DNA of 64,000 nucleotides from Vagococcus carniphilus (lineage in GTDB: Bacteria; Bacillota; Bacilli; Lactobacillales; Vagococcaceae), in the NCBI RefSeq assembly GCF_014397115.1, contig NZ_CP060720.1, forward strand, positions 2,744,001 through 2,808,000, in the 5' to 3' direction. Numbering within the stretch: the stretch's first letter is position 1; the number at the start of each line of letters is the position of its first letter. Shown here in pieces: positions 1 to 64,000 of this stretch. Below the pieces are notes generated by a model that ran no database searches, was not told the origin of the DNA, and saw only the letters and a list, made by a program, of their open reading frames with translations. The translations under genes were made by a program, and so were the position numbers.

Positions 1-118
1 TTTTTTGTCATGAAATTACCTTCCTTATTGTCTTTTTCGGTATTAACCTATAATATCTAAATTTTACCCTCATTTTACTAAATAGTAAAGGTACAGATTA
101 GATTCATTTAAAGCTTTG

Positions 119-1216
119 TTAATCATTAATCGTTGTTTGAGAATGAGAAGGTTTAGCAAAAATCATTCGACCGGCTGCTGTTTGAAGAGCGCTAGTCACA
201 ATAACATTGATTCTCTTATTCATAAAATGCTTACCATCTTCTACAACAACCATTGTTCCATCATCCAGATAAGCTACACCTTGCTGGCGCTCAGTCCCAT
301 CTTTCATCACGAGTACATCCATTGTTTCTCCAGGGATGACAACTGGTTTTATCGCATTAGCCAAGGCGTTAATATTAAACACTGGAACATTCTGAAACTC
401 ACTAACTTTATTTAAGTTATAGTCGTTTGTTACAACGATACCATCTAACATTTTAGCTAATTTAATCAATTTACTATCAACTTCTTGTATATCCTCAAAG
501 TCACCTTCATACATCTCAACAGAAATGTTTTCTTCTTTTTGAAGAGCATTTAAAATATCTAACCCTCTACGTCCTCTAACTCGCTTCAAACTATCGCCTG
601 AATCAGCAATATATTGCAGTTCATACAAGACAAAATTAGGGATTAATAAGGTTCCTTCAATAAATCCTGTTTTAGCAACATCATAAATTCTTCCATCAAT
701 AATGACACTAGTATCTAGTATTTTGTATTTATGGAAATTATCCGTGATTTTTCTTTCTAAAACCTCTTCGACCCCTTTTTTGGGTTTAGGTGTTAATAAT
801 TTTCGCCATTCTTCCGTTTTAGTTGTCCCGACTCTAAATCCAAAATATCCTAATGTCAGCATTATTAGTGCTGGTAATAAAATATTTAGTAAAGCTATTT
901 TTAGGGAGTATAACGGAATAGATGCTAGCGCTCCTAAAAGTAAGCCGACAATCACACCAATACTACCAAATACTAAATCTTGTAAACTCTGTTCGCTAAT
1001 AATTTTTTCCACTTTTTTAAGGGCACTGCCCACATAACGAAAGGTAAAAATAGAAATAATAATAAAAATAATGGCACCAATCAAACCGTTCGTTACTTCA
1101 TTATTCAACCACTGATTACTATTTAAATTAAAAATTCCCCAAACAAGAGGCATTAACGTGACACCCAAACTAAATCCAACAATAGCCATCACAACATTAA
1201 AGATTTTTTTCTGCAT
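119..1216 (-). CDS. yacL: PIN-TRAM membrane protein YacL family
   Basis: A 365-residue protein with about four hydrophobic N-terminal segments (roughly residues 7-30, 44-62, 82-100 and 106-127), then a PIN-type nuclease fold starting near residue 163 with the acidic D168 (LDTSVIIDG) and the later acidic element VTNDYNL, and a C-terminal TRAM-like region. This order is the YacL architecture of Firmicutes, whose PIN domain is predicted to act on RNA; the exact substrate is unknown. A GGAGG ribosome site sits about 9 bases before the ATG. It lies 18 bases downstream of radA, the conserved radA-yacL order, so the two are probably co-transcribed. Confidence 0.9.
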   Translation of the reverse strand: MQKKIFNVVMAIVGFSLGVTLMPLVWGIFNLNSNQWLNNEVTNGLIGAIIFIIISIFTFRYVGSALKKVEKIISEQSLQDLVFGSIGVIVGLLLGALASIPLYSLKIALLNILLPALIMLTLGYFGFRVGTTKTEEWRKLLTPKPKKGVEEVLERKITDNFHKYKILDTSVIIDGRIYDVAKTGFIEGTLLIPNFVLYELQYIADSGDSLKRVRGRRGLDILNALQKEENISVEMYEGDFEDIQEVDSKLIKLAKMLDGIVVTNDYNLNKVSEFQNVPVFNINALANAIKPVVIPGETMDVLVMKDGTERQQGVAYLDDGTMVVVEDGKHFMNKRINVIVTSALQTAAGRMIFAKPSHSQTTIND

Positions 1217-1234
1217 AAAGACATTCCTCCTTTC

Positions 1235-2605
1235 CTATTTGAATACTTGCCTTAAAGTTTCAGAGACTGTCGAAACACCCACGACTTCAATACCAGTTGG
1301 AACTTTCCAACCTTGCAAATTATTCTTAGGAACATATATTTTTTTAAAGCCAAGTTTTTTAGCCTCTGATACACGTTGATCAATTCGGTTCACACGTCTA
1401 ACTTCACCTGTTAAACCAATCTCACCGACAAAACACTCATGAGGTGAGGTTCCTTTGTCATTATAACTAGATGCAATACTCACAGCAATTGCTAAATCAA
1501 TTGCCGGTTCATCTAACTTAACTCCACCAGCTGCTTTCAAATACGCATCCTGATTTTGAAGGAGTAAACCTGCTCTTTTTTCTAAAACAGCCATAATCAG
1601 TGATAAACGATGACGATCTAATCCCGAAGCCGTTCTATTAGCATTTCCAAACACTGATGGTGTAATCAGAGCTTGAATTTCTGCTAAAATTGGTCTCGTT
1701 CCTTCCATTGAACAAACAATAGCAGAGCCCGTTGCCCCGTCTAATCGTTCTTCTAAAAAGGCTTCAGATGGATTTTTAACTTCTACTAATCCTTCTTGTC
1801 TCATCTCGAAAATACCTATTTCATTAGTTGAGCCAAACCTATTTTTTACTGCTCTCAAAATTCTAAACGTATGATGTCGATCTCCTTCAAAATAAAGAAC
1901 TGTATCCACCATGTGTTCTAGCATTCTAGGCCCTGCTAAAGAACCTTCTTTAGTCACGTGACCTACAATAAAAATAGTAATCTGATTTGTTTTGGCAATT
2001 TGCATTAATTCTGCCGTAGTTTCTCGAACCTGACTGACACTACCTGCTGCACTCGTAATATCTGGGTGAATCATCGTTTGAATAGAGTCGATTACGACAT
2101 AATTAGGACGAAGCTGTTCTATGGTTTGCTTAATCAAATCCATATCTGTCTCACCATACACATAAAAATGATTATCTGTTTCACTCAAACGTTCAGCTCT
2201 CATTTTTATTTGCTGAGCACTTTCTTCTCCTGATACGTAAAGTACATTGTCATCAATCTTACTTAATTGCTGCGAAACTTGTAAAAGTAAAGTAGACTTA
2301 CCAATACCTGGATCTCCACCAATTAAAACCATGGAACCAGGAACAACGCCACCACCTAGAACTCGATTTAATTCATCTAATTCTGTTTTAACTCGCGTTT
2401 CTTTTTTAAATACAATTTTGTCTAATTTTTCTGGTTTCGTTGTTTCACCTGTTAAGCTTACTCGGCTATGTCTTGTTGGTTTTTCTTGTATAATTTCTTC
2501 TACAAGCGTATTCCATTCACCACAATTTGGACATCTTCCTAGATACTTCGGCGAAATATAACCACATGATTGACAAACAAACTCATTTTTCTTTTTTTTT
2601 GCCAC
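1235..2605 (-). CDS. radA: DNA repair protein RadA
   Basis: RadA is a RecA-like ATPase that drives branch migration during homologous recombination and repair. Visible elements are an N-terminal four-cysteine zinc finger (CQSCG...CPNCG), Walker [11 protein letters not shown], the RadA signature KNRFG, and a C-terminal Lon-protease-like domain ([10 protein letters not shown]). The frame is open to an upstream ATG at 2659, but I place the start at GTG 2605 (456 residues). That codon has an AAGGA site 5-8 bases upstream and gives the usual family N-terminus [10 protein letters not shown]. Confidence 0.95.
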
Positions 2606-2733
2606 AAAATCATCCTTATCTCTGTTATTAATCAACTTATTTCTTGTTAATATTTTCATAAGTACATTAACATTTTAGCACATAAACAAAAGATTCTTGA
2701 AAGAAAACCCTCTTTATTAAAAGAACTTTATTT

Positions 2734-3261
2734 TTATTTACCTGAAGAACCAAAACCGCCCTGTCTCTCAGTTGTAGCACTATCCTCATCGGCTTTTAAG
2801 AAAGGTAAAAAGATCCCTTGACCTACTCGTTCTCCTTTTTTAATCGTCACATCTCTCAAACCAAAATTTAAAAATTGAAACATGATATGACCTTCATTGT
2901 TTTCATTATTATAGTAGTCACTATCAATCACTCCAACCCCATTTCCTAAAAGTAAAAAGTTCTTTAATGGATTACTTGAACGATTACATAACTGTAAGAA
3001 TTCCTCTTCTCCCATATAAGCTTTCACTCCAGTAGGAACTAAAACTGGTTTCACTTGCTTAATCATCTCTTCATCTAAAAAAATTTCTTCTTTCTTTAAA
3101 GCTACTTTAAGAGCTGTTGCAATACCTGATTTCCAAATAGAGGGAATAATAACATCACTTGCTGCTTCAAAGTCATAACCTGCAGCTGCTTTAGTAGCTC
3201 GCTTTGGTAAATTAATTTCCTCAAATGTTGTTACTTTTTCAAATCCTCGAATTTTTGCCAC
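2734..3261 (-). CDS. dut: dUTP diphosphatase (trimeric type)
   Basis: It hydrolyses dUTP to dUMP and pyrophosphate, keeping uracil out of DNA. The trimeric dUTPase motifs appear in order: AAGYDFEA (motif 1), a NRSSNPLKN stretch (motif 2), GVIDSDYYNN (motif 3), KKGERVGQGIF (motif 4) and the C-terminal arm RQGGFGSSGK (motif 5). At about 175 residues it is longer than classical 145-residue forms, with extra residues between motifs 1 and 2. In-frame ATGs at 3270 and 3267 sit on top of the AAGGA site, so GTG 3261 is the better-spaced start. It lies upstream of radA in the same direction. Confidence 0.9.
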   Translation of the reverse strand: MAKIRGFEKVTTFEEINLPKRATKAAAGYDFEAASDVIIPSIWKSGIATALKVALKKEEIFLDEEMIKQVKPVLVPTGVKAYMGEEEFLQLCNRSSNPLKNFLLLGNGVGVIDSDYYNNENNEGHIMFQFLNFGLRDVTIKKGERVGQGIFLPFLKADEDSATTERQGGFGSSGK

Positions 3262-3387
3262 ATTCATCATCCTTCGTTTTTCTTTATCTGTTCTATCCTA
3301 CATGATAACTCTATAAATAAAAAGGGGCTAAAGTCGAATCTTTTCTTATTTTATCATCTCCTTATGCTTTTTTTATGGAAACACACT

Positions 3388-3428
3388 AAAAAAACAGACC
3401 TTATGAAAAAACATAAAAGTCTGTTTTC
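3388..3428 (-). terminator. Terminator after kup
   Basis: Inverted repeat AACAGAC...GTCTGTT with inner arms (TTTATG/CATAA) followed by a T-run on the minus strand, immediately downstream of the kup stop codon. Confidence 0.75.
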
Positions 3429-3440
3429 TTTATTTATCTT

Positions 3441-5471
3441 TTAGTCATCATCTTCATCAAAATCATCTACTTGAATTTGAGTTAAATGACTCGCTTTTTT
3501 CTTCTCACCAATAACAAGCGGTACATGTTCAACAATTACATCGCTGTATTCTAATCCAAACCATCTAGCTGGATCAAATGCAATTTTCTTGATAGCTAAT
3601 TTTGCTTGCATTACCATCGTGTCAATTGTACTTAATGATGTAACCCTTGTTAATTCTTCTCTAATTAAAACAAAAGCAAAATCTCCGACTTCGCGTCCTT
3701 TCATAATAGAGTATTTCTGAGGTTGTTTTGGTAACTTACCTTCTTCCATTAACTCTTGGACAATTTGTCTTAAGTAAACATTCACTTCTTGGTTCATTCT
3801 AAAACCTAAACGAAGTTGAACATTTACGATATAATCTGTTCCCATCATATCAACATAGTATTCTTTAGTATAAGGTTCATCTGTTACAAACACATTCACG
3901 AACCAATAAACTTTCGCCCGTTTTGGTCGTTTATCTAAAATAGAATACATAATTTCTTTTCCAACTCGATGACCTTTAATTTTAGTTGTTAAAAAGACAA
4001 TGTTCGTTTGATATTCAGGCAATTCAGTATCTTGACTTAATTCTCTTAGTTGTTCTTTGTAATCACATAAAGAAACTTTATCAGATTCTCTTTCTTGAAT
4101 GATATTACCACGATGCCAAATCATCATGATACCAAAAATAACTAACGCCATAAATACAGCCACATAACCACCATGCAAGAATTTAGTAGCACTTGAAATA
4201 AAGAAAATACTTTCAATAACTGCAAAGAAAATAAAGATTGTGTACGATAAGAGTTTTGGTACTCCTCGTTGTAACAAGTAGAATAGTAATAATAAAGTAG
4301 TCATCAACATAGTAATCGTAATCGCTAATCCATAAGCTGATTCCATATGAGCAGACGTTCTAAATGTTACGACGATACTTAAACAACCAATCATAAGCAA
4401 GGTATTAACAGCTGGAATATAAAGCTGACCCTTTTGATCTGTTGGATAAACAATCTTCATTCTTGGTAACAAACGTAATTTTATTGCCTCTGATACAAGT
4501 GTATAAGAACCTGATATCAAAGATTGAGACGCAATAATCGCAGCTAACGTCGCAAATACAACCCCAACAACTGTGAGTGACTTAGGCATCATTCTAAAGA
4601 ATGGATTTAACATTTCAATACTTTGAAATGTTGGATTATCTTTGACACTAATCAGCCAAGCTGCTTGTCCGAAATAATTTAGAGTTAAACAAACTTTGAT
4701 GTAAGGCCAGCTAACACGAATATTTTTTCTTCCAGCATGTCCTAAATCTGAATAAAGAGCTTCTGCTCCAGTTGTCGCTAGAAAGACACTACCTAAAATA
4801 AAAATACCCGCTTTATTTTCACTTGATACCAACAAATGAAAAGCGTAGTAAGGATTCAATGCTTTTAGCACACTCAAATTATCAGCGAAATTAATGACAC
4901 CCATAACACCTAAAAAAGTAAACCAACCTAGCATGATTGGTCCAAAAGCAGTTCCTACCTTTTGTGTTCCTAATCGTTGAATCATAAACAACCCAAAAAT
5001 AATAACCATCGTAATGACAACAATAACATGTTGATTATTACCAAATGCATCATAAAACCTCGGAATACCTCTTAAACCTTCAATGGCTGTCGTTACAGTT
5101 ACTGCTGGTGTCAGAACCCCATCTGCTAGTAATGTAGCCCCACCAATCATAGCCGGAAACAGTAAAAACTTCCCAGATTTTTTAACCAACGTGTATAGAG
5201 AGAAAATACCACCCTCACCATGATTATCCGCATTTAGCGCGATCATGACATACTTAACCGTTGTAAGTAGTGTTAGTGTCCAAAATATTAAGGATACCGA
5301 ACCTAAAATAAAATCAGTTGATACATTGGCCAGCCCATCATTACCTTCAATGATTGCCTTCATAACATAAAGCGGGCTCGTTCCAATATCTCCATAAACA
5401 ACACCCATTGCAACTAAGGCACCTCCAACTTTAAAGGTGTCCATGTTTTCTCGGGTCAACTTGTGACTCAC
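3441..5471 (-). CDS. kup: KUP/HAK potassium uptake protein
   Basis: A 676-residue multispanning membrane protein. The N-terminus holds the KUP signature [14 protein letters not shown], followed by about twelve hydrophobic helices to near residue 455 and a soluble C-terminal domain with an acidic end (DDFDEDDD). Kup proteins import K+ with protons. It is a single-gene unit: its own terminator lies downstream and about 190 bases of leader upstream. I looked for a c-di-AMP riboswitch in that leader and do not see one. Confidence 0.93.
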
Positions 5472-5662
5472 TTTTCATTCCTCTCTTTCAATAAAACAAT
5501 TTCCTATTTTTTATTAATTACTAAATACAAACAAGATGAATTATATGCTCTTTATCGCAAATGTCAACACCCTTTTTGAACAAAAATAACTTAAGTTTTT
5601 TCCGTATTTTTTCCAGTTCATTATTCTACCGTTTAAATTATTCTTTTGGTACATTTAACTTA

Positions 5663-6106
5663 TTATTTACTTACATCACAAAACATAATAATTGATTCTT
5701 CAGATACCTTAAATCCATTGTTTTTATAAAAAATTTCCGCTGGCATTCCCCTATCTGTATCTAAAATAATTGCAGGAATATTTTCTTTCAATAATTCTTT
5801 TTTAATCAAAGAAAGAAACTGACTCCCGAATCCCTTTGAATGAAATTTCTTTGAAATAAAAAATGTGTCTAACGCATACTCTTTACCTTGATACCAAGGT
5901 TTAATATAACCTAAAGAAGCACCTATCCTATTATTACCAACTTCAGCTATAAATCCATTAAATGTATTCATTTCAAAAAGTTCTTTTACATAATTTTCGA
6001 TTTGTTTAACTTCAAGGTCATCATTCCAAGGTTCAGAAGAAAACACATCTATATAATTCTCAACAATCCAATCAAAATCTTTACTTGTAACCTGACGTAA
6101 AATCAT
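5663..6106 (-). CDS. GNAT-family N-acetyltransferase
   Basis: A 147-residue GNAT-type protein. The acetyl-CoA loop region appears as KKFHSKGFGSQFLSLI, and the C-terminal strand FYKNNGFKVSEE is typical. The substrate cannot be told from sequence. A frame opening at TTG 6124 overlaps the AAGGA site, so ATG 6106 (MILRQV) is chosen. It stands alone between kup and yjdF. Confidence 0.85.
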   Translation of the reverse strand: MILRQVTSKDFDWIVENYIDVFSSEPWNDDLEVKQIENYVKELFEMNTFNGFIAEVGNNRIGASLGYIKPWYQGKEYALDTFFISKKFHSKGFGSQFLSLIKKELLKENIPAIILDTDRGMPAEIFYKNNGFKVSEESIIMFCDVSK

Positions 6107-6155
6107 CTTATCTCTTCCTTTCAACTAATTATCATTAAATCTTGATACTTATAAA

Positions 6156-6181
6156 AAAAAGCCTAGAATATTCTAAGCTTT
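6156..6181 (-). terminator. Terminator after yjdF
   Basis: AAGC..AGAATATTCT..GCTT palindrome followed by a T-run on the minus strand, about 40 bases past the yjdF stop. Confidence 0.65.
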
Positions 6182-6221
6182 CTAAGTCAATATTTAGTGT
6201 CCTTTATGTTTCTCACGTTTT

Positions 6222-6617
6222 TTAGCTTGTTTTTTTTTCGAACTGCTCTTTTAAATACAATTCTTTACGTTCTCTTTTATTCTTCTTAGCCACTTTTTTT
6301 CGCTCTTCATGTTGTAATCTAATCGCCTCTTGAGATTTAGAAGACATTCCTTTTTGTTGCTTCTCTTTGTTAATCATTCGATGAAGTCTCTTAGGATTTA
6401 TCTTTCTTCTCTCTTTACTTGTTTGAATCTGATTATTTTTAGCTAACCATTTTTCATTCAATAGATTAGGTAACACATAATGAATAAAATTGAAAACCTC
6501 TTCTGCTTTTGGCTCAGGTCCAAAAACATGCTCTCTGACTACCCACTGATTTTTTTCATCAAAGTACTCAATCAAGCCACACCAATACTGACCATTAAAA
6601 TAAATTGTCAAAGACAT
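6222..6617 (-). CDS. yjdF: YjdF family protein (DUF2992)
   Basis: A 131-residue protein of the YjdF/DUF2992 family. The N-terminal half has the family pattern (SLTIYFNGQYW, EHVFGPEP, FIHYVLPN), and the C-terminal half is highly basic and charged (KINPKRLHR, ERKKVAKKNKRERK). The biochemical function is not established; family members are linked to a riboswitch that senses azaaromatic compounds. The leader directly upstream looks like that RNA, which supports the family call. It has its own terminator. Confidence 0.88.
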   Translation of the reverse strand: MSLTIYFNGQYWCGLIEYFDEKNQWVVREHVFGPEPKAEEVFNFIHYVLPNLLNEKWLAKNNQIQTSKERRKINPKRLHRMINKEKQQKGMSSKSQEAIRLQHEERKKVAKKNKRERKELYLKEQFEKKTS

Positions 6618-6629
6618 ATTTATTTCCTC

Positions 6630-6735
6630 CCTTTATTAAAAGATTGGAATAACGGACGACCCAGGGAGGGAAGGTTACTTACAATGTTTCCGGACTACCA
6701 ACCGAAATGTGATTTTTTATTCTACCTATAAAATA
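6630..6735 (-). promoter_or_regulatory. yjdF-motif riboswitch leader
   Basis: The roughly 100-base leader before yjdF is much more GC-rich than its surroundings. On the minus strand it contains purine- and pyrimidine-rich conserved-looking blocks (TTCGGTTGG, AGTCCGGAAAC, CCTTCCCTCCC, GGGTCGTCCG), and the yjdF Shine-Dalgarno GGGAGG follows. The CCTCCC block is complementary to the GGGAGG, which suggests translational control. The identification rests on position before a DUF2992 gene plus this composition; no covariance model was run. Confidence 0.7.
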
Positions 6736-6889
6736 AAGGATTTCCAGATAAATTTCAATTAAAAGAGTATTTTCTATATATTCATCTTTTTATATTATGT
6801 GTCTCCTCATTTTTCCTCTTTCTATATTTATCAAACAACCTATGATAAAATAAAGAAGTTAATCTACTAGATATCGGAGGAACACTCAA

Positions 6890-9499
6890 TTGAATGTTAA
6901 TAAACTAAAAAAATATTTTAAGGCAGAAGGAAAATACGGACTAGCTGCTTTTTTTATTCCCTTTTTCATCATGTTTTTTGTCTACTTAAGCCTGGGCATC
7001 TACTGGGGAAGTGATCGAAGTGTTTTAGCAAGTGATGCCTTCTCTCAATTTTCGAATTTTCACGCGAGTTTTAATAATGTCATGCATGGTAAACAGAGTA
7101 TTTTCTATACTTGGAATGCCTCTTTAGGACTCAATTATTGGTCACTTATTTCCTATTATTTAGGAGGAATTTTTACACCGATTGTTTTCTTTTTTAACAA
7201 TCAAAACATTCCAGATGCTTTGTACTTACTAACTCTAATCAAAATTGGCAGTGCCGGCCTTGCCTTTTGGTACTTTGGAAAAAATACCTATAAGCTTTCT
7301 CAATGGTCGATTATAAGTTTGAGTGTTGCTTACTCACTCATGTCATTTATTACAGCTCATTCTGAATTGATCATGTGGTTAGATATTTTCATGTACTTAC
7401 CATTAATCGTTCTTGGTATCAACCAAGTAATGGACAAGGGAAAATCTATTTTACTTTTTGTTAGTTATTTACTATTATTTATCTCTAATTTTTACTTTGG
7501 TTTTATGATTGGCGTTTTCACAGTTGGGTATTTCTTTGCTCGACTTGCTACGAATCCTAAAGCTTATAAAAAAGCAATCGTACCATACTTTGCTACTTCA
7601 CTATTTGCTGGAATCAGCTCCATGATTATGATTTTACCAGCTGTTTTAGACCTTAAAACTAATGGTGAAACATTAAGTGAAATGACTCGATTAAAAACTG
7701 AGGCTACTTCTTTTTGGGATATTATCATTAAAAATATGATTGGGGTTTTTGATACAACCAAATATGGCTCTATTCCATTTATTTATGTTGGTATCTTGCC
7801 GCTACTGTTTTGTCTTTTCTATTTTGTCACTAAAAAAATTAAAACAGTTAATAAAATTGCCTATGGTTCTCTTTTTATTTTACTCATTGCGAGTTTCTAT
7901 TTAGAACCACTTAATTTATTCTGGCATGGATTCCATGCACCAAATATGTTTTTATTCCGATTTAGTTTTTTATTTTCATTTTTAGTCATTATGCTGGCCG
8001 GTTACGGTTGGGAAAATTTTTCAAAAGACGACGGTGGTTACTTAGTAGGTATCGGATTATTAGTCCCTGTTCTCTTTTTATTAGCTAAATTAACAGCGCC
8101 AAAAACAAGTTATGATTTTGTCACTTCAACTCATGTACTAATGAGTATCTTATTTGTTTTTCTATACCTAATTGCTATTATTTTTTATCAATTAAAAAAA
8201 TTACCTGGAAAACGATTAGCTATTTTGTTACTTTTAATCGTCTCAGGAGAAGCTTTTTTAAATACCTCATACATGTTGAATGGTATTTTAGACGATTGGA
8301 ATTACGCTTCTAGAAGCCTTTATTCTGATCCCTATCCAAACTATAAAAAGTTAACCGATACAGCTGATAAAGCCAATAAAGATGAATTTTATCGTCTAGA
8401 ATCATTGGCACCTATTTCATCCAATGACAGTTTCAGTTATGGTTATAGCGGAATTAGTATGTTCTCTTCTATTAGAAATCGACATTCTTCTACCTTTTTA
8501 AATGACTTAGGCTATCGATCAAGAGGAACAAGCCTAAATATCAGATATCAAAATAATACTTTATTTATGGATAGCCTTCTTGGTGTAAAACATAACATCA
8601 GCGATCAAAAGGTTAACAAATATGGTTTTACTTCTGTTGCAAAAGCTGGAAAATACCAACTTTATGAAAATGATTTAGCTATGCCTCTTGGTGTGTTAAC
8701 AGATGATACACTTTACAAAACAAAATTTCCTAAAAATGATAACTTAGGTGCGCAAACCGCCTTGATTAATCAATTATCAAATTTTGAAGATTCCTATTTT
8801 ACTTTTACAAAACCAACTGTTGTCGAAACAAAAAATACTCAGATTATCAATAAACCAAATAACCATGTGCTATTTAAAGAACAAAAATCCAATATTGGAA
8901 AAACAATCACCTATGATGTTTTTGTTCCAGCTGGTAATCAAGCTTACCTTAGCTTATTCCCAGGAGATTTTTCAAAACTTGAAAGCTCAAGTGCTACAGT
9001 CCTTTCTCAAGGAACTAGTTATAAGAGCCAAATTAATATCACTGGTCAGTATTACAATTTAGGCTATTTTGAAAAAGATTCTACTTTACGATTTAGCCTT
9101 GAATTATACGGTACAAAAGAAGTAGATTTTATTGACCCTCCTGTAGTTATGATGGATACCAATAAATACCAAAGCGCTATGAAAGAAATTAATAACCAAG
9201 GTGTTGATTTTAACGTTCACGGTAGAAAAGCAGAAGCTACTATTGAAACACCTGAAGATAAGGTACTTATGACAACTATTCCTTATGATAAAGGTTGGTC
9301 TGTTAAAGTCGATGGGAAAAAAGTTCCTACTAAAGACTTCAAAGATGCCTTCTTAACCTTCAATGTACCTAAGGGTAAACATGATATTACTTTATCTTTC
9401 TTACCTCCAGGTTTAACCATTGGAGCATTACTCTTTGCTTTAGGGATTGCTAGCTTTAGTGGTTACTACTACTTTATTTTAAATAAGAAAAAGAATTAA
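6890..9499 (+). CDS. yfhO: YfhO-family membrane protein
   Basis: An 869-residue membrane protein with about 12-13 hydrophobic segments through residue 460, a large extracytoplasmic domain (about 470-835) and a last helix (LTIGALLFALGIASFSGYYY) with a basic tail. This is the YfhO layout, related to GT-C glycosyltransferases; Bacillus and Listeria members act in glycosylation of lipoteichoic or wall polymers. Sequence alone does not show the acceptor here. The start is TTG 6890, with CGGAGG ending 9 bases before it; a nearby ATG (6894) is in another frame. Confidence 0.85.
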   Translation: MNVNKLKKYFKAEGKYGLAAFFIPFFIMFFVYLSLGIYWGSDRSVLASDAFSQFSNFHASFNNVMHGKQSIFYTWNASLGLNYWSLISYYLGGIFTPIVFFFNNQNIPDALYLLTLIKIGSAGLAFWYFGKNTYKLSQWSIISLSVAYSLMSFITAHSELIMWLDIFMYLPLIVLGINQVMDKGKSILLFVSYLLLFISNFYFGFMIGVFTVGYFFARLATNPKAYKKAIVPYFATSLFAGISSMIMILPAVLDLKTNGETLSEMTRLKTEATSFWDIIIKNMIGVFDTTKYGSIPFIYVGILPLLFCLFYFVTKKIKTVNKIAYGSLFILLIASFYLEPLNLFWHGFHAPNMFLFRFSFLFSFLVIMLAGYGWENFSKDDGGYLVGIGLLVPVLFLLAKLTAPKTSYDFVTSTHVLMSILFVFLYLIAIIFYQLKKLPGKRLAILLLLIVSGEAFLNTSYMLNGILDDWNYASRSLYSDPYPNYKKLTDTADKANKDEFYRLESLAPISSNDSFSYGYSGISMFSSIRNRHSSTFLNDLGYRSRGTSLNIRYQNNTLFMDSLLGVKHNISDQKVNKYGFTSVAKAGKYQLYENDLAMPLGVLTDDTLYKTKFPKNDNLGAQTALINQLSNFEDSYFTFTKPTVVETKNTQIINKPNNHVLFKEQKSNIGKTITYDVFVPAGNQAYLSLFPGDFSKLESSSATVLSQGTSYKSQINITGQYYNLGYFEKDSTLRFSLELYGTKEVDFIDPPVVMMDTNKYQSAMKEINNQGVDFNVHGRKAEATIETPEDKVLMTTIPYDKGWSVKVDGKKVPTKDFKDAFLTFNVPKGKHDITLSFLPPGLTIGALLFALGIASFSGYYYFILNKKKN

Positions 9500-9545
9500 A
9501 AATCAGCGTTAACTTATCGAAATATTGATAAGTTAACGCTGATTT
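9499..9545. terminator. Bidirectional terminator yfhO / HAD gene
   Basis: A long perfect inverted repeat, AAATCAGCGTTAACTTATC / GATAAGTTAACGCTGATTT, separates two convergent genes and is flanked by A/T runs on both sides. Confidence 0.85.
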
Positions 9546-9546
9546 A

Positions 9547-10392
9547 TTATTTTATCCAATTTCCTCGTTCAAAACTAGTTGCAATACCATTATTATCAGC
9601 TGTATCTGTTATTTCATCAGCCATTTTTTTAAGTTTCTCTGTTCCATTTCCCATTGCTACTTTATAACCTACAGCTTCAAACATCGCTAAATCATTATCA
9701 CCATCTCCAAAAGCAATAGCTGCTTCTTTTTCTATCTTTAATAATTCTAACACCTGCATAACAGCCCTTTCTTTATCCACACCTTTAACAGCAATCTCAC
9801 CACTTTCTGGACCAAATAAAGAAACCGTTCCATGATACAAATGACAGGTAGCTCCAAATTTTTTCTTAATAACTTCGTAAGGCACTGTATTATTAATAAA
9901 AGAGATTTTATTTATGTTACTATAGTCAATTTTGTGGCTATCATATTGATTAACTAATTCATAAAACCACGTAAGCTGTTGATTTAATTCTTCAAAAGAA
10001 CGACCTTCTCTCGTAGCAATTTTTTGGATCTCTTCTTGTATTTTTCTAACATAGTTATCACTTCCAAAGAGGCCATCATTTGATTCAATGTAATAACCAA
10101 TATCATTTTCTTTAAAATATTCTATCATACTAAAAACAATTTCTTTATCCAGTGTTTGATGAAAAACAAGCTCATTATTAATAGTAATAAAACCACCACC
10201 CGCTCCAATGACGCCATCAAATCCAATAGATAAAATATTATCTAATATTTCCGGTTTAGAACGGCCTGTACAGATAAAAGCAAGGTTACCCTCATGTCTA
10301 AATTTCCTTATAGCCTCTATACTTGTCGGTAACACATTTCCATGACTATTACAGAGTGTCCCATCAAGATCAAAAAAAGCAATTCGTCTCAT
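9547..10392 (-). CDS. Cof-type HAD-IIB hydrolase
   Basis: A 281-residue HAD phosphatase of the Cof/sugar-phosphatase subfamily. Motif I FFDLDGTLC carries the nucleophile and acid/base aspartates, motif II is FICTGRS, the motif III lysine is in the VKGVDKERAV region, and motif IV is FGDGDNDLAMF. The large cap domain between motifs is type IIB. Substrates of such enzymes are usually sugar phosphates, FMN or similar; which one is unknown. It lies downstream of the beta-glucoside operon but a terminator separates them. Confidence 0.88.
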   Translation of the reverse strand: MRRIAFFDLDGTLCNSHGNVLPTSIEAIRKFRHEGNLAFICTGRSKPEILDNILSIGFDGVIGAGGGFITINNELVFHQTLDKEIVFSMIEYFKENDIGYYIESNDGLFGSDNYVRKIQEEIQKIATREGRSFEELNQQLTWFYELVNQYDSHKIDYSNINKISFINNTVPYEVIKKKFGATCHLYHGTVSLFGPESGEIAVKGVDKERAVMQVLELLKIEKEAAIAFGDGDNDLAMFEAVGYKVAMGNGTEKLKKMADEITDTADNNGIATSFERGNWIK

Positions 10393-10424
10393 TTTTTCTT
10401 CCTCAATTCATTAGAATCCTCAAA

Positions 10425-10464
10425 AAAGAAGTGTGACAAAATAAATTTCTGCCACACTTTTTCT
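10425..10464 (-). terminator. Terminator of the beta-glucoside operon
   Basis: AAGTGTG.CA...TG.CACACTT hairpin with a T-run on the minus strand, just after the bglA stop. Confidence 0.75.
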
Positions 10465-10476
10465 TGATTTTAACTA

Positions 10477-11958
<1,482 letters not shown>

Positions 11959-11991
11959 CTAAAATATATTTCTAATTTATATTAAATTTAA

Positions 11992-13851
11992 TTAGTTAAC
12001 GACCATTAATACTTCTTCTTTTCCTCTGCTAACTCGTTCATTTTCTTTAACAGAAGGAACAACATCCAAATAATTAGGTGTATTGGTTATCACAATTGGT
12101 GAATATAAACTTAATTGATGTCTTTTAATGACTTCAATATCAAAGGTTAATAAAGAATCTCCTACACTCACTTTTTGTCCCTCTTCAACTAGACGCTCAA
12201 ATCCATTACCATCTAAACTGACCGTATCGATTCCAACATGAACTAGCATTTCAACACCTGTATCCGAAACAATTCCAATTGCATGATTGGTAGGTGTAGT
12301 CATAGTAATTGTGCCATCAAATGGGGCAACTACAAGACCTTCTTCTGGTATAACGCCCAAGCCTTTTCCAACTATTTCAGTAGCGAACGTTTCATCAGGG
12401 CATTCTTTTAACGACTTAACAGTTCCACTTAACGGAGACAAAATTTTACTTTCTTTTTTTACTTCTTTTGAAGAGATAGGTGTCTGCTCTGTTTCTTCTC
12501 CTAAATCAAATTTGAAAATTAAAGTAGCAACAAATCCCACAATGAAACTAGCTAAAATACCAATTAAAGCAAACATAAAGTTGTTTGAGCCTTTTTCTAA
12601 GTACGTTGGAATAGCTAAAGCTCCTGGAACAGCAAAACTAAAACTCTTAACAGCAAAAGTCCCGAAAATAGCTCCCCCAATTGCACCGCCCATCATACTG
12701 GCATAAAAAGGTTTCTTTAATTTCATCGTAACACCATAAATAGCCGGTTCTGTAATACCAAATAAAGCAGGAATAAAAGCAGAAATAGCAACTTGTTTCA
12801 TTTTTTGATCTTTTGTTTTAAAGAAAACACCTAATGTCGCACCAGCTTGAGCTAGATTAGCAACAAGATTCATCGGTAACAACATAATGTCGTAGCCAAA
12901 TTTATCTAAACTAGCGAATGTACCTGGGAAAAAGGCATAATGCATACCCGTAATAACAATTAAAGGCATTAATCCACCCATCAAAGCTCCAGCTAAAGGT
13001 CCAGCAACATCAAACAACATTGTAAAGAACATTTCTAAATAAGTTCCTACCAAATTACCTAACGGAGCAATAAAAGCTAACATGATTGGTGCTGTTACAA
13101 GCAAACTAATCAAAGGTACGAAAATAATCGTCAATGAATTAGGTACAATTTTTTTCGCATATTTTTCAACATAACTTAATAAAAGAACACCTAGAATAAT
13201 CGGAATAACTGTCGATGCGTAACTATTCATCGGAATTGTTAACCCGATAAATTTAAGACTAGTAATTTCACCTCCTGCAGCATTTGCCATAAAGGTTGGA
13301 TACATTAAAATTCCTGCCAAAGCTACTGCAATCGATGGATTAGTTTTAAATTTGTTAGCTGCAGAAAAACCGACTAAGAAAGGTAAAAAGTGAAACGTCG
13401 CATCTGCAATCCCATTTAAAACAATATAAGTTGAACTTGTATCAGATAAAAGATTGAAAAAGACAAGTAGTGCCATAATTCCTTTAAGTAATCCGCTACC
13501 TGTAATAGCTGCTAATATCGGTGTAAAAATACCCGAAATGACATCAAAAACAAAATCTAACATATTTTGTTTACCAGCTTGTCCTGTTTCTTTTGCTTTT
13601 TCTTTTCCTTCTAGCAAATCACTAACCTCTTGGTAAACATCAGCCACATCACTTCCAATGATGACTTGGAATTGCCCACTTTGAAATTGTGCTCCCATAA
13701 CACCATCTAACTCTTTAATATCATCTATTTTGATTTTATCTTTACTTCCAATATTAAATCTTAATCTAGTAATACAATGCCAGCTCTGACTGATATTGGT
13801 CGACCCACCCATTTTTTCAATAATTTGTTCAGCTAACTCTCGATGGTTCAT
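11992..13851 (-). CDS. bglP: Beta-glucoside PTS transporter EIIBCA
   Basis: A 619-residue fused PTS permease in the order IIB-IIC-IIA. IIB (residues 1-90) has the phosphorylated cysteine C26 (WHCITRLRF). IIC (about 110-450) is hydrophobic with the GITEPAIYG motif. IIA (about 475-619) has MLVHVGIDTV with its active histidine. It imports and phosphorylates beta-glucosides such as salicin, arbutin or cellobiose; the exact sugar is not readable. It is preceded by a LicT antiterminator and terminator. Confidence 0.93.
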   Translation of the reverse strand: MNHRELAEQIIEKMGGSTNISQSWHCITRLRFNIGSKDKIKIDDIKELDGVMGAQFQSGQFQVIIGSDVADVYQEVSDLLEGKEKAKETGQAGKQNMLDFVFDVISGIFTPILAAITGSGLLKGIMALLVFFNLLSDTSSTYIVLNGIADATFHFLPFLVGFSAANKFKTNPSIAVALAGILMYPTFMANAAGGEITSLKFIGLTIPMNSYASTVIPIILGVLLLSYVEKYAKKIVPNSLTIIFVPLISLLVTAPIMLAFIAPLGNLVGTYLEMFFTMLFDVAGPLAGALMGGLMPLIVITGMHYAFFPGTFASLDKFGYDIMLLPMNLVANLAQAGATLGVFFKTKDQKMKQVAISAFIPALFGITEPAIYGVTMKLKKPFYASMMGGAIGGAIFGTFAVKSFSFAVPGALAIPTYLEKGSNNFMFALIGILASFIVGFVATLIFKFDLGEETEQTPISSKEVKKESKILSPLSGTVKSLKECPDETFATEIVGKGLGVIPEEGLVVAPFDGTITMTTPTNHAIGIVSDTGVEMLVHVGIDTVSLDGNGFERLVEEGQKVSVGDSLLTFDIEVIKRHQLSLYSPIVITNTPNYLDVVPSVKENERVSRGKEEVLMVVN

Positions 13852-13884
13852 CTTTTTTCACTCCAATTTTTTTATTTTTGGCAT

Positions 13885-13974
13885 AGAAAAAACCTAAACA
13901 AACCCGTGCTCTTTTTGAATAAAAAGAGTTTACGATTTTGTTTAGGTTAATGCCATTAATGCTGTTACACACCT
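13885..13974 (-). promoter_or_regulatory. LicT antiterminator (RAT) and terminator before bglP
   Basis: On the minus strand, a RAT-like hairpin (GGTGTGTAACAGC...GGCATTAACC, 13944-13974) overlaps the left arm of a terminator hairpin whose arms are AACCTAAACAAA (13937-13948) and TTTGTTTAGGTT (13891-13902), followed by T-rich sequence. The two folds share AACCTAA and exclude each other, as expected for LicT/BglG control. Confidence 0.82.
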
Positions 13975-13979
13975 ATTTG

Positions 13980-14834
13980 TTATTTAGTTTCTGAAACAAC
14001 TCGTTCGATATGTATAATTAAGTAAATCATCTCATCATCACTAACTGATAAGCCATATTGTTTACTCAACATCTCTCGAATCATTAAGCCACACGCGTAG
14101 CTTTTTGGATATTGTTCTTGAATAATTTGGTATAACTTTTCATTTGATTCTGTTGCTAAATCCTGATTATGTAATTGTCGATTCATGAAGTAGCGAATAT
14201 GTGTGACAAATCTCGAATAATTCATACTCTCCTTATTTAAAGAAACATCAAACAAAGACTGAATCGTTTTTACCATACTTTTAGTAATTTCTGTAATGAG
14301 CATTGTTTCATCCATCGATTCCATTCCGTCTTGTGCATTAACAAAATGGAGGGCGATAAACGCTGCTTCCATTTCAGGAAGTTGAATATCTAAGTTTTCT
14401 TCAATAATTTTTAACGCCTTTTTTCCAACTCGTGATTCATTAAAATAAAGAAATGGAATTTCCCATTGAAGCGTACTGCTTGGTAGTTCTCCACCTTCAT
14501 TTTGCCGATTAATTGAGTTTTGAATATGATCTGCTAAAGAGATTAACAAACTTGGGTTTAATTTTTTATCTAAAAATTTTTCACCTGCATCAACTATAAT
14601 CTCTGTAACGGATAAAACATCTGCTGAAATATTTTCCATAATAGCTGAAATATTTTGATGCTCTTTTGCATGAAATATCTTCGTTACTAAAATGGTATCA
14701 ATGACGTCCCCCTTTTTCTTTTTAAAACCAATTCCCTTACCAAATAATACATATTCTTCTTGTTGTTCATCATGGGCTAATACTAAATTATTATTTAATG
14801 ATTTCACCGTAGAATAAATAGGACCACTCCCCAT
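13980..14834 (-). CDS. licT: BglG/LicT transcription antiterminator
   Basis: About 284 residues: an N-terminal RNA-binding CAT domain (STVKSLNNNLVLA...FGKGIGFKKKKGD) then two PTS regulation domains, PRD1 with DHIQNSINRQ and PRD2 with FVTHIRYFMNRQ, which are phosphorylated on histidines by the PTS. It binds RAT hairpins and lets RNA polymerase read through terminators. Oddly, ATG 14834 has no ribosome site before it. A GGGGAG lies inside the first codons, so the true start could be a non-canonical ATT near 14819 or GTG 14807. RAT copies lie both upstream and downstream. Confidence 0.9.
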   Translation of the reverse strand: MGSGPIYSTVKSLNNNLVLAHDEQQEEYVLFGKGIGFKKKKGDVIDTILVTKIFHAKEHQNISAIMENISADVLSVTEIIVDAGEKFLDKKLNPSLLISLADHIQNSINRQNEGGELPSSTLQWEIPFLYFNESRVGKKALKIIEENLDIQLPEMEAAFIALHFVNAQDGMESMDETMLITEITKSMVKTIQSLFDVSLNKESMNYSRFVTHIRYFMNRQLHNQDLATESNEKLYQIIQEQYPKSYACGLMIREMLSKQYGLSVSDDEMIYLIIHIERVVSETK

Positions 14835-14840
14835 TATAAA

Positions 14841-14920
14841 GAAAAAAACACCAAACTAAAGCAGGTCTAAAAATAGACTACTAAAGACTTGGTGGTGCCT
14901 GATCGTATCAGTAACACTCC
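14841..14920 (-). promoter_or_regulatory. LicT antiterminator (RAT) and terminator before licT
   Basis: On the minus strand, GGAGTGTTACTGA...TCAGGCACCACC (14891-14920) is a close match to LicT/SacY RAT hairpins. It runs into a terminator (CACCAA...TTGGTG with an inner GTCTA/TAGAC stem and T-run, 14841-14897) just before licT. LicT therefore controls its own gene. Confidence 0.85.
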
Positions 14921-14977
14921 TCGTGTTTTATGTAAACAAAGAATATCACCCTTAGAAAGCGTTGTCAAGCATTAAAA

Positions 14978-15802
14978 TTAAAAAAGCGGTGTTAAATACC
15001 ACATAATCATCGATTCACTTCCAGAAACACAGTACTGAATAGCGATAGACTCTCTAAAACTTCCTGAAACAAATAAATCAATTGCGCTCATCCCAATTGT
15101 TCCTAAAGTCGATTTACCATAAACATCCACCATAGCATAGTCACTAGCTTGGTAACGATAAGGTGTCCCACTACCATCAACTACAGTCACAACTGCTCCC
15201 ATAGCTAAATTATCTGACATAAATCCCATTATACCAGGATTATGACCACCAAAATAAGTGGTTTGATTATCATGAGGATTAAAACTAGAAATAGTTGTCA
15301 CAATATTACCGCCATCAATATAAGACTGAATAACATCTAAATCTTTTTCACTTCCCAATGATAAAAATGATTGAAATATACCATTGATACCAATTGTATT
15401 AGGTGTATAACTAACAGCAACTTCCTCTTTAACATCTGGCTCTACAGCTTTTTCTTCAACGGCTATCGTTGTTGTTTCTTCAATAGATGGTTCTGTTTGT
15501 TTGTCTACTTTGATAGGTTCTGTTGTTATATTTTCTACTGTTGTTGATGTTTCTTCTAATTCGACTAATTCAGAAGAAGCCGTCTCTTCAGTTTTTTTCT
15601 TTTCTTTTTTACTACTAGATAGTTCTTTAATACCTTCTGACACAGTTACTTTGCTAGTTGTTGTTTCTTCCGTTTTTACAGCTACTTCTTTTTTACCAGC
15701 TGAGGCCTGCGAAAAAATTTGCCATCCGAAAAAAAGACAACCAATACTAACAAGTGAGCTAATTACTACAAAATATGTTTTTTTATTTCTTCCCATTGTC
15801 AT
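14978..15802 (-). CDS. Membrane-anchored sortase-fold protein
   Basis: A 274-residue protein: a short basic N-terminus, one membrane segment (about 10-30), a long Thr/Glu/Lys-rich spacer (about 40-130), then a sortase-like beta domain. H187 in FGGHNPG and C258 in IQYCVS are placed like the sortase catalytic His and Cys. No arginine follows the cysteine (it ends ESMIMWYLTPLF), where active sortases carry their catalytic Arg. It could be a non-canonical sortase, a sortase-fold binding protein, or inactive. It is a monocistronic gene with a short gap to licT. Confidence 0.65.
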   Translation of the reverse strand: MTMGRNKKTYFVVISSLVSIGCLFFGWQIFSQASAGKKEVAVKTEETTTSKVTVSEGIKELSSSKKEKKKTEETASSELVELEETSTTVENITTEPIKVDKQTEPSIEETTTIAVEEKAVEPDVKEEVAVSYTPNTIGINGIFQSFLSLGSEKDLDVIQSYIDGGNIVTTISSFNPHDNQTTYFGGHNPGIMGFMSDNLAMGAVVTVVDGSGTPYRYQASDYAMVDVYGKSTLGTIGMSAIDLFVSGSFRESIAIQYCVSGSESMIMWYLTPLF

Positions 15803-15871
15803 TCCCCTATTCCCTAATAGTTTCCCCTATTGAACTATATCGGCTATTATTAGAGAATAATTAAATAACAA

Positions 15872-15912
15872 AAAAGAGTAGAGAAATGAATCTATCATTT
15901 CTCTACTCTTAG
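15872..15912 (-). terminator. Terminator after dps
   Basis: AAGAGTAGAGAAATGA...TCATTTCTCTACTCTT, a near-perfect hairpin with a T-run on the minus strand, 13 bases past the dps stop. Confidence 0.85.
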
Positions 15913-15924
15913 TTTCTTTAAATT

Positions 15925-16386
15925 TTAAAGGTTTGGTGCTTTTCCTAATTCTGCACTCAACATCCAGATTGTTTTTTCGATATCAGCTTTCATACCAATA
16001 AAAATATCTTGTGACACATGATCATTTTCTTCTTCAGTCACTTCAATTCCTTTAGCACATAACTCTCTTAAATAGCGATATCCTTCTAATAAGTTATTTA
16101 AGTGATCATCCATTGTTTTTTCATAACTACCAGGTTGATCTTTAATTTTTGTATGTTCAGCAAATTCTTTTAAGGTTGAATAAGGGCTACCCCCAATTGT
16201 AATCAATCGTTCTGCAACTACATCTAAATGGTCATTGATGCCATCCATAAATTCATCCATTTTAGGGTGTAAAGTTAAGAAACTTTTTCCTCTCATATAC
16301 CAATGGGCTTGGTGGATAACAACTGAAAATTGACTCAAATCTGCAACTGCTTGGTTAAGTACTTCTTGTGTTTTTACATTACTCAT
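15925..16386 (-). CDS. dps: Dps-family ferritin-like protein
   Basis: A 153-residue Dps/miniferritin that oxidises and stores iron and protects DNA from peroxide. Ferroxidase ligand motifs are visible: HQAHWYMRG, the acidic helix MDEFMDGINDHLDVVAERL, and the downstream helix. The frame opens earlier (16407), but ATG 16386 (MSNVKTQ) has AGGAG about 9 bases upstream and gives the usual family length. It is monocistronic with its own terminator. Confidence 0.92.
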   Translation of the reverse strand: MSNVKTQEVLNQAVADLSQFSVVIHQAHWYMRGKSFLTLHPKMDEFMDGINDHLDVVAERLITIGGSPYSTLKEFAEHTKIKDQPGSYEKTMDDHLNNLLEGYRYLRELCAKGIEVTEEENDHVSQDIFIGMKADIEKTIWMLSAELGKAPNL

Positions 16387-16457
16387 AATTAGAACTCTCC
16401 TTCTCAATTGATACTCTTAGTGTAACACTACTTGCAAAAAGTTTAAAATGAAATGAA

Positions 16458-17168
16458 TCACAATTTTGATTTAGCATTATTTATTGAGCTCTCAAGCATT
16501 GTATTCATCTCTTTTTCATAATTACTTTTGTTATTATAACCAGAAATAAAGGCTAAAAGGATCAACTCTAACTTATCATCTTGGCCTTCTACAATTTGCC
16601 ACTGTTTCTTTACCTTTTCAAATTTAATCGTTACTTCTGTTGATTTTTTACTCTCTTTTCCCTTACTCAATGCATCTGAAAAAGAATGTAAAATCATTTG
16701 CTTAGATGTCGAAGCTTTCATATCTGTTTCTTTCATCAATTCTCCTAAGACACCATCTAATGTTTGTTCAACCAAATGAGGGTAGTCAAACCCTTTTATT
16801 TGATAAGTTACCTCAATTTGATTTTTCTTTCCTTCTTTAACTTTATACTTATAGCTACTCGTTTCTCTTACTTTTTTCATTAACCCATCTGAAATTTGTT
16901 TCTTTTCTTTTTCAGATAAGGGCCCCGTGATTGGATCAAATACACCTGAAAAAGTATCTTCTACACCAGTTGTCATTATTGTTAGTTGTTTACTTAAAAT
17001 ATCACCTTCTACGAAGTTTTCTTTAAATTTTTCAGTTTCCTTATGATAAATGAAATCTTCTATAAAAACTTTAGAAACTTCTTTTTCGTCCAACCCTTTA
17101 TTAGAACATCCACTAAAAATAAATATTCCAATAAAAAAACAAAGCAACACTATTTTATTTTTCTTCAT
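16458..17168 (-). CDS. Predicted lipoprotein of unknown function
   Basis: A 236-residue protein with a lipoprotein signal peptide ending FIFSGC (lipobox cysteine 21), so it should be anchored outside the membrane. The mature part is charged and mixed alpha/beta, with a helix and a C-terminal stretch resembling DUF5105-like lipoproteins. I do not recognise a specific function. It stands alone between dps and the divergently placed comC. Confidence 0.75.
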   Translation of the reverse strand: MKKNKIVLLCFFIGIFIFSGCSNKGLDEKEVSKVFIEDFIYHKETEKFKENFVEGDILSKQLTIMTTGVEDTFSGVFDPITGPLSEKEKKQISDGLMKKVRETSSYKYKVKEGKKNQIEVTYQIKGFDYPHLVEQTLDGVLGELMKETDMKASTSKQMILHSFSDALSKGKESKKSTEVTIKFEKVKKQWQIVEGQDDKLELILLAFISGYNNKSNYEKEMNTMLESSINNAKSKL

Positions 17169-17288
17169 TTCATACTATTCTCCTAAAATTAATCAAATAC
17201 AATATACCATATAATATTGAAAATATTATGATTTTTTAAAGAAAGTACTCTTTTTTTCGTATTTATATATGAGAGAGGTGATTATTAA

Positions 17289-17990
17289 ATGTACCTTATT
17301 TTTATCATAGGAGTTTTAACAGGATCTTTTTTAGCTGTTATAGCTAAGCGCGTTCCCTTAAATAATTATCATATAACTAGTCGCTCCCAATGTGAAACCT
17401 GTCATACCACGCTGAAAACAATTGATTTAATTCCTTTTTATAATTTATTATTCCATCAAAATAAATGTCGTTACTGCCAAAAAAGAATTCCAATTTATCA
17501 TAGTCTTTTTGAACTAATAACTGCATTTCTTTTTTTATTATTTTACGAACACTTTTCATTTACAATTGATACTATTTATTTACTTATCTTATGGCTCATG
17601 GCTCTAACTCTAAGCTTAACTGATTTATTTTATTACTTAGTTGAACCCAAAATACTTTACCCTTTCAGTCTGCTAGCTGGAAGTTTCTACTTTTTTACTC
17701 ATAATCTGCAACTTAATTTGCTCATTGCTCCTATTTTTTTATCATTAATTTTTTTATTACTCACAACCATTGTTCCAAACAGTATCGGCGGCGGAGACAT
17801 TAAATTACTAATTATCTGGTCATTCTTTTTAAGTAGCCATCAAGTACTATGGCTCATATTCATCGCTTCCTTACTGGGGATTCTTTTTATCATTCTTATG
17901 AATGTTATAGCAAGAAAACAAATAAACAAATTACCATTTGTCCCATTCTTAAGCATTGGATTAGTTGTTGTTACTCTTTTTATCAAATAA
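17289..17990 (+). CDS. comC: Prepilin peptidase (A24 family)
   Basis: A 233-residue polytopic aspartyl protease that cleaves and N-methylates type IV prepilin-like proteins, usually ComG pseudopilins of the competence machinery. An N-terminal cytoplasmic loop has two CxxC pairs (CETCHTTL, CRYCQKR). The two catalytic aspartates are in LSLTDLFYY and GGGDIK. About seven hydrophobic segments follow. A GAGAGAGG site precedes the ATG. It converges on rpoC with a shared terminator. No comG genes are in the window. Confidence 0.88.
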   Translation: MYLIFIIGVLTGSFLAVIAKRVPLNNYHITSRSQCETCHTTLKTIDLIPFYNLLFHQNKCRYCQKRIPIYHSLFELITAFLFLLFYEHFSFTIDTIYLLILWLMALTLSLTDLFYYLVEPKILYPFSLLAGSFYFFTHNLQLNLLIAPIFLSLIFLLLTTIVPNSIGGGDIKLLIIWSFFLSSHQVLWLIFIASLLGILFIILMNVIARKQINKLPFVPFLSIGLVVVTLFIK

Positions 17991-18030
17991 AAAAAGTTGA
18001 GATTAGGATAAACCCAATCTCAACTTTTTA
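17990..18030. terminator. Bidirectional terminator comC / rpoC
   Basis: AAAAAGTTGAGATT...AATCTCAACTTTTT inverted repeat between two convergent stop codons, with T-runs on both strands. Confidence 0.88.
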
Positions 18031-18034
18031 TTAT

Positions 18035-21000
18035 TTAGTCATTTGATTTTAATGCATCAGCTGCTGCCATTTGGGCTTCAATGTCACTAATACTATAAAC
18101 ATTTTCGCTAGCAACGCCCACTTCTTTTGGTTCCATGTTACGGTATTTAGCCATACCAGTACCAGCTGGAATGATTTTACCAATAATAACATTTTCTTTA
18201 AGTCCAAGTAAGTGGTCTTTCTTACCGCGGATTGCTGCATCAGTTAACACACGAGTTGTTTCCTGGAATGAAGCTGCAGATAAGAAACTGTTTGTTTCAA
18301 GAGACGCTTTTGTAATACCTAGTAACACTGGACGACCTGTTGCAGGTGTACCACCAGCTACTAAAGTATTGTAGTTACGTTCTTTAAACTCACTAATATC
18401 AAGTAATGTACCTGGTAAGATGTCAGAATCACCTGGATCCATAACACGAACTTTACGTAACATTTGACGAACCATAACCTCAACGTGTTTATCGCCAATT
18501 TCTACCCCTTGCATACGGTAAACTTTTTGTACCTCTTTAAGTAAGTAGTTTTCAACAGTCAACACATCTGTAACAGTTAATAATTGTTTTGGTTCAATAG
18601 AACCTTCTGTCAACGCAAATCCACGTTTGATTGTATCACCTTCAGCTACTTTCATACGAGCTGTGTAAGGAACACTGTAAGTTCTTGTATCAGTTTTACC
18701 TTTAACAATAACTTCTTTCGTACGATCAGCTGGATCTTCTGTAATTTCAATAACTTCACCAGACACTTCTGAGATAACCGCAACCCCTTTAGGATTACGA
18801 GCTTCAAAGATTTCTTGGATACGAGGAAGACCTTGAGTGATATCATCTCCGGCAACCCCACCCGTATGGAAAGTACGCATTGTTAACTGAGTACCAGGCT
18901 CTCCGATTGATTGAGCGGCAATTGTACCAACTGCTTCTCCTACTTCAACCTCAGATCCTGTTGCTAAGTTACGTCCGTAACAGTGTTTACACACACCATG
19001 TTTCGTGTTACATGTAAAGACTGAACGAATTGAAATTTCTTCAATACCTGCATCAATAATTTCTTTACAAATATCTTCAGTTATAATATCTCCGGCTTCA
19101 ATAATTACTGCCCCTGTTTCAGGATGTTTCACTGCTTTACGAGTATAACGTCCTAACATACGTTCTTCAAGGGTTTCAATAATTTCGTTACCTTCTTTAA
19201 TAGCTCTAATATCTAAACCACGGTCAGTTCCACAATCAGTTTCACGAATGATAACATCTTGAGCAACGTCTACTAAACGACGAGTTAAGTAACCTGAATC
19301 GGCAGTCTTAAGGGCCGTATCCGTCATACCTTTACGGGCACCGTGAGTAGAGATAAACATTTCTAAGACTGTTAATCCTTCACGGAAGTTAGATACGATC
19401 GGTAATTCCATGATTCGTCCGTTCGGTGCGGCCATAAGTCCACGCATACCAGCAAGCTGAGTAAAGTTGGAGATATTACCACGGGCACCAGAGTCTGACA
19501 TCATGAAGATTGGGTTACGATCATCTAAACTTTCCATCAGTTTAACTTGGATAGCATCTTTTGTTGCATTCCAAATACCAATAACTCGCTCATAACGCTC
19601 ATCATCAGTAATTAAACCACGACGGAATTGTTTTGTAACAGCATCTACTTGTTTATGGGCTTCTTCAATCATACCTTGTTTTTCATGTAAAACAACGATA
19701 TCAGCAATCCCTACTGTCATACCAGCATAAGTAGAATGTTTGTAACCTAAGTCTTTCATTCTATCTAACATTTTAGAAGTTTCAGTAATCTTGAAGCGTT
19801 TGAAGACTTCCGCAATGATATTACCTAGATTTTTCTTCTTGAACGGTCCAATTTGTGGTTGTTCTTTAATGAATGCTGGAATATCAGTTCCTGCTTCTAC
19901 GAAGTATTTATCTGGTGTTTGAACTGTTAAGTTATAATCAGTTGGTTCATTTAAATAAGGGAACTCTGGAGGCATAATTTCATTGAAAATAACCTTACCA
20001 GCAGTTGTAATTAAAATACGATCTTGTTGCCATTCAGTAAATGGTTTTTCAGGCATTGAGCTTGTTTGTAAACCAATACGAGAATGTAAATGAACGTAGC
20101 CATTTCTCCACGCTAAAACAACTTCATCTAAGTTTCTAAAGATCATACCTTCACCGATTTGTCCTGGTTCTTCCATTGTTAAATAGTAGTTACCAAGAAC
20201 CATATCTTGAGAAGGAGTAACAACTGGTTTACCATCTTTAGGGTTCAAGATATTTTGAGCAGCTAACATCAATAGACGAGCTTCTGCTTGTGCTTCTTCA
20301 CTTAAAGGAACGTGAACCGCCATTTGATCCCCATCAAAATCGGCATTGTAAGCCTCACAAACTAATGGGTGAAGACGAATCGCGCGACCTTCAACTAAAA
20401 CTGGCTCAAATGCTTGGATACCAAGTCTATGTAGCGTCGGTGCTCTATTAAGTAATACAGGATGTTCTTTAATAACATCTTCTAATACATCCCAAACTGC
20501 GTCTTCTTGACGTTCAATTTGGCGTTTAGCATTTTTAATGTTACTTGCAATTTCACGTTTAACTAATTCATGCATAACGAATGGTTTGAATAATTCAATT
20601 GCCATTTCTTTTGGTAAACCACATTGGTACATTTTTAGGAATGGACCAACAACGATAACCGAACGACCTGAATAGTCAACACGTTTACCAAGTAAGTTTT
20701 GACGGAAACGACCTTGTTTACCTTTAAGCATGTGAGATAAAGATTTAAGTGGACGGTTACCTGGTCCAGTTACTGGACGGCCACGACGACCATTATCAAT
20801 CAAAGCATCTACAGCTTCTTGTAACATACGTTTCTCATTTTGAACAATGATTCCCGGTGCATTTAAGTCTAATAATCGTTTCAAACGGTTATTACGGTTA
20901 ATCACACGACGATATAAATCGTTCAAATCACTTGTTGCAAAACGTCCACCTTCTAATTGAACCATTGGACGTAAATCAGGAGGAATGATAGGAACAACAT

Positions 21001-21685
21001 CCATTACCATCCAGCTTGGTTCATTTCCAGAAGTTCTGAAAGCTTCTAAAATATCTAAACGACGAATCGCACGTGTTCTTTTTTGTCCTTGAGCTGTTTT
21101 CAACTCTTCTTTTAATTCAACAACTTCTTTTTCCAAGTTAACATCTTCAAGAAGGCGTTTGATGGCTTCTGCCCCCATACCTGCTTGGAAACCTTGTCCA
21201 TATTGTTGACGTTTTTCACGGTATTCACGTTCTGTTAATAATTGTTTTGTTTCTAAAGAAGTATCCCCTGCATCTGTTACTACGTATGATGCAAAATAAA
21301 TAACTTCTTCTAAAGCACGTGGGCTCATGTCTAATACAAGACCCATACGACTTGGAATCCCTTTAAAGTACCAGATATGAGTAACTGGTGCTGCAAGTTC
21401 AATATGAGCCATACGCTCACGACGAACTTTCGAGCGAGTTACCTCAACGCCACATCGGTCACAAACGATTCCCTTATAACGAATACGTTTATATTTTCCA
21501 CAAGCACATTCCCAGTCCTTAGTAGGACCGAAAATGCGTTCACAGAAAAGACCATCGCGTTCTGGTTTTAAAGTACGGTAGTTAATTGTCTCAGGTTTTT
21601 TTACCTCACCGTATGACCAGCTTCTTATTTTTTCAGAAGAAGCTAAGCCGATTTGCATACTTTCGAATTTATTTACATCGATCAA
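18035..21685 (-). CDS. rpoC: RNA polymerase beta' subunit
   Basis: A 1216-residue largest RNA polymerase subunit. The N-terminal zinc site is [20 protein letters not shown], the catalytic Mg2+ loop is NADFDGDQM, and the second zinc site is CDRGLD.../[13 protein letters not shown]. All appear intact and the length is normal for Firmicutes. It follows rpoB by 54 bases and forms the standard rpoBC operon. Confidence 0.99.
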
Positions 21686-21739
21686 AAGATGTCCCTCCGT
21701 TTCTTTATCTATCAGAAATAACTATTGGTCAAGTTCTTA

Positions 21740-24700
21740 CTATTCCTTGCCTTCTTGTGCATCTTTTAATGATTTTTCTGCTTGTTCTTTTTCAGCTTGC
21801 TCTTTAGCGTATTTAGCTAAAGCATCCACTGTAATCAAATCATCGTCCTCATCATCCATGTCACGTAATTCTAACTCTTCATCATTAATGTCAAGTACGC
21901 GCATATCTAAACCTAGTGCTTGTAACTCTTTAACAAGTACTCGGAATGATTCTGGAACACCTGGTTTTTGAATAGGTTCACCTTTAACAATTGATTCATA
22001 AGTTTTCACACGACCTACAACGTCATCTGACTTGTAAGTTAAGATTTCTTGTAATGTGTAAGCAGCACCGTAAGCTTCAAGTGCCCAAACCTCCATCTCA
22101 CCAAAACGTTGTCCACCAAATTGAGCTTTACCTCCAAGTGGTTGTTGCGTTACTAATGAGTATGGTCCAATAGATCTAGCATGTAATTTATCATCAACCA
22201 TGTGGGCTAATTTCAGCATGTACATAACACCAACAGAAATACGGTTATCAAATGGTTCACCTGTACGTCCGTCATAAAGAATTGTTTTAGCATCTTTAGC
22301 TAAGTTAGCTTCCTCAACAGTACTCCATACATCCTCTTCATTTGCCCCATCAAATACTGGTGTTGCTACATGAATATTCAATGAACGAGCTGCCATACCT
22401 AAATGTAGCTCAAGTACTTGTCCAATATTCATACGAGAAGGTACCCCTAATGGGTTTAACATGATATCAACTGGTGTACCGTCTGGTAAGAATGGCATAT
22501 CTTCTTCTGGCATAATACGAGAAACTACCCCTTTATTACCATGACGACCGGCCATCTTGTCACCTTCATGAATTTTACGTTTTTGAACGATATAAACACG
22601 GACTAACATGTTAACACCAGGTGCTAACTCATCTCCTGCTTCACGAGTAAAGATTTTCACATCATGAACAATACCGCCACCACCATGTGGTACACGTAAT
22701 GAAGTATCACGAACTTCACGCGCTTTTTCACCAAAGATAGCATGTAGTAAACGTTCTTCAGCTGATAATTCTGTTACCCCTTTAGGAGTTACTTTACCAA
22801 CTAATAAATCACCATCTTTAACTTCAGCACCAATACGGATAATACCCATTTCGTCTAAATCTTTAAGAGCGTCATCTCCGACGTTAGGTAATTCGCGAGT
22901 GATTTCTTCAGGTCCTAATTTAGTATCACGAGCTTCTGATTCGTATTCTTCAATATGAATAGAAGTATAAACATCATCTTTAACAAGACGACGACTCATA
23001 ATAATCGCATCTTCGTAGTTGTAACCTTCCCAAGTCATGAAGGCAACCAATACGTTTTGACCTAAAGCCATTTCGCCTTCTTCCATAGAAGAACCATCTG
23101 CTAATGTATCTCCTGCTTCAACAATTTCTCCCAACTTAACGATTGGACGTTGGTTGTAACTTGTACCAGCATTTGAACGATGGAATTTAATTACATTATA
23201 TTTATCTAAAGCGCCATTGTTACGACGGATACGGATTTCTTTTGCATCCACATATTCAACAACACCATCATTTTTACATAAAAGAGCTGCACCAGAGTCA
23301 TGAGCTGCTTTATATTCCATACCAGTACCCACGATTGGAGAACGAGGTTGGATTAAAGGAACTGCCTGACGCTGCATGTTCGCACCCATAAGTGCACGGT
23401 TAGAGTCATCGTTTTCCAAGAAAGGAATACATGCTGTCGCTACCGCAACTACTTGCTTAGGAGAAACGTCCATGTAGTCAACTTTTTCTGTTGAAACTTC
23501 TAAGTTTTCACTTTGAATACGAGCCATAACAAGTTCTTCAGCAAAAGTTCCATCTTCATTTAATGGAGAGTTCGCTTGAGCTACCATGTAATGGTCTTCC
23601 TCATCAGCTGTTAAATAATCAATATGAGCTGTTACTCTTCCAGATGAACGGTCTACACGACGATATGGTGTTTCGATAAAACCATATTTGTTCACTTTCG
23701 CATAACTAGACAAACTATTGATTAACCCGATATTTGGTCCCTCAGGCGTTTCAATCGGACACATACGACCATAATGTGAGTAGTGAACGTCACGTACTTC
23801 ATAACCGGCACGGTCACGAGTCAAACCACCAGGCCCTAAGGCAGATAGACGACGTTTATGAGTTAACTCACTAAGTGGATTTGTTTGGTCCATGAATTGT
23901 GACAACTGAGAAGAACCAAAGAATTCTTTCATTGAAGCAACAACTGGACGAATATTAATTAATTGTTGTGGTGTTAACGTTTCAGTGTCTTGGATAGACA
24001 TACGTTCACGAACCACACGTTCCATACGAGATAAACCAATACGGAATTGATTTTGTAATAACTCACCAACTGAACGAATACGACGATTTCCTAAATGGTC
24101 GATATCGTCTACTTGGCCAATGCCTTCTTGTAAATTCAAGAAGTAACTCATTGTTGCAATAATATCAGCAGGACGAACTGTCTTAACTTTATCGCCTAAG
24201 TTACCATTCCCAATCACGTTAACAACACGTTCAGGATCTTTTGGTGATAATACTTTAATAACTTGAACAGTCATTGGCTCAGTTACTACACCATCTTCAC
24301 TTGGGTAATAAGTAACACTGTTAATACCATTATCTAAGTACTCTTCTAAGTTATCCATAACTTGACGAGAAATAACTGTTCCTTTTTCAGCAACAATTTC
24401 TCCTGTTTCAGGATCAACTAAAGTTTCTGCTAATGTTTGGTTTAACAGACGAGTTTTTAAGTTTAATTTTTTGTTAACTTTGTAACGACCCACTGAAGCT
24501 AAATCATAACGTTTTGGATCAAAGAAACGAGAGTTTAATAAGTTTCTTGAACTTTCCGCTGTTTTAGGTTCGCCTGGGCGAAGTCTTTCATAGACATCTT
24601 TTAAGGCTTCCTCTGTACGAGAGTCACCTGAGTTTTTATGGATATCTTTTTCAATAGTAGCTTGTAAGCTTTCACTTTCACCAAAGATTTCCATAATAGT

Positions 24701-25315
24701 TGAATCTGAGCCAAAACCTAAAGCACGTACTACAACAGTAAACGGAATCTTTCTTGTACGGTCAATACGAGCATATGATAAATTCTTAGCATCAGTTTCT
24801 AATTCTAGCCAAGCACCACGGTTTGGAATAACAGTTGTTCCAAATCCTTCTTGTCCATTCTTTTCAGTTTTTCCATTAAAGTAAACTCCGGGTGAACGAA
24901 CCAACTGTGATACAACAACTCTTTCTGCACCATTAATGATAAATGTACCCATTTCAGTCATTAATGGGAAATCACCAAAGAATACTTCTTGTGATTTGAT
25001 TTCTCCAGTTACTTGGTTGTCTAATCTTAATGTGACATGAATTGGCGCTGAATAGTTTGCATCATGCGCACGAGCTTCTTCAACTGTGTATTTCGGTTCT
25101 TTCATTTCATAATCTACAAATTCCAATGATAATTTATCGCTAAAATCTGTGATTGGTAAGATATCTTCAAACATTTCTCTTAAACCTTCATCTAAGAACC
25201 ATTTGTAAGAATCTGTCTGAATTTCAATTAAGTTTGGCAGTTCCAATACTTCACTAATTCTTGAATAACTGCGTCTTTCTCGGTGTTTTCCGTATTTGAC
25301 TACGTGTCCAACCAA
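21740..25315 (-). CDS. rpoB: RNA polymerase beta subunit
   Basis: A 1191-residue RNA polymerase subunit. The rifampicin region reads [17 protein letters not shown] then [10 protein letters not shown], which is wild type by eye with no common resistance change. The conserved blocks MRQAVPLI-type and GRHGNKGV are present. The C-terminus has a Firmicute-typical charged tail (DAQEGKE). The promoter is just upstream. Confidence 0.99.
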
Positions 25316-25354
25316 ATTAAGTCACCCCTTCTGAGTTTGCTTCAAAACAATCTT

Positions 25355-25396
25355 ATATTACAAATGTTAAGTATTTGTTACAAAAACTGTAACAAA
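25355..25396 (-). promoter_or_regulatory. rpoBC promoter with overlapping palindrome
   Basis: On the minus strand a -35 TTGTAA (25378-25383), a 17-base spacer and a -10 TAATAT (25355-25360) precede rpoB by about 40 bases. A perfect 8-bp inverted repeat, TTTGTTAC-N7-GTAACAAA (25374-25396), covers the -35 element and could be an operator. The promoter call is strong; the operator role is inferred. Confidence 0.7.
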
Positions 25397-25574
25397 CAGT
25401 TTTTAAGTAAAAAAAAACCAAAAATAGATGTAGAACATATCAGATATGGTCAGTCTATCTTTGTTTTTCCTTATAACTAAAGGAGTATGGACAATATTTC
25501 ATACGCCTTTTCATTCATAAATATAAAACCTTCTGCAAATAATCATTTTAACGCCTCAGCGTCTTTTTGTCAAC

Positions 25575-25745
25575 AACAAAAAAAGCCAGATCCCCACCTG
25601 GCTTCCTCCCCATTAATCCTTGTCCTCGTATCAACTCTCATTTCAACGTGACATATCATATAAAAAGCCCGACTTTCCATATGACAGGACTATAAGTTCC
25701 CGTTTCATGAGAAAAAGTAATAAATCTCCAAGTGGGCACTCTATC
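25575..25745 (-). ncRNA. Candidate structured RNA upstream of rpoB
   Basis: On the minus strand, a GC-richer block of about 170 bases ends in an intrinsic terminator (GCCAG...CTGGC plus seven Ts, 25580-25602). Its 5' segment CCCACTTGG (25728-25736) can pair with CCAGGTGGG inside the terminator, and CTCAT/ATGAG arms further in allow a long rod. This could be a 6S-like RNA or a leader attenuator. No protein frame is convincing here. A TTGTCA-like -35 lies about 25 bases upstream of the 5' end. Confidence 0.45.
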
Positions 25746-26383
25746 ATTCCACATATTGAGAAGTTTCTGACAAAAAGAATTTATTCTAAAATCATCAAGT
25801 TGCTTAATTTTAAATACCGTCCCTTACAGATTCCCCTATCGATACTTAAAATAATCTAAAAAACTTTTTTTAAGAATAAGCTCTTTTCAAAAGAAGACCT
25901 TTTTTATCAAAAAAACAAAAAAGTAAATCACTTTTCAAACACAAAACACTAAATCGGAACTGCATAAATTATTATATTACATATTCTCACAAATAGTTGT
26001 CACAATTTTCCTATCAATAGGTAACATCTGAACATTGATATCTTTTAACAAACTTAGGCAATAGAGATAGAAGAGAACTTCACAATTTATTATTATTACT
26101 ATAATAAAATAACAACAATTACTTTTCAATAGACTCCTTCATTAAACTGTTTTAACTTTTAAAAAGTTACAGATAATTTATAAAATGAATACGTTTTAAG
26201 TTTTTGTGATACTCTAATTGTGAAAACAAAAATGCACTACAAATATCTTATTGTTACTTTTTTCACAAAGTATTCTTTATATAAAACAAACCTATAATAA
26301 ACAAAATATTTCTGTTAACTCTATTATAATGATTATAATAGCATGTTCTGTTGAAAGTCCAGTTATTGAGTTCCTATATAAAA
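25746..26383. other. Gene-free AT-rich spacer
   Basis: About 640 bases between the candidate RNA and ybxB, very AT-rich on both strands. I see no frame with a ribosome site, no strong hairpin and no repeat. It may hold promoters for the RNA downstream on the minus strand. Confidence 0.6.
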
Positions 26384-26414
26384 TAAAAAAGTAAGCGCAT
26401 TAACGCCTACTTTT
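26384..26414 (-). terminator. Terminator after ybxB
   Basis: AAGTAGGCG...CGCTTACTT hairpin with a T-run on the minus strand, overlapping the last codons of ybxB. Confidence 0.7.
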
Positions 26415-27006
26415 CGCTCACTATAATAAAATAGCCTTTTTCTTTTGCTACCACTTCTGCGTTACCAAAAATCTCTTCCATTTTTTTCTTTGCACTAGGA
26501 GCACCTTGTTTCTTTTGAATAACAATCGTTAGCGTTCCGCTTTTTACTAGTTTATCATAAGACTCTTCAATGATACCATGAACGACTGATTTTCCTGCCC
26601 TAATCGGTGGGTTACTGACAACTGCTGCAAAATCTGTTCTATCCACTTTTTCATAAATATTAGATGGGTAGATTGTCACATGTTTAATACCATTTAAATC
26701 AGCATTTTCTTTTGCCAATTCAACAGCTCGTTCATTAACATCTACCATTTCAACATGTCGACCAGTACTATGAGCTAAAGATAAGCCAATCGGACCGTAA
26801 CCACAGCCAACATCTAAAATGTCACCTTCTGGTAAATTGGTATCGTCAAAAGCATCAATCAAGACTCTTGAACCAAAATCAACTGTGCCTTTTGAAAAAA
26901 CATTACTGTCAGTGATAAATGTAAAGTTTTTTCCTCTTAAAGGAAATGTCCATTTTTTTCGGTCATGAGCAACTTCTGGCTGGTTCGTATAATAATGATT
27001 TCCCAT
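26407..27006 (-). CDS. ybxB: YbxB/RsmC-like class I methyltransferase
   Basis: A 199-residue SAM-dependent methyltransferase of the MTS/RsmC family. SAM motif I is LDVGCGYGPIG, and the catalytic-type motif IV VSNPPIRAG is the NPP motif used for exocyclic amino groups in rRNA. Its position upstream of rpoBC matches Bacillus ybxB. A 16S rRNA guanine N2 role is a family inference. Confidence 0.9.
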   Translation of the reverse strand: MGNHYYTNQPEVAHDRKKWTFPLRGKNFTFITDSNVFSKGTVDFGSRVLIDAFDDTNLPEGDILDVGCGYGPIGLSLAHSTGRHVEMVDVNERAVELAKENADLNGIKHVTIYPSNIYEKVDRTDFAAVVSNPPIRAGKSVVHGIIEESYDKLVKSGTLTIVIQKKQGAPSAKKKMEEIFGNAEVVAKEKGYFIIVSEK

Positions 27007-27016
27007 TTTATTTCTC

Positions 27017-27571
27017 CTATCGGTTATTAATTGTTTGACTAATCAGTTGTCCAAGTAAATCGTAACCTTCATTTGAGAAATGAATACCGTCTCTTTGTAG
27101 ATAAATCGACGGATCGACTTGTTGCATCTCTGAAAGCATATCTATATAGTCCAAGCGATATTTAGTCGTTAAATTTTGCGCAACACTGTTAAATGCTTTT
27201 AATTGGTCCATTGGTCTTTCATCTTGATAAATAGTTTGATCACAGAATGGAACACCAATTAATATAACTTTTGAAATACCTATTTCTTTAACTATTTCGT
27301 CTAAATTTTCTTCATATTCTTCTATAGAAAGCCCTGTCAAATTTGACACATCATTTGCACCAAAAAAGACTGTTACTATATCAGGATCATATTTTAAAAC
27401 ATGATCACTTAAACGGGCTCTTGCTCCTCTTGTTGTATCCCCTGGAATTCCTGCATTTATTATTTCAACGTCTTCAACTTGTGCCATTATTCGTTCGTTT
27501 AATCGAAAATCGGTTAAGCCATTTTCATAGCCAGCTGTAATGCTGTCGCCAAAAAGAATGATTTTTTTCAT
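27017..27571 (-). CDS. SGNH/GDSL hydrolase
   Basis: A 184-residue SGNH esterase. Block I is FGDSITAG with the catalytic serine, block III is FFGANDV, and block V is RDGIHFSNEG with Asp and His. No signal peptide is seen, so it is probably cytoplasmic. Relatives cleave acyl or acetyl esters, but the substrate is unknown. It lies 10 bases upstream of ybxB and is likely co-transcribed. Confidence 0.88.
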   Translation of the reverse strand: MKKIILFGDSITAGYENGLTDFRLNERIMAQVEDVEIINAGIPGDTTRGARARLSDHVLKYDPDIVTVFFGANDVSNLTGLSIEEYEENLDEIVKEIGISKVILIGVPFCDQTIYQDERPMDQLKAFNSVAQNLTTKYRLDYIDMLSEMQQVDPSIYLQRDGIHFSNEGYDLLGQLISQTINNR

Positions 27572-27662
27572 TTTTAAACCCTCTCTATTCTATCAAAATG
27601 AAGCATTTGTGATATAATCATTAAGACTTTAACATCATAGCACGAAATAAGGAGTTGTAAAA

Positions 27663-28211
27663 ATGTTTATTGAGTTACCAAAAACAAAAAAATGCCGCGA
27701 ATCGAGAATTATTCAAACGCACCGGGTTTTCCCTTCTGATTTAAACGCGTTTGGCGCACTTTATGGCGGTAAGTTGATGTCTTTAATTGATGACACAACT
27801 TCTATCTCTGCTTCAAGACACTGCAGAAGACCAAGTATGACTGCTTCTACCGACAAACTAGATTTTCTTCATCCAATTTATGAAAATCATTCTGTTTGTG
27901 TAGAATCTTATGTCTCAGGTACTGGTAAAAAATCAATGGAGATTTTTGCAAAAGTCTTAGGTGAAAACTTAGAAACAGGCGAACGCTACTTAGCTGCCAC
28001 TTGTTTTATGACTTTTGTTGTCGTTGAAACAGAGTATAACTTTAAAGGCGTACCTGGCGTTATTCCAGAAACAAATGAAGAAAAAATGATTCATCAAGGA
28101 TACGAAAAGAGACGTGCCATAAGAATGAAAGAATTAGAGCACAACAAAGACTTAGGCAATCATATCTCATTAAGTATTCCTTGGATGGATGGCTCTGATT
28201 TAGGAGAATAG
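27663..28211 (+). CDS. Acyl-CoA thioesterase (hotdog fold)
   Basis: A 182-residue hotdog-fold thioesterase of the YkhA/BACH type. The N-terminal segment VFPSDLNAFGALYGGKLMSLIDD contains the catalytic-helix region with Asn and Asp. It hydrolyses acyl-CoA to free acid and CoA. It ends two bases before coaA, whose ribosome site lies in its last codons, so CoA synthesis and CoA release are coupled in one operon. Confidence 0.9.
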   Translation: MFIELPKTKKCRESRIIQTHRVFPSDLNAFGALYGGKLMSLIDDTTSISASRHCRRPSMTASTDKLDFLHPIYENHSVCVESYVSGTGKKSMEIFAKVLGENLETGERYLAATCFMTFVVVETEYNFKGVPGVIPETNEEKMIHQGYEKRRAIRMKELEHNKDLGNHISLSIPWMDGSDLGE

Positions 28212-28213
28212 CC

Positions 28214-29137
28214 ATGGATGAGCGAACAAACTACTATCATTTAACTCGTGATGAGTGGCGAAGTTTTTATCGAAACGGAATCGCCCCTTTATCAGATACC
28301 GAATTGCAACAAATCAAAGGATTTAACGACCAGATTTCTTTGCAGGATGTCCAAGAGATTTATATTCCTTTAACTCATTTAATCCATATTTATATGAAAG
28401 AATATGATTCACTCCATTTGAGTAAGGGATTGTTCATGCAAGAATTTGCCCCACCAGCTCCTTTTATCATAGGAGTTGCTGGAAGTGTGGCAGTTGGGAA
28501 AAGTACAACCGCAAGACTCCTTCAGATGATGTTATCTAGAACATTCAAGCGACGTAACGTTCAACTTATTACAACGGATGGCTTTTTATATCCAACTGAT
28601 GAGTTAATCAAACGAGATATTTTGGATAAAAAAGGATTTCCTGAAAGTTACGACATGGAAAGATTACTTAATTTCTTAAATGCCGTAAAAAATGGAGAAG
28701 ATGATTTAAAGATTCCTAAATACTCTCATGAAATTTATGATATTATTCCTGATGAATTTGAGTTAATCACACAACCTGACATATTAATCGTTGAAGGAAT
28801 CAATGTTTTACAGCTTCCTGCTAACCAACAAATCTATGTTAGTGACTTTTTTGATTTCTCTGTTTTTGTCGATGCAGAGCCTGATTTAATCGAATCATGG
28901 TACTTAGAACGCTTTGAAGCATTATTAAACCTTGCAAAAGATGACAAAACTAATTATTATTATGAATATGCGAATGGACCAAGAGATGCCGCTTTAGGTT
29001 TTGCGAAGAAAATTTGGCAAGATGTGAACTTAAAGAATTTAGAACAGTTTATTTTACCAACTAGAAGTCGCGCAGATGTGGTTATTCATAAAACAAATAA
29101 CCATACTATTGATGAAATCTCTTTGAGGAAATTCTAA
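28214..29137 (+). CDS. coaA: Pantothenate kinase type I
   Basis: A 307-residue type I pantothenate kinase, the first step of coenzyme A synthesis. The P-loop GVAGSVAVGKST and the conserved TTDGFLYP and IVEGINVLQ segments are present at the expected places. Ribosome site GGAG sits before the ATG, inside the upstream thioesterase gene. Confidence 0.96.
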   Translation: MDERTNYYHLTRDEWRSFYRNGIAPLSDTELQQIKGFNDQISLQDVQEIYIPLTHLIHIYMKEYDSLHLSKGLFMQEFAPPAPFIIGVAGSVAVGKSTTARLLQMMLSRTFKRRNVQLITTDGFLYPTDELIKRDILDKKGFPESYDMERLLNFLNAVKNGEDDLKIPKYSHEIYDIIPDEFELITQPDILIVEGINVLQLPANQQIYVSDFFDFSVFVDAEPDLIESWYLERFEALLNLAKDDKTNYYYEYANGPRDAALGFAKKIWQDVNLKNLEQFILPTRSRADVVIHKTNNHTIDEISLRKF

Positions 29138-29165
29138 AAAATAAAAGAAAGATAGGGTGAAGCAA

Positions 29166-30722
29166 GTGACAAACACGTCAGATTTTAAAGACATGGAAAA
29201 AATCATTGTTTTGGATTTTGGTAGCCAATACAATCAATTAATTACACGCCGCATTAGAGAGTTTGGAGTTTTCTCTGAATTAATGAGCCACAAAATCACT
29301 GTGGAAGAAATCAAAGAAATTGCACCTAAAGGTATTATCTTCTCAGGTGGACCAAACAGCGTTTATGACGAAGAGAGTTTCTCAATTGACCCTGAAATTT
29401 TTGAATTAGGCATTCCTATTTTAGGTATTTGCTACGGTATGCAATTAATGACTCACAAATTAGGTGGCGTTGTTAAAAGTGCTGGAGCTCCAGAATACGG
29501 AAAAGCCATGATAGATGTTACTGATTCATCTACAAAATTATTTAAGAGCTTGCCTGAACATCATCAAGTATGGATGAGTCATGGTGACTTAGTAACAGAA
29601 GTTCCTGCAGGATTTGACGTTGTAGCGACAAGTGAAAGCTGCCCTATTTCAGCGATGGAAAACCAAGAAAAAGGCCTTTATGCCGTTCAATTCCATCCAG
29701 AAGTCCGTCACTCTGAACATGGTAACGACGTTCTACGTCATTTTGCTTTTGATATTTGTGGCGCTAAAGGTGATTGGTCAATGGAAAGCTTCATTGATGT
29801 TGAAATCAACAAAATCCGTGAACAAGTTGGCGACAAAAAAGTCTTGCTAGCTCTTTCTGGTGGTGTAGATTCAAGTGTCGTTGGTGTTCTTTTACAAAAA
29901 GCAATTGGCGATCAATTAACTTGTATCTTCGTAGACCACGGTTTATTACGTAAAGACGAAGGCGATCAAGTAATGGATAGTTTAGCTGGTAAATTCGGCT
30001 TAAATATCATCCGTGTGAACGCTAAAGAGCGTTTCTTAGGCAAATTAGCTGGCGTTTCTGATCCGGAAACAAAACGTAAAATCATTGGTAATGAATTCAT
30101 TTACTTATTCGATGATGAAGCAGCTAAATTAGATGGTATTGATTTCTTAGCTCAAGGTACTTTATACACTGACGTTATCGAAAGTGGTACTGATACAGCT
30201 GAAGTTATTAAATCACATCATAACGTTGGTGGCTTACCTGAAGACATGGAATTCGAATTAATCGAACCATTAAATACTTTATTTAAAGATGAAGTACGTG
30301 CTTTAGGAATTGAGCTTGGCATGCCTGAATCATTAGTATGGCGCCAACCATTCCCAGGACCTGGATTAGGTATCCGTGTTCTTGGTGAAATTACAGAAGA
30401 AAAATTAGAAATCGTCCGCGAAAGTGACGCGATTTTACGTGAAGAAATTGCTAAAGCTGGCTTAGACCGCGACATCTGGCAATACTTTACAGTTCTACCA
30501 GGCATCCGCTCAGTAGGTGTTATGGGAGACGGTCGTACTTATGACTACACTGTAGGTATCCGTGCCATTACATCAATTGATGGAATGACTGCTGACTTCG
30601 CTCGTATTGATTGGGACTTATTACAAAAAATCTCAGTTCGTATCGTAAACGAAGTGGCTCACGTTAACCGTATCGTGTACGACATTACGAGTAAACCACC
30701 TGCAACAGTAGAGTGGGAATAA
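29166..30722 (+). CDS. guaA: GMP synthase (glutamine-hydrolysing)
   Basis: A 518-residue enzyme converting XMP to GMP. The class I glutamine amidotransferase half has the nucleophile cysteine in GICYGMQ and the FHPEVRHS histidine/glutamate. The ATP-pyrophosphatase half has LSGGVDSS, and the C-terminus ends [13 protein letters not shown] at 29157 opens the frame, but GTG 29166 follows an AGGGTGA site with proper spacing. Its last 13 bases are the attachment site of the downstream island; the repeat restores the normal ending. Confidence 0.97.
30710..30722 (+). repeat. Island attachment site, left (in guaA 3' end)
   Basis: AGAGTGGGAATAA, the last codons of guaA, recurs exactly at 39908-39920. 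A degraded tyrosine integrase lies just inside. guaA 3' ends are a known integration hot spot for genomic islands. Confidence 0.8.
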
Positions 30723-30732
30723 TCGTTGGAGA

Positions 30733-30775
30733 GCTTGAAACCTTTATGTATCAATGGTTTCAGGCTTTTTTATTC
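30733..30775 (+). terminator. Terminator downstream of guaA
   Basis: TTGAAACC...GGTTTCAGG hairpin followed by TTTTTT. It lies inside the island boundary, so it was probably brought by the element. Confidence 0.75.
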
Positions 30776-30791
30776 TTAAATTGCGCTTTCA

Positions 30792-30804
30792 TTGCACTTT
30801 TTGT
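30792..30804 (+). repeat. Possible integrase arm site, left
   Basis: TTGCACTTTTTGT is identical to 39797-39809 near the right end, with a degenerate TTGCGCTTTC copy at 30781. The spacing and pairing at both island ends suggest tyrosine recombinase arm-type sites. Confidence 0.5.
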
Positions 30805-30816
30805 TTCCTTACCTCT

Positions 30817-31319
30817 TTAGTAATCTACAGTGAACTGATTTTTAGGTGAAGTATCTAGGTTTTCTTTAGCTGGTTCAAAATCAAGAATACCATTTAATTT
30901 GTCAGCTACTTGGAAATTACTATTAGGATAAAGATGACCATAAGTACCTAGTGTGGTTTGAATATCTTCATGTCCAAGACATTCTTTAATGATTAATGGA
31001 TTCTCTCCTATGCTAATCAAGAGTGACGCGTGAGAGTGTCTTAATCCGTGAATTCGAATACGATGTACTCCAGCTTTTTTGAAAAACGATCAATCGCATA
31101 AGAAAGTGTATGCTTTTGAGTTGGAATACCATTATAACTCATTACATAATGTGTTTTAACAACTTTTTGTTGCTCGTTATGCCATTTTTTTAACAGCAGT
31201 AGTGTAGTTTTATCTAAAACAATTTTTCGAGTACTCGCACTCGTTTTTGGTTCAGTAAAATAATATTCATTCTGGTTAAGGTAATTTCAGATTAATTCAT
31301 CGACTGTTTGCTCAAATTG
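30817..31319 (-). pseudogene. Decayed tyrosine integrase
   Basis: The C-terminal part of a phage/ICE-type site-specific recombinase. Frame-joined translation reads EPKTSASTRKIVLD, IRIHGLRHSHASLL and IKECLGHEDIQTTLGTYGHLYP, so the catalytic R/H-x-x-R, H and final-Tyr regions are all recognisable. It is broken three ways: a TGA near 31288, a one-base loss in a T-run near 31080, and loss of everything N-terminal at about 31320. The intact end (30817-31020) alone would not recombine DNA. Confidence 0.88.
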
Positions 31320-31321
31320 AT

Positions 31322-31405
31322 AGGATACTAAAGATTAATAATTTAGATGTTATAACAGTCGATGTAGTTGAAGCTGCAAGAGACAGTTTAGTAATTGGTA
31401 TATAA
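31322..31405 (+). pseudogene. Plus-strand gene remnant
   Basis: An open stretch of 27 codons without a start codon that ends at TAA 31403 (…[15 protein letters not shown]). It abuts the truncated integrase and is followed by a hairpin. Composition looks coding, but I cannot name the gene; it may be the tail of a gene lost by deletion. Confidence 0.35.
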
Positions 31406-31441
31406 ATAAAAAATGGCATTTTCTAATCTAGTAGAAAATGC
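31406..31441. terminator. Perfect inverted repeat, likely terminator
   Basis: AAATGGCATTTTCTA / TAGAAAATGCCATTT, 15-bp arms with a 6-base loop and A/T flanks. It serves the plus-strand remnant and overlaps the end of the truncated thioester-domain frame. Confidence 0.75.
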
Positions 31442-31794
31442 CATTTATTTGTTGAAATATTGCCAAATAAAACTAAAATTGACACAGTGTACCCATAATA
31501 AGCAATTTGAGATAACTTTTCTTTTTTAGAACTAATGTATATTTCAGGAATATAACCCTCACCACTACTAGTAGGAATTCCTGATTGGATACAAAAAACT
31601 TTTTTCCCATCCATCTTTAAGACGTAGATTTGATGAGTCATAACATAACCAACATTCGGGCTGTGACCAGTGTAACTATATGAAGTCATTTCATTTAAAC
31701 TAAGACTACTTGCCTTTACTGATACAGTACTAGTGAAGAATGTTCCTAGTAAAGTCATCAACACCATCAACACATTAAACCATTTTAATTTCAT
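31423..31794 (-). pseudogene. Truncated thioester-domain surface protein
   Basis: A signal peptide (MKLKWFNVLMVLMTLLG...VKAS) is followed by the start of a thioester (TQXA-type) adhesin domain: GHSPNVGYV, then KVFCIQSGIP with the cysteine that would form the thioester, then LSQIAYYGY. The frame then runs into unrelated sequence and stops after about 25 more residues. Such domains sit at the tip of Gram-positive surface adhesins, so this is the N-terminal stump of one. The exact start is uncertain (in-frame ATGs also at 31806 and 31794). Confidence 0.7.
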
Positions 31795-31909
31795 TATTAT
31801 TTTCATTCCTTTCTTTACTTTAAGACACAAAAAAAGACATTTCCTATTTTTTTACTAGAAACATCTGTTTAGTGTGCTCTTATTTGTTTTTTCAGTATTC
31901 ACATTATCA

Positions 31910-32137
31910 TCACTCCTCTCTATAAAGTAATTTCAGAGCACGTACTTGGTTGTTAATCATTAGTAAATTTTCTTCAATTACCTTCAACTGTTCTAGATAA
32001 GGCTGTCTATCTCTTGGGTGGATAACCTTGGTTCTTTTGATAGATTCAAAATATTTAATAGTATCATTTAAACAATTAACAGCCAAATGACAAAAGGTCT
32101 GTTGAGCTGCTTTTTTTATTTCTGAATCTTGACTCAT
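31910..32137 (-). CDS. Small charged hypothetical protein
   Basis: A 75-residue, mostly helical, cytoplasmic protein (NCLNDTIKYFESIKRTK, QLKVIEENLLMINNQVRALK). The ATG overlaps the methyltransferase stop in an ATGA arrangement, so the two are translationally coupled. Nothing recognisable; it resembles the small phage or ICE proteins that accompany modification genes. Confidence 0.6.
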   Translation of the reverse strand: MSQDSEIKKAAQQTFCHLAVNCLNDTIKYFESIKRTKVIHPRDRQPYLEQLKVIEENLLMINNQVRALKLLYREE

Positions 32138-33216
32138 TTTGTTTTCTCCTTTCCATATACTTTAGCAACATTGGACAAAATAAAATCAGCACATGGTAAA
32201 ACAATAGAATTACCTAATGCTTTATACCTGGCTGATTCACTAATTATTTTGTTATCATTTCCGTATTCCGTCCAACCTTCTGGTAGTCCCATTAATCGTT
32301 CACATTCAAGTGGTGTTAATCTTCTAACAAATCCCTCTGATTCCAAGCCATCATGCCAAAAAGCAAAAGTATCAACGGTACCAGCTAAGAGAGTGGGAAA
32401 AGGGTCAGTTGATCTGCCGAAGCTTGAGATAAACCCTTTTTTATTTCCTTCTTTAGCGTAGGTTCGCATTCGTCTTTCTTGAAAAGGGAAGATTTGTATG
32501 CTCCGCCTTGTCTCAATAGAAAGGATTCGATTGTCTTTGGTGGTGAACAACCTGCCTTTGTAGCTAGATTCAATATCCGACTGCATTCCTTCGGTGTTAA
32601 AAAGTATTTTTCTAGCACGGAACTTTCTAAAATCTGCGACGAGAAAGATTCTTCTACGACGTTGGGGCACACCCCAATATTGACTATCAAGGACTCGCCA
32701 ACAGACATCAGCATTTCTCCCTCGCACCATTCCGGCGTTTGCCCATCTATGAGAGGGAGGAATTGGAACTTCGGTTTTAAGGAAGGATTCCAACACGGCT
32801 TTAAAATCCATTCGGTCATTTGATGAAAAAGCTCCCATGACGTTTTCCCAAATAGCGAGAGTTGGATAGTTTCCATCAGTAGCATTCCTCATTTCTTCAA
32901 TTATTCTGATAGCTTCATAAAAAAGGTTCGACTTCTTACCAGCCAAACCTTCACGATTACCAATGGTTGATAGATTCTGACAAGGTGATCTGAAAGTAAT
33001 CATATCAACTGGTGGAATAGAACTACGTTTTAATTTTGTTAAATCACCAAGATGAACCATATTTGGAAACTGACGTTTAGTAATTCTGATTGGGGCTTTT
33101 TCTATTTCACTGGCCCAAATTGGTGTGATGTTGTTTCTTATGGCAGCAAGAGGAAACACACCTATTCCATCGAATAAACTGCCTAGTGTTAAATTTGTTA
33201 TTTGAATCAACTCCAT
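32134..33216 (-). CDS. dcm: DNA cytosine-5 methyltransferase
   Basis: A 360-residue C5 methyltransferase. Motif I is LGSLFDGIG (11-19), motif IV has the catalytic C79 in SPCQNLS, motif VIII-like QRRRRIF, and motif X LGNSIVLP near the C-terminus. It methylates cytosine within an unknown site. No restriction partner with a matching target-recognition gene is adjacent, so it is either an orphan phage-type enzyme or partners with the PD-(D/E)XK-like protein upstream. No convincing ribosome site precedes the ATG. Confidence 0.9.
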   Translation of the reverse strand: MELIQITNLTLGSLFDGIGVFPLAAIRNNITPIWASEIEKAPIRITKRQFPNMVHLGDLTKLKRSSIPPVDMITFRSPCQNLSTIGNREGLAGKKSNLFYEAIRIIEEMRNATDGNYPTLAIWENVMGAFSSNDRMDFKAVLESFLKTEVPIPPSHRWANAGMVRGRNADVCWRVLDSQYWGVPQRRRRIFLVADFRKFRARKILFNTEGMQSDIESSYKGRLFTTKDNRILSIETRRSIQIFPFQERRMRTYAKEGNKKGFISSFGRSTDPFPTLLAGTVDTFAFWHDGLESEGFVRRLTPLECERLMGLPEGWTEYGNDNKIISESARYKALGNSIVLPCADFILSNVAKVYGKEKTK

Positions 33217-33306
33217 TTAAAATTAATTTTCTACAAAAAAAAGACGCTTCCATATTATTAGAAACGTCTTTAAATATTTATAATTCAAAATTGATATCTT
33301 AATTTC

Positions 33307-33768
33307 TTATATATCTTTCTTACGTATAGATTTTTTATTCTCTCCAGTATAATTTCTTAGTGGAAAAATAATAGCACCAGCTATTGTAACAACTACGCTA
33401 AAATATTTTGAAATAGAAAAAATAAATTGAGACAAAGGTGCTATAACATTATTGATAGCATACTCAGAATTCTTTAAATTAATGGCATCTGTTTTCATAT
33501 TAACGAAGCAGTTTATAAAGAAATTTCTTATATAAAAATATGAACATAAAACAATTATTGTAGGAAATAAAGTATACACAAATATAAAAATAATTCGCTG
33601 TGTAAAACTAATTTGATTTCTTTTTAATTTTGTTTGAGGTCGTTCATTATCTACTTCCTGACTTTTCTGTTGTTCGACTTGCTGTGCTTGTTTCTGTTCG
33701 TCTAGTTGTCGTTGTAATTGTTCTAATTTTTTTCTATTTTAGTTTTTTTTATTCTTATTTTTTCCCAT
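33307..33768 (-). pseudogene. Coiled-coil membrane protein with in-frame stop
   Basis: ATG 33768 has a good GGGAG site, but codon 10 is TAA (33739-33741). The same frame then continues with a Lys/Gln-rich coiled coil (KKLEQLQRQLDEQKQ), two hydrophobic segments and a basic tail ending at 33307. The family is unknown. Either the gene is broken by the stop, or an internal GTG near 33579 makes a shorter membrane protein. Confidence 0.55.
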
Positions 33769-33897
33769 GACAATCTCCCAAAATCATTATAACTACACTA
33801 AGTTTTATTTATACAAACATTAATAATTTAAAAATTTTATTTTAGCGTACCATTCTTTATACTTTTTAGAATTGATAATTGTATAAAAAGTTATAAT

Positions 33898-34878
33898 TTA
33901 CCAATCTTTGTCTTTTAAATATCTATTTTCAAACTCTATTTGTTCTTTATAAGAAGAAAGAAGTTTTCGATTTGTTAACAGGGTAAACATCCGAATTTTA
34001 TGTTTTTCATTAATTAGTTTCCCTTTCATCTGAATACTATCAATAGGAAATTCATTTTCTTTCAAACCAAAATTTTCAAGGTTAAGTTTAACGTCTTCAG
34101 GTAAGTAAATAGAGTTATTTAATTCTGAGAGATTAATGAAACGATTTTCATTGATACATTTATTTATTTCATAAGATAATAAATCACTCAATCTAGATGG
34201 AGACTCATTTAAGAGCTCTGGCGAATGCCAGCCAATATCACATCCTGTTGATGAATATGAATAAAAATGTCTATAATCGGTCACAGGCTCATGCGGAACA
34301 ATAGATACATGTTCCTTTAAATACGGAATATTCTTAACAAGAGAAATCCATTTATCACCATAATAATAAATGTTTTGTTTAGTAAATGGACTTTTCAAGA
34401 ATCTAGTATGAACTGAAGATAGAGAAAAAGCTGTTGAATCGAATAAGCATTTATAGTATTCATCTTTATCCAAATGTAGTGGTGCGACATAAAAAGCTTG
34501 AGAACTAGGTTGATTAGCATACTTAAGCAGTATATTATGCTGAAAATCAGTTGCATTTTTAGCCATTTTTCTTAATTTAAAATATAGAGTAGGGTCGTCA
34601 TCTAGACCTTTAACATCTCTAAATTCTCTAATATCTTCAAGTTTACTTCTATTTTTTCTAGCTGAGGCTGGAATGTCACAAATAGGCTTAAGACCTTCAG
34701 ATTTTTTAAATTGAATAAAAAATGAAAACCCTGAATCAAAATATATTTTATCCGCACCAGTTAATTGTTCATCAATATCTAAAAGTCTAAATGGACTATT
34801 TTCAGAAATCCAACCAAAGTAATTTGCAACATCAGCTTCAATCTGTTTTTCTGAAAGATTACTTTTTATTTTATACAT
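33898..34878 (-). CDS. Unrecognised protein, PD-(D/E)XK-like N-terminus
   Basis: 326 residues from ATG 34878, chosen because AGGAG lies 7 bases upstream (an in-frame ATG at 34884 abuts it). The N-terminal 60 residues have the pattern of a restriction-endonuclease fold: E14 in EKQIEADV, D43 in GADKIYF, and Q56-x-K58 in FIQFKKSEG. The rest is mixed alpha/beta with a basic C-terminus and is not recognised. It sits between the methyltransferase and the CBASS-like operon as its own unit. It could be a nuclease effector or restriction enzyme; this is inference. Confidence 0.5.
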   Translation of the reverse strand: MYKIKSNLSEKQIEADVANYFGWISENSPFRLLDIDEQLTGADKIYFDSGFSFFIQFKKSEGLKPICDIPASARKNRSKLEDIREFRDVKGLDDDPTLYFKLRKMAKNATDFQHNILLKYANQPSSQAFYVAPLHLDKDEYYKCLFDSTAFSLSSVHTRFLKSPFTKQNIYYYGDKWISLVKNIPYLKEHVSIVPHEPVTDYRHFYSYSSTGCDIGWHSPELLNESPSRLSDLLSYEINKCINENRFINLSELNNSIYLPEDVKLNLENFGLKENEFPIDSIQMKGKLINEKHKIRMFTLLTNRKLLSSYKEQIEFENRYLKDKDW

Positions 34879-34884
34879 GTACAT

Positions 34885-35355
34885 ACTCCTAACAAAAAAT
34901 ATTTTATTTCAATAATTAAAACACTTATCATTCAATATAAACCAAAAATATATAAAAGTCTAATTAATATCAATATAGAACTATTCATTATATTTACTAA
35001 TCATTAACCAGATTTTAAGTAACATATTATCATTTTTATCCTTTAATAAATATCACTAGGAACAAAAACATTCAAACAACTACTAATGAAACTTGGTAAG
35101 TGATACTGTAACTTTATTAATAAAAAAAGATACTAAATTCATAATGTTTTTATTGAATATTGAAATTAAACTAATATTAAAAAAATTAACAATTATATCT
35201 GATTAGCTTCACCATACACTTTATATTCCACACATTGAAAGAAAAGTTTAGAAAACCGGCATTATTTTCTGAATTAATATAAGTACTAGTTTGTGATTTA
35301 TTATATTGATTCTAACTCTTTTACCGTTACTAACTATATGTTCATCTGCTGAATA
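34885..35355. other. Gene-free AT-rich spacer
   Basis: About 470 bases, very AT-rich, with no convincing frame, ribosome site or repeat on either strand. It presumably contains the promoter of the 326-residue gene. Confidence 0.6.
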
Positions 35356-35360
35356 AAATA

Positions 35361-35389
35361 AAAAAACACTTCAAAAAGTGTTTTTATTA
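35361..35389 (-). terminator. Terminator of the CBASS-like operon
   Basis: AAAAACACTT-CAAA-AAGTGTTTTT hairpin with a T-run, about 155 bases past the last gene of the operon. The bases between hold no gene. Confidence 0.75.
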
Positions 35390-35544
35390 CTATTTTTTAT
35401 TTCAAAATAGCACAATTGATTTGTCTTATGCATTGATGCAAAAAAATTCACATTATAAAGCAACACATAGTTATTAATAACTCATTAGATTTATCATCTT
35501 ATCTTTGTCAAAATTTTTTATCTATCTATTTTTTTAATAAGCAT

Positions 35545-36264
35545 CTAAATAGAATCTAGGGCAGATGCATACGCAAGAATATCTAACGCAGTAACAGTAC
35601 CTTTCTTGCGTAACATTTCATGAAATTGAATAAAGAAGTAAATTAACGATTCATCTTTAGTACTTGATTGGAATTTACTATTTTCAAACGTAAATGTACC
35701 TGCATCTAAACTGCATCCAATTTCTATAACTGATTCCTCATTTTTCTTTAAATTACTATATAAAGAGGTACTATTCATTCCGTCTTTCCAATCACATCTA
35801 GTTGTCAGAATACCCGCAATAATTGATTTAGGTGGATTTCCTTTTTGAACGCCACCTGCATGATATATATCTGCTGAAGTTCTTTTAAGATTTCGCACAC
35901 TCTTAGCCTTGTTTGAGGCATAGGTTAGATGACTAGAATTTAATACTTGTTTGACTTCAAAAACAGCATAAACACTTTCTGCTGGAATATATTTGGCACT
36001 GTTATGTTCAAACACCATAGGACAATATTGCCTATCATAAACGACTATGTCAATTTGATCACTAGTATTTCCCTCATGATCTATTACAATTGCTTTATCA
36101 GATTTATATCTTTTTGGTAGATATGTTTTAAAAAAATCTAACCAACTATCTTCTGTAGCTTCTCCTTTTGTTCCAGAATGAGTAACAGCATCTAAAGTCT
36201 TAAGATTAAAAATCATTTCTTGTTGCATGTTATAAAATAATTCTTTAATATCAACTTTTCCCAT
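35545..36264 (-). CDS. DUF6602-type putative nuclease, candidate CBASS effector
   Basis: A 239-residue protein matching the DUF6602 pattern (DSWLDFFKTYLPKRY, AIVIDHEGNTSDQIDIVVYD, YIPAESVYAVFEVK). The order D72 then E103-x-K105 is that of a PD-(D/E)XK nuclease core, so DNA or RNA cleavage is plausible. It is the last gene of the CD-NTase/Cap2/Cap3 operon, 4 bases after cap3 with a GGGAGG site. As no phospholipase, TIR, HNH or membrane effector is present, it is the best effector candidate. How it would sense a cyclic nucleotide is not visible. Confidence 0.65.
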   Translation of the reverse strand: MGKVDIKELFYNMQQEMIFNLKTLDAVTHSGTKGEATEDSWLDFFKTYLPKRYKSDKAIVIDHEGNTSDQIDIVVYDRQYCPMVFEHNSAKYIPAESVYAVFEVKQVLNSSHLTYASNKAKSVRNLKRTSADIYHAGGVQKGNPPKSIIAGILTTRCDWKDGMNSTSLYSNLKKNEESVIEIGCSLDAGTFTFENSKFQSSTKDESLIYFFIQFHEMLRKKGTVTALDILAYASALDSI

Positions 36265-36268
36265 ATGA

Positions 36269-36739
36269 TCAATCCTCCCACTTCAATTCAGCGTTTTCAA
36301 AATATCCATTTTTCAAAAAACATGTTACTGAAGCTTCTATTTCTTGATTTGAATCAAGCTTTACAATTAATAAGATTAAAAAATTCGCATCAGGTATTTT
36401 GAAATTTATCAAATCATTCATTGTGGAAATATCTGTCTGACTCGGATGAACTTCAAATAATGGATGAGAGTGCCACTCACCAATATAATTAAATCTAGAA
36501 TACTCATGATTTGTTCTCTTAAAAAAATTATGAAAATATCGATTTAATCCTATTGTCCACTCTCTTACAAAAAAAACTTTTGTACCACTTCTTTTCTGAG
36601 TTGTTAATTCTTTGATTTTGAATGAATTATTACCAATTTTTTCAGCTAACAGTGTCCCACCAATTTCATTTTCACCATTTGAAATTAGTTGCTCTTTAAT
36701 CAGTATTTTTATATTACTTGGTATTATTATTTTTAGCAT
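36269..36739 (-). CDS. cap3: JAMM/MPN peptidase (Cap3-like)
   Basis: A 156-residue JAB-domain isopeptidase. The complete JAMM zinc site is present: E25, then H90-x-H92-x7-S100-x2-D103 (WHSHPLFEVHPSQTD). In type II CBASS, Cap3 removes the conjugate that Cap2 puts on the CD-NTase. A GTG at 36751 opens the frame, but ATG 36739 has GGAG upstream and gives a 26-base overlap with cap2. The overlap and shared strand show tight coupling. Confidence 0.88.
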   Translation of the reverse strand: MLKIIIPSNIKILIKEQLISNGENEIGGTLLAEKIGNNSFKIKELTTQKRSGTKVFFVREWTIGLNRYFHNFFKRTNHEYSRFNYIGEWHSHPLFEVHPSQTDISTMNDLINFKIPDANFLILLIVKLDSNQEIEASVTCFLKNGYFENAELKWED

Positions 36740-38459
36740 CTTTTTCTCCACGAATTTGAGTAATTATCTTGTTTATTCTTATTTTCTCTTTATCACTAAT
36801 ATCTGTTTTTACTTTCTCTACTATTTCATTCTTCTCTACATTCAAAGAGATAACTTGCATAGGCTGTTTGAATATCCATTCTTGCTTACCTCCAATGAAA
36901 TATATATCTGAAAGAAACTGAATCGATTTATTGTTTGGTTCTAAAATGCTAAAAATAATTTTTGTCATCCACGAAGTTATAATGCTTACATCAGCATCAC
37001 TTGCGATAAACACTTCATCTCCAATAAATTGTGTATAATTTTGAGTGATTTGGTTTGCTTCATGAGGATTATCTATATAAAAGTTTTTTATTCCTTCTTG
37101 AATTTGAAATGGCGTAGTGTTATTCTCAGGATTATTTTTAGCAATAACACCACCAAGTCCACCAGCAAAAACTTTCCCCCAGACCATTGGCCTATTACTC
37201 ATGATAGAAATATTTGCTAAAACATAAAAAGCCTCGTCATTCGCAGTAGCATCTACTATAATGTCACATCCTGATATCAAGTTAATTAAATTATTATATG
37301 CTTGATTTGATTCTAACGTCGATAACGCCAAACAACTCGTCTGTACAAAAATATCAGTATTAATTTTTTTTAATCTTTTAGACAAAGCATCAACCTTCAT
37401 TTGTCCAAGATGACGAATATCAAGTTCATGTCTTTGAATATTATGACTAAGAAAAACATCATCGTCAACCAGTAGTAAATTTTTAATCCCACTTCTTGCT
37501 AATGAAATACTGATTTTGCTTCCCAAAGAACCCACTCCAACAACTGCTATTTTCGTTTCCTTAGATATTTTCCCTACATAGGGATTTCGCTCCTCACAAT
37601 CATTATCTTTTAATAGAAAAATATCGTAAACTTTTTTATCTATTAAATCTATATAGTATGGCAAAATTACCTGTGAATTACTTAGTAACACAATAATTTT
37701 ATCTAAAGAATTTTTTTGAAGAGCTTTTATCATATATTCTTTTATTTCTTCTATATCCAACTCTTCAAGAAAATCTTCATAGTCGTAAGTTGATTTTAAT
37801 TCTGTTACTTTTTGTAAAAAACCTGGAATATCTCGATATCCAGATAAGAGATTAAATTGTTCATCAGGTAATAATTTAATCTCCTCGTCTTTAATATACA
37901 AACCACTTAATTGATAAACAGCTGAAGAAGTATCCACAAAATTTTCTTTAAAATTTAATACTAAATTACTATTCACTGTCAGAAAAAGCTCAACCATTTC
38001 TTTAGTTAAATATTGAATTCTTTTTTTAAAACGCATCTGTTGACCTAAAGAAAAATTATCTCTAGATGGAACAATTTTTTTATTTGTACCTGTGCTCTTT
38101 GGTCTTTCTGCATCTAATAGAGCATATACACTCTTAACCATGTCAACACCATAAACGACATCAGACCAATTATCAGGCCCCCACTCTAAACAAAGAACAC
38201 CATTAGTATACTGATGACTAGTCCAGCTCACTTCTTTCTCGTTTATTTTAACTGTAATTGGAGAATTAGGGAAAAAACGAGGAAAAATCATTTTTAATGA
38301 ATACAATTTGTCATCAATATCAATATCAAAGTAATAAACTAATAATTCTTCATTTTCTATATTCCAATTAGTGTTTTTTATCCAATCATTTTTTCTTTCA
38401 AGATCATTTAGCAAATCATATTCTTCAATAAATCTCTTATTATTTTCTTCTAACCACAT
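36714..38459 (-). CDS. cap2: E2-E1 ubiquitin-like transferase fusion (Cap2-like)
   Basis: A 581-residue fusion. An N-terminal E2 fold has its cysteine at C90 (NGVLCLEWGPDNW). The C-terminal E1/ThiF adenylation domain has G308-x-G310-x-x-G313, the D332-D333-D334 turn, R343, K355 and D403. In CBASS, Cap2 activates the CD-NTase C-terminus and transfers it to a target, priming cyclase activity. No cysteine exists after C398, so the usual E1 catalytic cysteine is not apparent. It starts two bases after the CD-NTase stop. Confidence 0.87.
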   Translation of the reverse strand: MWLEENNKRFIEEYDLLNDLERKNDWIKNTNWNIENEELLVYYFDIDIDDKLYSLKMIFPRFFPNSPITVKINEKEVSWTSHQYTNGVLCLEWGPDNWSDVVYGVDMVKSVYALLDAERPKSTGTNKKIVPSRDNFSLGQQMRFKKRIQYLTKEMVELFLTVNSNLVLNFKENFVDTSSAVYQLSGLYIKDEEIKLLPDEQFNLLSGYRDIPGFLQKVTELKSTYDYEDFLEELDIEEIKEYMIKALQKNSLDKIIVLLSNSQVILPYYIDLIDKKVYDIFLLKDNDCEERNPYVGKISKETKIAVVGVGSLGSKISISLARSGIKNLLLVDDDVFLSHNIQRHELDIRHLGQMKVDALSKRLKKINTDIFVQTSCLALSTLESNQAYNNLINLISGCDIIVDATANDEAFYVLANISIMSNRPMVWGKVFAGGLGGVIAKNNPENNTTPFQIQEGIKNFYIDNPHEANQITQNYTQFIGDEVFIASDADVSIITSWMTKIIFSILEPNNKSIQFLSDIYFIGGKQEWIFKQPMQVISLNVEKNEIVEKVKTDISDKEKIRINKIITQIRGEKDAKNNNTK

Positions 38460-38461
38460 AT

Positions 38462-39460
38462 TTATTTCCCAAATCCATTTGGACCGTTTGGTTTCAGCGG
38501 CTTATTTGGAAAGTTAAAATTTGTTGATGCATTTTGCTCGCTATATAAAGAATTAGATGAGCTAGTACTTACTGGAAACTCATTACCAAACACTTTCTTC
38601 CAAAGTTTTGTCGACTCTTCACCATCTTCTGTGTCCAAAGCTTGACGAGAAATTATTGCATGTTCTTCAATTTTTTTATACAATGCTTTAAATTGTTCCG
38701 AAGTAATTCCATTTAAAACAGAATTATTAGGAACTCCAGGATCAGGAATAAAAGGAACAATATCCAAAAGAATATTAATTGAATACTTGTCAACCATCGA
38801 TTCAAGAGTTTCAGTAAATAAAATAGCATAATTACTATTATTCTTTGAAATGTTTTCTGCAACCATTAATTCTAAAAGATAACCTTTAGGTCGTTTATAA
38901 ATTGTCGGGTTTTCTCTACGCCACCATTTAAATAGTTTTACAAGAGGCTTATAGCGATAATTATTATTAGTATTGGTGGTTGTAGAGTGTTCAATTTGAC
39001 CTCTAGGGTTTGTAATTAACCATTCGTCTAAATCCCTATCAGCAATATACCAAGTTCCGTCGATACCATATGGTGCAATCACGGGTACAGCGTCCATATC
39101 AACATTAGCTGTTGTTATACCAATAGAACGTGTTTGTTTAGTTATGTTAAAATATTTGTCCTTTAAAACATTATACAAATCGTCTATTACTTCACTTGGA
39201 GAATCACTTAAATCATAATTAGTAACTATAACAACATCTACATCAGGCCTTTTAATTACTCCATTTTGGGCTTTAGGACGAATAGCAGTTTCTCTCCTGT
39301 ATGATCCTGACAACATAGTATCTAAGTGAATATCTTTATAAGTAGTATGATTTTTTAAAAAAATTCTTAAATTAGTGTGAGCAGTTACACAATTACTCTT
39401 TGTAGTCCTACTAGGTTCAATATCAGATAATAATTTTAAAAATTGGGATTGCTTACTCAT
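38462..39460 (-). CDS. cdn: CD-NTase / SMODS nucleotidyltransferase
   Basis: A 332-residue cGAS/DncV-like nucleotidyltransferase. The core is LSGSYRRETA (G52-S53) followed by D73-x-D75 in RPDVDVV and a third acid in the NVDMDAV segment (D121 or D123). It should make a cyclic oligonucleotide on phage infection. The C-terminus is a flexible tail rich in Pro, Gly and Asn (PNKPLKPNGPNGFGK), suited to conjugation by Cap2. ATG 39460 has a GGAGGAG site; the frame opens earlier at TTG 39475. Confidence 0.88.
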   Translation of the reverse strand: MSKQSQFLKLLSDIEPSRTTKSNCVTAHTNLRIFLKNHTTYKDIHLDTMLSGSYRRETAIRPKAQNGVIKRPDVDVVIVTNYDLSDSPSEVIDDLYNVLKDKYFNITKQTRSIGITTANVDMDAVPVIAPYGIDGTWYIADRDLDEWLITNPRGQIEHSTTTNTNNNYRYKPLVKLFKWWRRENPTIYKRPKGYLLELMVAENISKNNSNYAILFTETLESMVDKYSINILLDIVPFIPDPGVPNNSVLNGITSEQFKALYKKIEEHAIISRQALDTEDGEESTKLWKKVFGNEFPVSTSSSNSLYSEQNASTNFNFPNKPLKPNGPNGFGK

Positions 39461-39579
39461 TAAAAACTCCTCCAAACTGACAAATTATATTACACCTGTA
39501 TTATAACATAATAGAATATACAACTTTTATTTTAACTTTCTAATTCAGAATAAGTAAAAAATTTCTTGACCTCTCTTGT

Positions 39580-39597
39580 ACTTCGTTAATAATCTAT
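39580..39597 (+). repeat. 18-bp direct repeat, copy 1
   Basis: ACTTCGTTAATAATCTAT is identical to 46030-46047. The two copies bracket the kinase-helicase region. Flanking bases show weak further similarity. Confidence 0.6.
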
Positions 39598-39703
39598 CAT
39601 CTTACAAAGCAAACTGTATTTATCAGAAATCAAACAATAAAACTTTAAATCTAATTAACAAAACAACAAAAATTTGTTTAATCATAGTATAGATTATGCA
39701 TAA

Positions 39704-39735
39704 AAAAAGATACTCATTGAAGAATATCTTTTTAA
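39704..39735. terminator. Terminator-like hairpin
   Basis: AAAAAGATA...TATCTTTTT with a 12-base loop, between the CBASS promoter region and attR. No gene clearly uses it. Confidence 0.5.
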
Positions 39736-39788
39736 GAATATTAGAACTAGAATTTATTTTAACAGACTCAAATAATTATGCCTGATCA

Positions 39789-39821
39789 GTTGCACTTTGC
39801 ACTTTTTGTGCACTTTTTATT
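39789..39821 (+). repeat. Possible integrase arm sites, right
   Basis: Three overlapping TGCACTTT units, of which TTGCACTTTTTGT (39797-39809) is identical to the left-end copy at 30792-30804. They lie about 100 bases inside attR. Confidence 0.5.
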
Positions 39822-39907
39822 ATTTTTATCTTCATTTATATGATTTAATACTTTACTAAAAACCTTCATATTACTGCATTTGTCTTTATACTCTACACGC
39901 TGAAAAC

Positions 39908-39920
39908 AGAGTGGGAATAA
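39908..39920 (+). repeat. Island attachment site, right
   Basis: AGAGTGGGAATAA repeats the last 13 bases of guaA (30710-30722). The flanking bases differ, so the match is exactly 13 bp. This sets the island at about 9.2 kb. Confidence 0.78.
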
Positions 39921-40014
39921 AGAGCTAACATAATATGAATGGGGAATGCCTATTTAACAGTATTTATGGACATGTAAAACGGACAAAAATGACTTAATTT
40001 AATATGATTCCCTG

Positions 40015-40052
40015 CCAAAAACCCTGCCAAGAAAATTCTTAGCAGGGTTTAT
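40015..40052 (-). terminator. Terminator of the kinase-helicase operon
   Basis: AACCCTGC.AAGAA...TTCTT.GCAGGGTT hairpin with T-rich sequence on the minus strand, just past the stop of the 578-residue gene. Confidence 0.82.
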
Positions 40053-40053
40053 T

Positions 40054-41790
40054 TTATTCAACTTTTCTTAAACTCTCTCTTTCTTCCCTTAACGCTTCCA
40101 AAAGTTCATTTAATATTAAATATTGCATTTTAGCATAACCATTATCAACTAATCCCGGATAACTTCCACCAGTATCCTCCTTTAGAAAATCCTTTAATGA
40201 TTGACGGTCTTCAGGATCTGATAATTCAATATGTTGTACTGCATTTCGATATATTCTTATTTTTAACATTATTTTCTGAAGCTTTGGATAATAATTTTTA
40301 AAATCATTGAAAAAATAATTAGCTCTGTATTTATTTTTCAATGTTTCAAAAAAGAATTTGTTTAAGTTAGTTAGCATAATTTCATAATCATTCTTATTTT
40401 TAACAAATGGTAATCTTTCTAAACTATCTTGGTTTTCATTAATCTCCTCAGAGCTTGCAAGCCAAGCTTTTCGGTTGTTTTTTCTTTGCTCCATATCAAA
40501 AAGATAAAATTCATCTATTATTTTTTTTACATCCATTTCCATATGTTTTTTATTAGTATAAATAGGCAACCCATCTAACAAAACAACTGACTCTAAGTCT
40601 AACTGATTATACTCTTCAATCGTTAAAAATGAACCAACTGAACAACAAGTATTAATGTCTTTATTTGAATTTATGATGATATGTTTATAAAAATCGATAC
40701 AAAAAAATAGTTTTCCATCCGAAACACTCATTGGATAATACTCTGGTAAGTGCGATATTTTTAAGCCTTTATACTTCTTCGCCAGTTTTTCAATTTCACC
40801 TATTCTCAACAAGCCATAGTTAGTCGATATCATTTCACCTGTAAAGAACAATTCTATCTTAATTTTATTATTTAGTTTGTGTTTAAATGTTTCGATTAGT
40901 GAATCTGTGGGAAGTAACGAATCTATCATAGGTACATAAATTCTAACAATATCTTTAGACTTCTCAATAATTTGTTTAAATTCATCATATTCATCACTAA
41001 CATTGTCTTTATCAAATACAACTTCTCTATATTTTTTTACTTTATCGGAATATTCATAATCATATATTTGTTCTTCTAAATTTAAAAACTCTGTAATATC
41101 TTTACTTTGTAAAAACTCGTCATATTCTGTTAGCATATTTAATCGATCAAAAATTAAATAATAGTTTTTTTCACTTTTCTTATCGTAAAAAATCGCTATT
41201 TGTGCCCTTTTATAAAAAACATTAGAATTTTTTATTTCTAACAAATCAACTACAAGTTCGTCTTCTTCATTTTTATTCATTATTCTTTTAGCTTCATAGA
41301 AATTTAAATCTTTTAAATTTGGTCTCTCAATTACCATCTTTATATCTCTTATATTTTTCCCTCTCATATTACGCGAATTAACAAAATTTTCTCTTGAACG
41401 AAAGTAAGTATTAGAAACTCCATCTATAAATATTTTATTTACTTTTTTTATATTTCTAGTGTATTTGTCTTCCTTTAGATACTCTCTTCCTAAATCACTC
41501 AGCATCCCTCTTCTTTTGATAAACTCTTGATGAATTAATTCATTATACGCTACTGTAAATATATTTAAGTCTTCCTCTAATCCCATCAACAATGGGATTT
41601 CTTCTTTTCTTATACCTTGATCAACTAACCTAAGAATTGTATCTTGAATAGATGGTAATGTTCCCGTTTTATTACAAAAACAAGTAATTTCTAGTGAATA
41701 GATAGGGATACCTATTTCAAACACATTTATTAACTCACATGAAGGTAAGTATTCCCACCCAATTTTTTTTATTTCATTAATAATTCCCAT
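40054..41790 (-). CDS. MkoB-like partner of the kinase-helicase (degenerate PLD-like)
   Basis: A 578-residue protein. Residues about 40-110 look like a winged-helix domain (LPSIQDTILRLVDQGI, GMLSDLGREYLK). Residues 270-390 resemble one phospholipase-D half: SDGKLFFCIDFYKH with K360, D366 and N376, then GSF (386-388). The usual HKD histidine is replaced and spacing is off by one, so catalysis is uncertain. The C-terminal 120 residues are helical. Mokosh type I has a PLD-family second gene, which fits; the match is tentative. It overlaps mkoA by 14 bases. Confidence 0.55.
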   Translation of the reverse strand: MGIINEIKKIGWEYLPSCELINVFEIGIPIYSLEITCFCNKTGTLPSIQDTILRLVDQGIRKEEIPLLMGLEEDLNIFTVAYNELIHQEFIKRRGMLSDLGREYLKEDKYTRNIKKVNKIFIDGVSNTYFRSRENFVNSRNMRGKNIRDIKMVIERPNLKDLNFYEAKRIMNKNEEDELVVDLLEIKNSNVFYKRAQIAIFYDKKSEKNYYLIFDRLNMLTEYDEFLQSKDITEFLNLEEQIYDYEYSDKVKKYREVVFDKDNVSDEYDEFKQIIEKSKDIVRIYVPMIDSLLPTDSLIETFKHKLNNKIKIELFFTGEMISTNYGLLRIGEIEKLAKKYKGLKISHLPEYYPMSVSDGKLFFCIDFYKHIIINSNKDINTCCSVGSFLTIEEYNQLDLESVVLLDGLPIYTNKKHMEMDVKKIIDEFYLFDMEQRKNNRKAWLASSEEINENQDSLERLPFVKNKNDYEIMLTNLNKFFFETLKNKYRANYFFNDFKNYYPKLQKIMLKIRIYRNAVQHIELSDPEDRQSLKDFLKEDTGGSYPGLVDNGYAKMQYLILNELLEALREERESLRKVE

Positions 41791-44700
41791 CGCGTAACAC
41801 CTCTATCTTACTTTCACTATTAAACCTATTCATATGAATCAATACATCTTCAAAATAGTTATGTTCTTTTTTAGAAGCCTCTTTCATAAAAAGTGCATTC
41901 CCTACAATGATAATTCTAGATTTCGCTCGAGACAACGCAACATTTAATCTTCTTTGTTCACTTAGAAAACCAATTTTTTTATTCATATTTGATCGAACTA
42001 TACTGTAAAAAACAACATCTACTTCCGATCCTTGAAAAGCATCTACATTCTCTATTACAATTTCTAAATTTTTCCATTCTAAAGAATTAGAAAATATATA
42101 TTTTTCAAGAATTGCTTTTTGTCCATTATATGCAGAAATAATTCCCACTTTTATTTTTTTATCTGTTGGATTCATTTTTTCTAATGTCTTTAATTCTTTT
42201 AAAATTATCTGAGCTTCACAGACATTTGAAAATGACTTAGATTTAGTTTCTTGTTGTTGATTATTACTCAGTCGTTCAGTTGAAAGCCACGCAATCGGTT
42301 CATCAATCCTATAATTCGTTAATCTATCAGTATCTTTAATATCGGTAATGATATCAACATCATCAGTATAAAACACTTTATCAATTAAGTTCGAAATTGC
42401 TGGATGCATTCTAAATTGCTTTGATAAAGTAAGAGTTATTTCTGTCTCTTTTGCTAATGTAAATAGATCTTCAAATAAACTTTCAGATAGTGCATTTTTA
42501 TTTGTATTCTCTAATGTTTTTTCACTAAATTCATTTACTATTGGTGGTAATTGTTTATGATCTCCAACTAAAATCACTTTCTTTCCTTTAGTCATTGGAA
42601 TCAAAATTTCTGGTACAGTAGACTTAGCTGCCTCATCAATGATTACCCAATCAAAAGATAATGAATCCATAATATTATTAGATGCTATCCCTGTACATGT
42701 TGAAGCTATTATAGAAGCCTTATCCAATAATAATTGATCAAAGCTTTCTAAGGAATCCAAACTTTTATACCACTTAGCTATACTTTTAGCTGTATCTTTT
42801 TGATTAGATTCATTTTTCTCAATTTTTTCATACTCTTTATAGAAATCTGTCACTTCAAAATCTGAAGCACTCATTTTTTCTAAAATTTCTTCTAATTCTT
42901 CATCTATATCTAAATGATTACTACTAATATAGGTAAAGGATTTATTTTTTATTGAATCTGTCCATAATTTTGTTTGATTCATAATTTTATTTGATTCAGA
43001 TTCTTTGGATATTTTATCACTGTTACCCACTCTAACTAATAAGTCTTTTTCAAAATATTTTTTTAATTTATTAAAAATATGATCAACTGCTACATGAGAT
43101 TGAGAAGCTAATAAAATTTTAGAGTTTTTTTCTTGTTTTTTTATTTGATAAATCAATTCATTAATCACTGTAGACTTCCCTGTTCCAGGTGGTCCTTGTA
43201 TCAAAAAAATATCCTGTGTTCCTAGGGCTTTTACAACGGCTTCTTTGTTTAAATCATCCATTTCAGCATTAGCAAAAATAATCTTTTCTGTCGGTTTCTT
43301 TACAGATGCAATCGAAGGGTCAACAATAATATTCAACAAATTTTTATTTTTCGATTTACCTAAACTCAAAGTGTCTAATGCTCTTCTTGCTCTCCTAGTA
43401 ACAATTAAATTTTCAGAGTAATCTATACCAAACTTTCCTGACTCCGAAAAATTTTGGTCATCAAAATCTAGTTCAGGAGAAAAAATCACTCTGTTAGCAA
43501 CTAATTTCTTGATTTCCCCTACTTTCATTTGTTTCCTTACCTTATCATTATTCATGAATGTAATCTTTTTACCAATGACTATATCATCTAGATCATCAAT
43601 TTCATCAATCTCAAAATAGTAATATCCAGTTTCTATGTTCTTTTCTAACCCTGAATAATACCCTATGTTTTTCTTTTTATGTAAATAAGACTCTTCTTTC
43701 TTTATTTTTTCTGTCCACAATCCAATTAAACGATCTTCATTTTTTTTGTTGTTCTTCTCCTTCACAAAATTCCTGTATTCGTTATCAACTTTTTCCATAA
43801 ATTTATTTAAAAATACTATATCTTTCTTTAATACTTTAAAATTAAATAAGTCAATATTGGAATTTATTGGAAAAGCTCTTTTAATTTCATTTTCTTGCTG
43901 AGAATAATCAGGGATACTGTTAGCATGCTTCAATATTAGGGCACCTATATTTTTATCAAACACACATTTATACTTTATAAGCCCTGAAATTAAATGATAT
44001 TCGTTATTCTTGGTTCTATAAATAAAATAGTCTGAGCTATTTTTTATATATTGTTGAGCTTCTTCACGTCTAGGAAAATCTAATACACCTAATTTGTGTA
44101 AACTTTCGACCACTGAATCAGTAACTTTCAAGTGCAATGTCGTATCCTTGTTTTCAATTAATGAAATTTGGTGGTCAATATCATTTATAAAAGTTTCAAT
44201 AGCCGTAAAGCGTGAACTGATTACTTTATTTGTTGCTTTCATTAATATTCTTTTTATATCACTATTAACATTCAAATTTTGAATTTGCTCTTCTAATCCA
44301 TCTTCGGTACTTTTAGGATGTTTTTTTGATAGCATGAATAATAAAATACATCCTAAAGAATATATATCAGAATAGCTCGAAACCCTCTCCCTATCCCTCT
44401 GTTCTGGTGATGAGTATAAAACATTATGATAATGATTTACTGTCGTTGTTTCTTCAAAAATAAGGCTTCGTATCTTACTAATGCCAAAATCTATTATTTT
44501 GATATCTTTATCACCAATATCACTTGTTATTAGAATATTAGATGGTGATAAGTCTCTATGAATAATTTCTAAGTCATGAGCATGATTTACACCTAATAGT
44601 ATATCTTTGAAAATTATCAAAGTTGCTAATATTGAATCATTATTTGATTCAATATACTTTTCTAATGTAACACTTCCACCCAAATTTTCTAAAATAATAT

Positions 44701-44962
44701 AATAAAAATCTTCCTCTTCTCCTGAGTCAAAGATTGTAACAATATTTGGATGATTTAATAAATTTAAAGATTTAATCTCTCTGTTAAATAATTCTGATAT
44801 TTCATCCATTTCCGGTTGTTTAAAAAGCGCTTTTAACACATAAACTTTTTCGTCCTCGATATTCTGAATTAAAAAAATTTTAGAATCTATCGACTTAGAA
44901 ACATGGATTTCTTTCAATATCAAATATTGTCCAGCAACAATTTTGTTTTTTTCTAACGACAT
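41777..44962 (-). CDS. mkoA: Protein kinase - SF1 helicase fusion (Mokosh MkoA-like)
   Basis: A 1061-residue fusion. The N-terminal Ser/Thr kinase has K44, E62, HRDLSPSN (135-142) and DFG (158-160), but the ATP glycine loop has no glycines (KEIHVSKSIDSK). A linker (about 270-560) precedes an Upf1/DNA2-type helicase: Walker A GPPGTGKST (590-598), DEAA (776-779), GDHKQLPP (800-807), QFRMHPAI (849-856), DAFQGSE (974-980) and LNVALSRAKS (1006-1015). In Mokosh type I this combination protects against phages by a route not fully worked out. It has an XRE regulator 78 bases upstream. Confidence 0.8.
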   Translation of the reverse strand: MSLEKNKIVAGQYLILKEIHVSKSIDSKIFLIQNIEDEKVYVLKALFKQPEMDEISELFNREIKSLNLLNHPNIVTIFDSGEEEDFYYIILENLGGSVTLEKYIESNNDSILATLIIFKDILLGVNHAHDLEIIHRDLSPSNILITSDIGDKDIKIIDFGISKIRSLIFEETTTVNHYHNVLYSSPEQRDRERVSSYSDIYSLGCILLFMLSKKHPKSTEDGLEEQIQNLNVNSDIKRILMKATNKVISSRFTAIETFINDIDHQISLIENKDTTLHLKVTDSVVESLHKLGVLDFPRREEAQQYIKNSSDYFIYRTKNNEYHLISGLIKYKCVFDKNIGALILKHANSIPDYSQQENEIKRAFPINSNIDLFNFKVLKKDIVFLNKFMEKVDNEYRNFVKEKNNKKNEDRLIGLWTEKIKKEESYLHKKKNIGYYSGLEKNIETGYYYFEIDEIDDLDDIVIGKKITFMNNDKVRKQMKVGEIKKLVANRVIFSPELDFDDQNFSESGKFGIDYSENLIVTRRARRALDTLSLGKSKNKNLLNIIVDPSIASVKKPTEKIIFANAEMDDLNKEAVVKALGTQDIFLIQGPPGTGKSTVINELIYQIKKQEKNSKILLASQSHVAVDHIFNKLKKYFEKDLLVRVGNSDKISKESESNKIMNQTKLWTDSIKNKSFTYISSNHLDIDEELEEILEKMSASDFEVTDFYKEYEKIEKNESNQKDTAKSIAKWYKSLDSLESFDQLLLDKASIIASTCTGIASNNIMDSLSFDWVIIDEAAKSTVPEILIPMTKGKKVILVGDHKQLPPIVNEFSEKTLENTNKNALSESLFEDLFTLAKETEITLTLSKQFRMHPAISNLIDKVFYTDDVDIITDIKDTDRLTNYRIDEPIAWLSTERLSNNQQQETKSKSFSNVCEAQIILKELKTLEKMNPTDKKIKVGIISAYNGQKAILEKYIFSNSLEWKNLEIVIENVDAFQGSEVDVVFYSIVRSNMNKKIGFLSEQRRLNVALSRAKSRIIIVGNALFMKEASKKEHNYFEDVLIHMNRFNSESKIEVLRDGNY

Positions 44963-45040
44963 TTTATTACTCCTTTTTCCAACTAGTTTTCTAACGCTAG
45001 CAGCAATTCTTTTATGCTATGTAAAACTTTATTTATCTTC

Positions 45041-45313
45041 TCAAATATTCATCGAATCTAATAGTTCATTAACTATCTCCGAATCACTTACACGACTATT
45101 AATCAATAAATAGAAAAAGTCATCATTAGACATTTGAAGCCCATTAATTCTCCTTTCTAAAGTAGGTAAAGTTAAATTAAACCTTCCATTCTCTAATTTG
45201 TATATATATTTAGGGTCTAATCCTGCTAACTCTGAAAGTCTTTCTTGACCTAATCCTTGTTCAATTCTAAGTTTTTTTATCTTTTTTATTACTTCACTAT
45301 TTAGACCACTCAT
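45041..45313 (-). CDS. XRE-family helix-turn-helix regulator
   Basis: A 90-residue DNA-binding protein. The HTH spans about residues 10-60 (KLRIEQGLGQERLSELAGL then YIYKLENGR). It lies upstream of the kinase-helicase gene on the same strand and probably controls that operon. It is similar to restriction-modification controller proteins in size. Confidence 0.85.
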   Translation of the reverse strand: MSGLNSEVIKKIKKLRIEQGLGQERLSELAGLDPKYIYKLENGRFNLTLPTLERRINGLQMSNDDFFYLLINSRVSDSEIVNELLDSMNI

Positions 45314-45452
45314 AAACTCACCTCTATAATTGTATTAACTCAATCGTAGGTTTGTTAAGTATAAATAGTAAGTTGCAAATAAAGCTATTTATATTGAAAA
45401 AATTCATCTCATAACTATAAATATATTATAGTATAATTCAGGAGGAGTTAAT

Positions 45453-45935
45453 ATGATTACTAAAAAAACAGTTATGTTATTTTTAATGTTTTATTTTTTA
45501 CTTATCGGAGGTTGTTCCCTGTCTAACAAACCAAAATCACTTGAAGAGACAATCAAAAACAAAGCTTTTACATATGAGCTACTTGATACAAACGGTAAAA
45601 CTATCAACGATAAATGTGGTGTTATTTATTTTCCTTATCATGATAAATATTTTTATAATACCGGCACTAATAGCTTAGAAAAAGCAATAGAATAATTTAA
45701 TGATCAAACCAAAGAAAAAGGGGAACTATCCAAAAGAGAGAAAAATGTAAGTAAAGATCAAAACTATATTATTACTCAAGGTACAATTACATTAAGTAGA
45801 GGGTTTAGTACTAATAAAATAGGTGCTAATTTATATAATTTGAAGTAAATGATGATGGAACAATTACTGGAGACTGGGATACTTTCATTGCTCAAAGCAG
45901 TTCTAGCGGATACATCGATTGCAAAGTAATATCAA
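45453..45935 (+). pseudogene. Decayed lipoprotein gene
   Basis: ATG 45453 with an AGGAGG site encodes a lipoprotein signal (LLIGGC lipobox) and about 80 residues, then an in-frame TAA at 45693. The same frame continues (FNDQTKEKGELSKREKN...ITLSRGF) to a second stop near 45846, where a frameshift would resume EVNDDGTITGDWDTF. This is a small secreted lipoprotein broken at two points. Confidence 0.72.
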
Positions 45936-46012
45936 AAAAACTAGTGAAATTTGTTGTACAGCGGTTATTTTTTTGATTCAAAATTACATATTTCAAATCA
46001 TACAAAAAAGTG

Positions 46013-46038
46013 AGAGAAATTCTTCCCTCACTTCGTTA
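46013..46038. terminator. Terminator-like hairpin
   Basis: AAGTGAGAGAA...CTTCCCTCACTT with one mismatch, between the two decayed genes. Confidence 0.6.
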
Positions 46039-46047
46039 ATAATCTAT
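46030..46047 (+). repeat. 18-bp direct repeat, copy 2
   Basis: ACTTCGTTAATAATCTAT, identical to 39580-39597 and overlapping the hairpin at 46013-46038. Confidence 0.6.
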
Positions 46048-46071
46048 TTCATTCTAAAGATGTTCATTCCC

Positions 46072-46317
46072 TTAATACGTGTTACCAGTACATACAACTG
46101 TTGAAACTTGATAGTAAGAACCCATGTCTACAATGTAAACAGCAACAATCATGTCTTCGTGATTGGTCATAATGATGTTTTCGTAGTGCCCTGATACTCC
46201 GGGTCCACCGTTTAATGCTGCATTACGTTCTTCTTCAACGTATTGTTGAAACATTGCTGCAGTAATTAAATCAGCTGACTTATCTGCCAGTAGTCGGATA
46301 AAAATGAGAGTGCGTTT
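46072..46317 (-). pseudogene. Remnant of an unrecognised gene
   Basis: The frame is open from just after a TAG at 46318-46320 to the stop at 46072, with coding-like sequence on both sides of the only ATG (46254): LLADKSADLITAAMFQQYV and SGHYENIIMTNHEDMIVAV. No ribosome site precedes the ATG, so this looks like the 3' end of a longer gene whose 5' part is lost. The family is not recognised. Confidence 0.45.
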
Positions 46318-46329
46318 CTATATCAACAC

Positions 46330-46887
46330 TCAAGGCCTAAACATCTCTTCTTTCTTCCAAGAACTTATTAATCGATTCAATCTTCTCAGTCTAGTTTCTT
46401 CTTTTTTAGCACTCATTATCCACCAAATAGAATCCCTTTTATAAGAAGCTGGAAGTTGATTAAAGAACTCCCAAGCCTTTGGATCATTTTTAATTTCATC
46501 TTCATACTCTTTTGTAAGTTGAATATTCCTACTAACTGCTGAGTATCCTTCTTGATCTTTTCTTTGATGATAAAGAACTAATCCTTCTGGCTTCATTTGA
46601 TTAAGTTCAATTAGTCTTTCTACCTTCTGAACGTTTACTTTACTCCAGACACTATTAGGTTTACGCGGTGTAAAACGGATTTTATAACTATCTTCATCTA
46701 CTTTTTTTCTTATGCCATCTATCCAACCAAAGGAAAGAGCGCAATCCACTGACTCAGACCAAGTAAGACTAACTTTATTACTTTTTTTCTTAAAAAAACC
46801 GACCCAGATTTCATTTGTTGTTTGGTGATGATTCTCTAACCAATCAATAAATTCTTTTTGATTACTAAAATATAGAACCTCACTCAT
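46330..46887 (-). CDS. YdeI/OmpD-associated family protein
   Basis: A 185-residue cytoplasmic protein of the YdeI family (COG4430), with LYFSNQKEFIDWLENHH, EIWVGFFKK and SFGWIDGIRKK near the N-terminus and RRLNRLISSWKK at the end. Function is poorly defined. ATG 46887 overlaps the stop of the upstream hydrolase (ATGA), so the two are coupled; an in-frame ATG at 46899 is less likely. Confidence 0.85.
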   Translation of the reverse strand: MSEVLYFSNQKEFIDWLENHHQTTNEIWVGFFKKKSNKVSLTWSESVDCALSFGWIDGIRKKVDEDSYKIRFTPRKPNSVWSKVNVQKVERLIELNQMKPEGLVLYHQRKDQEGYSAVSRNIQLTKEYEDEIKNDPKAWEFFNQLPASYKRDSIWWIMSAKKEETRLRRLNRLISSWKKEEMFRP

Positions 46888-47816
46888 TTTTCTAGCCATT
46901 GTAAGATCATTTGATTGAGTTCATCGGGTCTCTCTTCTTGAATCCAATGTCCAGTATCTAACGTCTTAACATCAATATTAGGAACAAAGTCTTTTATATT
47001 TGGTAGTGGTGGAATGACGTCTTTCTCCCCGTAAACCATTAATGTTTTCTGATGAACGATTGGTGAAACCTCACCTAACAAATGCCAGTTACGATTTAGA
47101 TTTCTATACCAATTAATACTTGGAGTGAAACCATTTTGTTTGAACCCTGAGATATAAACAGAAAGATCATCATCACTCATTACAGGCTCACCTAAAGCAA
47201 CTGTTGCATTAGCTAAATTAATCATTTCCATACCTTCACCAGGGTCTTGTGCTGGAACATTTTTTCGATACAAGTTATTCAAAAATTGTGAGATATTTGC
47301 ATTTAATATTGCATCTGCAACACCTGGTTGTTTGTTAAAGTGAACAAAATAATAGTCTTCTCCTAAAAACTCTTCCATAAAATCAATCCATGGTTTTTCA
47401 CCACGTACTTGATAAGGTAAACATAAATTAACCATTTTTTTGACACGTTCTGGATGCAGTAAAGCCATACTCCAAACAACACTTGCTCCCCAATCATGTC
47501 CCATAAAAACAGCATTTTTGTATCCATAGTAATCTAAAAGAGCCACAAAATCACCTGTTAAATGTTCGATATCATATTGCGTTACCTCTTCTGGGCAAGA
47601 AGAATTACCATAACCACGTTGATTTGGAATGATGACATGATAGCCAGCTTCAACTAATGGAGCTACTTGGTATCTCCAAGAGTAAGCATGCTCAGGCCAT
47701 CCATGGCAAAGTATAATAGGTTCACCTTTATTTTCTTGTCCTGCTTCGAAAACTTCTAAATCCACACCGTTCACCGAGATAAGTTTTGATGTTGGAAAGT
47801 TCTTATTGTTTGTCAT
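46884..47816 (-). CDS. Alpha/beta hydrolase (epoxide-hydrolase-like)
   Basis: A 310-residue alpha/beta hydrolase. HGWPEHAYSWRYQ gives the oxyanion-hole HGWP, FMGHDWGASV carries the nucleophile Asp in the position of epoxide hydrolases and haloalkane dehalogenases, and the C-terminal LDTGHWIQEE has the catalytic His. The substrate is unknown. It is in an operon with the YdeI-like gene, and the divergent-looking neighbour is a WYL regulator. Confidence 0.88.
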   Translation of the reverse strand: MTNNKNFPTSKLISVNGVDLEVFEAGQENKGEPIILCHGWPEHAYSWRYQVAPLVEAGYHVIIPNQRGYGNSSCPEEVTQYDIEHLTGDFVALLDYYGYKNAVFMGHDWGASVVWSMALLHPERVKKMVNLCLPYQVRGEKPWIDFMEEFLGEDYYFVHFNKQPGVADAILNANISQFLNNLYRKNVPAQDPGEGMEMINLANATVALGEPVMSDDDLSVYISGFKQNGFTPSINWYRNLNRNWHLLGEVSPIVHQKTLMVYGEKDVIPPLPNIKDFVPNIDVKTLDTGHWIQEERPDELNQMILQWLEK

Positions 47817-47906
47817 TTTATTTCCCCCTAATTAATCAATATGTGTCTTACAAAAACAATATTATCATGGTGGTTTGACAACAGTCTGTCAGCTTTGAAA
47901 ATTTTA

Positions 47907-48836
47907 TTATTGATATTTGTTTGCCATCAATTTAAGCTTAGAAGCAACTGATTCACGCATTTCTTTTGGGGCTAAAACTTCTACATGTTCTCCAAAACTA
48001 AAGATAAGAGAGAATAACCAATCTTTTTCAGGAAAACTAGCTGTTACAAGCAATTCCCCTGTTTCTAACATCTCAATATCTTCTTCATTAAATATATCCT
48101 CTACTCGTGATTTCATTAAAGGTGATACCTTCAAGACAAGCTCTATCATTTTTGCTTGCTCGTTTTCTAATGCTATAATCTCATGATAGGATTTTTCACG
48201 ACGTTTGAAAAATTGTTCTTCCATATGATAATCCTTTATACGAGAAACTCTAAATAATCTAAAATCATCCTTTAAAAGACAATAAGCAAACAAATACCAC
48301 GTATAATTTTTAAAGATTAATGACATAGGTTCTATTTTTCTATTGCTAACAACATTATCATAATTTCTGTAGTCAATAGTCAGTAAACGAGTCTGTGTGA
48401 TTGCTTGCCTTAGTGTTTTAACTAACTTTTTTTGAGCTGGCGAGTCACCGTAAGGATGCAAATCTATGATAATTTGCTCCGATTGAATTTTTAAGTGATC
48501 CATCTTGTTATCAGGTACAATATTTTGTAATTTTTCTATGGATGATTCTAATTCAATATCATCAACTGTAGAATTAATATCCTTAAGAACAGAAAGTAAA
48601 GAAGATAAATTATTTATGGTTAATACTTGATGATTCAACTTGTAATTTTCATAAATACTGAATCCACCATTGTTTCCAGAATGAGAAATAATCGGAATTC
48701 CTGCCAAATTAATCGTTTCAATATCTCTGTAAATCGTTCTAACTGAAACCTCAAATTTTTCAGCCAATTCATTGGCTGTGACGCGATTTCTATTAAGTAA
48801 CATCACAATGATTGTTAACATACGTTCTATTTTCAT
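47907..48836 (-). CDS. YafY-type HTH-WYL transcriptional regulator
   Basis: A 309-residue regulator with an N-terminal HTH (LLNRNRVTANELAEKFEVSVRTIYRDIETI), then a WYL domain (IDYRNYDNVVSNRKIEPMSLIFKNYTWYL) and a C-terminal ligand-type region. It probably controls the downstream hydrolase/YdeI pair 90 bases away. Confidence 0.88.
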   Translation of the reverse strand: MKIERMLTIIVMLLNRNRVTANELAEKFEVSVRTIYRDIETINLAGIPIISHSGNNGGFSIYENYKLNHQVLTINNLSSLLSVLKDINSTVDDIELESSIEKLQNIVPDNKMDHLKIQSEQIIIDLHPYGDSPAQKKLVKTLRQAITQTRLLTIDYRNYDNVVSNRKIEPMSLIFKNYTWYLFAYCLLKDDFRLFRVSRIKDYHMEEQFFKRREKSYHEIIALENEQAKMIELVLKVSPLMKSRVEDIFNEEDIEMLETGELLVTASFPEKDWLFSLIFSFGEHVEVLAPKEMRESVASKLKLMANKYQ

Positions 48837-48902
48837 TTTAGCCTCCTTCTATTATTTTTTTATTTATTCTAGTATAGTACAATCACACACCTACAACAAA
48901 AA

Positions 48903-48940
48903 AACTGATAACATCTACTCAAATGTTATCAGCTTTTTTT
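48903..48940. terminator. Terminator between ptb operon and the regulator
   Basis: CTGATAACAT...ATGTTATCAG with a 10-base loop and T-runs on both sides, just past the ptb stop. Confidence 0.85.
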
Positions 48941-48945
48941 ATATT

Positions 48946-49848
48946 TTATGCACTTGCTGCAGCTAATACAAGTGACATGTATTTTTCTTCTGAGGAAGAG
49001 CCTCGCGAGGCTAATACGATAGGGCACATTGCTCCTACAATAATTCCTGCTGCTTTGGCTCCACTTGTACAAGTTAACATCTTAGTCATGATATTTCCGG
49101 CATGTATGTTGGGAGCAACTAACACATCTACATCTCCTGCAATATCACTTGCATACCCTTTATGCTCGGCTATTTCTTTACTCACTGCACAATCATATGA
49201 GATAGGTCCTCGAACGATGCAATTTGGAATTTCACCTTGATCACACATCTTGCTTAGTTCGTTTGCTTCGACTGTTTCTGGCATTTTAGGATTTACTTTT
49301 TCTACACAGGCAAGTACACCAACCTTAGGATTTTCTTGGCCCAAAGATAGATAAGTATTTACTGTATTGTTAATGATATCTTTCTTATTCTGCAGAGTTG
49401 GATATGGAAACATCGCGCAATCAACAATACAAAGTAATTTATGATAAGTTGGTACTTCATGAAATGCCACATGGGACATTACATTTCCTGTTCCTAAACC
49501 CGTTTCTTTATTAACAACTTCTTTTAATAAAACGGATGTATCCACCAAGCCTTTCATAATGAAATCAGCTTTTTTCTCTCTTACAAGAGAAACTGCTTTT
49601 TGACAAGCCGCTACATTATCTGACACATTAATAATTTGTTCTGACTCGATAGTCATTCCTAACTCATCTGTTATTTCTAAGATTTTAGTTTTATCACCAA
49701 CTAGAATAGGAATGATGATACCTCTTTTCATCGCTGTAAAAATAGATTCTAAGGTATGTTTATCTCCTGCAGCAGCGACTGCTACGCGAATTTGTCTACT
49801 TTGAAGCTTAAGCTTATCTTCAATTTGTTGAAAGTTAGTTAACACCAT
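48946..49848 (-). CDS. ptb: Phosphate butyryltransferase
   Basis: A 300-residue phosphate acyltransferase that turns acyl-CoA plus phosphate into acyl-phosphate and CoA. It has the PTA/PTB pattern: LVREKKADFIMKGLVDTS, GNVMSHVA, CIVDCAMFPYPTL and RGPISYDCAVS. Substrate chain is not readable; family members use butyryl- or branched acyl-CoA. It overlaps the 3' end of buk by 14 bases, so it is the last gene of a four-gene operon. Confidence 0.9.
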   Translation of the reverse strand: MVLTNFQQIEDKLKLQSRQIRVAVAAAGDKHTLESIFTAMKRGIIIPILVGDKTKILEITDELGMTIESEQIINVSDNVAACQKAVSLVREKKADFIMKGLVDTSVLLKEVVNKETGLGTGNVMSHVAFHEVPTYHKLLCIVDCAMFPYPTLQNKKDIINNTVNTYLSLGQENPKVGVLACVEKVNPKMPETVEANELSKMCDQGEIPNCIVRGPISYDCAVSKEIAEHKGYASDIAGDVDVLVAPNIHAGNIMTKMLTCTSGAKAAGIIVGAMCPIVLASRGSSSEEKYMSLVLAAASA

Positions 49849-50965
49849 CTAGACTCGCCTCCTCAAAATCAAACCCTTGCCAAACAGCCTCTCCTGTATA
49901 TTCTTGAGCTTCTTCTTCTCTGCGGAAAATTCGAAGCGCACCTGCAGCTAAAGCTTCCATTTCATATTCTCCTGGCATTGAGATAACTGGAGCAATATAT
50001 CCTGTCATCTCTTTTAGTTGCTCTACTAGAGATTTGTCGTATGCTAAACCACCTGTTAGTATAATTGCCTCTACATCACCTTTTAAAACGGTAGCGTATG
50101 AGCCAATATTTTTAGCCACTTGATAAACGAGTGCATCATGGACAAATTTTGCATATGAATCACCTTGTTTAATTCGATCCGCTAACTCGATTCCATCCGT
50201 TATACCAATGTGATCCATCCACCCTGCTTCTCTTGTTAGAAGTTTTTCTAATTCTTTTTGTGTGTAGTCACCTGAAAAAGCTAAACGTAAGACACTTAAA
50301 GCAGGTATTGATCCTGATCTGTTTGGACTCATTGGGCCGTCACCGTTGATATTATCACTAGAATCTATCATACGCCCTTTTTCGTGAGCCGTTACTGAAA
50401 TCCCTCCGCCAAGATGAGCAATAACGAGATTTAAATCTTCATATTGTTTATCTTGTGAGTGAGCATATCGAATGCCAACTTCCTTTTGATTCAAAGCATG
50501 AATACTACTTTTTCGATAAATATTTTTAAGACCTGTTGCTCGTGCTAAATCTTGGAGTTCATCTACTACTGGTGGATTAACAGTGTAAGCAACACCGCCA
50601 AATTCGCGAACAAATTCATTAGCTAATTGGACAGCCAAATTACATGGATGTTGTCCTGCAAAACCATCAAAAGCATCTTTCAACATTAATTCATTAATAG
50701 CTAACACACCACTTTTAACAGTTTTAAATCCTCCACCACGGCCAACAAAAGCATCAGTACCTTCAAGTGTTTGACCTTTTTCTTTTAAAACTTTCAATAT
50801 AATCTCTTTACGATAATCTAATTGATCGTTGATTTCCGAAAAAATAGCTAAGTCTTCTGTACTATGCATAATATTTTGACTAAAAATAAGTTCATCATCA
50901 TTAAATAATGCAATTTTAGTCGATGTTGAGCCTGGGTTAATTGTAAAAATTTTATAAGACTTCAT
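49835..50965 (-). CDS. buk: Butyrate kinase
   Basis: A 376-residue ASKHA-family acyl kinase (butyrate/branched-chain fatty acid kinase). TINPGSTSTKIALF is the phosphate-1 motif, AHLGGGISV the catalytic-side loop and ILTGGLAYDK the adenosine-side motif. It forms ATP from acyl-phosphate. Its partner ptb overlaps it directly, so energy is conserved as acyl-CoA is released as free acid. Confidence 0.92.
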   Translation of the reverse strand: MKSYKIFTINPGSTSTKIALFNDDELIFSQNIMHSTEDLAIFSEINDQLDYRKEIILKVLKEKGQTLEGTDAFVGRGGGFKTVKSGVLAINELMLKDAFDGFAGQHPCNLAVQLANEFVREFGGVAYTVNPPVVDELQDLARATGLKNIYRKSSIHALNQKEVGIRYAHSQDKQYEDLNLVIAHLGGGISVTAHEKGRMIDSSDNINGDGPMSPNRSGSIPALSVLRLAFSGDYTQKELEKLLTREAGWMDHIGITDGIELADRIKQGDSYAKFVHDALVYQVAKNIGSYATVLKGDVEAIILTGGLAYDKSLVEQLKEMTGYIAPVISMPGEYEMEALAAGALRIFRREEEAQEYTGEAVWQGFDFEEASLDGVN

Positions 50966-50992
50966 CTAAACTGTCCTCTCGTTCATTAAAAA

Positions 50993-52024
50993 TTATTCTT
51001 CAGACCAAACACTCATTGGGTCCCATTCGGTCATTTTATCACCGTATTTTTTCTCCATATCTGCTCTTACTTGAACAAATTTTTCAGGAAGAACTTCCCA
51101 ACTTGCAGGCTCATTAATGCCTCTTTTAGCCTTTAATAAAGCATCTACACTTGCGTAAAGACGTTCTGGTCTAATCCAGTGTAAGTAATCTGAGATATCC
51201 ATTTTGTTACATAGCTCAACTGAATCAATTTCATCATCATAATGAGTTTCAAATTGTTCTAATACTGTTAGTAGGTAGTCACGTTGTTCGATAACAAATT
51301 CTAGGCCACAGATAGCCCCATGACCTGGAACAACCACTTCTGGTTTCAACTCATTAATAATACGGTTCAATACGTTCACCCAGTTATGAATACCTGCTTC
51401 GCTATAAGCGCCACATCCGTTAAAGACAATATCTCCAGCAAATAAAACTTTATCTTCTGGTAACCAAAGAAGTAAGTCACTGTCCGAATGAGCAGGAGCC
51501 ACATTTAAAATTTTAGCCACAGTATCTCCTAATCGAATATCGATATCACCACTGATTTCAATATCTGGATTAATCCATTCAACACCTGCTAAATCAAACC
51601 CATTTAATTCATTAGCAAGGAATTGTTGACCTGGTGTTACGCCCTGAGCATCTTTTCCTAATTTAACTAATTTACTCCAAGCTCCAAGTGAGTTTGTTTC
51701 AGGTATTCTTTCTGTATTCGCATATTCATGCATGATAAAGCAAGAATCTTCAAACACTTTATTTCCCCAAGTGTGATCGCAGTTATAATGTGAATTCACT
51801 ACATAAGCAGGTTTTTTTCCGCCACTTACTTCTTGGAAAGCTTCCATCATCTCTTCAGCATGAAACAAGTCAAAAAATGTATCAAAAACTAATCCTGGTC
51901 CTCGATTAATGAAAGCTGCATTTGCCCAACTAATTCCTTTATATGGTGAAACTGCTGCAAAAATATCATCAGCAATCTCAATAAATTTAACGCGTTCTTT
52001 TTGAATAATTCTTCTATTTTTCAT
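50993..52024 (-). CDS. MBL-fold metallo-hydrolase
   Basis: A 343-residue metallo-beta-lactamase-fold protein. The metal motif is NSHYNCDHTWGN, a variant of HxHxDH with His/Asn/Asp/His; further ligands lie in AHSDSDLLL, FAGDIVFNG and VVPGHG. The substrate is not readable; lactonases, hydrolases and thioesterases all share this fold. It is in an operon between the metallolyase and buk, so it probably processes an intermediate of the same pathway. Confidence 0.85.
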   Translation of the reverse strand: MKNRRIIQKERVKFIEIADDIFAAVSPYKGISWANAAFINRGPGLVFDTFFDLFHAEEMMEAFQEVSGGKKPAYVVNSHYNCDHTWGNKVFEDSCFIMHEYANTERIPETNSLGAWSKLVKLGKDAQGVTPGQQFLANELNGFDLAGVEWINPDIEISGDIDIRLGDTVAKILNVAPAHSDSDLLLWLPEDKVLFAGDIVFNGCGAYSEAGIHNWVNVLNRIINELKPEVVVPGHGAICGLEFVIEQRDYLLTVLEQFETHYDDEIDSVELCNKMDISDYLHWIRPERLYASVDALLKAKRGINEPASWEVLPEKFVQVRADMEKKYGDKMTEWDPMSVWSEE

Positions 52025-52054
52025 TACTTTTCCTCTTTTACTTGCTGTTGTTTA

Positions 52055-53284
52055 TTATTTAGTAAGATAGTTTTTAATTAAGTTATCTACTCGATATTCA
52101 GGAAGAATATCTTTAATCATCACTGATTCTTTTTTAATCATTTCAGAAATAGCACGTGTTTCTTCTTTTGTTGCGGTTAATCCCATATCTTCAACGCGCT
52201 TAGCAATCATGTTTGCTCCCACACCTTTTCCGTAAACAACTTCATATGGTGGACATCCGATTAAAGAAGGTACAAATGGTAAAACGGCTGGAACTCCACC
52301 TTGAGGTTCAAGTTTATTAAGCATATCTACAATAAGACCAGAACCCATCTTAAAGTTTCTTGAACCAAGAAGAGGTTTATTATCAGCAAAAGGTGTCTTA
52401 GACATTGTTTCCAATTTTTTAGCAAGAGGATACATTTTTTCAAGTTCAACACCTGTTTCAATTCCCATGTTAAGCATTAAGTTTAAAATGACTTCTTCTG
52501 TTGGTGTGTTTCCTGCTCTTTCACCTAATCCGTTCATAGCTACTTGAACATAATTAGCTCCTGCTGATACGGCTGCTAAAGTATTGGCTGTTGCAAGACC
52601 ATAATCATTATGGAAATGACAAGAAACATCCACACCTTCGCCTGCCCATTCACGGTATTTTTTAATCATGCCTTGAACTACCCAAGGCATAGTGAAACCA
52701 AACGTATCAGCGTATGAAATTTCAGTTGCTCCTGCTTCTACTGTTTCTTTAATAAATCGTTCAATATAGTTTAAATTAGTTCCTCGGGCGATATCCCATG
52801 GACCTACAATAATTTCTTTTATGCCACATTCTTTTGCTTGTTTAACTGCCGCTACAAAGCTAGCAATAGATTCTTCTTCTGAATTAACTCCGATTGCTTT
52901 AGCAACCCATCCATTTCCAGGTCCTTCAATTCCGATTACTTCTACACCACATTTAGCAGCTGTTTCAATATCTTTTGGTACTGTACGAGCAAGAGAAGCA
53001 AGTTTAGCATTTTTTAAGACACCTGGTTTAGATAAAGCTTTTAATGCTTCACGTTCTTCATCAGATACCATGGCAAACATCTCAATTCTATCAACACCCA
53101 TATCATCAAAATCTTTAGCTAGTTCAAATTTTTCTGCTGCTGTTAGAACACATCCTGGATTTTGATCTCCTTCTCTAAGAGAAACTTCATGGATTCCAAC
53201 ACGTTTTGGGTAATCACACCCAACTAGCATATCCTCCATATAGTTGAAATCTGTTACCCAATATTTGTCTGTTCGATGTTCCAT
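52055..53284 (-). CDS. DRE-TIM metallolyase (HMGL-like / LeuA-like)
   Basis: A 409-residue TIM-barrel enzyme with a pyruvate-carboxyltransferase-type domain. The LREGDQNPG element (R37) and the metal-binding HFHNDYG (H223, H225, N226, D227) are clear, as is GERAGNTPTEE. Family reactions are Claisen-type condensation or cleavage with acyl-CoA. It lacks the LeuA regulatory domain, and no leucine or lysine genes are near. ATG 53284 has GAGGAGG 8 bases upstream; ATG 53293 is too close to that site. It is the first gene of the operon. Confidence 0.85.
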   Translation of the reverse strand: MEHRTDKYWVTDFNYMEDMLVGCDYPKRVGIHEVSLREGDQNPGCVLTAAEKFELAKDFDDMGVDRIEMFAMVSDEEREALKALSKPGVLKNAKLASLARTVPKDIETAAKCGVEVIGIEGPGNGWVAKAIGVNSEEESIASFVAAVKQAKECGIKEIIVGPWDIARGTNLNYIERFIKETVEAGATEISYADTFGFTMPWVVQGMIKKYREWAGEGVDVSCHFHNDYGLATANTLAAVSAGANYVQVAMNGLGERAGNTPTEEVILNLMLNMGIETGVELEKMYPLAKKLETMSKTPFADNKPLLGSRNFKMGSGLIVDMLNKLEPQGGVPAVLPFVPSLIGCPPYEVVYGKGVGANMIAKRVEDMGLTATKEETRAISEMIKKESVMIKDILPEYRVDNLIKNYLTK

Positions 53285-53312
53285 TATCAACATCCTCCTC
53301 GATAATTTTAAT

Positions 53313-53353
53313 TTTTATACTCAAGTCGTTGACTCCAGTCGCTGACTTGAGTC
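53313..53353 (-). promoter_or_regulatory. Operon promoter with nested palindromic operator
   Basis: A -10 TATAAA (53313-53318) is preceded by a 9-bp inverted repeat ACTCAAGTC (53319-53327) / GACTTGAGT (53344-53352) that encloses a second palindrome GACTCCAGTC. The arms lie where RNA polymerase would bind. The divergent TetR gene 200 bases away is the likely binder; this is inferred from position. Confidence 0.65.
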
Positions 53354-53559
53354 AATTATGTGTTTTCAAAATGATTCTGTCAACTACTTTTTTTCAAAAA
53401 AACTCTTTCTTATTTCCGTAATTAGAAAAAAAGGCTTATTTTCTAGTAATAGCCTCATCTAGAAAAAAAAAAAAACTGTATGATATGATTAGCCAATAAC
53501 CTATCAAGTCAGTTTTAAAAAAAGAAATAAATCATATCATTTGTAAGTAGGAGAAGATT

Positions 53560-54195
53560 ATGGCAATCGTAGAAAAAAAAATGACTCAAAGAGAAATAAA
53601 TGCTCAAAAAACAAAACGTAAAGTGTTAGAAACATCCCTTCAATTATTTACTACCCACGGCTATGACTCCGTCACTATTGATGACATAGTCAAAAAAGCT
53701 GGTGTTTCAAAAGGAACGTTTTATACTCATTTTTCATCTAAAGATAGAGTGTTAGTAGAAAGTTTTAATTCTATTGATGGCGTTTTTGAAGAAGCTATGG
53801 AGGTTTTACCAGATGACACATCGGCAAGTGATCAATTACGTGTTTTGTTTAAAACACTTTTTGAATACTGTTCTAATTTTCAAGATGTTGATATCATGAA
53901 AATTGTTTACATGAACCAAATTAGCTTAGGAGAACGTCAAGTACTTCTAAAAGATCACAATAGACCTCATTACAAATACTTAGATAAAATTGTTAAATTG
54001 GGAGTAGCAACAGAAGAATTTCATTTTAGTGTTGATACCGAAACTTTAATTGAGTACTTTTTTATTTTTAGTTTTGGTTTGACTTACAATTGGTGTCTTG
54101 AGGATGGAAAGAAAGATTTAGTCCAAACTGGATCTGTTTTTGTGGATCAATTAATTGAATGGTTATCTGGACCTGTTAAAAAGATGCCATTTTAG
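53560..54195 (+). CDS. TetR/AcrR-family regulator
   Basis: A 211-residue regulator with a typical TetR HTH (VLETSLQLFTTHGYDSVTI then KKAGVSKGTFYTHFSSK) and a C-terminal ligand-binding helical domain. It is divergent from the metallolyase-MBL-buk-ptb operon and probably represses it. A GGAG site is about 8 bases before the ATG. Confidence 0.88.
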   Translation: MAIVEKKMTQREINAQKTKRKVLETSLQLFTTHGYDSVTIDDIVKKAGVSKGTFYTHFSSKDRVLVESFNSIDGVFEEAMEVLPDDTSASDQLRVLFKTLFEYCSNFQDVDIMKIVYMNQISLGERQVLLKDHNRPHYKYLDKIVKLGVATEEFHFSVDTETLIEYFFIFSFGLTYNWCLEDGKKDLVQTGSVFVDQLIEWLSGPVKKMPF

Positions 54196-54210
54196 ATTTA
54201 AATAAAATAA

Positions 54211-54251
54211 AGCACTCCTTTCTTAGTTTATTTTTTGAAAGGAGTGTCTTA
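54211..54251 (+). terminator. Terminator of the TetR gene
   Basis: AGCACTCCTTTC...GAAAGGAGTGTCTT hairpin followed by T-rich sequence. Confidence 0.8.
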
Positions 54252-54301
54252 TTTTATTTAAATTATTTATGAATGCTTTTTATTTTTCTATATCTAAATA
54301 A

Positions 54302-54344
54302 AAAAATCGCATTGATAGAATTTAATCTAGCAATACGATTTAGT
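54302..54344 (-). terminator. Possible terminator of the surface-protein gene
   Basis: AAATCG.ATTG...CAAT.CGATTT imperfect inverted repeat, about 60 bases past the stop codon on the minus strand. Confidence 0.45.
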
Positions 54345-54402
54345 CTACAAGCATAAAATCTTACTATCTTTCACACTTCTTTATGACTATTTAGAGTTTT
54401 TC

Positions 54403-57400
54403 TTATTTGTAACTAAATATTTCTGTTATTGAATAGTCATAATATAATATATCTCTACCAAATGGACCATTCCCATTTTTGATTCCTGTAATTACAAGGG
54501 CACCGTATGCTATACTATTACTTTTCCCTTTAATAATATTATGCAAATGACCATCTTCTTTATTACCTTCAGTTGAATAAAACTCAGATTCATTTAATTC
54601 TTTTTTAAACATTATATCTGCCAACTCTTCTACTGTTGCCGCTATACCTAAAACATTAGACACTGGAGCTGAACTAAGTGGGATCATGTTTTCACCATTA
54701 TTTCCTAATTCACTAGCTAAAACTGAACTATTATTGGATGTTAAATGCTCTTTTTCGTACCCTTCTGCAATCGTATGAGCAAACATTGCTGCTTTAGCTT
54801 TATCAGATAACTCAATATAATTTAAAGGAGATAATCCTAGCTCTGAACGAAGAGTATTAATGTTCTCAATCATTCGTTTTGTATAACGATCATTGATTTC
54901 AAAATAAACTTGTAACTTTTCATAATCTGATTCAGATATTTCATAATTTATATCTTTTTTTATTTCCTCGTGTACTTTTTCAAATACTTCATCTGTTGTA
55001 TCAGTTTTTTTAGATAAAATACTCTCTATGGAGTCATAAACTGTATAATCATCTACCAAACCTTTTTGAACACCTTGAACAACCTCTTTTACTGTTTCAA
55101 CTGAAATTTCTTTATAGTCTTCAATATAGTCTGTCACTTCATTTTCTTTTGTTGCTGAACCTATTATTTTATCAATCCGATCTTTTGTTTTTGCTCTGTT
55201 AATTTGGGAGATAAACGTTTGTTTTTGAGTATCAGTAATATGACTCATTCCATTAATCACATCTATCGCTGATTTTTTTTGACTCTCTAAGCCAGTATTT
55301 TCTGTTTTATCATTTTTAGCACTTTCAACTTTAGCTGCTTCTAAGACACTCGCAATCTGAGCTTCAGTTTTTGCTATTTTAATCTGTTCTTCAAACGATT
55401 TGTTTCCTTTCAAGTTCAATCCTGCTAATTCTTTAAGAGCATTTTTGCGAGTTGTTTCTAGTTTCTCTGATGTTTCTTTATCTTGCTTAAATTGATCATC
55501 TTGATTTTTAGCCTCTACTACAATTTTATTAATCTCTTCAGAAGTTTTTGCTTTATCAATTAATCCATTCACATCTTTTTTATTAGCTTCAGATAAATAT
55601 TCTAACTGGGTAATTTTTTGTTTAGCCTGTTCTTTTTCTTTTTCCAATTTTTCTTTATTAGCTGTTTCTTCATTATTTTTATCAGATACTTGTTTGGCTT
55701 TTGCCACAATTGTATTAATTGAACTAACTGTTTTAGCTTCATCTATTTGTTTATCAAATTCAGTCTGTTGAGATTCTATTAAATTCATTTTACTTAAGTC
55801 AGACTTAGCTTTCTTTTTTGCATCATTCAATTCTTTTTTACTTACGGCTTCATCATTTTTATTGGAACTTACGACTGCTTCATTCAGTATTGAGTTAATA
55901 TCAGTAGTTTTCTTAGCAGTTTTAATACGATTCTTAAATGCTGATTTTTCTGCTTCTGTTAAATTTAATTTCTCTAATGAAGCAATTGCCTCATTTTTGA
56001 CTTTCTCTAATTGATTTTGTTCATTCTGATTATTTTTATCGCTCACTTGATGCGCATTTTCTAGCGCATCTGAAACTTCTGGAACTGATTTTGCATTAGT
56101 AACTAAAGAAAGAAATGTTGCTTGCTCTTCTTCCAACAAATGAAGTGTTTTAATTTCCTTTTTAGCATTTAATTTAGCTGCTTCTAATTTAGATTTTTCA
56201 GCTTCCTCTTTTTTATTATTTTCAGTACTTAGTGATTGAGCATGAGTTAAAATATCACTAATGTCAGCAAGATTTGTGGCTGAATTAATTTGATAAATAA
56301 GAATCTCTTTATCTTCACTATTTAAATTTAAACTATCTAGTTGAATTAACGCATTAGCTTTCTCTTTTTTTAACTCTTCACTCTCATTTTTTATAGCTTC
56401 ATTTTTTTCATGAGCTGTCTGAGCTTGTGCAATATAATTATTAATTTCTTCCACTGATTGAGCAGCTTGAATGACTGATTTAAAATCGGTCAATTCTTCT
56501 GGTAATAAATTCAAATTAGCCAAAGTCTCTACTGCTGACTGTTTGGCTTCTTCTAACCCATTATCTTCTTCTGGTTTTGTGCTACCTTCCAGTTTAGCAA
56601 TTTCAGCTTGAATTTCGTCAATTTTTTGTTGTAAATGATTGATTTCATCATTAATAGCAGATGTTTCTTCTGCAATAGAATTTGCATCAATTACTGGTAA
56701 TTGTTTGGCTGCCTCTAAGTCTTGTAATGCAATTGCTTGTTCATTTAAGATAGCTTGTTTATTTGCTTGTGCCACTTCTAATCCTGCTTGAGCATTGATT
56801 AATGCTTCGTTAAGGGATGTTGGGACTTCTTTTTCTTCTTCTGTTGGTTGCCAAGCATCGATGGCAGACTGAGCTTCAACCACACTATTTTGAGCTGCAA
56901 TAATTGCTGCTTCAGCAACTGCTAGCTTATCAACCAATTCATTAACTACCATTTGAGCATTCGCTGAAATGATTGAATTTTCTTTGTTTTTAGCATTAGC
57001 CTCATTGAGTCTTACAAACGCTGCTTCCAATTCTACTTGTTTATTTCCTAATTGCGCTTCTAAGTCAGCTAATTGTTTTTTTAGTTCTTCTAATCGATTT
57101 CCCTCTGGTTTAGGTTCAATAGGTTTAACAGGTACAGTCGGTTTTATTGGTTTAATGGGCTTATCTGGATTAGCGTCAACTGACTTAATTGGATTTCGTT
57201 GATTGCTATGTTTACCATTATCAAAATTTGATTGATTAACAGGTGTTGTATCAGTTTTGTCTGTCGATTCTTTTGTTTTATTAGTTGCTGAGTCAATTGA
57301 TTTACCTATAACTGGATTAGATGTTTGATTCATAAATGGTTGATCTTTATCAACCTTATCTCCATCAGATAAAATTTGTTCATTTAAAACTTTGCCATCT

Positions 57401-57789
57401 TTATCAGTTAATGTAATTTTTTGTCCATCAAAAGTAATCGTTGTGCCAATTGGTACAGTGTATTGCGAACCTTCTTCAAAGCCATTTAGTTCCATTAACA
57501 CAGTATGTTTTACATTGATAGCACGACCTATTTCATAAAACGTATCACCATCAGCAAACGTATAGGATGTATCAGTTTCATTAATCTTTTCTCTAATTTC
57601 TTCAGCCGTATTCGGTCTCCATTCAGCTGCTTGTACCTCACTACCATTAGTTGTGACAATACCTACACCAATTAAGCTAAGATAAACTAGACCTTTAATA
57701 ACCCATCCGTTACGTCCTCTAACTAGTTTAGGCTTGTAATCTTGTTGGACTTCATATGGTACGTAACCATTCTTTTTATTATCTTTCAT
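54403..57789 (-). CDS. SEC10/PgrA-like secreted surface protein, LysM and GA-like repeats
   Basis: 1128 residues. A secretory signal (membrane segment about 27-50, cleavage near VQAAEW) is followed by a LysM-like domain (YTFADGDTFYEIGRAINV), a low-complexity Pro/Lys region, a coiled coil (about 230-410), then eight GA-like helical repeats of about 52 residues, each with a [LK]xx[AK]+xAxxxLxxLNL core. The C-terminus is a CAP/SCP-type domain (YTKRMIENINTLRSELGLSPLNY) as in SEC10/PgrA surface-exclusion proteins. No LPXTG sorting signal ends it (…EIFSYK), so it may bind the wall through LysM. Confidence 0.8.
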   Translation of the reverse strand: MKDNKKNGYVPYEVQQDYKPKLVRGRNGWVIKGLVYLSLIGVGIVTTNGSEVQAAEWRPNTAEEIREKINETDTSYTFADGDTFYEIGRAINVKHTVLMELNGFEEGSQYTVPIGTTITFDGQKITLTDKDGKVLNEQILSDGDKVDKDQPFMNQTSNPVIGKSIDSATNKTKESTDKTDTTPVNQSNFDNGKHSNQRNPIKSVDANPDKPIKPIKPTVPVKPIEPKPEGNRLEELKKQLADLEAQLGNKQVELEAAFVRLNEANAKNKENSIISANAQMVVNELVDKLAVAEAAIIAAQNSVVEAQSAIDAWQPTEEEKEVPTSLNEALINAQAGLEVAQANKQAILNEQAIALQDLEAAKQLPVIDANSIAEETSAINDEINHLQQKIDEIQAEIAKLEGSTKPEEDNGLEEAKQSAVETLANLNLLPEELTDFKSVIQAAQSVEEINNYIAQAQTAHEKNEAIKNESEELKKEKANALIQLDSLNLNSEDKEILIYQINSATNLADISDILTHAQSLSTENNKKEEAEKSKLEAAKLNAKKEIKTLHLLEEEQATFLSLVTNAKSVPEVSDALENAHQVSDKNNQNEQNQLEKVKNEAIASLEKLNLTEAEKSAFKNRIKTAKKTTDINSILNEAVVSSNKNDEAVSKKELNDAKKKAKSDLSKMNLIESQQTEFDKQIDEAKTVSSINTIVAKAKQVSDKNNEETANKEKLEKEKEQAKQKITQLEYLSEANKKDVNGLIDKAKTSEEINKIVVEAKNQDDQFKQDKETSEKLETTRKNALKELAGLNLKGNKSFEEQIKIAKTEAQIASVLEAAKVESAKNDKTENTGLESQKKSAIDVINGMSHITDTQKQTFISQINRAKTKDRIDKIIGSATKENEVTDYIEDYKEISVETVKEVVQGVQKGLVDDYTVYDSIESILSKKTDTTDEVFEKVHEEIKKDINYEISESDYEKLQVYFEINDRYTKRMIENINTLRSELGLSPLNYIELSDKAKAAMFAHTIAEGYEKEHLTSNNSSVLASELGNNGENMIPLSSAPVSNVLGIAATVEELADIMFKKELNESEFYSTEGNKEDGHLHNIIKGKSNSIAYGALVITGIKNGNGPFGRDILYYDYSITEIFSYK

Positions 57790-57886
57790 TTCTTACTCTC
57801 CTTACACTTTTTACATGGTTAAATATACTTACAACCGTTATTATAAAATACAACCTATGCATATTGTGGGCATCTGTATAATAAAA

Positions 57887-57933
57887 AAAGTCTCTGAAAA
57901 AGTTTACTAGAAACCCTTTCAGAGACTTTTTTA
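57887..57933. terminator. Bidirectional terminator
   Basis: AAAAAGTCTCTGAAA...TTTCAGAGACTTTTT with an internal loop, between the surface-protein gene and the transporter-like gene. Confidence 0.85.
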
Positions 57934-57939
57934 TTAAAA

Positions 57940-58515
57940 TTATTCTTTTACACCTTTACCGATTGAGATAAAAAATTTTTGAAGTTGGGGTAACTTGCTT
58001 AATTGCATCACCAATAAGCATGAAAGTATTTTATCAATGATACTATCTGTTACTGCACCGATATAAGCAGCAAAAAACATCGCAACTCCTGAACTTCGAA
58101 TGGCTAAAATCAAGACATCTGTGATCGAGTTTGAAAAGCCACCATAAAGAATTAATCGTATCCAAACACTAACAAAAGAACCTATTAAAGAAACCAAAAT
58201 CCCTGTGAGAATAGCTTGCTTCACATCAAATTTTCGTCTGGAACATAAATTGGCTACAATAGCGTTCACCATACTGGATAAACCAAAAGCTAAAGAAGAA
58301 GGCCCGTGTATAATAGCTAACAACAAGTGAGTTGTAAATCCTGTGAGAACACCATATTTCATTTTAAAATTTACTGCGATAAAAATTGTTCCTATTCCGC
58401 TTAAATAAACTAACGGAATATTCATAAAGGCTATAAAAGTACCTAACATAACATTCATAGCAACTGCAATAGCACATAAAGTTAAGACTTTAAGCTCTGC
58501 TTTTCTTTCTTCCAT
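57940..58515 (-). CDS. ECF-transporter-like S component
   Basis: A 191-residue membrane protein with about six hydrophobic segments and short loops, the layout of ECF transporter S components (AIAVAMNVMLG, HLLLAIIHGPSS, FVSVWIRLILYGG). The ligand, a vitamin or similar small molecule, is not indicated. ATG 58515 is preferred because its AAAGGA site is well spaced; ATG 58524 lies on the site. It follows a WYL regulator with a short gap and may be controlled by it. Confidence 0.65.
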   Translation of the reverse strand: MEERKAELKVLTLCAIAVAMNVMLGTFIAFMNIPLVYLSGIGTIFIAVNFKMKYGVLTGFTTHLLLAIIHGPSSLAFGLSSMVNAIVANLCSRRKFDVKQAILTGILVSLIGSFVSVWIRLILYGGFSNSITDVLILAIRSSGVAMFFAAYIGAVTDSIIDKILSCLLVMQLSKLPQLQKFFISIGKGVKE

Positions 58516-58574
58516 AAACAACATCCTTTTAAAAAATTCATAATACTTAGTTATTTCCGTTTATGTAATAAAAA

Positions 58575-59579
58575 CTATTTTTTATTCGTTTCAATATCAT
58601 AATAGTTCAACGTATCTTTCATATTTTGAATGAGATAATCTTTAATATGTTTGGGTGAAATTACTTTAACATGATGCCCTTGACCTAATAACCACATTTT
58701 TACTCCATACCCATCATTTCCCTGTATCGAAATTCTAAGACTACCATCATCATTTTCTTGAATAATTGTTGAATTTGGAAAACGATCTAATACATAAATA
58801 GGATCATAGTAAAAATCTAAAACAATTGTTATTGGGTTGCCAAAAAACGGAAGAACACCTTGGTTTCTAAGAACGCCACCTTCAAACTTATCTTTATAAT
58901 CTACTCTATTATGAGATGATATTACTTTTATATCTATCATGCTATGTACTTTGAATTTATTCATAGCTAGTAAGTCAAAATCATCTTGTGCCGTATGAGA
59001 AGATGACATCATATAGAAATACAGATCCGAAAAATAAATCGCATTAGGAACTCGTTGAAAAACGGCAGTAACACCATTTTTAGCATAAGAAAATTCCAAC
59101 ATATTATGGTTAACAATCGCCTTAATAACCATCTCCAATTTTTCAATAACACCATTTGATGAAATTCCCTCATAGTAAAGTTGTTCATTTGCGATGAACT
59201 GCTTTAATACTTCTTGATTATCAGCAGTAGCAATCAATTTATTGGATAGAGAAAAAAATTCTTCTTGGTTAAAAAGTCTCGTCGAGTGAAGTATTTTTAA
59301 AAGTATCAAAATATCTGTGTCTGTCAATCGTTCTAAATTACTAATATCACCAATATTTTTTAATTGATAATTTCCTCTTCCATCTCGTTCAATATTAACG
59401 TTATCAGATAGTACTCCTCCGTTTTCTTCACTTAGCAATACTTCCTCAATATAACCAATGTCTCTTTGAATAGTTGAGCTTTGCTTATCAAATTCTTCCA
59501 TTAGTTCACGTTTGGTTATCTTTTTACCACTCAATAAACGAAGAAAGATAATCAACATTCGTTGTTGAGAATTCATCAT
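58575..59579 (-). CDS. HTH-WYL transcriptional regulator
   Basis: A 334-residue WYL-type regulator: an N-terminal HTH (KKITKRELMEEFDKQSSTIQRDI), a middle helical domain with ERLTDTDILILLKILHSTR, and a C-terminal WYL domain with the YFYMMSSSH region. A paralogous remnant of the middle domain lies at 61019-61149. It is upstream of the S-component-like gene on the same strand. Confidence 0.85.
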   Translation of the reverse strand: MMNSQQRMLIIFLRLLSGKKITKRELMEEFDKQSSTIQRDIGYIEEVLLSEENGGVLSDNVNIERDGRGNYQLKNIGDISNLERLTDTDILILLKILHSTRLFNQEEFFSLSNKLIATADNQEVLKQFIANEQLYYEGISSNGVIEKLEMVIKAIVNHNMLEFSYAKNGVTAVFQRVPNAIYFSDLYFYMMSSSHTAQDDFDLLAMNKFKVHSMIDIKVISSHNRVDYKDKFEGGVLRNQGVLPFFGNPITIVLDFYYDPIYVLDRFPNSTIIQENDDGSLRISIQGNDGYGVKMWLLGQGHHVKVISPKHIKDYLIQNMKDTLNYYDIETNKK

Positions 59580-59743
59580 AACAACTCTCCCTTTTTAGTC
59601 ATTCAAAAGATATTATAGGATAAAACACAATCAGATGATAGTTTTTATTTAATTTCAATATAATTAGACTTACACTTTCTAAGTATTGAACGATTATAAA
59701 TAAATATAATAAAGTTGATCAAAAAGATAGTCATCTATTAAAT

Positions 59744-59794
59744 AAAGCTAGTCATAAATAATCAAAATATCTGATTATTTATGACTAGCTTATT
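59744..59794 (-). terminator. Terminator after the repeat protein
   Basis: AAGCTAGTCATAAATAATC / GATTATTTATGACTAGCTT, 19-bp perfect arms with a 9-base loop, directly past the stop codon. Confidence 0.85.
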
Positions 59795-59801
59795 CCTAAT
59801 A

Positions 59802-60896
59802 TTATTTTACAGCAGCTGCATTTATATAACCTTGCCAGTTTCCTTTTCCATCATAGAGTGAATAGTAGGTTGAACCGTTGACATGTTGATATCTTCCACG
59901 TGCTGTATATGTTTTATTATACATATTTTTAGTTGATTGACGGTATTTCCATAAAAAATTTGACCATGTGTTGTAATTTTTACTAGCTATTTTTACTTTT
60001 CTTCCATCAGCTATATAAGAGCCCTCTTGACCTTTACCAACTTTACCTGATTTTTCATTAATGTAACCATACCATTTTCCTTGTTTGTCATAAAGTGATA
60101 AATAAGTTGAGCCGTTAATATGATGATACTTTCCTTTTGCTAAGTAAGTTTTATTGGTTATTGTAGTACCTGAGTGACGTGTTTTCCATGAAAAGTTTGA
60201 CCATGTATTATAACCTTTACTTGTGATGGTTACATATTTGTTGTATCCAATGTAAGCACCTTGTTTTCCCTGGCCAAATTTAACGCCTTTTTCATTGATG
60301 TAGCCGTACCATTTTCCGTTAGCGTCATAGAGTGACAGGTAAGTTGATCCATTTTGATGTTCATATCTTCCTTTAGCTTGGAAAGTTTTATTCAATAAGT
60401 CATTACCTAATTGACGGTATTTCCATGAAAAATTTGACCATGTATTATAGTTCTTGTTGGTCACTGTCACATAACGTCCATCCGCAATATAATTTCCTTC
60501 TGGTTTTTCCGGCTTAATTTTTTCATAATTAAAAGCAATGAATGTTTCATTTGATGTTACGATCATTTTTCTTGTTGAAAATGGTGTTACTAATTTATAA
60601 CCATCTAAAACTCTCGCATGATACACAAGCTCTTCACCTTTTTTAACTCGATACAGATCGGTATATAAAGCTCTACCTTCTTTCATATCCCAACCTTCAG
60701 CTCGTATAATACAAATTTCCTCTGATGAATCTGATAAACTTAATGGGGCGATATCCTCCACCGAGCTTGTTTCAGTAGTTTCTTCATTGGCTTCAACTGT
60801 TACAGAGGCTAAATTATCGAAGGCGAATACTGTTCCGACCATAATTGGCGTTATTAGCATAGTTACTAATACTTTTTTCAATCCTGTTTTTTTCAT
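59802..60896 (-). CDS. Secreted protein with three GW/SH3-like repeats
   Basis: A 364-residue protein with a signal peptide (LVTMLITPIMVGTVFAF) and an N-terminal domain of about 110 residues. Three tandem repeats of about 78 residues follow, each with YNTWSNF, KYRQ or KTRH, NKTYxAxGRY, GSTY, LYD and WYGYIN. Such modules bind cell-wall polymers in GW/SH3-type surface proteins; the exact family is not sure. No enzymatic domain or LPXTG is seen. It is the only gene of its transcription unit, ended by a 19-bp hairpin. Confidence 0.75.
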   Translation of the reverse strand: MKKTGLKKVLVTMLITPIMVGTVFAFDNLASVTVEANEETTETSSVEDIAPLSLSDSSEEICIIRAEGWDMKEGRALYTDLYRVKKGEELVYHARVLDGYKLVTPFSTRKMIVTSNETFIAFNYEKIKPEKPEGNYIADGRYVTVTNKNYNTWSNFSWKYRQLGNDLLNKTFQAKGRYEHQNGSTYLSLYDANGKWYGYINEKGVKFGQGKQGAYIGYNKYVTITSKGYNTWSNFSWKTRHSGTTITNKTYLAKGKYHHINGSTYLSLYDKQGKWYGYINEKSGKVGKGQEGSYIADGRKVKIASKNYNTWSNFLWKYRQSTKNMYNKTYTARGRYQHVNGSTYYSLYDGKGNWQGYINAAAVK

Positions 60897-61018
60897 TTTT
60901 AGTGCTCCTCCTAAATATGTAATTAATTTTTTGTTACATATTTAATTATAAAATAACACCTTTTCATAATATGAATATCTCAAAAAATAATTTATTCTTC
61001 TACAATTTTTGTTTCAAT

Positions 61019-61149
61019 TCATACATCTTCAGCTCTTGTTGAATTAAGTATTTTCAATAGAATCAAAATATCTGTATCAGTCAATCGTTCAGAATTATTA
61101 ATATCTTCAATGTGTTGTAACTGATACATTCCTCTTACAATAAATAACA
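61019..61149 (-). pseudogene. Fragment of a WYL regulator paralogue
   Basis: On the minus strand the sequence reads RGMYQLQHIEDINN, ERLTDTDILILLKILNS and TRAEDV then a stop. It closely parallels residues RGNYQLKNIGDISN, ERLTDTDILILLKILHS and TR of the 334-residue regulator at 58575-59579. It lacks start, HTH and WYL domain, so it is a duplicated remnant. Confidence 0.8.
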
Positions 61150-61225
61150 TGTTTTATTATACTATAATAAGACTAAGCAAACATTACCGTGATACAATGA
61201 CATAAAAAGAAAGGAAGCATAAAAC

Positions 61226-61675
61226 ATGCTACTTTTAAAAACAATTACTCAAGAAAATTGGCGTTTAGTAGCTAACTTATCTGTCAGCAGTGAACAAACT
61301 ACTTTTATTGAATCCAATAAAGATTCTTTATTGGAAGCAGCATTTGATAAAACCTTTGACTGGATACCATTAGCTCTGTATGATGATAATGTTTTGGTTG
61401 GATTTACTATGATTGGTGACTTTAAAGAAGTTGAAAAAAGCATCTGGTTAGACCGTTTTATGATTGATCAACATTTTCAAGGTCAAAAATATGGCAAAAA
61501 GTTTTTAAAAACTATTGTTGAACATATCAAACATAACTGGTCTGTTGAGACAATTTTTTTAAGCGCAACTAAAGAGAATAAAAAAATATTTTCTTTTTAC
61601 GAATCTGTAGGGTTCATAAATACACATACTGTAGATGAAAAAAATGGTGAAGTTATTATGACGTTAACTTTTTAA
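61226..61675 (+). CDS. GNAT-family N-acetyltransferase
   Basis: A 149-residue GNAT protein. The acetyl-CoA loop is QHFQGQKYGKKFLK and the C-terminal region FSFYESVGFINTHT is typical. It resembles spermidine or streptothricin acetyltransferases of the BltD/SAT type only in outline; the substrate is not shown. A GAAAGGAAG site precedes the ATG. Confidence 0.85.
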   Translation: MLLLKTITQENWRLVANLSVSSEQTTFIESNKDSLLEAAFDKTFDWIPLALYDDNVLVGFTMIGDFKEVEKSIWLDRFMIDQHFQGQKYGKKFLKTIVEHIKHNWSVETIFLSATKENKKIFSFYESVGFINTHTVDEKNGEVIMTLTF

Positions 61676-61751
61676 TAGTTACCACGCAAACTATTTCCTT
61701 TCTATTCTTTACTAGAGTATAATTTTTAAAAAAGAAAAGAGGTTTTTTTTC

Positions 61752-62216
61752 ATGTCTTACAAAGTTGATTTTAAAGAAGTGTCTACTATTGGATTTGAAA
61801 ATTCTCCTGTTAGTGAAGCAATGGCTGGACTACGAGCAAACGAAGCTCGTTATTTTTGGAATAAATACAAACATGAATTTGTGACAGTTCCTGCTACAGA
61901 AGATACTGAAACATTGAAATGGATTGAATCTATTTTAGCTGAACGGGATATGATTTTTCCTTATCAACCACTAGAGGTTTCTTCTTTTGAAGTGGAGGGT
62001 ATTAGGATGGCTTATGTTTTTTATGAAAACGGCTTATCCGTTAATATCATGTATACCCTTGAAGAGGGTGGTAAACGCGCTGTTGGTTTTAAGTTATCTG
62101 ATGCCATGGAAATTCCTGTTGAGTTTGAAGGAAAATTCAAATTTGCTCGTCAAAAATCAAAATTAGCCGGAACTATTAGAGGTTCATTTTTCGTCATAAA
62201 AGGAACTTATTTATAA
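61752..62216 (+). CDS. Unrecognised conserved-looking protein
   Basis: A 154-residue soluble protein, mixed alpha/beta, without signal or membrane segment (ANEARYFWNKYKHEFVTVPA, FEVEGIRMAYVFYENGLSVNIMY as short pieces). It has a GAAAAGAGG site before the ATG and normal coding character. I do not recognise its family and see no functional context. Confidence 0.6.
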   Translation: MSYKVDFKEVSTIGFENSPVSEAMAGLRANEARYFWNKYKHEFVTVPATEDTETLKWIESILAERDMIFPYQPLEVSSFEVEGIRMAYVFYENGLSVNIMYTLEEGGKRAVGFKLSDAMEIPVEFEGKFKFARQKSKLAGTIRGSFFVIKGTYL

Positions 62217-62257
62217 GACGATAGGTGACTTCTATTAATTCCAGCTATTATCAACAA

Positions 62258-62797
62258 TTAATCAGCGTCATCCATCATATCAAATAGATGTTGGATGACG
62301 TTTGCTTTTCTCATCGTTCCAGTAATACCTAACTTTTTTTCAAGAAAATTCGTATTTAATTTTTTCTTAGGAGCTTCCCTTGGTAAGTAAAGATACATGC
62401 AACTTGTTCCTTCTTGAAATATTTCAGAGAAAAATACAGTGTGACGTACTTTTTCTAATTTCATTTCATCGATTGCATCATTTGTAAAAACTAGGTGAAT
62501 TCTAGAATAATCATAGGAGTCATCAAATGGGTTCTCAGCAAGAGCTATTTTCAAATCTTCTTTTGTTTTTATGATAACCGATAAATCTGCTCCAATGTTT
62601 TCTTTAATAACATCATGAATTTTTTTACTCACTTCTTCATGTGATAAATCTGTATCCAAGATAATATTACCGCTTTGTATATAGCTTTTAACTTGCTGAA
62701 ATCCTTCTTGTTCTAGTAATTCAACTAAAGCTGACATTTTAGGAATTTTATTTTTCCCAACAGGCGTTACTCCTCGTAATAGTGCAACTATTTGCAT
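62258..62797 (-). CDS. DUF1697 family protein
   Basis: A 179-residue protein of DUF1697: N-terminal ALLRGVTPVGKNKIPKMSAL, then YIQSGNIIL, IIKTKEDL, NPFDD, and C-terminal GITGTMRKANV. The family is common in bacteria but its function is unknown. It ends an operon that includes a GNAT and a TetR gene. Confidence 0.88.
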   Translation of the reverse strand: MQIVALLRGVTPVGKNKIPKMSALVELLEQEGFQQVKSYIQSGNIILDTDLSHEEVSKKIHDVIKENIGADLSVIIKTKEDLKIALAENPFDDSYDYSRIHLVFTNDAIDEMKLEKVRHTVFFSEIFQEGTSCMYLYLPREAPKKKLNTNFLEKKLGITGTMRKANVIQHLFDMMDDAD

Positions 62798-62812
62798 GTA
62801 CTTTCCTCTTTC

Positions 62813-63343
62813 TTATAATGCCACGTATTCTTTTTTCAGAATTCCCATCATGTGAACATCATGCCATTTTCCAAAACGATAAAAGGCTTCTCGCATCACG
62901 CCTTCTTCTTTAAATCCTAATTTTTCATATAGCGAAATCGCTCTTTTATTAAATGAAAAGACTTGTAAACTCAAGCGATGAAAGTTTAATTCATTAAACG
63001 CATAAGCCATCATTAAACTAAATGCTTCTTTTCCAATGCCTTGTCCCCAAACATCTTTTTCACCAATATCGATAATACACTCTGCCGAACGGTCTTTCGT
63101 ATTAATATTAATCATCGAAATAATCCCAACTGGTCGATTGCCTTCTTTTAATTCAATGATATAGCTTTTACTATTTTTAGAACTTGTAATAAAGCCAATG
63201 AAGTTTTCTGTTTCTTTCAACGTAAATTGATCTAGTTCTGGACTAGTTGAAGCCATTACTTCTGTGTCGTTACGCCAATGATTATAAATTTCTGCATCTG
63301 TTTCTACTACTTTTCTTAATCTGATTCTTTCATTTTCAAACAT
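62813..63343 (-). CDS. GNAT-family acetyltransferase (RimJ-like)
   Basis: A 176-residue RimJ/RimL-type acetyltransferase: IRLRKVVETDAEIYNHW at the N-terminus, acetyl-CoA loop VWGQGIGKEAFSLMM, and C-terminal LYEKLGFKEEGVMREAF. It lies 12 bases after the TetR gene and 15 before the DUF1697 gene, so the three form one unit. Confidence 0.88.
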   Translation of the reverse strand: MFENERIRLRKVVETDAEIYNHWRNDTEVMASTSPELDQFTLKETENFIGFITSSKNSKSYIIELKEGNRPVGIISMININTKDRSAECIIDIGEKDVWGQGIGKEAFSLMMAYAFNELNFHRLSLQVFSFNKRAISLYEKLGFKEEGVMREAFYRFGKWHDVHMMGILKKEYVAL

Positions 63344-63355
63344 CTCTATCTCTCC

Positions 63356-63955
63356 TTATACTAAATACTGTTGCAACATCTCAATTAACATAGTTACTTT
63401 TTTCTGCTTCTCATCATTTGTTGATAGTTCTCGATGTTCACTAAGCATCAATCCATCAATTGAAGAAATAAAAACAGAAACAAAAATAGGTAATTCTATT
63501 ATGTTAGACAGTTCTTTTTCTTCTACGCCTTTTGTTAAAACAGTTAACAACATTTGTTCTAATCCATTTCTTCTTTCAGCTAAATATGGAACTTCTTTTT
63601 CTGTATATTTTAAAAAATACTCTGATCTAGCACGAATTAAATCTCTATCAGGCAGATTCATCTCCTCAAATAGTTCTCTTACCCACAGTTCAATTCCTTT
63701 TAAAACAGATGGATTTTCTCCTATTTTTAAAAGGGATTGCTTATCTTTCTCATCATCCATTTTTAAAACTTCTAAAAAAAGAGCGTCGATATTTTCAAAG
63801 TGAGCATATAAACCACCTCTAGAAATACCTGCTTCAGTCATAACGTCTTTCATTGTAGCTTCTGTAAAACCTTTTTTAGAAAAAACTAATGCAGCAGAAT
63901 TAACAATTAGTTGTTTTCTTTTTTCTAAATATTCCTCACTTACTCTGGGCATCAT
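63356..63955 (-). CDS. TetR/AcrR-family regulator
   Basis: A 199-residue TetR regulator: HTH IVNSAALVFSKKGFTEATM and VMTEAGISRGGLYAHFEN, with a C-terminal ligand domain. It heads the TetR-GNAT-DUF1697 operon and probably autoregulates it. The window ends 45 bases upstream, so its promoter may be only partly in view. Confidence 0.85.
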   Translation of the reverse strand: MMPRVSEEYLEKRKQLIVNSAALVFSKKGFTEATMKDVMTEAGISRGGLYAHFENIDALFLEVLKMDDEKDKQSLLKIGENPSVLKGIELWVRELFEEMNLPDRDLIRARSEYFLKYTEKEVPYLAERRNGLEQMLLTVLTKGVEEKELSNIIELPIFVSVFISSIDGLMLSEHRELSTNDEKQKKVTMLIEMLQQYLV

Positions 63956-64000
63956 TCATCACCTTTCTATAAAACAGATACACATGTCTATTTTAAAATA

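Follow-up and report, generated by a model that had tools for sequence, protein, structure and literature searches.

Two overlapping genes on the reverse strand of the window, the 64,000-nucleotide stretch of Vagococcus carniphilus DNA that was analyzed, encode a kinase-helicase fusion and a partner carrying a degenerate PLD domain and an added C-terminal domain (Table 1). The two reading frames share 14 bases, as the initial annotation had described, and mkoA and mkoB also overlap in 12 of the 16 other MkoAB pairs examined (ORFs of at least 100 aa were listed for these relatives). A small HTH gene located 78 bases upstream of mkoA is a possible regulator. The four genes downstream of the mkoAB operon are CBASS genes. 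The right-hand flank of the island was present in only one (G404) of the five genus relatives searched, and in an empty-site search the guaA side was not adjacent to this flank in that genome. The 20 repeat families listed, out of at least 60, did not include a copy of the guaA 3' end.

Table 1. Features of the mkoAB operon; positions are those of the window.
Feature	Position	Strand	Description and basis
Small HTH gene	45041..45313	-	90 aa; HTH_19 2.8e-10; same strand as mkoA
mkoA	41777..44962	-	1061 aa, Ser/Thr kinase–UPF1-like SF1 helicase fusion; ORF, PADLOC, Pfam
Kinase domain of MkoA	44177..44944	-	residues about 7-262; alignment of 17 MkoA
SF1 helicase of MkoA	41843..43570	-	residues about 465-1040; alignment of 17 MkoA
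mkoB-like partner	40054..41790	-	578 aa; ORF, PADLOC MkoB models
Winged-helix-like region of MkoB	41461..41658	-	residues about 45-110; PF24409 and helices in model
Degenerate PLD domain of MkoB	40591..41007	-	residues about 262-400; hhalign, VIA
Lost HxKxxxxD site of MkoB	40717..40740	-	YYPMSVSD, residues 351-358; alignment A4
C-terminal all-helical HEPN-like domain	40057..40551	-	residues about 414-578; alignment A1, AF2 model
Glu482	40345..40347	-	end of long helix 466-482, upstream of Rx4H; invariant in alignment A1
R515-N-A-V-Q-H520 (Rx4H)	40231..40248	-	end of helix 502-518; R and H invariant in 5/5

MkoA was matched by the PADLOC model PDLC03920 over residues 7-1053 (1.7e-209, 697 bits). 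In Pfam a Pkinase domain (9.7e-35) was followed by AAA_11 (3.6e-52) and AAA_12 (3.7e-46), corresponding to a UPF1-type SF1 helicase. The IGHMBP2-like NCBIfam model TIGR00376 matched at 3.7e-79, yet under the cut-off of the model. The helicase carries Walker A K596, a DEAA motif with D776/E777 and RRLNVALSRAK at residues 1004-1014. The alignment of 17 MkoA confirmed that the nucleotide loop after beta-1 of the kinase is without glycine, as initially noticed. The suspicion of an altered kinase site did not hold beyond this loop; the VAIK-type K44, the alpha-C E62, the HRD D137, N142 and the DFG D158 are all present, and an inactive kinase was therefore rejected.

The partner was matched by two PADLOC MkoB models, PDLC03922 (residues 22-317, 1.1e-26, 92 bits) and PDLC03923 (6.4e-9). 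The HMM search that had been proposed for MkoA and MkoB was thus positive for both, and the gene order is that of other MkoAB pairs, which bears out the relationship to Mokosh type I, where a kinase–UPF1-like helicase fusion is likewise followed by a winged-helix/PLD-fold partner. The two parts first described in MkoB were not equally well supported. For the winged-helix-like region the match was weak, with PF24409 reaching 1.4e-4 and 22.3 of 27 bits on residues 52-110, below the curated cut-off. PLD similarity, on which the first reading had been made to depend, was found; the PLD-like part was aligned by hhalign with 12 canonical MkoB PLD domains at a probability of 95.6 (E 1.1e-8). A probability of only 0.3 was obtained for the C-terminal domain in the same comparison, and the idea that this domain is a second PLD half was rejected. 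The modelled residues 262-400 gave VIA Z-scores of 9.4-10.3 to PLD folds (TrmB 2f5t 10.3, NucT 6ehi 10.0, FAM83B 9.9, Nuc 1byr 9.8; MITD1 only 6.8). Foldseek matches to the MkoB model at E <= 0.001 were exclusively to TrmBL2, a winged-helix/PLD-fold protein, and PLD rows started at E 3.3e-3. The full-length model had a pLDDT of 56, with 63-86 over residues 271-360 and less than 45 beyond. Profile comparison and model both indicate that residues 262-400 are a genuine PLD-type fold.

The active site of this fold is altered, in agreement with the early observation that the HKD histidine was missing. In alignment A4 the histidine is replaced by Y351 and the lysine by P353, and D358 is retained; the residue put forward for mutation, K360, comes after the motif's aspartate and does not correspond to the HKD lysine. 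Conclusions on HKD were drawn without alignments A2 and A5, in which the HKD region of canonical MkoB is misplaced. When 17 MkoB, the window included, were compared, three had the C-terminal domain and were without the HKD histidine, 12 had HxK...D and no such domain, and two outliers had neither. Of the 14 MkoB without the domain, 12 thus retain H, K and D, and so do all 12 MkoB of alignment A8. The operon was filed as a variant and not as canonical Mokosh type I because HxKxxxxD is absent though the fold is present. Since the catalytic histidine (and, in the window, the lysine) is gone, the pseudo-PLD half is probably a scaffold. PLD folds without a working HKD are also seen in TrmB/TrmBL2, FAM83B and MITD1, where they are non-catalytic; to our knowledge these proteins are not found in defence operons.

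The initial annotation of a divergent Mokosh with one or both catalytic sites altered was supported for Mokosh and for the PLD site, was not supported for the kinase beyond its glycine loop, and overlooked a domain at residues about 414-578, which is not present in canonical MkoB. Alignment A1 of this domain holds five members with 20-32% identity to the window. The AF2 model (pLDDT 78.6, pTM 0.79) consisted of helices at residues 414-437, 449-458, 466-482, 490-500, 502-518, 526-540 and 551-576, with H520 in the loop past residue 518. Ten columns are invariant in the five-member alignment, including E482, R515 and H520, and the residue after the arginine is N or H in all five (R-[N/H]-x3-H). 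An invariant Rx4-6H among ten invariant columns was expected by chance with a probability of 0.0017 in a simulation, or 0.017 when one R and one H were taken as given; for comparison, the MkoA of the three-member branch share 275 invariant columns without a single such motif. No other part of MkoB is as well conserved within that branch as the core of the domain, residues 479-578, where 24% of positions are invariant; the values are 15.8% for the N-terminal part and 11.6% for the PLD-like part. The start of the domain, residues 431-478, is poorly conserved (8.3%).

HEPN domains are described in passages of PMC3710099 as all-alpha, with the R of the motif followed by N, D or H, the motif ending helix 3, an acidic residue in helix 2 and an insert between helices 2 and 3. 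The C-terminal domain has Rx4-6H with a polar residue after the arginine in all five members, and the topology predicted by the AF2 model alone fits this description when helix 466-482 is taken as helix 2. An acidic motif of the form Ex3[KR] was not seen in the domain. Library searches with the five members produced nothing convincing, the best E-values being 0.047 (Pfam), 0.073 (NCBIfam) and 0.013 (PHROGs), and PADLOC gave only weak matches to the domain (PDC-M63A 0.0028, CARF_HEPN 0.0065). Foldseek returned nothing for the model at E <= 0.001 (best E 1.2 in PDB and 0.66 in BFVD); the HEPN toxin 7ae6 was at rank 48 in the PDB list with E 5.5, which is noise level. In VIA, 7ae8 had a Z-score of 3.7 amid unrelated bundles, and the best score, 8.2, was to a designed binder. 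Motif, predicted topology and context suggest a HEPN-type domain, and RNase activity is predicted from R515/H520 and E482, which would form a metal-independent site.

Both MkoB domains could instead be non-catalytic, with MkoB a nucleic-acid-binding or regulatory adaptor similar to TrmB and the kinase/helicase of MkoA doing the work. The TrmBL2 matches and the presence of the dead PLD folds of TrmB, FAM83B and MITD1 among the best structural matches fit such an adaptor, as does the failure of Foldseek and VIA to confirm a HEPN fold. Some HEPN domains are regarded as RNA binders only, but according to the same passages of PMC3710099 these inactive binders are the ones without conserved polar residues. 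In the present domain R515, H520 and E482 do not vary among the five divergent members, as would be expected of a catalytic site, and a purely adaptor role was considered unlikely.

A second alternative, a plain divergent Mokosh type I with the PLD half active through other residues and the C-terminal domain as an accessory, agrees with the PLD fold and with D358 of the window. The HKD position reads YYPMSVSD in the window, NNKILLVD in G503 and KLPTLVIN in G599, however; the histidine is changed to Y, N and K, the lysine is lost in two of the three and the aspartate in one. No alternative residue set common to the three was noticed in the alignment, and an active PLD was judged improbable.

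The known members of the branch are the window, G503 and G599, which are three genomes from three families of the same class. The MkoB of the other two are 26-28% identical to that of the window, and in the MkoA tree the three stand apart from the 14 others with supports of 100/100 and 99.8/100. The MkoA tree does not fix the rooted position of the branch, and the HKD site may have been lost from an active ancestor. Of the 17 MkoB, only the three that had gone into it were matched by the C-terminal profile. Each of these was recovered by a leave-one-out profile (E 3.2e-37 or better), and the two non-Mokosh members alone gave a profile that recovered the three at 1.6e-35 to 3.1e-24. The only strong carriers in the genome searches besides the window were G503, G599 and G367. 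In G367 the domain is at the end of an ATPase, the frame of which starts 7 bases past a DUF4011/MTES_1575 SF1 helicase gene. In plasmid 2 of E. faecium DO it is a stand-alone protein (best family match of the whole protein, Mer2 at 0.0091); no credible upstream MkoB similarity was found in three frames of the surrounding 1.7 kb, and a Mokosh remnant was rejected. The plasmid searches gave no further proteins with the domain; matches in Tolypothrix, Anabaena and Aminobacter covered the N-terminal part of the query only. Phages gave no match. Scans seeded with short exact peptides confirmed no relative, whether in genome contigs, scanned with single proteins, or in IMG/VR, for which the queries were two single proteins and two alignments. 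Three weak profile matches were dropped as chance, in G189 (glycosyltransferase-like by sequence reading, the matched stretch without the motif) and in G522 and G244 (short fragments with stops). A decaying, non-functional Mokosh, for which the glycine-free loop, the lost HKD and the low G+C stretch could be cited, was found very improbable in view of the open frames with their tight overlap, the retained kinase and helicase motifs, and a state common to three such diverged genomes, which neutral decay would have erased. The two genes are best read as an intact operon of Mokosh type that belongs to a branch of its own.

Compared to Mokosh type I, the operon differs in the missing HKD, the added Rx4H domain and the separate branch of its MkoA. 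In sections of PMC11090510, UPF1-like helicase operons with winged-helix HEPN or PLD effectors, or a Vsr nuclease, are a precedent. CoCoNuT Type II/III cnuH-cnuE resembles the present operon in that the gene after the UPF1-like helicase gene encodes a winged-helix protein with an effector at its C-terminus, given there as HEPN in Type II and III-A and PLD in III-C. In contrast to CoCoNuT, the kinase is fused to the helicase, one protein combines a HEPN-like domain with a dead PLD, and no McrB/McrC families were among the matches listed for the eight window proteins (33898-45313) scanned against family libraries. In Table 1 of PMC3710099, HEPN is joined to PLD in SAV_2148, but there the HEPN is marked inactive, whereas in the window it is the PLD that lacks its motif; MTES_1575 of the same table joins HEPN to an SF1 helicase and wHTH.

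The operon is likely to be a Mokosh variant in which PLD chemistry was replaced by a predicted HEPN-type RNase. Single-motif PLDs and HEPNs both work as dimers. MkoA would be the sensor/motor half, the role it has elsewhere in Mokosh type I, binding phage or foreign nucleic acid and hydrolyzing ATP, and the kinase may gate the response. MkoB bound to MkoA would then be released or dimerized, the pseudo-PLD would bring two HEPN domains together, and the pair would cut RNA and stop phage growth, possibly along with the cell. On balance we lean slightly towards MkoB as an exchangeable effector socket, where the PLD was retired in place as a dimerizing scaffold and a HEPN RNase of a family unmatched in Pfam took over. 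As HEPN is described in part of PMC11090510 as cleaving exclusively RNA, this would suggest RNA destruction as the output of the Mokosh kinase-helicase chassis.

The mechanism of Mokosh is listed as unknown in an entry of PMC12926258 and given as viral transcript degradation in a statement of PMC11291487. A natural exchange of PLD for a predicted HEPN offers a direct way to test if RNA cleavage is under the command of the kinase-helicase half. A fold has outlived its own active site, and the enzyme that likely replaced it sits on the same polypeptide. The added Rx4H domain is modular, being common to another ATPase in a defence-like neighbourhood. This suggests that defence machines may swap their weapon and leave the sensor unchanged.

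The kinase-helicase gene mkoA of the window and its partner gene mkoB (see table) were found to have 14 bases of their reading frames in common. The PADLOC MkoA model matched MkoA over residues 7-1053 with 697 bits, and the MkoB models matched the partner at 1.1e-26 (residues 22-317) and 6.4e-9. The ORFs and domain matches bear out the gene positions, the fusion of kinase and helicase and the overlap described in the initial annotation, and the model search agrees with its assignment to Mokosh. The same annotation had proposed that one or both catalytic sites were altered. This holds for the PLD half of MkoB, in which the HKD motif (HxKxxxxD) is lost. For the kinase it goes no further than the nucleotide loop, which is without glycine; K44, E62, HRD (D137), N142 and DFG (D158) are all kept. 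The two closest relatives likewise have a degenerate loop, each with a single glycine. In the alignment examined, Walker A, Walker B and motifs III to VI of the helicase were present.

Positions of the features discussed, in the window or in extracted loci (L-numbers, own coordinates)
Feature	Position	Strand	Description
mkoA	window 41777-44962	-	1061-aa ORF; protein kinase domain and UPF1/DNA2-type SF1 helicase
mkoB	window 40054-41790	-	578-aa ORF; MkoB model matches
Inverted repeat, then T residues	window 40010-40060	-	directly past mkoB stop codon; seen by eye
CBASS operon	window 35545-39475	-	four genes, among them E1-E2 and JAB genes (type II-like) and a NucC/DUF6602 endonuclease effector; 0.6 kb from mkoB on its downstream side
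ORF	window 33898-34884	-	328 aa; no convincing family match
Putative methyltransferase gene	window 32134-33216	-	resembles DNA C5-methyltransferase, by sequence alone
guaA	window 29157-30722		
G147 outlier pair	L054 7156-12608		MkoA with HRD kept, DFG = SFR; 591-aa MkoB without HxK
Solo Rx4H protein	L004 6869-7495		208 aa; Enterococcus faecium DO plasmid 2; directly upstream of AbrB-like/Doc-type toxin-antitoxin pair
G367 ATPase	L003/L080 6666-8837		723 aa; AAA_35-type; Rx4H domain C-terminal
Nostoc pNPM2 stretch	L060 7977-18368	one strand	Mokosh, one small ORF, DncV-like nucleotidyltransferase, E2/UBC, Mov34, HNH
Aliarcobacter pAFAEC locus	L063 7134-12663		DUF6602 gene directly ahead of mkoA

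Among 29 genomes of the family, the window's own genome was the one that gave a match to the window MkoB. At E <= 1e-80 the MkoA model matched 43 of 398 class genomes and 16 of 398 phylum genomes, most matches covering the helicase part only. The comparison set consisted of 16 other MkoA/MkoB-like pairs: five full-length kinase-helicase loci (genomes G503, G593, G599, G029 and G147), three partial loci with a partner gene, in which the kinase was not recognisable in the alignment (G673, G727 and G091), and eight loci on plasmids (H2-H8 and H11, drawn from 60 listed of 508 records). The partner lay directly 3' of MkoA in all 16, with an overlap in 12 and none in four by the starts used. The window, G503 and G599 were separated from the 14 others in the MkoA tree (support 100/100), and the same split was seen in a tree built on the helicase domain from 26 sequences, of which nine were other helicases (99.8/100); the root and deeper branching order were settled by neither tree.

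Outside this trio, HxKxxxxD followed by S-[FY]-N-[WF] was present in 12 of 14 MkoB (here called canonical), the long-branch outliers G147 and G091 being without HxKxxxxD. Both catalytic halves seem, from sequence, to be altered in the G147 pair. In the trio the motif region could be aligned as YYPMSVSD (window), NNKILLVD (G503) and KLPTLVIN (G599). Profile-profile comparison between the trio's PLD region and the PLD domains of the 12 canonical MkoB gave a probability of 95.6 (E 1.1e-8, 102 columns), confirming the PLD similarity of the partner; the C-terminal domain, run as the control, gave 0.3. The PLD family DrmC was matched in the G503 protein (7.9e-6, PADLOC). The AlphaFold2 model of window MkoB was poor overall (pLDDT 56.2), with block means of 63 to 86 for residues 271-360 and below 45 beyond. 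At E <= 0.001 Foldseek matched TrmBL2 alone, PLD enzymes starting at 3.3e-3. Re-examination of its list with VIA gave Z 10.3 for TrmB 2f5t (rmsd 3.0, 107 aligned), 10.0 for NucT 6ehi (3.6, 113), 9.9 for FAM83B 5lzk (3.6, 113), 9.8 for Nuc 1byr (3.1, 112) and 9.4 for Zucchini 4gen (3.2, 111). From the motif loss, the profile-profile comparison and the structure matches, the region is a PLD fold missing the catalytic pair.

Canonical MkoB lacked any equivalent of residues about 414-578 of window MkoB. This domain was also C-terminal in G503 and G599 MkoB, and was found as a solo E. faecium protein and as the end of the G367 ATPase. A five-member profile recovered exactly three of the 17 MkoB, all profile members; leave-one-out profiles still recovered each (3.2e-37, 4.9e-48 and 1.6e-38), and a profile of just the two non-Mokosh members recovered all three (1.6e-35 to 3.1e-24). 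The added domain accompanied loss of the HKD histidine in three MkoB, 12 had no domain and kept HxK...D, and two had neither. If the trio is a clade, as the trees allow, their joint state counts as one event and not three. Ten columns were invariant in all five members (E, F, P, Y, R, H, L, D, G, Q); R515 and H520 are the arginine and histidine among them, and the residue after R was N or H in all five. In simulations, ten invariant columns contained an Rx4-6H by chance with a probability of 0.0017, or 0.017 given one R and one H, figures that serve as a guide only because the motif was picked after it had been seen; the MkoA trio, with 275 invariant columns, had none. Invariant residues made up 24% of the C-terminal core (479-578) in the MkoB trio, 11.6% of the PLD-like part, 15.8% of the N-terminal part and 8.3% of 431-478.

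HEPN domains are described in a review of the superfamily (PMC3710099) as all-alpha, with R then N/D/H in a motif ending helix 3, an acidic residue in helix 2 and an insert between helices 2 and 3. The isolated-domain model (pLDDT 78.6, pTM 0.79; positions converted to MkoB numbering by +404) had helices at 414-437, 449-458, 466-482, 490-500, 502-518, 526-540 and 551-576, with E482 ending the third, R515 in the last turn of 502-518 and H520 in a loop. With 466-482 taken as helix 2, all the listed features fit except the Ex3[KR] form of the acidic motif, which is absent. Family libraries gave no convincing match (best E 0.047 in Pfam, 0.073 in NCBIfam and 0.013 in PHROGs); the best PADLOC matches were PDC-M63A (0.0028) and CARF_HEPN (0.0065). 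A PDB sequence search returned nothing relevant, and fold searches included a HEPN toxin at noise level only. The added domain is quite probably HEPN.

Such combinations have precedents. PMC3710099 tabulates HEPN fused to SF1 helicase, Vsr nuclease and winged helices (MTES_1575), to STAND ATPases, and to a PLD nuclease, in this last case with an inactive HEPN. In G367 the ATPase frame starts 7 bases after a DUF4011/SF1 helicase/MTES_1575-nuclease gene (1992 aa; PADLOC PDC-S37, 1267 bits), and DUF2357/PDDEXK_7 and MrcB_N genes, McrC- and McrB-like, lie some kilobases off; the helicase and ATPase are possibly a separate two-gene defence system. According to PMC11090510, what usually comes after a CoCoNuT-family UPF1-like helicase is an elongated winged-helix protein whose C-terminal effector varies: HEPN for Types II and III-A, two PLDs for III-C. 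The window operon matches this plan of helicase and winged-helix effector, its MkoB carrying both a PLD that has lost its motif and a HEPN-like domain on the same polypeptide.

The inverted repeat past mkoB looks like a terminator between mkoAB and CBASS; a pattern scan had no entry for it. The Nostoc stretch has the gene order of the window. Components of Mokosh and CBASS may spread together. The 328-aa ORF could be the restriction partner of the putative methyltransferase. G+C was about 27-30% in window 33001-46000, compared to 32-38% in the flanking 5 kb on each side, and this lowered G+C suggests that the stretch from guaA to about 46 kb is imported DNA. Further low-G+C stretches occur within the window, e.g. 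at 53-56 kb.

No description of a HEPN-bearing Mokosh was present among the literature matches listed, a set that takes in few subscription papers and does not include the original Mokosh report; in the passages of the three listed papers that name both Mokosh and HEPN, the words stood in unrelated places. Within that literature, the window system is a new Mokosh variant. In its presumed defence role, the kinase-helicase would most likely detect and process foreign nucleic acid, the putative trigger. The signal would then most likely run via the winged-helix and pseudo-PLD parts of MkoB, in a candidate dimer scaffold, and a HEPN RNase dimer would most likely be released for action.
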